Virus record (IMG/VR): IMGVR_UViG_3300001848_000290
Coordinates: 1 to 30,380 of that record
DNA: 30,380 bases
Reading direction: 5' to 3' (one strand)
Origin: a virus
Shown one piece after another: positions 1 through 30,380 of this stretch. The notes below the pieces were generated by a model. The model did no database searches. It saw nothing but the letters and a program-made list of their open reading frames with translations, and was not told where the DNA came from. The position numbers were made by a program, and so were the translations under genes. Numbering within the stretch: the first letter of the stretch is position 1; every line of letters begins with the position of its first letter.

Positions 1-405
1 AATCTGTTCTAGGATTTGTAGAGCATCATCCTGTGTGCGTGAGAGAATACCAAGTTCAAAACTTAGATTGTAAGGAACAGGCATATACTGAACCTTTGTT
101 TGCTGCCCATCTTGGTTCAGATACTTTTGAACTGGTGATGTTTTTCTGGCTGGGTCGTAAGATAAACCAACCATCTCAAAAGCAATACGAGGCATCGTAA
201 TACTAATTTTTCTTTCAGTATTTGGATCCTGTTCTAAGCGAGCAAGAAATTTACTCTTTGGACCATATGCTAACGCTACCTTTTCAATACGTTGAACATC
301 ACCAGTATTAGGATCAGTTTTAACAATCTCAATATTGTTGAATACTGTTCCGAATGCCTTTACATTCTTTTTAATAATCTCGTGGTAAAAATGTTTTCCT
401 AACAT
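1..405 (-). CDS. 15: Tail sheath stabiliser / tail completion protein gp15 (C-terminus outside window)
   Basis: Only the first 135 codons are present; the reading frame runs open through base 1. In T4, gp15 forms the hexameric ring that caps the tail tube and sheath and joins the tail to the neck. I translated this by hand from the ATG at 405-403; it begins MLGKHFYHEIIKKNVKAFG. The block PRIAFEMVGLSYDPARKT aligns with T4 gp15 PRINLHLVDFSYNAPFKT, and ELGILSRTQDDALQILEQI aligns with T4 ELSIFTRYEDDMFQIVEQI. T4 gp15 is 272 residues, so about half is missing here. The start codon overlaps the gp14 stop by one base (TGATG), which fits translational coupling. Its place after gp13 and gp14 matches T4 order. 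Confidence 0.93.
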   Translation of the reverse strand, partial: MLGKHFYHEIIKKNVKAFGTVFNNIEIVKTDPNTGDVQRIEKVALAYGPKSKFLARLEQDPNTERKISITMPRIAFEMVGLSYDPARKTSPVQKYLNQDGQQTKVQYMPVPYNLSFELGILSRTQDDALQILEQI

Positions 406-1310
406 CAGAATACTCCCATATCTCCAAACTCACCAAACGGATTGCCTTCGCTGAAATCTATAATCTGATCAGCTTCATCTTCATACCATTTGTTCTCAGC
501 AAAGTCATAGTTATCAACTTGGAAGTCAAGAGTTGAGAATGTATCAACATCCCAAGTTGCACCACTATCTTCTCCTATTAATGGTAGATTTTGTTGTAAA
601 GCACCATTTATATAGGTTAACTTTAGTTTTTTGTTCGTTGGATCCCAATCCGCAACAGTTGCTTCAACAGTAACTGGGTTGCCATCAATCGTATAAGTTT
701 GTGATACTTTTTCGCCAACAATGAAAGCACCAGTACCACCACTTTTGAGATTGACTGGGAATACATATGCTTCTTTTTTCAAATCATCAATCGTTGCATT
801 GCCAGTATTGAAGTAGTTGTCTGCATTTTCTATGAGTTCACAACTCAAAGTAAATGTGTAGTTCTTGCCTAACTGATAGAATGGGAGTTCTCTTTCTACA
901 TATTTAATTTCGTATAAGTTCTTTGTCATTGGAACATAAATTAAATCACCTTCATTCGGTCTGTTTGGAATATAAGTATCAATTTCTGATTCTGCATAAT
1001 TAATCCATCTTCTTTTTGAGACAGCATAAGTAATTTCGTCTGTTAATTTGAGACCAAACTTAGTCATCGTAACCGCACTCGAACCACCAAATCCCTCGAC
1101 ATTGATTAGCATCATTTCAATCATCACGGAATCTTCATACTTTTTCATAACGATATCCGCCAAGGTTCTGTCATACAACATCGTCTTGGGAACGTAAATC
1201 ACTTCCTGTCCAAATAGTTGAATCTGCTCGTCAACTAAATCTTGGACTAGATTCTGTTCGTCTGAGTTTCCACCATATTCGGTGAAGTATGGGCTCTTAA
1301 TACTTGGCAT
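405..1310 (-). CDS. 14: Neck protein gp14
   Basis: This 301-residue protein matches T4-family gp14, which with gp13 forms the neck between the portal/head and the tail and is needed for head-tail joining. T4 gp14 is 256 residues. Residues about 28-45 (DEQIQLFGQEVIYVPKTM) resemble the T4 block with ESIQMRGVECYYVPRE. The block NEGDLIYVPMTKNLYEI aligns with T4 KEGDLIYFPMDNSLFEI, and LPFYQLGKN aligns with T4 DPFYQLGQN. The C-terminus is acidic and ends with Asp/Glu-Gly-Asn-Pro-Phe, recalling the T4 SSPFDNDF ending. About 45 extra residues in the second half form a beta-rich insertion around residues 180-260. The ATG overlaps the gp13 stop by one base (TAATG) and its own stop overlaps the gp15 start, so the three are probably translationally coupled. 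Confidence 0.93.
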   Translation of the reverse strand: MPSIKSPYFTEYGGNSDEQNLVQDLVDEQIQLFGQEVIYVPKTMLYDRTLADIVMKKYEDSVMIEMMLINVEGFGGSSAVTMTKFGLKLTDEITYAVSKRRWINYAESEIDTYIPNRPNEGDLIYVPMTKNLYEIKYVERELPFYQLGKNYTFTLSCELIENADNYFNTGNATIDDLKKEAYVFPVNLKSGGTGAFIVGEKVSQTYTIDGNPVTVEATVADWDPTNKKLKLTYINGALQQNLPLIGEDSGATWDVDTFSTLDFQVDNYDFAENKWYEDEADQIIDFSEGNPFGEFGDMGVF

Positions 1311-2122
1311 TATCCAATAGCATCTAGTGGTGGTAACTCATAATCAGAAATCATCTTGCTCTCAATATCTGCTATCTCTGCAATAGCGTCTTCATAAATC
1401 TGGCGTCCGTTGTAAGACACACCGCCAGGTAATTGAACGTTGTTGAACTTGATGAGGTTTTGACCCCACTGACGCTTGAATAGAGCAGTTGTATAACGCT
1501 TCAACCAGAAGTCATTCCAAATCTTTGTGAGGTCTGTTGGATCTAATGCTCTATAACATTCGATAATAAGAATCTTATCTTTTGTCAGCATTTGTGGGTC
1601 GTAGTCAATATAGAGGCGACCATCTCTCTTGGTAAATCTGAAACGAATCAGGGCACCAGTATTCAGAACCATATCAAGGGTTTCAATATAACTCTTAACC
1701 ATATAGTAATTTAGAATATCAATTGAACCAAAAGCGTAAAGGTCATTGAGGAAGATTTGATATTCAATACCAAAAAGGTCACCACGAATACTACTTGATG
1801 TTACACCAAAGATTTTTTCAACACCAATGATGTGGTCTGGTAGGTCAATATAGTTTCCTCTTTCAGTCCATGTATCTCCATTTGGAGCAGTATGAGTAAT
1901 ATTATTTGAACGAAATCTATCTACTTCTGCCTGTGTTAATGTATGCTTTAGATACATTTTATCCATTCCGTCAAAATGACGCTCTTGGAAATATTGAAGA
2001 GCTTCATCAATACGATCTTCTAATTGTTGATCTGCAACGTTGATTTGTAAAACTGGAGCACCTAATTCTCTTAGGCAATATTGTTTTAATTCTTCTCGTG
2101 TTGCTGGCTTTGATGCTGACAT
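1310..2122 (-). CDS. 13: Neck protein gp13
   Basis: This 270-residue protein is the cyanophage form of the T4 neck protein gp13, the partner of gp14 in the head-tail connector. The N-terminus (LKQYCLRELGAPVLQINV, then DRIDEALQYFQERHFDG) is the pattern I know from gp13 proteins of cyanomyoviruses; similarity to T4 gp13 (309 residues) is weaker, so the call leans on that pattern and on gp14 and gp15 following directly. It is the first gene after a terminator and a T4-type late promoter whose TATAAATA ends 30 bases upstream of the ATG, so it should lead its own late transcript. The ribosome-binding site is weak: GGGA about 7 bases before the ATG is the best match. No signal peptide or membrane segment is seen. 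Confidence 0.88.
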   Translation of the reverse strand: MSASKPATREELKQYCLRELGAPVLQINVADQQLEDRIDEALQYFQERHFDGMDKMYLKHTLTQAEVDRFRSNNITHTAPNGDTWTERGNYIDLPDHIIGVEKIFGVTSSSIRGDLFGIEYQIFLNDLYAFGSIDILNYYMVKSYIETLDMVLNTGALIRFRFTKRDGRLYIDYDPQMLTKDKILIIECYRALDPTDLTKIWNDFWLKRYTTALFKRQWGQNLIKFNNVQLPGGVSYNGRQIYEDAIAEIADIESKMISDYELPPLDAIG

Positions 2123-2151
2123 TTACCAGTCCCGTATTTATTTCCTAAAGA

Positions 2152-2159
2152 TATTTATA
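2152..2159 (-). promoter_or_regulatory. T4-type late promoter upstream of gp13
   Basis: The minus strand reads TATAAATA, the T4 late-promoter consensus recognised by gp55-bearing RNA polymerase. With the usual spacing, transcription would begin near base 2146, about 24 bases before the gp13 ATG at 2122. The box abuts the T-tract of the terminator that closes the preceding transcript and shares one base with it. A weaker copy, AATAAATA, lies at 2134-2141 but is too close to the start codon to leave a useful leader. Confidence 0.8.
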
Positions 2160-2184
2160 AAAAAAGAGGGGGTTGCCCCCCTCT
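2159..2184 (-). terminator. Rho-independent terminator after the 2613-residue gene
   Basis: On the minus strand AGAGGGGG (2184-2177) pairs with CCCCCTCT (2172-2165) around a GCAA loop (2176-2173), giving an 8-bp GC-rich stem. Seven T residues follow directly (2165-2159). This is a canonical intrinsic terminator and the only strong one I see in the window. It ends the fibre-gene transcript just before the late promoter of gp13. Confidence 0.9.
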
Positions 2185-2191
2185 CGTAAGA

Positions 2192-2209
2192 CTTGATTTG
2201 AAAATCAAG
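2192..2209 (-). other. Small hairpin overlapping the stop codon of the 2613-residue gene
   Basis: CTTGATTT (2192-2199) and AAATCAAG (2202-2209) are a perfect 8-base inverted repeat separated by two bases; with a four-base loop this leaves a 7-bp stem. It contains the TGA stop at 2207-2205 and lies directly before the GC-rich terminator, so two stem-loops stand in tandem at the 3' end of the transcript. It has no T-tract of its own. A role in mRNA 3'-end stability is possible but unproven. Confidence 0.55.
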
Positions 2210-5200
2210 CTTGTGCTTCCTTCCAGGAAATACGAGCAGTACATGTAGTAACAGCTGCGGTATCTGTAGGAACAATAGCCAGAGTTAGAATATCTGGACC
2301 ATTTGGATATACAAAGTCACCACCGAGAATACTATTACCGATTTCAGTAAGAGCAGAAAGGTCAGCAGTAACCTGTGAACCAGTAGCAGCACGGAATTCA
2401 TAAACGGTGAGACCACCAGTTGCGGTATCATTAGCAGCACCAGTGTGCTTGATGATTTGAGTCAACGAAGGAACGCCGTAGTTAGCGAAGTATGCTGACT
2501 GAGACAAGTTAGCATTCAGAATGAGACGAACCGAAGCAGGTTTGTTGCTTGCGTTACCAATAACAACACCGCAGTCATTGAGGGTGATAATCATTCTATT
2601 GATTAGGTCTCTTTCACCAATTGGTCCAACAAGTGAACTATCGACTGATGGTGCAAGACGTAAGGATAGAACAGGAACAACTGTACCCGCAAGTCCTCCA
2701 GCAATTGAAATTGTATCAGAACCTGCGGAACCAGAAGCAACCGTGAAGAGATATGCTTTATCATCTTCATACTTACCGTCCATGATAACTGAAGCACCCC
2801 AGTGGTAGATAGAAGGATAATATGTTGGATTATCTCCATTTTCAACTTCATATCTTGCTGGTAGGTTACCAGATCTCATATATGCTTCGTTCTCTTTGTT
2901 GTTATGAATGAACTCATGGCAATAGAAGACTTGACCAGTAGTTGCTTTGAAACCAAAGCGTGCTTTACCAGCACCATACCAAGAGAAGTCAATGTAAGCC
3001 ATTTGCTGTTTGTTGATGTTTAGAATATATCCTGTTGGACCTGTTCCATCACACTTATCAATATTCCAAGAAGAAGTTGGAGCCTTGATATCAAATGTCT
3101 TACACATTACGATGTTGCTTCTGGTTGTTCCTCTGTATGATGGTGAGATACTGATATTAGTATCGCTATCAACAGAAGTAACTTTATAAGTCATACCGCG
3201 AATAACAATCTTATCGCCAGCAGTTAATTGTTTAGTGAACTTAGTTTGGGAACCAACAATAACGTTAGACTTGTTAGTTGCAGTAACAACACCAGAGAGT
3301 TGGTCAGTTGACTTTCTTCTTACAGCATAGAGGTTTTGTCCATCATACTCGAAGAATAGACCATTTTGGTCATCAAACATACCACAACGTGAATATGCGC
3401 CAGTCCAAGAATAAACAAATAGTTTTGGATAACCAGAAGGTGCTAAATCAGTAGGAATACCATTTGTTGCATAACGGAATGTAAATGCATCTTGAACATC
3501 ATATACAGTAAAGTATAGACCATTTGATGGAGTATAATATGGAGCAGCACTACCAGAAGATACCTGAATACCTAAGTCAGTTCTGTTATAAGCACCAGCA
3601 TTTGGTGGATCAAAGTTGATTCTGTTATTAGCAGAAAGGTTATGTGGGAAGCGAGTTACAACAGTTGCGTATTGTGTGCCATCATGAGTGATGTAAGCAA
3701 CGTCAAGAGCAGGACTGAAGTTAATACCAGTTGAATACTGGAAGCCTTTACCTGACTGATAACGGAAATACTTACGTGTCTGTCTTACGATAGAAACCTG
3801 AGGATATGGTCCAGATTGAATCTGAATGCCACCATCAAAAGGTCTGTGAATGTTCAAGCAGCTTGGTCTTACAAACATTTGTGTTTGATAGATGAATGGA
3901 AGTGCTTGAATTACACCAGCAGCAATGTTTGAGCTGTTTTGTGCAGAATATAGATAGTTGTTTGATGTGAAGAAACCAGTATCAGTTGCTAATGTACCGC
4001 TGGACTGATAACGGACATATGAACTACCACAATATGAAGCGGCAACTAAGTAGTGGTTGAAACCAGCACCAGTGCTTGTCAAAGTAACATCAGAGTTTAA
4101 TCTGAAAGCGTTAGCAACTGTAGATGCTAAACGAATAGCATTATCATTAACTTTAATTACATAATAAGTAGAACCTTCGCCAAGACCACCAATAACGTTA
4201 CCAATACCATAACCAGCAGAATAGTAAACCTTAACGCCAGTTTGTAAACCATGGTTAGGTAGATAGAGTTCGTTTCTATCAATGTTAACAACAGGAGTTG
4301 CTAAACCAGATACTGAATAAACGGTTGATTGTGGGTTGAAAATAATTTGAACAGAAGGATATGGGTCAGAAACAATCATCTGTGAATCGGTGTTAACCGC
4401 AATCACGTTCATGTTCCATGTCCAAGGTTCTAATTTCTCAAATCTATAGTAAGAACCAGATGGTTGGTTGCCAGGGATAACTTGGTCAGCACCAGTACCA
4501 GAAGAACCACCAATAAATGCACCTGAAGGAGATGTGTGAATTGTGAAGTTACTTGAGTCAATAACGTTTATATAATAAATCTGGTTCGCAATCATGTTTG
4601 TGTGAGCAGGTTGTGGTGTGTTGCTTACATATTCGTTGAAGCTACCGTTTGAACCTTGGTGGTTGCCACCATGAGCATCAGTTCTGTAGAATACAGCATC
4701 ACCAGTTGCTAAACCATGAGAAGAAACGTTGAATACACCAGTTGTAGTGTTTGCTGCAGAACCAGCAAAGAAAGGAGTTGTTACCCAGTTTTTACCAGAT
4801 AGCGTAACCGTATCATTTCCTCTGTACTGAGTTAAGAACTTAGTAGAGTATGAAGGAAGTGGTGGGAGAAGCATCCAGTTTAGGTTGAAGTAACCTGAGG
4901 AATCAGCAGTTGGTTGGGCGTTGTTGTTATAGTTGGCAGTATTACCAGAAACAGCCATGTAATAAGCATTACGGAACTGAACAACGTCACCATAAACGTA
5001 GTTATCAGCGGAGTTCCAATCACCTTTATATATCGTACCAACCATTGTTGGGTTGGTAACTTTAAACTGGTGAAGTGTACTTTGACCAACACCGAAGATT
5101 GTTACCAAATCAGTGTTTGTATAAGCACCTACCCATGAGTTGTGGAGTGAGAACTGGTTAGCCTGCTGACCAGATCCAGCACCACCTCTTGAGGTTGTGA

Positions 5201-8200
5201 GGTTTTGGGTGTTGTTAATAAAGTATTGCTTACCAGAGATAAGACCATTAATCGCAACACCATTACCCCAAACCTGATAGATGATTCTGTCACCAGTGCT
5301 GAAACCATGTGAGGTATAGTTAATTCTACAAGAAGCAGCAGAAATACCATTGGTTGCTGAAGTTGAAGAACCATTGATAACTTGGTCTCTTGCTACAACA
5401 GTTGCAACACCATTACCCAAAATTTCTCCTGTTACATCATAGGTTCTGAACGTATGACCAGCACCCGTTGTACCAGTAGTTGAGAAGTTTTGAATTGCGT
5501 TACCTGCAAGAGCATCTGCCTTGGTATAAGCAAGTTGGAATTGATCCAAGTTCTTGCGAATTACATAAAGAGAGTTTGCAACGAAACCATTAGTTATAAC
5601 TGGTGAACCACCTGTGGTAGTGTTGTTTACAGTAACACTGGTATTTGTAGAAGAAACTACAGTAAATGTACCATTGTAACCATTATTTGTACTACCACCA
5701 ACTGTAACGCCATAAACGTTAATTGACTGGTTTGGTACAATATCAAATGGTGAACCAGAAGAAACTGTGCTGTAAGTATATGTTACTTGAGTACCAGTTG
5801 TCGAAATACCCGTAAGTTGGATATCATTCAATGCAGTATAACCAGCTCTTGGATGTGCAGTTGCTGCTCTACCAATTTCATATAGTAGGTTATTTTTGCT
5901 GTAGTTAACACGCATTCCAGTTTGGAATCCGTGTGCTTGATAATAAATTGTACCAGTTTTTAAATCAATATTTCTTGCTGGGTCAAAAGTTGTATCTCTG
6001 TAGTTAATTTGATAACCAGGATTAAAGGTAAGTTTAGTTGATGAAGGTGTTCCTGAAGCATTAAAGATGCCATCAATATTACCTGTTGAAGAAAGATCAG
6101 TTAGGTAATGTGTTCCAGATGCACCAGAACTTAATGGAATAGCATCATAGTATTGGGTGAATGTCCAGCTACCACCAGAACCAGCGGCTGTGATATCAAG
6201 TGGGAAACCAGCGTATGCTGCAGCTTTTGAACTTGCTAATTGGAAAGTGTTAGCATCAACATAGATGGCATAATATGCTCTTAGAGGAGCTGTTGTGTTT
6301 ACCGAAGTAGCAGTAATCGTATCAGTGATTGCACCAGATGTTGAGAAACCTACAATATAAACAGTTTCACCAACTCTTAGGTTATGACCAGTTGATGTCC
6401 AAGTATCATTACCTTGACTGGTATTACCACTGGTAACGCTAAATGTTCTTGGAGTTGCTGTTTCTCTTACAACTAATTGGAACGAACCATGAATTTTGTA
6501 GATTGGAGTACCATCAGGAATAACAGAAGGAACTGTGCTTGAATAACCTCTTGTGACAGTAATTGTTGAACCACTTACGTTTGTGACTAATAGTTTTTCA
6601 TTTAGATATTTACCTGTATAAAGGGTATTACCTTGTGAAATGTTAGTACCAACACTTGTGTTTAAAGTGATTGTTGTTGCAGTTGCATCAACAGCACCTA
6701 CTGTATAAAGAGATGTTGAAAGAATAACGTTGTTATTGACGTTCTTTGCAAAGAACTCGTTACCATTGACCAAACCTGGAGCACCAGCATAAGCACTACC
6801 AATTTCAGGGTTACCAGCTGTTTCATAACGTACAACATCACCTTCAACTAATACTTGAGACTCAACGGGAACAATAATTCTGTTACCATTTTGGTTTGAA
6901 ACAGCAGAGTTAGCAAACTTAATCTGAGTGGTTCCAAGAGGACCAGCTACAGATGTTGTTGCTTGGGCAGCAGTGTTTGATTGTGAGAACTGAATTGTTG
7001 GTTGACCAGTTGGTAGAGTAGATGAAACATATGCTTGAACTTTGAAAATATTATCGGTAATTGGAACCATATAATATTTGCTACCAGAAGTTAAACCAGT
7101 GATAGCAGCAGTTGCTTGAGTCATGGTCATATAAACTCTTGGCCATGATACACCAGTTGAGTCTGTGATGTAATCAAATAGAGGACCAGGGAAACCAGTG
7201 GTTCCTGGATAAGTTGATTGAGTATCGGTAGTACCTCCAGTAAATGAACCAGAAATGCTATATGAAGTTCTTTGTCCCGCAACACCACCATGGAATGGTA
7301 GATAGAAACTGTTCGAATAAGTGTTTTCTTTGATTCTCATACCAAAGAATCTACCAGCACCCACAGTAGCAGTAGCTGTAAAGTTAATTGGTGAAGTTGT
7401 ATCCGCTAAACTGACGGAGAATTCAGCGGCGCTGGAAATAGGACCACTGTTGATAACTGTTCTTGCATAATATTTTTGGAATGAAGCATATGTATTTGGA
7501 GTATCAGTAAGTCCATTACCAGCAAACGAAGAACCTGTTCCTAATTTCAAACAAATTTGTGCAGATTCTGTTAGATATGAAGGCCAGTTCGAGAATGTAC
7601 CTATAACGCGGTCACGTCCTTGTCCACTACCACCAGCAGCTTGAGTAAAGTTACTGATATCAAATCCTGGATGCAATGCATAAACACCACCTGCCCAAGT
7701 ATTTGCAGTGGTGAAGTTTACTAAGGTTGTTGGACTAGAACCATAAGGACCAGAACCACCAGTGGTGATAGATGAATATATCTGAACTCTATCATTATCT
7801 TGTGGTGAGATGTAGTAAATACCTGCGTTTGCTGCAGCTTCTGTTGGGGGGCTTCCACCAGTCCATGTATTACCAGCACCAACATACATTACAGGAACAC
7901 CAGATACTAAACCGTGGTTCTTAATGAAGATTGTATCGGTGCCGCTCTTTATACACTCGCGAGTAAACATTTTTGCAGTAATCGACGCAAAATCATGAAT
8001 AGATGCACGCATGTGGTTTAACCATGAAGCAGTAGCATCATGAACTTGACAACGAATACCTTGTGTGAATACTTTAGCAGCAGCAACACCAGGAGTACCA
8101 CCGAGAGTTAATGCTGTAGTTGCAATCGCTGGGTTTGTTGAGGATAGAGTAATTGAAGTTGATGTTACAGCAGATACCCAATATGTAGTACCAGCGGTAA

Positions 8201-10046
8201 TACCAGTGATTGAACCAACTGCAGTAAATCTTACAGTTGAACCAGGACGAATTGGAAGGTCACCATTCGCTAAGTTTGTGAGAGCGGAAACAGTTAATGT
8301 CGAACCAGAAACACTACTAATTGTTGGTGTTACGGTTGATTCAAAAAGTTTGTTTCTAATCAGAGTGTTTGTTGAGGAAGCAGTATTAGATAGTGTAACT
8401 GTTCTTGTTGACAACGAAGCAGGAACAAAAGTTGCAGCACTTCCAGTAGGACCTTTGAGAATAAAGAAGTTATCAGTTTCTCTGTATGGGTTAGCAGAAT
8501 AGTACGATGGAGTTGACATTACATAGAAGACACCATCAACCAAACCATTAGTTGTTCCAGGAGCACCACCAGTACCATCAATGGTGAATTGCATTTCTGG
8601 GTAAATACCTAATGATTTGTTGGTAGTACCAGTAGCAAGAGTAACTTTTATTTCTGATTGTCCATTAACAATATCAACTTTGGTGATACTTGAAGCAATA
8701 TCAGTTCCTCTTTTATTGAATAAACTGAAAGTTAAGGTGCCAGTACCAGCAACCGTGAATTGTACTAAAACATCACCATTGTAAGCATTTTTAGGGTTGG
8801 TTGCCAATCTGATTGTATCTTGGTCTAAAACCACAGCATAGAAAACTGCGCTGTTTGCGGTGCTGTTACCATTATTCCAAGTTGGAAGATTACCAGCAGC
8901 AACGCTGAATTCACCAGTTGATACAGCTGCAATTGTTGGATGTGAACCTGTTGAACCTAGATATGTAATAGGGTCTCCAGTATTTAAACCATGGTTTGGA
9001 ATTGTAATTGAATATGGGTTTGCACCAGTACCAGTGATATCAATTGCACCTGGAGCAGTGATAGTTCTTAATGATGTTCCATTATGGACTGGTTCGTAAG
9101 GATTGAAGTAACCAGTATCTAGTGGGTACGAAACTCTATCATCTACGTTACCAGCAGAAATAATTGAAGAAGCAGCAAATCCTAGTCTCTTGTTTGATAA
9201 CGTATTTGTTAGATAGAAAGGAGAACCCTGTTTGAATCCATGCTTGTATGGAGTTGAAACAGTTAAAGTCGATGGAGAAGCAGCATCAGTAATAACTGGA
9301 CCTTCATCTACTGTTGTTGAGTTATCGAAAGGAATAGCACACTGAACGTAGAAACGACCAGAAGTTACGGTAGTATAAGAAGTTACAATACTTTGTGGAA
9401 CAGTTGTAGTTCCTGGTTGTACAAAACCACAATCATAAGTAAATGTATTATCAGTTGTTTTGCGAACAATAAAAGTACCTTCTGCAGTTAGGTTGTTTAA
9501 ACCACGAACATCAATAGGAGTACCTGAAGTTAGACCATGCGAAGAAGTACAAAGAACAGTGATTGTGCTTGTTCCGTTTGTTTGAACATCAGAGATGTTT
9601 GAAAGTGGGGTATCACCAAGGTTTGAATAGAAACCAGGAACGTTGTTGGATCTTTGTAGTGATTCCCACTTAATTGCCTGTAGACCATATTCAAAGTCAG
9701 TTTGAATAAGGGTGTTTGGTTCAGAAACACGTAGTTTGTGAACAGGGTCTAGGAGTGATTCTTGTGGTTTGAACACAACCCCTTCCATATCTTCAGTGAA
9801 GATTTGAAGAGTATCGGTATTGCTCATACCAGTAGTATCATACTGCAACGTAAAAGTTGTAGTATCAGCAGTGCTACTATAAGAAGTTGCTGTAACTTTT
9901 GCAGTAGAATCTGTTGGGTTGAAGATAGTCGCCCCAGCAGTTAGGTTATTGATAAGTAGTAGTTTTTTTGTAGAGACGTTACCGTTTATAGTTACCTGTC
10001 TGGCAGCTTTATTAAACGTATAGTCATTGATTAATTTTCTAGCCAT
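2205..10046 (-). CDS. Giant repeat-rich virion structural / fibre protein (2613 aa)
   Basis: No enzymatic domain is recognisable. The N-terminus (MARKLINDYTFNKAARQVTI, then DMEGVVFKPQESLLDPVHKL near residue 90) is of a kind I know from large cyanophage virion proteins. The body is a chain of beta modules marked by His-Gly-Leu/Phe-x-x-Gly or variants at about residues 170, 269, 352, 710, 1220, 1372, 1579, 1774, 1932 and 2135, often followed by a YY(V/I) strand and a D-x-N-T-F-x-L-A strand. A CBM5/12-like module sits at about 1674-1727. Near the C-terminus come FDDQNGLFFEYDGQNLYAV (about 2224), a VDSDT module (about 2293) and IDFSWYGAGKARFGF (about 2350). The composition is rich in Ser, Thr, Gly and Asn, with no signal peptide or membrane helix. 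GGAG lies 12 bases before the ATG. It ends its transcript and precedes gp13, where T4 carries fibritin (wac). It is probably a fibre or whisker-like component, but the exact role is unknown. Confidence 0.85.
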   Translation of the reverse strand: MARKLINDYTFNKAARQVTINGNVSTKKLLLINNLTAGATIFNPTDSTAKVTATSYSSTADTTTFTLQYDTTGMSNTDTLQIFTEDMEGVVFKPQESLLDPVHKLRVSEPNTLIQTDFEYGLQAIKWESLQRSNNVPGFYSNLGDTPLSNISDVQTNGTSTITVLCTSSHGLTSGTPIDVRGLNNLTAEGTFIVRKTTDNTFTYDCGFVQPGTTTVPQSIVTSYTTVTSGRFYVQCAIPFDNSTTVDEGPVITDAASPSTLTVSTPYKHGFKQGSPFYLTNTLSNKRLGFAASSIISAGNVDDRVSYPLDTGYFNPYEPVHNGTSLRTITAPGAIDITGTGANPYSITIPNHGLNTGDPITYLGSTGSHPTIAAVSTGEFSVAAGNLPTWNNGNSTANSAVFYAVVLDQDTIRLATNPKNAYNGDVLVQFTVAGTGTLTFSLFNKRGTDIASSITKVDIVNGQSEIKVTLATGTTNKSLGIYPEMQFTIDGTGGAPGTTNGLVDGVFYVMSTPSYYSANPYRETDNFFILKGPTGSAATFVPASLSTRTVTLSNTASSTNTLIRNKLFESTVTPTISSVSGSTLTVSALTNLANGDLPIRPGSTVRFTAVGSITGITAGTTYWVSAVTSTSITLSSTNPAIATTALTLGGTPGVAAAKVFTQGIRCQVHDATASWLNHMRASIHDFASITAKMFTRECIKSGTDTIFIKNHGLVSGVPVMYVGAGNTWTGGSPPTEAAANAGIYYISPQDNDRVQIYSSITTGGSGPYGSSPTTLVNFTTANTWAGGVYALHPGFDISNFTQAAGGSGQGRDRVIGTFSNWPSYLTESAQICLKLGTGSSFAGNGLTDTPNTYASFQKYYARTVINSGPISSAAEFSVSLADTTSPINFTATATVGAGRFFGMRIKENTYSNSFYLPFHGGVAGQRTSYSISGSFTGGTTDTQSTYPGTTGFPGPLFDYITDSTGVSWPRVYMTMTQATAAITGLTSGSKYYMVPITDNIFKVQAYVSSTLPTGQPTIQFSQSNTAAQATTSVAGPLGTTQIKFANSAVSNQNGNRIIVPVESQVLVEGDVVRYETAGNPEIGSAYAGAPGLVNGNEFFAKNVNNNVILSTSLYTVGAVDATATTITLNTSVGTNISQGNTLYTGKYLNEKLLVTNVSGSTITVTRGYSSTVPSVIPDGTPIYKIHGSFQLVVRETATPRTFSVTSGNTSQGNDTWTSTGHNLRVGETVYIVGFSTSGAITDTITATSVNTTAPLRAYYAIYVDANTFQLASSKAAAYAGFPLDITAAGSGGSWTFTQYYDAIPLSSGASGTHYLTDLSSTGNIDGIFNASGTPSSTKLTFNPGYQINYRDTTFDPARNIDLKTGTIYYQAHGFQTGMRVNYSKNNLLYEIGRAATAHPRAGYTALNDIQLTGISTTGTQVTYTYSTVSSGSPFDIVPNQSINVYGVTVGGSTNNGYNGTFTVVSSTNTSVTVNNTTTGGSPVITNGFVANSLYVIRKNLDQFQLAYTKADALAGNAIQNFSTTGTTGAGHTFRTYDVTGEILGNGVATVVARDQVINGSSTSATNGISAASCRINYTSHGFSTGDRIIYQVWGNGVAINGLISGKQYFINNTQNLTTSRGGAGSGQQANQFSLHNSWVGAYTNTDLVTIFGVGQSTLHQFKVTNPTMVGTIYKGDWNSADNYVYGDVVQFRNAYYMAVSGNTANYNNNAQPTADSSGYFNLNWMLLPPLPSYSTKFLTQYRGNDTVTLSGKNWVTTPFFAGSAANTTTGVFNVSSHGLATGDAVFYRTDAHGGNHQGSNGSFNEYVSNTPQPAHTNMIANQIYYINVIDSSNFTIHTSPSGAFIGGSSGTGADQVIPGNQPSGSYYRFEKLEPWTWNMNVIAVNTDSQMIVSDPYPSVQIIFNPQSTVYSVSGLATPVVNIDRNELYLPNHGLQTGVKVYYSAGYGIGNVIGGLGEGSTYYVIKVNDNAIRLASTVANAFRLNSDVTLTSTGAGFNHYLVAASYCGSSYVRYQSSGTLATDTGFFTSNNYLYSAQNSSNIAAGVIQALPFIYQTQMFVRPSCLNIHRPFDGGIQIQSGPYPQVSIVRQTRKYFRYQSGKGFQYSTGINFSPALDVAYITHDGTQYATVVTRFPHNLSANNRINFDPPNAGAYNRTDLGIQVSSGSAAPYYTPSNGLYFTVYDVQDAFTFRYATNGIPTDLAPSGYPKLFVYSWTGAYSRCGMFDDQNGLFFEYDGQNLYAVRRKSTDQLSGVVTATNKSNVIVGSQTKFTKQLTAGDKIVIRGMTYKVTSVDSDTNISISPSYRGTTRSNIVMCKTFDIKAPTSSWNIDKCDGTGPTGYILNINKQQMAYIDFSWYGAGKARFGFKATTGQVFYCHEFIHNNKENEAYMRSGNLPARYEVENGDNPTYYPSIYHWGASVIMDGKYEDDKAYLFTVASGSAGSDTISIAGGLAGTVVPVLSLRLAPSVDSSLVGPIGERDLINRMIITLNDCGVVIGNASNKPASVRLILNANLSQSAYFANYGVPSLTQIIKHTGAANDTATGGLTVYEFRAATGSQVTADLSALTEIGNSILGGDFVYPNGPDILTLAIVPTDTAAVTTCTARISWKEAQA
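3630..9540 (-). repeat. HG-L/F-x-TG beta-module repeats within the 2613-residue protein
   Basis: At least ten copies of a module begin with a strand ending in His-Gly-Leu/Phe/Asn-Leu, then x-x-Gly-(D/x)-x-(V/I)-x-Y. Clear examples are NHGLNTGDPITYLG, SHGFSTGDRIIYQ, SHGLATGDAVFYR and NHGLQTGVKVYYS. Many continue with a YYV/YYI strand and a tail such as DANTFQLASSKAAAYAG or DNAIRLASTVANAF. Spacing is irregular, about 80-500 residues, so modules are interrupted or diverged. The codons for the HG motif sit in similar DNA contexts (plus strand, ...AAACCATG...). Confidence 0.75.
4865..5027 (-). other. Single CBM5/12-like module inside the 2613-residue protein
   Basis: The peptide GDWNSADNYVYGDVVQFRN, followed by AYYMAVSGNT and ending in NLNWMLLP, follows the CBM5/12 pattern W-x4-7-Y-x2-G-D-x-V-x-y-x3-Y-...-W. 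It resembles the five tandem units of the neighbouring 293-residue protein more than the surrounding HG-L-x-TG modules. It suggests an exchangeable glycan-binding unit shared between the adjacent genes. Binding is inferred from the pattern only. Confidence 0.6.
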
Positions 10047-10058
10047 TTTTTTTTATTT

Positions 10059-10062
10059 CTCC
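10059..10062 (-). promoter_or_regulatory. Ribosome binding site for the 2613-residue gene
   Basis: CGGAGA on the minus strand, with GGAG at 10062-10059, lies 12 bases before the ATG at 10046 and is followed by an A-rich run. It is the best Shine-Dalgarno match in the 40-base spacer and supports this start. No late-promoter consensus is visible in the spacer. Confidence 0.6.
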
Positions 10063-10086
10063 GTTGTTCTTAAATGAAAGTGAAAA

Positions 10087-10968
10087 TTAAAGTGAAAAAG
10101 TTACAGCGTAAGATAAAGCTGCTGCTTTTAACTGAGAGGTATTGAGACTATTAGTACCACTACCTAAAGCGAATAATGACCAATATGCTGGGCTCACATC
10201 TGGTTGTTTTGCACCTGCAGTCGCATATGCATATTCTTGAATATTTATGTAAGCAGATGAATTATAATAAACGATTTCGCCTAAACGATAATCGGTAACA
10301 GCACTCCAGTTTCCTACCCACTTAATACCAGTTTGGAACTGAGTCCATTTTGTAATATCAGCAGTAGGAATAACTCCAGTATTTGCTACAATACAAACAA
10401 AAAGATACCCACCATATTGAACGACATCACCTTCTTTATAAGAAGAAGAACCACTCCAAGTTCCAGCAGTGTTGAGACCTTTAATTAAAAGTCCCCAAGC
10501 AGTATTACTTGTGTTTGGAGCAACGTTTGTATTAATTGTTTTTGCGGTGTAAGTATAACCAGCGTAGCTTACAATATCTCCTGGTTGATACTCTGTTGAT
10601 GAACTCCAACTATCTTCCCATTTCAATCCTTGTAAATAAATTGTAAATTTGGAAGCATCGAAAGTTGAAGATGATGTGTGTTGTGTGGTACAGTAATACA
10701 CTGTATTTCCATAAGTAACTAAATCGTTCAACTTATAAAAAGTTGATGCTGTCCATGATCCTTTTACTTCGTATCCAGGAACGTGAACGTTCCAGTTTGC
10801 TGTATCGGTGGTATACCAAGCCGATTCCGATGCTGCAGAAGTGTGGTTAGCTATGCAAATATAAGTATTACCACCAAACTTTACGATATCATCAATAACG
10901 TAAGCAGTGGTAGCCGACCAAGCACCCCTCCAGTTAAATTTTAGTCTTCCTAAGTTAAAATCTGCCAT
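10087..10968 (-). CDS. Virion protein with five tandem CBM5/12-like (chitin-binding type) modules
   Basis: This 293-residue protein is almost entirely five tandem units of about 50 residues, at roughly 10-60, 70-116, 117-166, 168-217 and 218-270. Each follows the carbohydrate-binding module family 5/12 pattern: W(S/T)xxxxY, then (G/D)D-x-V-x-(Y/F)-(G/A)-G-x-x-(Y/F), then a Pro/Thr-rich stretch and Trp. Examples are GTWSGSSSYKEGDVVQYGG and DSWSSSTEYQPGDIVSYAG. There is no catalytic domain, signal peptide or membrane helix. The N-terminus MADFNLGRLKFNWRG may be the attachment region. In phage tails such modules usually bind surface polysaccharide, and I infer that role here. AGGA lies 7 bases before the ATG. 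It is 12 bases downstream of the 126-residue gene and 40 bases upstream of the 2613-residue gene. Confidence 0.82.
   Translation of the reverse strand: MADFNLGRLKFNWRGAWSATTAYVIDDIVKFGGNTYICIANHTSAASESAWYTTDTANWNVHVPGYEVKGSWTASTFYKLNDLVTYGNTVYYCTTQHTSSSTFDASKFTIYLQGLKWEDSWSSSTEYQPGDIVSYAGYTYTAKTINTNVAPNTSNTAWGLLIKGLNTAGTWSGSSSYKEGDVVQYGGYLFVCIVANTGVIPTADITKWTQFQTGIKWVGNWSAVTDYRLGEIVYYNSSAYINIQEYAYATAGAKQPDVSPAYWSLFALGSGTNSLNTSQLKAAALSYAVTFSL
10158..10938 (-). repeat. Five tandem ~50-residue CBM5/12-like repeats
   Basis: The repeat start markers in order are GAWSATTAY, GSWTASTFY, DSWSSSTEY, GTWSGSSSY and GNWSAVTDY, each followed about 5-6 residues later by D(I/L)V, DVV or EIV and then an aromatic-Gly pair and Y-x-C or Y-x-A/N. 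Units are diverged at DNA level, so they are old or fast-evolving rather than recently duplicated. Confidence 0.8.
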
Positions 10969-10980
10969 TGTTTTTTCCTA

Positions 10981-11361
10981 TTATTTGGGACCTGTGTAAG
11001 AATAATTTCCGTTTAGTCTTGCGTACATGTTTCCGTTACTGATGAAATATCTCACTTTCCTAGTATCATATCTATACTGTTGATATTTATCATTCGCATA
11101 ATTTAAATCACCGACTCCATTTAAATTTTGTTTTGCTCTTCCAGATGGAATTGCTGCAACATAATCATCAGTTATATTATTAAATTGACCTGCTGCTTGA
11201 GATGTTTTGACATTAATAACATCACTAGTTGCTGAAGCATCTAATAATGTATAAACCAACATACCATCAGCAGTTCTTGATAATGCATGAAATTCTCCAA
11301 TTACTGTTCCAGTTGAAGAACCAGAACCTCCTCCTATTAAGTTGCTTAAGTTGATAGCCAT
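10981..11361 (-). CDS. Small putative virion structural protein (126 aa)
   Basis: A 126-residue protein of unknown function. The N-terminus has a Gly/Ser linker (LIGGGSGSSTG at about 8-18), followed by a beta-rich segment (VIGEFHALSRTADGMLVYTL). The C-terminus has an aromatic-rich block with YDTRKVRYFISNGNMYARLN, close to a pattern I know from small conserved structural proteins of cyanomyoviruses. There is no transmembrane helix. The ATG abuts the TAA of the 730-residue gene (TAAATG), and a strong GGAGG lies 9 bases upstream inside the last codons of that gene, so the start is well supported and translation is probably coupled. Its place in a run of adhesin-like genes suggests a tail-fibre accessory or tip protein; that is inference. 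Confidence 0.72.
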   Translation of the reverse strand: MAINLSNLIGGGSGSSTGTVIGEFHALSRTADGMLVYTLLDASATSDVINVKTSQAAGQFNNITDDYVAAIPSGRAKQNLNGVGDLNYANDKYQQYRYDTRKVRYFISNGNMYARLNGNYSYTGPK

Positions 11362-13554
11362 TTAGAATACCCTCCAATAGTTTCCTGTCCAAATTATGCT
11401 TGTTGATACACCTGTGTAATCTAATATTAATGTATTGTCTGTAGAACCCGTATTAACTAAAAAGTTTTTGGGTGATGCACTAAGAGTAACATTATATGTT
11501 GACCATGTATTCGAACCATCTGCAAAAGCAACCACGTCTCCTACACTTGGATTTGGTGGCATGTAACAAGTAAATGCACCATAATTACTGTCAAGTATAT
11601 AATTTTTATTTGATGATAATGTTGTAGAAGGAACAACCCAAGTAGTGTATGTTAAATATGGAGATAAAACAGAATTGTTATTTAATTGACCAAATACAAA
11701 TAAAGTTTCCGTTGATGCTACTAATGCAAATTTTGTTTCAATTGAATTGATAGAAACACCAAGAGATAAAGCTGGAGCAGCAATTAAAGCCCAATCAACA
11801 AAATCAGATGACCGATAAGATGCACCAGAAGAAGTTGTGACCACAAAAGCTTGAGAAACTGAAGAATAATATAAACTATTAATACCTACGTTTGTTATAT
11901 TATATGGATTACTTATAGCTGTTGTCCAAGTAACTGCATCTGTAGAAGTCAAAACATCAACATTACCATTAGATGTATTTGAAACTAAAGCTAAGAATTT
12001 AGAATTTCCGTAAGAAACAAATACTTTTTTCGAACCGCCAATATTATATCTAGAAGTCCACGTTGCACCATCAACCGAGGTTGATATTTCTCCAGAACTT
12101 CCGCCTGCTAGATAAACTCCATTTCCATAAGCAAATGAATTGATAGCAGAACTTATATTACTTACAGTTGAAGTAAAGGTCGTGGAACCTAGTGAATAAG
12201 CAATGTTTCCAAAAGAAGAACCCAACAAATATCTTCCATTAGCAAAAATACTAGCAACAATATCGGCGCCATTTGAAGTAAATGGTCCATTAGTAGTATT
12301 CCACGTAACAGCATCACTTGAGGTGGAAATAACATTGTTGCTTGCACCAGCAACATAGAATGGTGTAGACCAAGAAATGGTATTGAAATTATTTGACGTT
12401 CCTGTTGTAGCAGTAGTCCAAGAACTTAAATTGGTTGATGTTAAAATTTTTCCACCATTTGAAACAATTACGTGCTTGGCATTTCCATAAACATAATCAT
12501 TAACAGTTGTCTGTGGAGATAATCCTGTCGTTACATCGGTATAATTGTTGAATTTTACGGGGATTGAGGAAAGATAATTCCATCCAACCAATGTTCCTGC
12601 CGAAGCATCTGTAATAATTTGGTTCCAGGAAGAGGTATCAGAATTGTATATTTTTGGAACATTTGTGAATGTATTCCAAATAAATTGACCATCAACTGGA
12701 GAAGCAGGGTCTGAAGTTACAGTTAAATTAAGTTTGTCTGGAGTTACTGCAGAAGTAGCAATTTTTGCTGATGTAATATTAGAATCTGCAATTTTTGCTG
12801 TGGTGATTGCACTATTAGCAATATCTACTGTAGCAATAGTGCCATCAACAATTTTTGCTGAAGTGATAGAACTATCAGCAATATCTCCAGTAACAATTGC
12901 ACCATCTGCGATTTTTGCTGAGGTAATTGCACCATCAGCAATATCTCCAGTAACAATTGTACCATCTGCGATTTTTGCTGAGGTAATTGCACCATCAGCA
13001 ATTTTTCCAGTAGTTACTGCTGTATCAGCAATCTTTCCTGTAGTAACATTTAAATCTCTAATCTTAGCAGTAGTAACTGCTTCGGAACCAGGAGTTCCAT
13101 CTAATTTTGAAGTTGTTACTGCGCCATCTGCAACATCAGATGCAATTACTGTTCCAGGAGCAATTTTATCACTTGTAATTGCATTATCTGCAATCTTTGC
13201 AGTAGTAACTGCTTGATCCTTAATAGTTGCTGTAGTTACTGTATCTGTTCCTGGTTTATTGAGAGAAACTCTATCACCGAGGATTCCAAAAAATACAGCG
13301 TTACTTGCAGGAGCAGTGGTAAAAGTAATTATATTACTTTGAATAAAGAAATCAACTTTTGGATTGAGAGTTGATCCGTTTAAAACAGCATTTAATAGTA
13401 ATTCCGAATCTGGATAAACAGGATTTGTTTCGATGGTCAAATAAAACTGGGTTGCAGTTCCATTAAAACCATATCCAGAATCAGATACTCTCTGTAAAGG
13501 AGTATCTAATTTTCTATTATCTGTTCTTGTTGGACTTATGCCTAAGTATGCCAT
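11362..13554 (-). CDS. Tail-fibre-like adhesin with decapeptide repeats, Asp-box propeller and C-terminal tip domain (730 aa)
   Basis: This is a modular fibre protein. Residues 1-100 (MAYLGISPTRTDNRKLDTPL onward) form an N-terminal beta domain of the kind seen at phage fibre bases. Residues about 103-278 are some 16 decapeptide repeats with consensus A-(I/V)-T-(S/T)-(A/G)-K-I-A-D-G, likely a fibrous beta shaft. Residues about 368-595 hold six repeats resembling sialidase/BNR Asp-box blades: ILTSTNLSSW, VISTSSDAVTW, IAYSLGSTTF, EISTSVDGATW, VDVLTSTDAVTW and SYRSSDFVDW. This suggests a beta-propeller, but no sialidase catalytic residues can be assigned. Residues about 645-730 (NYILDSNYGAFTCYMP to the final NYWRVF) match a C-terminal module common in marine phage fibres. 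It lies between the 110- and 126-residue genes in a late cassette. Host receptor binding is inferred. Confidence 0.82.
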   Translation of the reverse strand: MAYLGISPTRTDNRKLDTPLQRVSDSGYGFNGTATQFYLTIETNPVYPDSELLLNAVLNGSTLNPKVDFFIQSNIITFTTAPASNAVFFGILGDRVSLNKPGTDTVTTATIKDQAVTTAKIADNAITSDKIAPGTVIASDVADGAVTTSKLDGTPGSEAVTTAKIRDLNVTTGKIADTAVTTGKIADGAITSAKIADGTIVTGDIADGAITSAKIADGAIVTGDIADSSITSAKIVDGTIATVDIANSAITTAKIADSNITSAKIATSAVTPDKLNLTVTSDPASPVDGQFIWNTFTNVPKIYNSDTSSWNQIITDASAGTLVGWNYLSSIPVKFNNYTDVTTGLSPQTTVNDYVYGNAKHVIVSNGGKILTSTNLSSWTTATTGTSNNFNTISWSTPFYVAGASNNVISTSSDAVTWNTTNGPFTSNGADIVASIFANGRYLLGSSFGNIAYSLGSTTFTSTVSNISSAINSFAYGNGVYLAGGSSGEISTSVDGATWTSRYNIGGSKKVFVSYGNSKFLALVSNTSNGNVDVLTSTDAVTWTTAISNPYNITNVGINSLYYSSVSQAFVVTTSSGASYRSSDFVDWALIAAPALSLGVSINSIETKFALVASTETLFVFGQLNNNSVLSPYLTYTTWVVPSTTLSSNKNYILDSNYGAFTCYMPPNPSVGDVVAFADGSNTWSTYNVTLSASPKNFLVNTGSTDNTLILDYTGVSTSIIWTGNYWRVF
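11371..11375 (-). promoter_or_regulatory. Strong Shine-Dalgarno for the 126-residue gene
   Basis: GGAGG on the minus strand is formed by the Trp-Arg codons (TGG AGG) near the end of the 730-residue gene and lies 9 bases before the ATG at 11361. This decides the start and shows that the downstream gene's ribosome site is embedded in upstream coding sequence. Confidence 0.75.
12719..13245 (-). repeat. Decapeptide shaft repeat of the 730-residue fibre
   Basis: About 16 units follow the pattern A-V/I-T-T/S-A-K-I-A-D-G, for example AITSAKIADG, TIVTGDIADG, NVTTGKIADT and AVTTGKIADG. One interruption (DGTPGSE) occurs after the fourth full unit. In the middle the units alternate SAKIADG with VTGDIADG, giving a 20-residue superperiod. 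Confidence 0.88.
12875..13002 (-). repeat. 60-bp near-identical tandem DNA repeat
   Basis: Within the decapeptide region the sequence at 12875-12942 recurs at 12935-13002 with a 60-base period and a single difference (C at 12900, T at 12960). Sixty bases encode two decapeptides, so duplication keeps the frame. The near-identity implies a recent duplication, unlike the more diverged flanking units. Confidence 0.88.
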
Positions 13555-13563
13555 AACGTTTTA

Positions 13564-13896
13564 CTAACTAGTGATATCTAGGAAATTCATAATTACGTCC
13601 ATACCGCTTGCAGTATTACAATTAACTTGTACTTGATCTCCAGTTTCCAAAACTATTTTTTGTCCAGAAAGAACTTCAAATGATGCTCCTGTTGGGATAG
13701 GAATTGATTTAATCAAATAAACTGTACTTCCGCCTGATTTTACGATTTGAACATTAGCAGTAATTGATGATGTTACAACACATGCTAAATTCAATCCAAT
13801 CATGATTGTTGATGTACTAGCTGGAGTGGTGTAAATACTTGTAAAAGTAGTTCCCACACCAGACGATACTCTTGACTTAAATGAATTAGTTGCCAT
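13564..13896 (-). CDS. Small beta-rich putative virion protein (110 aa)
   Basis: A 110-residue protein with no catalytic motif, signal peptide or membrane helix. Residues alternate as in a beta-sandwich: FTSIYTTPASTSTIMIGLNL, then TANVQIVKSGGSTVYLIKSI, then GASFEVLSGQKIVLETGDQV and a final NFLDITS. This pattern is familiar from small structural proteins of cyanophages and other marine phages placed next to tail-fibre genes, where their job is unknown. A role as a fibre-associated or decoration-like subunit is inferred from context. The gene starts four bases after the 89-residue gene ends, with AGG about 9 bases upstream of the ATG, and ends nine bases before the 730-residue gene. Confidence 0.72.
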   Translation of the reverse strand: MATNSFKSRVSSGVGTTFTSIYTTPASTSTIMIGLNLACVVTSSITANVQIVKSGGSTVYLIKSIPIPTGASFEVLSGQKIVLETGDQVQVNCNTASGMDVIMNFLDITS

Positions 13897-13900
13897 ATGT

Positions 13901-14170
13901 TTAACCTAATGCTACGGCTAATGCCAAAACGTCTTCAATAAAAATAGGTGTTGACCATGATAGAACTCCTGTTCCATCAGTTTGCAACACCTGTCTATTC
14001 ACCCCAGAAGTGGATGGTAGTGTTAAAGTATAGCTAGCAGAAAGAGAAGATGGCGCTCGTAAGGAAACAGAATTAATACCGTTTGACTCTAGTTGCCTTA
14101 GTTGTAACGTATTTTGATTTTGTACGACGATGCCGTTTTTAACGACAAACGCCTTATTAGACGTTGCCAT
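13901..14170 (-). CDS. Small fibre-domain protein, first gene of the late adhesin cassette (89 aa)
   Basis: An 89-residue protein resembling a module found inside many phage tail fibres: SLRAPSSLSASYTLTLPSTS, then RQVLQTDGTGVLSWS. Here it stands alone, with a short N-terminal strand region (KAFVVKNGIVVQNQNTLQLR) and a C-terminal IFIEDVLALAVALG. In larger fibres this block usually precedes a C-terminal tip or intramolecular chaperone, so it may be a free-standing fibre segment or adaptor; that is inference. It is the first gene after a T4-type late promoter (TATAAATA at 14209-14216) and has a strong ribosome site (GGGGAG, 11 bases upstream). It is followed after four bases by the 110-residue gene. 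Confidence 0.75.
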   Translation of the reverse strand: MATSNKAFVVKNGIVVQNQNTLQLRQLESNGINSVSLRAPSSLSASYTLTLPSTSGVNRQVLQTDGTGVLSWSTPIFIEDVLALAVALG

Positions 14171-14190
14171 GAAGGTTCACTCTCCCCTTC
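14171..14190 (-). promoter_or_regulatory. Ribosome binding site in a small hairpin loop before the 89-residue gene
   Basis: GAAGG and CCTTC (14171-14175 and 14186-14190) form a 5-bp inverted repeat directly touching the ATG. The Shine-Dalgarno GGGGAG (14187-14182) lies mostly in the 10-base loop. The stem is short, so it may be chance, but it could affect ribosome access. Confidence 0.4.
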
Positions 14191-14208
14191 TGCTAGATTT
14201 GATATACT

Positions 14209-14216
14209 TATTTATA
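14209..14216 (-). promoter_or_regulatory. T4-type late promoter of the adhesin cassette
   Basis: The minus strand reads TATAAATA in the 50-base spacer between the 61- and 89-residue genes. The box ends 39 bases before the ATG at 14170, leaving about 33 bases of leader with a strong GGGGAG. No terminator precedes it, so upstream transcription probably reads through and this promoter adds extra late transcripts of the 89-to-2613-residue genes. Confidence 0.78.
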
Positions 14217-14220
14217 ACAA

Positions 14221-14406
14221 TTATTCTTCAATAGACGATTCTACAGTATCGTCTGATTTAGAAAGAAGGTCTAAAGTTTCTAGACCACCTAGAAGTTTTA
14301 ATTTGTACTCTTCTAGTTTTTCTAATTCTCCTTTCAATTTAGCAATTTGCCCTTCAGTTTCTTTCAATTGATTATTGAAGTTAACTCTCAAAGTATCAGA
14401 ATCCAT
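14221..14406 (-). CDS. Small coiled-coil protein (61 aa)
   Basis: The protein starts MDSDTLRVNFNNQLKETEGQ and continues as a charged amphipathic helix (QIAKLKGELEKLEEYKLKLL) with heptad-like Leu/Ile spacing over residues about 12-40, then an acidic tail ending SSIEE. I chose the ATG at 14406; an in-frame TTG at 14418 would add four residues (MFNF), but neither start has a clear Shine-Dalgarno. Short coiled-coil proteins of this type recur next to giant fibre genes in cyanomyoviruses, but I know no assigned function. It begins 33 bases after the 2086-residue gene, and its stop lies just before a late promoter. A fibre assembly factor, chaperone or small baseplate piece is possible. Confidence 0.65.
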   Translation of the reverse strand: MDSDTLRVNFNNQLKETEGQIAKLKGELEKLEEYKLKLLGGLETLDLLSKSDDTVESSIEE

Positions 14407-14439
14407 AAAATTAAACAATATAGTTACGAGACAAATTAT

Positions 14440-17400
14440 TTAGGTAATGAAGTTTCTGTTTACTTTTACAGTGTTTGAAATATTTGTTAGTACTGATGCA
14501 AAACCAGCAGGAGGATTTGAAGGAATGCCATTTACTGCTCTTGGTGTGTAATATAAATTAACTGAACCAGAACTCATTGTTGCCGTAAAATCTCCCAAAT
14601 ATTTTTCATCTGATTGTAAAACAGCATATTCTGTAATATAAACATCTGTATCATCATGTACAATCATAATTTCTGTTGAATGAATGTATTTTGTTTCCAG
14701 ATAATTTAAATTGCTTGGTCCAACATAATTATTTACAATTTGAATAATGTACTTGGCTGTTTGTATATCTTTTGCAGAGAAAGCATCTATTAGAACAGGT
14801 GCAAGAGTAGAGAAAGTTTGATTTACTGTAGTTGAAGAACTTCTAACGTTGGTGATATTAATTACACCATAATTATTTGCATTAGAACCGTCTTGATAAT
14901 ATAAAATTGCTGGTGTATCTTGCGACACAGTAATTACTAATTCTCCAATATCAAAACCACTTCCAGTATTTGTGACGCTATTTGCAAATGTAGTAACACC
15001 TGTGTTGTAAACAGAGGGGGGTGGACTATTTCTAGTTCCTGTTTGACCTGGAACAGTAGTAATAAACATTGGGTGACCAGTGTTTGAAGAAGACATAATA
15101 AATTTAACTGATTGACCATTTACCATTTGAAGAGTTGGTAATGTTCCTAAACTTCTACTTGTAACTCTTTCGTTTATTGCCCATATTCCACTTCCATTTG
15201 GAATAGTTTCATATTCAAATATTTCCGCAACAAGTCCTCTGATAGGAATTGAAGAAACGTTTTGCTCGCTGTAGAAATTATTTGCAAGAATAGTTCTTGG
15301 AGCAATGTTTTGTAATTTTGCTAAAGAAACTCCTTTATCTCTTAGAGTTACTGAATAACCAGTAGACTCCAGCATTTCAAAAGTATTGTAGTCAAAACTA
15401 GCAATACCATATTCACTAGTTCCTGAAGATTGACCTAGGGAGAATTTAGCAACATTGACATCAACATCTAAGAATCCAGTTTTGTATGGAGTACCCGAAG
15501 TTACTGTTCCTCCAGATTGATAAATTCCTGGGTTAACTGCAGATGGAACAGTAAATCTGGTTGTATTGACAACTGTAACTTGATAATAACCATTATAAGA
15601 CCCTGGAAGCACTCCATCTACTTCAACATAATCTCCAGTTGTTAGTCCATGTGCAGATGATGTATTAAAAGTAAATAATCCTGCAGAATAAAATGCTGAA
15701 GAAATGCTCTTTGATACGCCAGTGGTTTTTACGGTAATTGGACCATCACTACCAATATTAAGAACAGGAGTATTACTTACGCTGTTGACAACAGATCTTA
15801 CACCTTTTGGTAGAGGAACATATTTACTTAGTCCTGATAAGAAAGTATTTTCATTTGCTAATCTAGTTCCCAATCTAGCAGGAGAAACAGTACCACTAAC
15901 CAATTGTGAAGCATCTAATTGGTCAGAAGAAATAACTTGCCAATGACTACTGACAGTAGCAGGAAGAGTTGCTAAAATATAAGATCTTGATGGTGGACTT
16001 GCAGTGTTTTGCTGAACAACGAAGTCACCAACTTTTAATGCAACCGAATTTTTAATTGTAATTGTTCCTGTTATTTGAGTAGTAAAAGCAGAACCAGGAA
16101 GATCCAAAGTAATTGAATTTGCTACTACATCATATGAAGCAACTCTTGCGTAGGTTAATCCATTAAGAGGAACATTTGTTCCAATTACAAAATATCCATT
16201 TTGAACTTTGGACAAATCACTTAAATAAATTACATTGCTTCCAACAGTGTGTGAAACTACAGTTTTAGTTAATGTTGGAATTGCATCAACTAATCTTTCT
16301 GCTTCTACGTCAACAACATAAACATTGAATGGTTCTTGAGGTGGTAATTGGTCTCTATTAATTTTACCACTAGAATCTAATTGTACTACAAGACCAGATT
16401 GACTGGAAGTACCTACTTGAAGATTAAAGAAATTGCCTAATTTATTTACTGCAAAATCTCTAACTGCTTTTTGAGTTGGTAATACAACATCAGATCTTCC
16501 TGAAGAACCACCAAGGTCGTTATCAGTAGAAAATGCTAAAATTGGAACTCCAGGTGAACCTTTTAGTTGTAGAGAATCTAATATACCAATTGCAACAGCA
16601 CCAGTAAATGTTGCTTTTCCTGTTCTTAAGTCTACACTAAAATTAGGACCTACTGTAAAATTACCATCTTGGTCTGTAGCAGAAACATAACATTTACCAG
16701 AATTAATTTCTACTGCTTGGTTTGCTGCTATAGCTCTTCCGCCATTTGCTGGGAGAGCCATGTAATTTATACCAGCACCAACATATTCAAAGGTATGTCC
16801 AGAACTATTGACAGAAGATGGATTTCTGAGTTCTATGGCAGCATTGTTTGGAACAGATGTAATATCAGCATCTGGAATTCTCTGTACCAAAGTAAATTCG
16901 CAGGTATTTAATTCTTCTGGTGGAGAGAAAGTAACAACCGAATCGACAATATATTGAGAACCATCAGACATTGCTGGTAATTGGTCAATCTTAACAATTT
17001 GGTTTGCTAGAGGTGGTTTTTGGAAGTTAATAGCAGTAACTTTGGTGTATGTAGAACCACTTGTAATTGTTACTGTTCCTGTAGAACCACCAGAATTGGG
17101 ATAAGCATAACTTCCTAAAAATGGAGTATCTTTTATAAACGTAAAATAATTATCACTAAATTTTACACTTTCTACTATATAACCAGTTCCATTTATTGAT
17201 GGTGTTGATGTGTGACCCGAAACCGAGAATACTTGACCTCTTTCAAATTTACTGATATCATTTGCCGAAACTTTTACGGTTACTCTTGTTTTTGCACCGC
17301 TTAAAACAGAAGTAAATGTAGTTGATAGAATGGAAGATGGACTTGTTGCAAATGAAGTTTTGGTAATATTAACGATTGCTGATATTCTTCCATTTGCATA

Positions 17401-20400
17401 GAAAGGAAGAGATTTTGGACTATATCCAGAAGCTTTAAGAGCAATATTACCAAAGTTAGTTGCTGAGTTTGTTACGGATGCATATCCTCCAGTTTCGCAA
17501 AGAACGCCAACATCTTCAAAAATTTCAAAAACGGATACAAGCTGAGCATAAGAATCATTTTTTAAATGAAAACCAATTGAACCAAAAACAACTTGTGTGA
17601 ATGCATCACAAACCATTGATTTCAGTGGAGAATCTGTGTATAGTTGATAACCATCAATAAACAAACCACCAGCTCTTGTTTTTGTTACATCATATAATCC
17701 AGTAGAAGAATCATAATATGATCTTCCTAAAACTGATATTACAGAACAGTTTTGAATATATGGTGATAAAAATACTCTTTCTTTTGGTGGAATGAAATTA
17801 TAGATTGAAGCAGAGACATTTACTCCTGGAGGAGTAACTAATGTTAATTGAGTATCACTATCAACAGAAAATATACTATAAGAAGATGCACCAACTTTGA
17901 TTGATCCGCCAGCAAAACAAGATGTTGTGAAATTAGTATTTGTTCCAGTTACAACTGGATTGGAACTTACTAATGTTAATCTTCCTTTCCCTAAAATTCC
18001 CAATTGGTCTGGATAAGTTACTGCATAACGGAAAGCTCTTCCGCCTTGTGTAATTGTTGCTCCATTTGGATGATAATCAGCAACTGAAGATTCTCCTGTT
18101 ATAGGATTCGCCACTCCTCTTCCAGAAGTGTTTACAGTAATAACATTATTTGCAATTGAATCAATTTTTATCCATTCTTGGTCTATTAAAATATATCCTG
18201 GACCTGGATTAATTTTTGGAGCATCTGCACCATCTAAAATAGAAGAAATTATTCCAAATAAATTATCTAAGTTTGTTTGAACACTGGAACAATCTCCAAC
18301 TGTAACTGCTGGATATAAAGCTAAGTAACCAGCTTGTGCTGGAATAGTATTATCAATTAAGTATTGTCTTGCTCGTAATCTTAATTGTTCAATAGCATAT
18401 TTTGTTTCGACAAAATCTGTTGTGATGTATTGTAAATTGCCATTGGCATCTCTATATGCTTGACCTGCTAAGACAGACTTCACATTTCCGCCATTATCTA
18501 AATCATGAATAACAGCATCTAAAATTAATCCTAAATCTCTCTTACATTTTCCTGCTCCAGGAACACTTAAAGAAGCATTTGTTACCGTTGCAGTTGCTGT
18601 TTTTGATAATGTAATTTGACTGCTGCTATCAATACTTAATACAGTGGTTCCACTTTGAATATTAGTTCCTGTAACAACATCTCCTTGTTGAATTCCTACC
18701 GTGCTTGAAATATTGACAACAACTGCATTATTATTGGTTAAGTTACCAGTGAAGTTTGTTGGTGGAATTACGATGCTAGGATAACCAGCAATTAATTGAG
18801 CATATGCATAATTAATTAAATCTGTACGCTTATAACGTAAAATATTAGCACCATCTTTATATTTTCCGCCAACATAAGTTAAATTATGCCCAGGGAATAG
18901 ATTGATAGTAGTTGTAGTTTTACTGATGTATTGATTAATTCCTGATGTTAATCTTCCCAATCCTCTACCTACATCACCAGAATTTAATACATCACCGTAG
19001 TTATCTCTTAATACAATTTGAGCGACATAGCAACCACTAGTAACCCAGAACATATCTAAACCATCATTCAATGGTCTTACAATAGTTTCTCTTAGGTTAT
19101 CTCCAATTAAACTTGTTCCTCTTGGTAAATAAATTGGATTTTCTTCATAGTAATCTCCAGAAGCAACCTTGATAGTTGTATTACCAGTCATGCTTCTGGC
19201 GGCAATAGCAGCTGCTCTTATTGTCTTATAAGCTTTGGCAGGAGTAGAACCATCATACAAGGTATCACTGCCAGACTTAGAAACATATAAAACATTTTCT
19301 ACTCTATCTTCTTTTATACAAATTGGCGTAGGCCACACGCCACTTTCTTTTGGACCATAGAAATTCTGTTTTACTTTATCGAAATAATAATCTCCATTAT
19401 TTCCTAAAGAATTTGATGGTGCTGAAATGCCATACTTAAATTGGTCTGATATTGATACAAAATCGTTATTTTTAAATCCTTCAATCTGGTTTGTTTGTGT
19501 ATTGAAACGAATCAGTCCATCCGTTGCAATAGGTGTTAGTGGTCTTTGAGTAGTGGTTCCTTTTGGAACTACAAATCCAGATGTAGTATCAATAACAACA
19601 TTTTTCCCTGATGCTGGAGTAATAGTTACATCCGTTCCATTGGTTGAAGATAATGTGCCATTGGATAATTTTAAATTATTTTGGACAATCAGGGGCTGGT
19701 TTGTTTGCCAAGCACCAGTTGATTTATACCAATTAAAAGTCTTATCTGAAGCTCCTTTAATAGTGATCCCACCGCCATCAGCTGTATCATCTGTTGGACT
19801 ATCAACAGATGCCAATTCTATATTTTTATCATCAATCGTTACTGTCGTTGAATTTACAGTGGTTACTGTTCCATCTACACGTAAATTCTTATGAATAATT
19901 ACTTGTTCTGCACCATCGGTAGTATCAAAAGTTAAATAAGGATTTGCTCCTTCTTTAAATGTTAAAGATGTTGCATTATTGTCAACTAAAGAAAAATTCT
20001 TTGCCGAAATATTGCCAGTAGTAGAATCTACTGCAAATACTTCATTTGTTCCATCGTTGATGGAAAACTTTTGAGATGCTCCGCCTTTGAATACAAAATT
20101 ACCAGTGCCATTAGGATCAATGGTAACATTACCATTTGTTCCGCTAGTAACTACACTAGTAAAAACAGATGACCAATACTTACTTAAAGAACCTAAATTA
20201 TATTGGTTTGCTGTACTTGGAATAACATCAGAATTAACATTTGCTCCAAAAGAAATGTTATCTGTGTTTAAATCACCTAACGTAATAGAACCCGAAGTTC
20301 CTTGACCAGCTCTAAAAGTAATATCACCATTTACGGTTAGATTACCACCAATTAAAGTATTTTTATAGAGAGTTATTAATTCTGCATTATCTATTGTATC

Positions 20401-20700
20401 TACAGAAATATAACGATTAGATCCTTCTCTAACAGAAAGGGCATTTGAAACATTGTCTTTAATCCAAATATCGGTAGCCATGTTTTCAACATGGATATCG
20501 CCACCCTGTATGGTTACATCTCCAGTAAATGTTCCATTTACTAAGTACTGCGAACCAGAAACAATATCATTAATAGCAGTAGTTAAGATTTTAGAATTCG
20601 TAGTTAAAGCACTAGCGTCGCCTACATCAGCACCTAAACTATTAATTATCTGCCTTTGTTGTTCAAAGGTATTCGTTTTTAATACTTGTCTAACTGCCAT
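14440..20700 (-). CDS. Giant fibre/baseplate structural protein with beta-helix region (2086 aa)
   Basis: The N-terminus MAVRQVLKTNTFEQQRQIIN is typical of large cyanophage virion proteins. Residues about 83-128, 206-232 and 236-283 are related beta modules (DNVSNALSVREGSNRYISVD and DNNATSLTFKEGANPYLTFD). Near residue 470, VLYVSKSGSDTLYDGSTPAK opens a right-handed beta-helix of pectin-lyase type (GTSLIGDNLRETIVRPL, about 510-530). A helical insertion follows at about 600-790 (CKRDLGLILDAVIHDLDNGG, then YAIEQLRLRARQYLIDN), then a VDSDT module (about 945), and the helix resumes at about 973-1095 (SMVCDAFTQVVFGSIGFHLK). The second half holds an HGLTTGD module (about 1683). I see no convincing lyase active site. 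Its start overlaps the 71-residue gene by 11 bases. It occupies the T4 gp9-gp12 interval, so a baseplate-attached fibre is likely. Confidence 0.85.
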   Translation of the reverse strand: MAVRQVLKTNTFEQQRQIINSLGADVGDASALTTNSKILTTAINDIVSGSQYLVNGTFTGDVTIQGGDIHVENMATDIWIKDNVSNALSVREGSNRYISVDTIDNAELITLYKNTLIGGNLTVNGDITFRAGQGTSGSITLGDLNTDNISFGANVNSDVIPSTANQYNLGSLSKYWSSVFTSVVTSGTNGNVTIDPNGTGNFVFKGGASQKFSINDGTNEVFAVDSTTGNISAKNFSLVDNNATSLTFKEGANPYLTFDTTDGAEQVIIHKNLRVDGTVTTVNSTTVTIDDKNIELASVDSPTDDTADGGGITIKGASDKTFNWYKSTGAWQTNQPLIVQNNLKLSNGTLSSTNGTDVTITPASGKNVVIDTTSGFVVPKGTTTQRPLTPIATDGLIRFNTQTNQIEGFKNNDFVSISDQFKYGISAPSNSLGNNGDYYFDKVKQNFYGPKESGVWPTPICIKEDRVENVLYVSKSGSDTLYDGSTPAKAYKTIRAAAIAARSMTGNTTIKVASGDYYEENPIYLPRGTSLIGDNLRETIVRPLNDGLDMFWVTSGCYVAQIVLRDNYGDVLNSGDVGRGLGRLTSGINQYISKTTTTINLFPGHNLTYVGGKYKDGANILRYKRTDLINYAYAQLIAGYPSIVIPPTNFTGNLTNNNAVVVNISSTVGIQQGDVVTGTNIQSGTTVLSIDSSSQITLSKTATATVTNASLSVPGAGKCKRDLGLILDAVIHDLDNGGNVKSVLAGQAYRDANGNLQYITTDFVETKYAIEQLRLRARQYLIDNTIPAQAGYLALYPAVTVGDCSSVQTNLDNLFGIISSILDGADAPKINPGPGYILIDQEWIKIDSIANNVITVNTSGRGVANPITGESSVADYHPNGATITQGGRAFRYAVTYPDQLGILGKGRLTLVSSNPVVTGTNTNFTTSCFAGGSIKVGASSYSIFSVDSDTQLTLVTPPGVNVSASIYNFIPPKERVFLSPYIQNCSVISVLGRSYYDSSTGLYDVTKTRAGGLFIDGYQLYTDSPLKSMVCDAFTQVVFGSIGFHLKNDSYAQLVSVFEIFEDVGVLCETGGYASVTNSATNFGNIALKASGYSPKSLPFYANGRISAIVNITKTSFATSPSSILSTTFTSVLSGAKTRVTVKVSANDISKFERGQVFSVSGHTSTPSINGTGYIVESVKFSDNYFTFIKDTPFLGSYAYPNSGGSTGTVTITSGSTYTKVTAINFQKPPLANQIVKIDQLPAMSDGSQYIVDSVVTFSPPEELNTCEFTLVQRIPDADITSVPNNAAIELRNPSSVNSSGHTFEYVGAGINYMALPANGGRAIAANQAVEINSGKCYVSATDQDGNFTVGPNFSVDLRTGKATFTGAVAIGILDSLQLKGSPGVPILAFSTDNDLGGSSGRSDVVLPTQKAVRDFAVNKLGNFFNLQVGTSSQSGLVVQLDSSGKINRDQLPPQEPFNVYVVDVEAERLVDAIPTLTKTVVSHTVGSNVIYLSDLSKVQNGYFVIGTNVPLNGLTYARVASYDVVANSITLDLPGSAFTTQITGTITIKNSVALKVGDFVVQQNTASPPSRSYILATLPATVSSHWQVISSDQLDASQLVSGTVSPARLGTRLANENTFLSGLSKYVPLPKGVRSVVNSVSNTPVLNIGSDGPITVKTTGVSKSISSAFYSAGLFTFNTSSAHGLTTGDYVEVDGVLPGSYNGYYQVTVVNTTRFTVPSAVNPGIYQSGGTVTSGTPYKTGFLDVDVNVAKFSLGQSSGTSEYGIASFDYNTFEMLESTGYSVTLRDKGVSLAKLQNIAPRTILANNFYSEQNVSSIPIRGLVAEIFEYETIPNGSGIWAINERVTSRSLGTLPTLQMVNGQSVKFIMSSSNTGHPMFITTVPGQTGTRNSPPPSVYNTGVTTFANSVTNTGSGFDIGELVITVSQDTPAILYYQDGSNANNYGVINITNVRSSSTTVNQTFSTLAPVLIDAFSAKDIQTAKYIIQIVNNYVGPSNLNYLETKYIHSTEIMIVHDDTDVYITEYAVLQSDEKYLGDFTATMSSGSVNLYYTPRAVNGIPSNPPAGFASVLTNISNTVKVNRNFIT

Positions 20701-20905
20701 TGCTGATTAATTCTCTTAAAAGGGTTTTTATTTCGGATAATTCATTTTTCAAAATCTCAACATCATTTTGCAGTTTTTTTATGTTGAAAACACCATCACG
20801 CGATTTTTTGATATTCTCAAATGAGCTTTTATCAATATTTATAACCGCACCAGTGGAGTTATCTCTTACCAGATAGTCATGATCAGCAACTTTGATATAA
20901 TCCAT
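20690..20905 (-). CDS. Small coiled-coil protein coupled to two giant structural genes (71 aa)
   Basis: The N-terminal half (MDYIKVADHDYLVRDNSTGA, VINIDKSSFENIKKSRD) looks like a small beta element followed by a helix; residues about 40-68 form a charged heptad-like helix (LQNDVEILKNELSEIKTLLR). Short proteins with the LVRD-x-x-T/N-G-A motif are frequent in cyanomyovirus structural operons, but I know no assigned function. The ATG overlaps the stop of the 2717-residue gene by one base (TGATG), and its 3' end overlaps the 2086-residue gene by 11 bases. Such tight coupling suggests production in ratio with both giants. A T4-type late-promoter match lies inside the gene. Confidence 0.75.
   Translation of the reverse strand: MDYIKVADHDYLVRDNSTGAVINIDKSSFENIKKSRDGVFNIKKLQNDVEILKNELSEIKTLLRELISNGS
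20836..20843 (-). promoter_or_regulatory. Possible internal late promoter upstream of the 2086-residue gene
   Basis: An exact minus-strand TATAAATA lies inside the 71-residue gene (codons for Val-Ile-Asn-Ile), ending 136 bases upstream of the 2086-residue ATG at 20700. Because the motif falls in coding sequence of AT-rich DNA it could be chance; a few such matches are expected in a window this long. Confidence 0.35.
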
Positions 20906-23900
20906 CAGTATGATGCAACAATTCTTACGTCCTGTATTTTTGGAACAAATACTGGATTTGAACTTCTCATTACAATTTTAACCGCATAAGAAACAAATTC
21001 AGGTAAACTGGAAACACTATATGAATATTCTTTATAAGAACTTTGTTTTTGAATGTACCCAGCAATTGTGTTGTCTGGAGAAGGAGTGACTTCTACGTCA
21101 GGTTTTCCATCTCCATTAAAATAATTCCAAGATAGGTCATCAAAATTATATTGAGAGTTGGATGGTTTGTACTTATAAAGGACAATGACATCATCAATTT
21201 CATATAGATTTGCAGTTAATCTCACGTCAATGCAAGTTGCAATATTTTCTAGAGTAATTTCTTTGGTTACATATTTTGCAACTGAAGAACTATTTTTCTT
21301 AATTTCAGGTACATATAAAATTCCATCACTATAATCAATAGATTTAATTTCTAAGAAAGATTTAGTATCTGATGGTTGATTTTCATATGAAAGTAAATCA
21401 TAAACTCTAAAAATATCAGCAGATTGGGTACTACTACTTGTTTTTGGAATTCGTGCGTAATCGGAACCAGTTGTTGCTGCTGAAGTATAATTGTTGTTGA
21501 TTGGATTTTTGTTGTTTGCAACTGTAAGAAGTTTTTTCTGTGAATCCCAGGATACTACCTTTCCACTAATTACATTATCATATGTTTGAGTAGTATTTGA
21601 TCTATCAATTGCAGTAACAACTGAATTGGCGTTGAATGAGAATGCTACTTCGGATAATCCAGCAGAAGTGATTGAAACAGTAGTGAGTGATGGTTGAGAA
21701 GCAAACTGTAATGTTTCGCCAGGAATTAATAATGTATCCGTCAACATTTTTACATATAATTCGCTGTTTACTGTATCTAATTTAACTACAACTGCTTGCG
21801 CTTGTGATAGAGCACCTTTAACTAACTTAGGACTAGAAGCATCACCAACATTAATAGTATTTGAGTTAGCTCCTTGAATGCCAAATTTATAAACAGAATA
21901 GAATTGTATTACTTGATTTCTTCTGCCATATTTGTTTTCTTTACCGTATGATTTTTCTACCTGATTAGTAACTGCTACAACATTTGCAGTTCTCAAATCA
22001 ACAACTGGAGATAAGTAAGAAACATCTGAAGATAAGATAATTTTATATTTCAGAGAATCTTTGTCATCAGTTGCAATATTTTTTAATTCGTTAATTCTTG
22101 AACAAATAACTTTTTGATTATTGAAGAAATGTTCTTCGTTTAAAAATGTTTTTTCAAAATCGTGTGTAGAATATGAAATATAGTTTGAATTTTTGGAATC
22201 GTTTGGTATAATGTTTGTGGTGAAAACTTCAGCATTTATTGTTGTTTCACTAAAGTTTAGATAAGATAATTGAGCAAATAGTTTTTCGTATTTTCTATTA
22301 TATGTTGATAATACTTTAGAACCACCAGATATCGAATTTGATGAAGCATTGATACCTGGATTGATTGTGTAATTTTCTGTGGATGCATTATCTACTTGGA
22401 ACAACGTAGAAGTAAATAATTCTGAACTATAACCAGCAAAGTTAGGAACTGATTTATAGTTTACATATGAATTACCAGAATCTTCAAAACCATGATTTCT
22501 TTGAGAAACTTTTACAATTTTATTATTATTTCTGAATAGACTTGACGTTGCATTGCTGTCTGATAAAGAATCTGTTTCGAAAGGATTTTCGTCTAACAAT
22601 TCATATCCCAATTCTTTGTTTCTTAAATACAAGTAACCAGGAGATTTGATTTCAAATTCTGCTCTATACAAAGTAAATTTGATATCTTCAAAAATATCTT
22701 CGGACCAAGTATCAACGTTTTGTGATTTAAATACAGAACCCAATAATGGAGTTGCAGTTACAACAGAATTAGAAGCTACTTCTGTTCCTCCTAATTTTGA
22801 TCCCCAGATAATGTAATCAGTCGAATCAGATTCAATTGCTAATCCATATTCTGTGTTATTTTGTAAATAAACAGGATATTCAAAATTAAATCTGGTTGGA
22901 GTTACAGAATCCTGTACATCTGTTGTTCCAGGGTCAGTTGCGACTCCCATTCTTACAGATGGAGTATCAATATCTAAAATTGCTTCTATTGATGCTCCAG
23001 AAGCAGAAGAACCAGTTCCTTTGATAATTACTGAAGGTACATCAGTATATCCGCTTCCGCCAACAATTAAATTAGTATCAAATATGCTTCCAGAAGAAAC
23101 GGAACAAGTTGCAGTTGCTTGAACTCCTCCAAGAAGTTGTGGACTTTGGATAGTTATAGTTGCTGTTTCGTATCCTCCACCAGTATTGTTTATTCTGAGG
23201 GATTTGATTTTTCCAGAATCTTTTGGAATGAAAACTCTCAGAGAAGTATTTTGTGCAGCATTGTATGATGTTAATGAAGGGAATACCAATTCTTCTGTGG
23301 CAATATAGTTTTTGCCATTATGGTTGCTCAATACTAATGTATATACTTGATCATTAGTTAAAGTATAAACTCCAGTAATTGAAGGATTTACTAAAGAATT
23401 ATTCTTATCGTAAATTTCTTTAATTGGTCCTGAAGCACCAGAAGAAATGCCCGTACAATATTCTCCTTGAGAAATATATAAAGTTCCGTTTGTATAAATT
23501 TTTAGTTGAGTATCTGGATTCAATACGCATTCACTTCCTGGAACAATATATTTTCCAGGTTTACCACTATCAACATTTGTTAAGTAAACTTTTACTGGTA
23601 TGCTAGAACTTTTCTTAGCGAAGAATAAATCTACACCCGTGCAGAAAACTCCACCAGTAAATTTCTGTATTGTAAATGTTTGAGTAATTGGATTTGGTGA
23701 AGTTTCTGCTTTTGTATTTTCTACAAATTGAATTCCTTCTGTAGATTTAAATATTGCAGGTGATGTTGAAATAATTGTTGAAGGTTGTTCTGGATATGTA
23801 CCAGAAGCATAGTATTTGACTTCTGTGAAAGAATCTACTGTAGAATCAGTAGAACCCATATCATCAGAACTAAATTTTATAGTTTTTTCTCCAGTAACAA

Positions 23901-26900
23901 AAGAAAGAGATAAACCAGTTTCATCGTAAAAAACAGTTTTTGTATCTCCAGTCCAAGAAGAACCAGATTGTGGTGGTAAACCATCTGGAATTAAAATCAT
24001 TCCACTTGCATTCCCGTTTGAATCTGTAGTTATGCCACTATTAAATGAACTCAACGAGTTCCCAGCAATTCCAGTATACTTATAATCTTGAACAACCCAT
24101 CTGTCAATTGATTTATTATCCATGAAGACATATAATTTTGTCTTCGGTTTCATTCTTGTCAAATTGAAATATACTGGCGTGGATCTGCAGAATAATTGTA
24201 GACTTGAAGACACAACTACAGAACCAACAGTTTTAGTTGATACTCCTTGACCAATTTGATTGTTTTGTGGACTTATATTTGAACTTGATGCAATTGTAGC
24301 AATTGTTGAGGTATCTAACGCAGAAATGGATGATACTTCATTGAGTGGAGTTGTATTGAAGAATACTCTATTAGTTCCTATCCAATCTACGATGAAGTTA
24401 TTGTAAATACTTGCAAATCCTTCTCTTGCATCATCTTTGGCGTAAAAGACAGAAAATACTTTACTATCATTATCCAAGATTAATGGTTTTTCTCTGTCTG
24501 AGAACCATCTATCCACATTTGGAGATAAGCGAGCATCACCAACGTATTGAATAACTACAAATGGATTGATATTGATTTTTTCTGTAGCGAATGGATTTTT
24601 TATTAATTCAACGCTTGAGAATGGAAGAGTTACTATATCATGGGATTTTTTATAGTGGTCTAAAATTCTTTGTTCTTCTCTTACATTAATTTCTTCTAGT
24701 TTAAAGCAAGATTCTATTGATCTTGGTCTTAAAACTGATTGTTGAGTATCAATAGAACATTTGTAGTCTAATGAAGCTAAATTACCAATACCATGATTTT
24801 CAAAATTATCAACTAAAAATCCAGATTTAAATCTATCAATTCCAATTTCATTTTTAACTTGCATATTAAGTGCTTGTTGCTCAAGCATACTTAATAAAGT
24901 GTATTTTTCTAGTCTTTCAATTCTTTTTTCTAGTTTACCAATATCACGCATAGTGTAGCGTTTATTATCAACAGGTATAATTCTTACGTCATTGACACCT
25001 GTTGTATACGCAGGAACATACAAGTAATATAGTGGTATTGAATCTTCAATATCTTCTGGTTTTGTTGGGTTTAAAGAGGAATTTCCTTCTTTGATAACAA
25101 ATTCACCTTTTTTGTTTAGAAAAACTCCATCTATTCTATCAAGGAATTGTTTAGTGGAGAAAGAAATTGTGTAACTAATTTCTGTTTCTGTTGCTGGTGT
25201 ACTAGAAGAAACACCACCAGACCCAGTAAAATTATTATAATCAGATACAGAAAGTATTGCAGTATCTTGATATCCACTGATAAATGCACTTGAATCTACT
25301 TTTGGTCTAAAATCAATAACATCTCTTAAAGAAATATTTCCGTAGATAGCTGAATTAAATGTTGGTATTTCATCCAATCCTACGCCAGATTCATGAATGT
25401 AAGAATCTATAGTGCAGAAATCTCCTTGACTGTGTTCAAAGTAATCAAATACAATGATTAACTGTCCAGTTGGTGGAATATATCCTGGTTTTAGAACCAA
25501 TCTTGAAACATCATAGAATGTATCTCTTTGTCCATTATCAAATGAGAATTTTTCGGTAACATCCGTTCCTGTAATTAGTTCATTTGTTGAAGAAATAACA
25601 GGTGGTGATTGTACGGTTCCTTCATAAATGTGAGCAACAGAAATAGCATCAGAATAACTCAAAACATCAGATTTGTTGGAATCTATATCTATTCCTCGGA
25701 AAGGAACTACTTTATCCCCAGGCGAAGTTACAAGTATTCTTTTGTTTCTGTAGATAGTTTTGAGTCTTGGTTTTGTTTTTAAAACTTCAATAGTTGCAGT
25801 TAGTTTTAATAGTGGGAAATCAGTGCTTGTTCCAAAGAAAGAAGAAGGCAACGAAATAGTAACACTACCAGCAGTAACTCCTCCAGCAGCATTATTTGAA
25901 TTTGTTATAGTAACTTGACTACTCTTTAAATAAACAATATCTCCTGTATCGACAGTTGTAGCAGATTTTTTATCTAAAACTGTTAATATAAAATTCTTCT
26001 CTGAGAACTGTGCAAATCTTTGCGTTCCATATGGTAGTTGGGCAGCAAATGTAATGTTTCCACCGCTTGTAGATGCTGTGACAACAAAGTCTCTTCTAAA
26101 ATAATATTTGATAGCAGAATCTTCTGGATCTTTTACTACGCTGCTAAGATATCTATATCCTGTTGGAATTAATAGAGAAGATTTTGATGCATTTTGAATA
26201 ATTGGTCTTACTCTAACAACGCTAGTATTTACTACATCATTTTGTAAAATACTATCAAAATATATTTTTGATTTAATTAATCCTTCTGCTTTGTCAACTC
26301 TTCTGACTAAAGTTCTGACAACATTTGATGCAGCATCAGTAAACTGAACTAAATCTCCAGGAATTAAATCACTAGAAGGATCGCCAGAGAAACCATTACA
26401 TTCAATATAATTTGTTCCTTTATATCCAGAGAATGTGAAGTCTGTTAAAATTTTAGAAGTAACATAGTCTGATTTGAAAGATTCTACATCACAAGTAAAT
26501 GTGTGAGAATTTCCAGAACCAAAAGTGCAATTTAAAGATTTGACATTTTCCGAACTATAATCCAATACTGTGTTTCTGTATAGGATGGGAGTTACTACAG
26601 CAGATTGGGTTGGATTTGTGCTACCAGTATCAAAAGATATGGCAGGAACACTTGAATAAACTTGAGAAACTAAATTTTTATCTTTAATGTTTATTTTGTA
26701 AATTTGAGTAGCATACAATCCAATTTCTACCGCAGAATTATTATAGGATACTCCATTAATTTTTATCTGAGATGATAATGGATAACCAGCTCCTCTATCA
26801 TTAACAATAAAGTGAGATATAGTTCCTTCTCTAGCAATTCTCTTTGAATTACCTGCTTCATCACTAATTGTTTCTCCACTTAAGAATTTTCCAGATAATG

Positions 26901-29058
26901 TTTTTACAAAAAGAATTGTGCCATTTGTGTATTTTGAAGTATATGAACCTTCAATAACACCATAAGAACCACTAGTGGAACCAGTGATATATTTTCCAGG
27001 TAAAAATGTGGAAGTTTGAATAACGGAATCTAATGTAATTTGAGTGAAGAAGGTTGGATTAAAATAAGATAATCTAAAAATTGAATTGTAAGTTGATGTA
27101 CCTTCCGATAATCTTCCTCTGGAAAGTACAATATCAACGTCAGTATTAAATCCAGAACCTTTTTCAATTAGAGTAAAATCTTTTGGTTTGCATAAACCAA
27201 TGGTTGGAGTGGTGATTGAACCATAATCAATAATTTGGGAATATGGAGTAATGTCAGTTACACCAACTGCTTGGAAATAGTATCCTTGAGCATCAGATTG
27301 GGTAGCAAATAAGAGTCTTCTCTTAGTTGGGTCATACTCATCATATTCTACTAAAAAGTTTTGTAAATCTTGTTTATCTCCATAAACAGTTAACTCCAAA
27401 TAACTTGGTGGAGTATTGCCAGAATATGGAATATCTTTTCTTGTAACTATTGAATAAGAAAGTACATTTACGCTTCTAGCAACAGTATTAACACTACTTA
27501 CACCTAAACTAACTACATACCAAAGTTTTTGGAAACTGGTATTAAATTCGGTTGGAGATGGGAAAGTTCTGGAACCAAAAGAAGAAGGATTTTTTAAACA
27601 GATGGTCATAATACCATCATCCAATCCAAAAGATAAGCTTCTTCTATTTACTGTTTGTTTTGGATCAGTTGCCTTTTCAGTGTTATTTAATCCAATAGTA
27701 CCATCATTAAAAACAGAATTTAAATAAACGTTTGGATAAGCAGTTAAATCTTGCCCAAAGACGTTAAGAGGAACACTACCAAAAACATTGGTTACGTTAA
27801 AATAAGCAAGAGATGTTGTTTTTATTTCATTGTTGTCAGTGGTTAAAGTATCTCTAGCTTTGGTTGCATCCAAATATGTAGTATCTTTTTTGATTACTTC
27901 GTAACCTTTGATGTATGCTTTACCACTAGAAACTCCCAATCTCATTAAAGAAGAAGCTTCTTCTATCGATTTACCATTTACTAAATTAGTAGATGTATTT
28001 AATGGATAGAAACCTTTATTGTTATTTTTTTGATAATACTCTCTTAAATCTAAAGAAAAATTATTAACTACATAATTACCAGATTCATCGTATGTTCTTC
28101 TTGCTAATGTTTCTTCAATGATATTGTAATCAGTTGATTTAATTAATTGTTGAATTTCGCCATTTTTTATTGTTACTAACTGAATATAAGCACTATCTGG
28201 ATAGTAATCATAGTCATAAGCAACTAATGTCAATCCTATTTTTAATCTATGCGCTCCAGGAGCAGAAAAATTAGTAGAACCTCTTGAATTATCATATAAA
28301 TCATTTTCAAGTTCTGGTGTTATAATATTTTCTGATATTTCAAAACCCACCTTGACGGAAGGTTTATCATAATACTTATCTACAACAATTAACTCCTCTG
28401 GGTTGTTTACAAAAAAACCATTGACAAAATATACACCTGATTCTACTTTTACCGCAGAAGCATATCCCATTGCCAAACTTGGTTTTTCTGTAATAACTCC
28501 TGTGTCGTAATCTTTTACAGCAATAGTTGTTGGTAAAACACTACCATCAGTTCCAACAACTAAAGTTGGTGAATTTACTATATCAAGTACTTCTAGTGTT
28601 TCTCCTTGTCTGAAAGTACTTTCATTATTTGCATTACCACTATTGGTGTACTTTACATATAAAACATCAGATTCATTTTCATTTGAATATGAATAAGAAA
28701 GAACAGTAGCAGTTACTCCAGATGTCAAACCCTTTAATGTTGCTTTTAATTCTGCTAATTGTTTGATGTCGTATTTTTTATATTCTATATTGCCATTAAT
28801 ATTTACAGCAACTTCGGAAACAGATGATAACTTTACGAAATCTAATTTATTATTAAAAGATACTTCACCAGGAATTACCTGCTCACCTTGTTTGAATCTA
28901 TTCTTACCAATGCTTTCTATTTGATTTTGTAAGATTGACTGTAGATTGTTTAATTCCCTAGTTTGGATTGAATATCCAGGTCTAAACAATACTTTATAGT
29001 ATCCATCTGACACTTTAAAGTCATCATTATAGGGAGGCACAGTAAGATTGATAGGCAT
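20905..29058 (-). CDS. Giant DUF4815-type virion structural protein (2717 aa)
   Basis: The N-terminus (MPINLTVPPYNDDFKVSDGY, VLFRPGYSIQTRELNNLQSI, then KQGEQVIPGEVSF) matches the DUF4815-type proteins of T4-like cyanophages and other myophages. A coiled coil follows YTMRDIGKLEKRIERLEKYT at about residue 1370, then NHGIGNLASLDYKCSID (about 1428) and LYVFMDNKSIDRWVVQ (about 1640). The block FCTGVDLFFAKKSSSIPVKV (about 1812) and the later FNFEYPVYLQNNTEYGLAI (about 2062) look like two parts of one conserved domain, separated by about 200 residues with two GxGY modules (about 1959 and 2001). Further GxGF/GxGY modules lie at about 634 and 756. The C-terminus (VYAVKIVMRSSNP-like, ending IQDVRIVASY) is also family-typical. 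It follows gp8 after 38 bases and is likely a baseplate or fibre-network component; no enzyme motif is seen. The best ribosome site, AGGA 15 bases upstream, is weak. Confidence 0.87.
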   Translation of the reverse strand: MPINLTVPPYNDDFKVSDGYYKVLFRPGYSIQTRELNNLQSILQNQIESIGKNRFKQGEQVIPGEVSFNNKLDFVKLSSVSEVAVNINGNIEYKKYDIKQLAELKATLKGLTSGVTATVLSYSYSNENESDVLYVKYTNSGNANNESTFRQGETLEVLDIVNSPTLVVGTDGSVLPTTIAVKDYDTGVITEKPSLAMGYASAVKVESGVYFVNGFFVNNPEELIVVDKYYDKPSVKVGFEISENIITPELENDLYDNSRGSTNFSAPGAHRLKIGLTLVAYDYDYYPDSAYIQLVTIKNGEIQQLIKSTDYNIIEETLARRTYDESGNYVVNNFSLDLREYYQKNNNKGFYPLNTSTNLVNGKSIEEASSLMRLGVSSGKAYIKGYEVIKKDTTYLDATKARDTLTTDNNEIKTTSLAYFNVTNVFGSVPLNVFGQDLTAYPNVYLNSVFNDGTIGLNNTEKATDPKQTVNRRSLSFGLDDGIMTICLKNPSSFGSRTFPSPTEFNTSFQKLWYVVSLGVSSVNTVARSVNVLSYSIVTRKDIPYSGNTPPSYLELTVYGDKQDLQNFLVEYDEYDPTKRRLLFATQSDAQGYYFQAVGVTDITPYSQIIDYGSITTPTIGLCKPKDFTLIEKGSGFNTDVDIVLSRGRLSEGTSTYNSIFRLSYFNPTFFTQITLDSVIQTSTFLPGKYITGSTSGSYGVIEGSYTSKYTNGTILFVKTLSGKFLSGETISDEAGNSKRIAREGTISHFIVNDRGAGYPLSSQIKINGVSYNNSAVEIGLYATQIYKINIKDKNLVSQVYSSVPAISFDTGSTNPTQSAVVTPILYRNTVLDYSSENVKSLNCTFGSGNSHTFTCDVESFKSDYVTSKILTDFTFSGYKGTNYIECNGFSGDPSSDLIPGDLVQFTDAASNVVRTLVRRVDKAEGLIKSKIYFDSILQNDVVNTSVVRVRPIIQNASKSSLLIPTGYRYLSSVVKDPEDSAIKYYFRRDFVVTASTSGGNITFAAQLPYGTQRFAQFSEKNFILTVLDKKSATTVDTGDIVYLKSSQVTITNSNNAAGGVTAGSVTISLPSSFFGTSTDFPLLKLTATIEVLKTKPRLKTIYRNKRILVTSPGDKVVPFRGIDIDSNKSDVLSYSDAISVAHIYEGTVQSPPVISSTNELITGTDVTEKFSFDNGQRDTFYDVSRLVLKPGYIPPTGQLIIVFDYFEHSQGDFCTIDSYIHESGVGLDEIPTFNSAIYGNISLRDVIDFRPKVDSSAFISGYQDTAILSVSDYNNFTGSGGVSSSTPATETEISYTISFSTKQFLDRIDGVFLNKKGEFVIKEGNSSLNPTKPEDIEDSIPLYYLYVPAYTTGVNDVRIIPVDNKRYTMRDIGKLEKRIERLEKYTLLSMLEQQALNMQVKNEIGIDRFKSGFLVDNFENHGIGNLASLDYKCSIDTQQSVLRPRSIESCFKLEEINVREEQRILDHYKKSHDIVTLPFSSVELIKNPFATEKININPFVVIQYVGDARLSPNVDRWFSDREKPLILDNDSKVFSVFYAKDDAREGFASIYNNFIVDWIGTNRVFFNTTPLNEVSSISALDTSTIATIASSSNISPQNNQIGQGVSTKTVGSVVVSSSLQLFCRSTPVYFNLTRMKPKTKLYVFMDNKSIDRWVVQDYKYTGIAGNSLSSFNSGITTDSNGNASGMILIPDGLPPQSGSSWTGDTKTVFYDETGLSLSFVTGEKTIKFSSDDMGSTDSTVDSFTEVKYYASGTYPEQPSTIISTSPAIFKSTEGIQFVENTKAETSPNPITQTFTIQKFTGGVFCTGVDLFFAKKSSSIPVKVYLTNVDSGKPGKYIVPGSECVLNPDTQLKIYTNGTLYISQGEYCTGISSGASGPIKEIYDKNNSLVNPSITGVYTLTNDQVYTLVLSNHNGKNYIATEELVFPSLTSYNAAQNTSLRVFIPKDSGKIKSLRINNTGGGYETATITIQSPQLLGGVQATATCSVSSGSIFDTNLIVGGSGYTDVPSVIIKGTGSSASGASIEAILDIDTPSVRMGVATDPGTTDVQDSVTPTRFNFEYPVYLQNNTEYGLAIESDSTDYIIWGSKLGGTEVASNSVVTATPLLGSVFKSQNVDTWSEDIFEDIKFTLYRAEFEIKSPGYLYLRNKELGYELLDENPFETDSLSDSNATSSLFRNNNKIVKVSQRNHGFEDSGNSYVNYKSVPNFAGYSSELFTSTLFQVDNASTENYTINPGINASSNSISGGSKVLSTYNRKYEKLFAQLSYLNFSETTINAEVFTTNIIPNDSKNSNYISYSTHDFEKTFLNEEHFFNNQKVICSRINELKNIATDDKDSLKYKIILSSDVSYLSPVVDLRTANVVAVTNQVEKSYGKENKYGRRNQVIQFYSVYKFGIQGANSNTINVGDASSPKLVKGALSQAQAVVVKLDTVNSELYVKMLTDTLLIPGETLQFASQPSLTTVSITSAGLSEVAFSFNANSVVTAIDRSNTTQTYDNVISGKVVSWDSQKKLLTVANNKNPINNNYTSAATTGSDYARIPKTSSSTQSADIFRVYDLLSYENQPSDTKSFLEIKSIDYSDGILYVPEIKKNSSSVAKYVTKEITLENIATCIDVRLTANLYEIDDVIVLYKYKPSNSQYNFDDLSWNYFNGDGKPDVEVTPSPDNTIAGYIQKQSSYKEYSYSVSSLPEFVSYAVKIVMRSSNPVFVPKIQDVRIVASY

Positions 29059-29096
29059 TTTATTTCTAAGTTATCCTAATTATTTTCTAGAAGATA

Positions 29097-30380
29097 TCAG
29101 AACTCGATAACTAATTTGATATCTTCAACTTGGTCGATAGCTCTTGTGATTTGTCTTCTATTTTCTAAATAAACAATTTCACCAGAATTTGGTTGAATTT
29201 CTGGAGTTGCTAAACCGTTTACAAAAGTAGAACCTAATAGAGAACTATTGAATGTAGTGTTAACAGTTCCTGTGATGTTTGAAGATACTCCAGTAACTAC
29301 GTTAGAACCATTTGATTCAAATGCTCTAACAATTCCATCATCTGTATGAATATCTGGAGATTGGAAATACTTCAATACTCCTGAAGTATTACTACCACTG
29401 TCTAAAGTCCAAGCAACTACTTTTCCTTTAGCAGTATATCCACCAGTAACTGTTTGTGTAATTTCTTCGTCTGCGAGGAATGTTCCAGATACATTATTTA
29501 ATTTAACTGCACGTAAGTTTGATAATGTATCCACTGTTGCATAAGTGGCAGTTCCATATAGATATGGGTCTTGAAGAATACCAATTCTTCTGAAATCGTT
29601 CTCTACAGGGAAGTCTCCACCACCTTCTGCATAAGTAAGTCTAATGTTTGCCATGATACGTTTAGCATTCAATTCTGAAATAGGATCAGAACCATGACCT
29701 CCTTGTGGAGAAATAACTGCTTCTATAGAACCAGTAGCAGAAGCTCCAACGTTGATGGTAGTTGTTAATCCAGCGTTTGTGAATACTTTGCCATTCTTGA
29801 GGACAATGTTACCATAAGTATATCCACTTCCAGCTGCATATAAAACTGCATAATTTATTTGTCCAGAAGAATCTGTTCCAAATTTAACAACACCACCTGT
29901 ACCATTTCCTAATATTGGAGTGTAAAGAGCGGTTTGACTTGCTGGTAAATTTGAACCAACTGACTTAATAACAACCGTACTAATTGCACCATCTACAGCT
30001 GCTGCTTGAACAGTTGCATCAGTTACAATGGGAATAAAGTCTGTTGAGAGGAATCTAATAACATCATCGGTTGGAATAGTATACATATACTTCCAAACAT
30101 AGTTTGTAAATCCATTTGAATCTACTGGTTCTTTATAAATTCCGCTGGAATAAGTTCCATTAGATGGAGTTGTTGATGGTTCGTATGAAACACTAGGAAG
30201 AACACCACCAGGAAGAAGAGAAACAGGTCTTTCTCCATTGTATAAGCATTTGAATACTTCGTACTTGCTATTTACAACGTAGAATTTTGCTGTAGAAATA
30301 TTTCTAGAACCACTAGAAGAACCAGGAACTACAACGTCGGATAATTTTTGATCAGAATAATCTGGTCTCCACATATCAAA
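29097..30380 (-). CDS. 8: Baseplate wedge protein gp8 (5' end outside window)
   Basis: The frame is open through base 30380, so the first methionine in the window (30374) is internal: FDMWRPDY corresponds to T4 gp8 TDMWTHMM. At least 428 codons are present; T4 gp8 is 334 residues in total. The wedge protein gp8 is a dimer in the T4 baseplate wedge that joins the gp7 and gp10 regions. Matching blocks are KYEVFKCLYNG (T4 WLVYRCLDV), NYVWKYMYTIPTDDVIRF (T4 YVWEYLFEIPPD) and the C-terminal GEIVYLENRRQITRAIDQ (T4 GEMIYMENRPPIIMAMDQ). Between them is an insertion absent from T4 with a GSGYTYGNIVLKNG module at about residue 185, then GHGSDPISELNAKRIMANIR. The gene ends 38 bases before the 2717-residue gene, as gp8 precedes gp9 in T4. 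Confidence 0.92.
   Translation of the reverse strand, partial: FDMWRPDYSDQKLSDVVVPGSSSGSRNISTAKFYVVNSKYEVFKCLYNGERPVSLLPGGVLPSVSYEPSTTPSNGTYSSGIYKEPVDSNGFTNYVWKYMYTIPTDDVIRFLSTDFIPIVTDATVQAAAVDGAISTVVIKSVGSNLPASQTALYTPILGNGTGGVVKFGTDSSGQINYAVLYAAGSGYTYGNIVLKNGKVFTNAGLTTTINVGASATGSIEAVISPQGGHGSDPISELNAKRIMANIRLTYAEGGGDFPVENDFRRIGILQDPYLYGTATYATVDTLSNLRAVKLNNVSGTFLADEEITQTVTGGYTAKGKVVAWTLDSGSNTSGVLKYFQSPDIHTDDGIVRAFESNGSNVVTGVSSNITGTVNTTFNSSLLGSTFVNGLATPEIQPNSGEIVYLENRRQITRAIDQVEDIKLVIEF

Follow-up and report, generated by a model that had tools for sequence, protein, structure and literature searches.

Decapeptide arrays are already known from phage fibres and are annotated as tail fibres in databases. 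A consensus decapeptide probe retrieves 299 phage records, including P-SSP2/P-SSP3, S-TIM5, and phages of Gordonia, Mycobacterium and Lactobacillus. The fibre described here, encoded in a 30,380-base window (the whole stretch of DNA that was analysed), shares its decapeptide shaft with fibres of the families PHROG 28766 and PHROG 892 (E 8e-33 and 3e-30), while no phage record covers 80% of the shaft combined with its N-terminal domain, propeller and C-terminal domain. In-frame duplication inside a tail fibre gene reportedly has a precedent in T4, where Tetart et al. are said to have found in 1996 that duplications of a small domain in the fibre tip, gp37, expanded host range. Those duplications reportedly sit in the adhesin and alter host range, whereas the one considered below lies in a shaft whose unit number is the same in relatives. 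Fibre domains can also be spaced by collagen-type repeats, which follow the pattern Gly-X-Y. Passages of one report place collagen-like repeats between the domains of Streptococcus thermophilus phage antireceptors (PMC5601072). As those passages present them, these antireceptors resemble the window fibre in having a repetitive spacer between fibre domains, and differ in that the repeats are of the collagen type instead of decapeptides. A search of the open-access literature found no paper on the unit number of decapeptide shafts, though one could still be in print, and the contrast drawn below between unit turnover and a stable unit number is possibly new.

A described protein of related layout is SBM3_00193 of Synechococcus phage S-BM3 (Kyanoviridae). 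Like the window protein it has a related N-terminal domain, a decapeptide shaft and a PHROG 9648 C-terminal domain, and its locus carries the same three downstream genes. In contrast to the 17 units of the window protein it has 6 and, at 314 aa, it is too short for a propeller. SBM3_00193 (OQ319121, L035:4001-4945) is annotated as a ‘putative hoc protein’, T4-GC_294. The Hoc capsid decoration protein has Ig-like domains, and Pfam gives no support for a Hoc identity of either protein: the window protein matches no Pfam family at E ≤1, and the S-BM3 protein has one unrelated, sub-threshold Pfam match (E 0.23) and matches tail fibre PHROGs instead. Judged by PHROGs and synteny, SBM3_00193 is a short relative of the window fibre, and its hoc label may be wrong.

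The window is a whole virus record yet apparently a fragment. Its fibre gene, P0001 (11362-13554), is an open reading frame of 730 aa on the minus strand, as are the parts of the gene and the two neighbours located below. Tail fibre PHROG families match the protein in a profile search (best E 8e-33), the shaft region reaching E 8.1e-33 with PHROG 28766 and E 2.9e-30 with PHROG 892, and the fibre identity proposed in a preliminary description of this DNA stands. On sequence grounds, P0001 is a tail-fibre-type protein of a T4-like phage; none of the phage records covers 80% of it.

P0001 sits in a tail and structural module, with a CBM5/12 tail fibre, a head-tail adaptor (Ad2) and a head closure protein (Hc2/gp14) as neighbours. 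Downstream follow a gene for a 126-aa protein (10981-11361) and one for a 293-aa fibre protein (10087-10968), both conserved neighbours in the distinct relatives, and then genes up to the head-tail adaptor and neck (gp14) homologues. The 293-aa protein contains five CBM5/12 (carbohydrate-binding) stretches (PF02839) and also matches PHROG 9851, tail fiber. Among the best 15 matches listed, the gp14 homologue at 405-1310 is 45-47% identical to cyanophage neck proteins. Parts of one paper place the host recognition cluster of T4-like cyano- and pelagimyophages between VrlC and gp14 (PMC7029224). P0001 lies among fibre genes, towards gp14 within the structural region, as a member of that cluster would. 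A 160-aa open frame antisense to the array (12734-13216, plus) was discounted, as it probably just mirrors the repeat composition of the opposite strand.

In outline, the protein begins with a conserved N-terminal domain, continues with the 17-decapeptide rod and a predicted seven-bladed beta-propeller, and ends in a small C-terminal domain. The N-terminal domain (aa 1-104, 13243-13554) has many invariant residues in the alignment of relatives, and its aa 1-98 are 47.5% identical to SBM3_00193; it probably attaches the fibre to the baseplate or to a neighbouring fibre protein. Splitting the shaft into units (aa 105-278, 12721-13242) gives 17 decapeptides of approximate sequence A-V/I-T-T/S-x-K-I-A-D-G. 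The array of ‘about 16’ units described earlier is therefore real, and the count is 17. Unit 5 carries a 4-residue insertion, AVTTSKLDGTPGSE (13081-13122), and is likewise 14 residues long in the 10 counted 17-unit relatives; unit 17 is divergent.

Beyond the shaft, aa ~336-640 (11635-12549) are predicted to form a seven-bladed beta-propeller. In the AlphaFold model the blocks of aa 341-640 have a pLDDT of 66-94, and the strands group, by our own count, into seven blades. The best structural alignment is with 2z2n (VIA-align Z 26.6, rmsd 2.8 over 280 residues), a seven-bladed designer protein, 7big, reaches Z 25.5, and Z is at least 8 in 950 of 967 aligned chains. Model and alignments thus agree on a predicted seven-bladed beta-propeller for aa 336-640, a shared fold that in itself indicates no function; the domain is a candidate for receptor contact. 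The C-terminal domain (aa 641-730 and stop codon, 11362-11634) matches PHROG 9648, ‘tail protein’ (E 1e-13), and weakly the tailspike 7rfv (E 9e-4). By analogy with fibre families, the oligomeric state, attachment and receptor binding of P0001 would follow theirs.

The N-terminal domain and shaft (aa 1-336) have a pLDDT below 50 in the AlphaFold monomer built from 10 sequences, the shaft block falling to 30-41, and the 314-aa S-BM3-type relative yields a low-confidence model throughout. The shaft matches weakly the designed pentapeptide-repeat ‘beta1’ chains 5dn0 and 4yc5 (E 0.0017 and 0.013), and like pentapeptide-repeat proteins it has a hydrophobic residue at about every fifth position. Membership in that family (PF00805 and kin) was rejected, as the window protein matches no Pfam family at E ≤1. 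A solved structure, PDB 9eg4 chain H (‘orf16’, E 0.007), contains about three such decapeptides, a short array compared with the 17 of the window, and may show the shaft fold; a search of the open-access literature by PDB code found no paper naming 9EG4.

The centre of the shaft contains a nearly perfect tandem repeat. Positions 12875-12942 and 12935-13002 agree over 68 bases with a single mismatch (12900 C / 12960 T), as the preliminary description had reported. At offsets 6-399 by far the longest near-exact self-match of the window is the one at offset 60, which extends over 69 bases with no more than one mismatch; the next best is 23 bases. In unit register, copy 1 (units 9+10, AITSAKIADGTIVTGDIADG, 12931-12990) and copy 2 (units 11+12, AITSAKIADGAIVTGDIADS, 12871-12930) are identical at 58/60 bases, and both differences change an amino acid, with none silent. 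A diverged dyad follows (units 13+14, 12811-12870), which agrees with copy 2 at 46/60 bases (14 differences), so that units 9-14 form three dyads, each of a K-type and a D-type unit. Tandem Repeats Finder reports for the array a period of 60, 3.8 copies and an 85% match.

Codon convergence on the same protein was ruled out as the cause of the repeat by synonymous recoding: none of 5,000 recodings of the array protein reaches the observed 59/60 at offset 60, the maximum being 56. The probability of identical codons at all 18 common residues by independent choice is 1.6e-6. A DNA copying event must therefore have taken place: the central 60-bp dyad was copied as DNA, with reading frame and decapeptide register both intact. 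Two decapeptides per 60-bp DNA unit do, as had been proposed, preserve the frame, and they preserve the register too.

A degenerate pattern scan for comparable arrays found at least 119 stretches, 80 of them among the matches listed. Together with the earlier loci and the window these gave 135 array-bearing frames in 128 sources under a loose motif, and in 110 of the frames the main array has at least 60 aa. Among these 110 arrays (mostly from IMG/VR, window included, near-identical contigs kept in), that of the window is the sole one with at least 58/60 at offset 60. Internal repeats of at least 54/60 at an offset below 400 occur in 24 of the 110, and 22 of these 24 arrays match best at a multiple of 30, in part because of the 30-base period itself. 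An exact 23-mer of the window had no match in IMG/VR, where very near records may be absent, and a DNA search of the phage collection, from which very near records may likewise be absent, returned 10 records with at most 8% coverage. As no close relative was found, duplication, conversion and import of a block are alike possible for the window's repeat.

Eleven full-length relatives of P0001 were found in IMG/VR by scans, and a wider alignment gave the same 11. Their proteins are 53-56% identical to the window fibre. Over 10,235 bases L003 has exactly the sequence of L001, and L032 matches L029 at 99.97%, which leaves 9 distinct relatives; gene order around the fibre gene is kept in all nine. 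The shaft has 17 units in the window and in 11/11 full-length relatives (10 counted; the L003 shaft is that of L001). The arrays of the window, L033 and L034 have an equal length of 176 aa, and the other seven distinct relatives also have 17 units each, two of these units having 7 extra residues. In L034 an insertion of ~110 aa separates the shaft, still of 17 units, from the propeller; because of this insertion behind the shaft, its fibre match covers only aa 1-332.

More distant fibres have other unit numbers. A search with the neighbouring CBM gene gave 77 loci, many of which end near contig ends. An N-terminal match to the P0001 or S-BM3 fibre (E ≤1e-4) is present in 7 of the 77, namely six known contigs and L216, a more distant relative with 18 units. 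Fibres of the S-BM3 type have 6 units in 8/8 cases, 6 of them distinct (L041 is nearly the same as L037, and L039 as L038). Unit number thus shifts between clades and is constant within the two clades examined. The preliminary description had pictured a growing shaft of variable length and asked whether homologues share one unit number. They do, at 17 in 11/11, in relatives that at 53-56% identity are not close, and a growing or length-variable shaft is not supported: the centre has been rewritten and the number is unchanged. Since the relatives are this far apart, unit gains and losses could have cancelled.

The rewriting is concentrated in one block. Against the 9 distinct relatives, per-unit identity averages 0.68-0.94 in units 1-8, falls to 0.21-0.50 in units 9-16 (12751-12990) and is 0.64 in unit 17. 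In seven relatives a 111-bp repeat occupies the centre of the array, and in L034 a run of similar units does. Between L002 and L031, copy A of the 111-bp repeat is 59/60 identical and copy B 50/60, and the two copies within L002 are 53/60 identical. Compared with L031, the two L002 copies look partly homogenised, a pattern such as conversion without length change would give. A run-length test for conversion on all polymorphic columns gave p 0.003 for L002 and p 0.008 for the seven phages together. On third codon positions the test was not significant for L002 (p 0.13), and in the other six phages it was not significant by either version.

Across other decapeptide arrays, length is also mostly stable. 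Nearly full-length pairs number 102 at ≥80% identity and 61 at ≥85%, and array length differs in 3 of the 61: by 30 bp in L010/L012 (89.8% identity) and by 366 bp in two L150 pairs. A comparison with anchored flanks covered 247 non-independent pairs. Array length is equal in 26/26 pairs with flank identity ≥95% and in 175/179 with ≥80%, where all 4 exceptions involve contig L150; it differs in 5/67 pairs at 70-80% and in the single pair below 70%. L010/L012 is absent from this comparison because its filter left the pair out, and the window was compared at the protein level because no window pair passed the DNA filter. Reduced to 25 disjoint pairs, the set shows 2 length changes over a summed divergence of 2.88. 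That in L080/L133 consists of a number of small gaps, and the array there is poorly conserved. The L150 array differs from those of L118, L158, L079, L141 and L174 by 366 bp (122 aa), with flanks ~92% identical to the nearest. In these other families conservation of the array is no lower than that of its flanks (0.840 vs 0.825 at 80-85%), and fast turnover is therefore not general.

Isolate genomes agree. In 45 gene pairs from 17 genomes, 86-100% identical and with arrays of 6 to 28 units, none (0/45) has a gap in the array. The genomes are 3 S-TIM, 7 Dexdertvirus (3 identical here), 5 Sourvirus with two arrays each, and P-SSP2/P-SSP3, four groups from the best 60 of the 299 records, with 143 Mycobacterium records and L190-L192 left aside; their arrays were not picked for near-perfect internal repeats like that of the window. 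Assemblies are consensus sequences, in which minority length variants are hidden.

On balance we lean towards an ordinary phage fibre in which duplication, loss or conversion in register renews the central units and the unit number changes rarely. Units would misalign at multiples of 30 bp, or slip, and duplication, loss and/or gene conversion would rewrite the middle of the shaft; selection on shaft length would purge most variants with another unit number. The outcome would be a shaft of nearly constant length whose units turn over and in which a new number is only rarely fixed, as in L216 (18 units) and the S-BM3 type (6 units). A shaft that keeps the propeller a fixed way out from the tail would account for a preferred length. 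In another reading, units 9-16 and their dyads came together from another phage by homologous recombination within similar unit codons, and the 60-bp duplication was inherited from the donor. Identity does drop from unit 8 to unit 9 and partly recovers at unit 17, and many unrelated phages contain similar decapeptides. Such mosaic exchange is nevertheless somewhat unlikely, as exchange between arrays of unequal size would not itself keep 17 units and no donor was found, the sole direct search being the one exact 23-mer with no match in IMG/VR.

Slippage or recombination at the 60-bp repeat might instead keep fibre length variable within the window's own population. The repeat, the strongest at offset 60 among the 110 arrays, would be a plausible substrate, and relatives elsewhere do differ, by 30 bp in L010/L012 and by 366 bp in L150. 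Differences in fibre-gene length are also on record for brucellaphages, for which parts of one study describe indels that lengthen the fibre gene between related phages and present the authors' speculation on fibre length (PMC4422536). Length variation of this kind is still unlikely given the 17 units in 11/11 full-length relatives, which lie outside the window's own population, and the equal lengths in 26/26 pairs with flanks ≥95% and in 45/45 isolate pairs, which sample other populations. That an assembler created or collapsed the near-perfect 60-bp copy is highly improbable. Short tandem repeats are in general a weak spot of metagenome assembly, but the array reads through in an open frame, two codons distinguish the copies in unit register, and other contigs have the same total of 17 units. 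Many short reads exceed 128 bases, the length of the repeated stretch (12875-13002).

Tandem repeats in fibre genes are easily taken for devices of length variation. In this fibre the repeat is real and the unit number in relatives is stable, a caution that a near-perfect in-frame tandem repeat alone does not imply length polymorphism. A unit number that is stable despite the repeat makes shaft length a testable selected trait. More tentatively, and with some doubt, decapeptide shafts may be rulers, in which selection would fix the unit number (17 here, 6 in the S-BM3 type) and recombination between units, always in register, would rewrite the middle of the rod and so diversify its surface at constant length. 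Because the shaft block is modelled at a pLDDT of only 30-41, this ruler function is one that we infer. If true, it would tie the length of the fibre in T4-like phages to the geometry of their tail or baseplate. Seventeen was ruled out as a general unit number, since the median count varies between 6 and 69 units among 42 array clusters.

A difference in copy number of another repeat served as a positive control. In L105 and L143, fibre frames contain a 55-aa repeat (LPESTSIGNVSNLEIGYLNGVTSS..., ~aa 327-382 of the frames), and the two align at 100.0% except for one in-frame difference of 165 bp in this repeat. Although the repeat may have collapsed in assembly, the pair has a stronger claim to real length variation than the window array.
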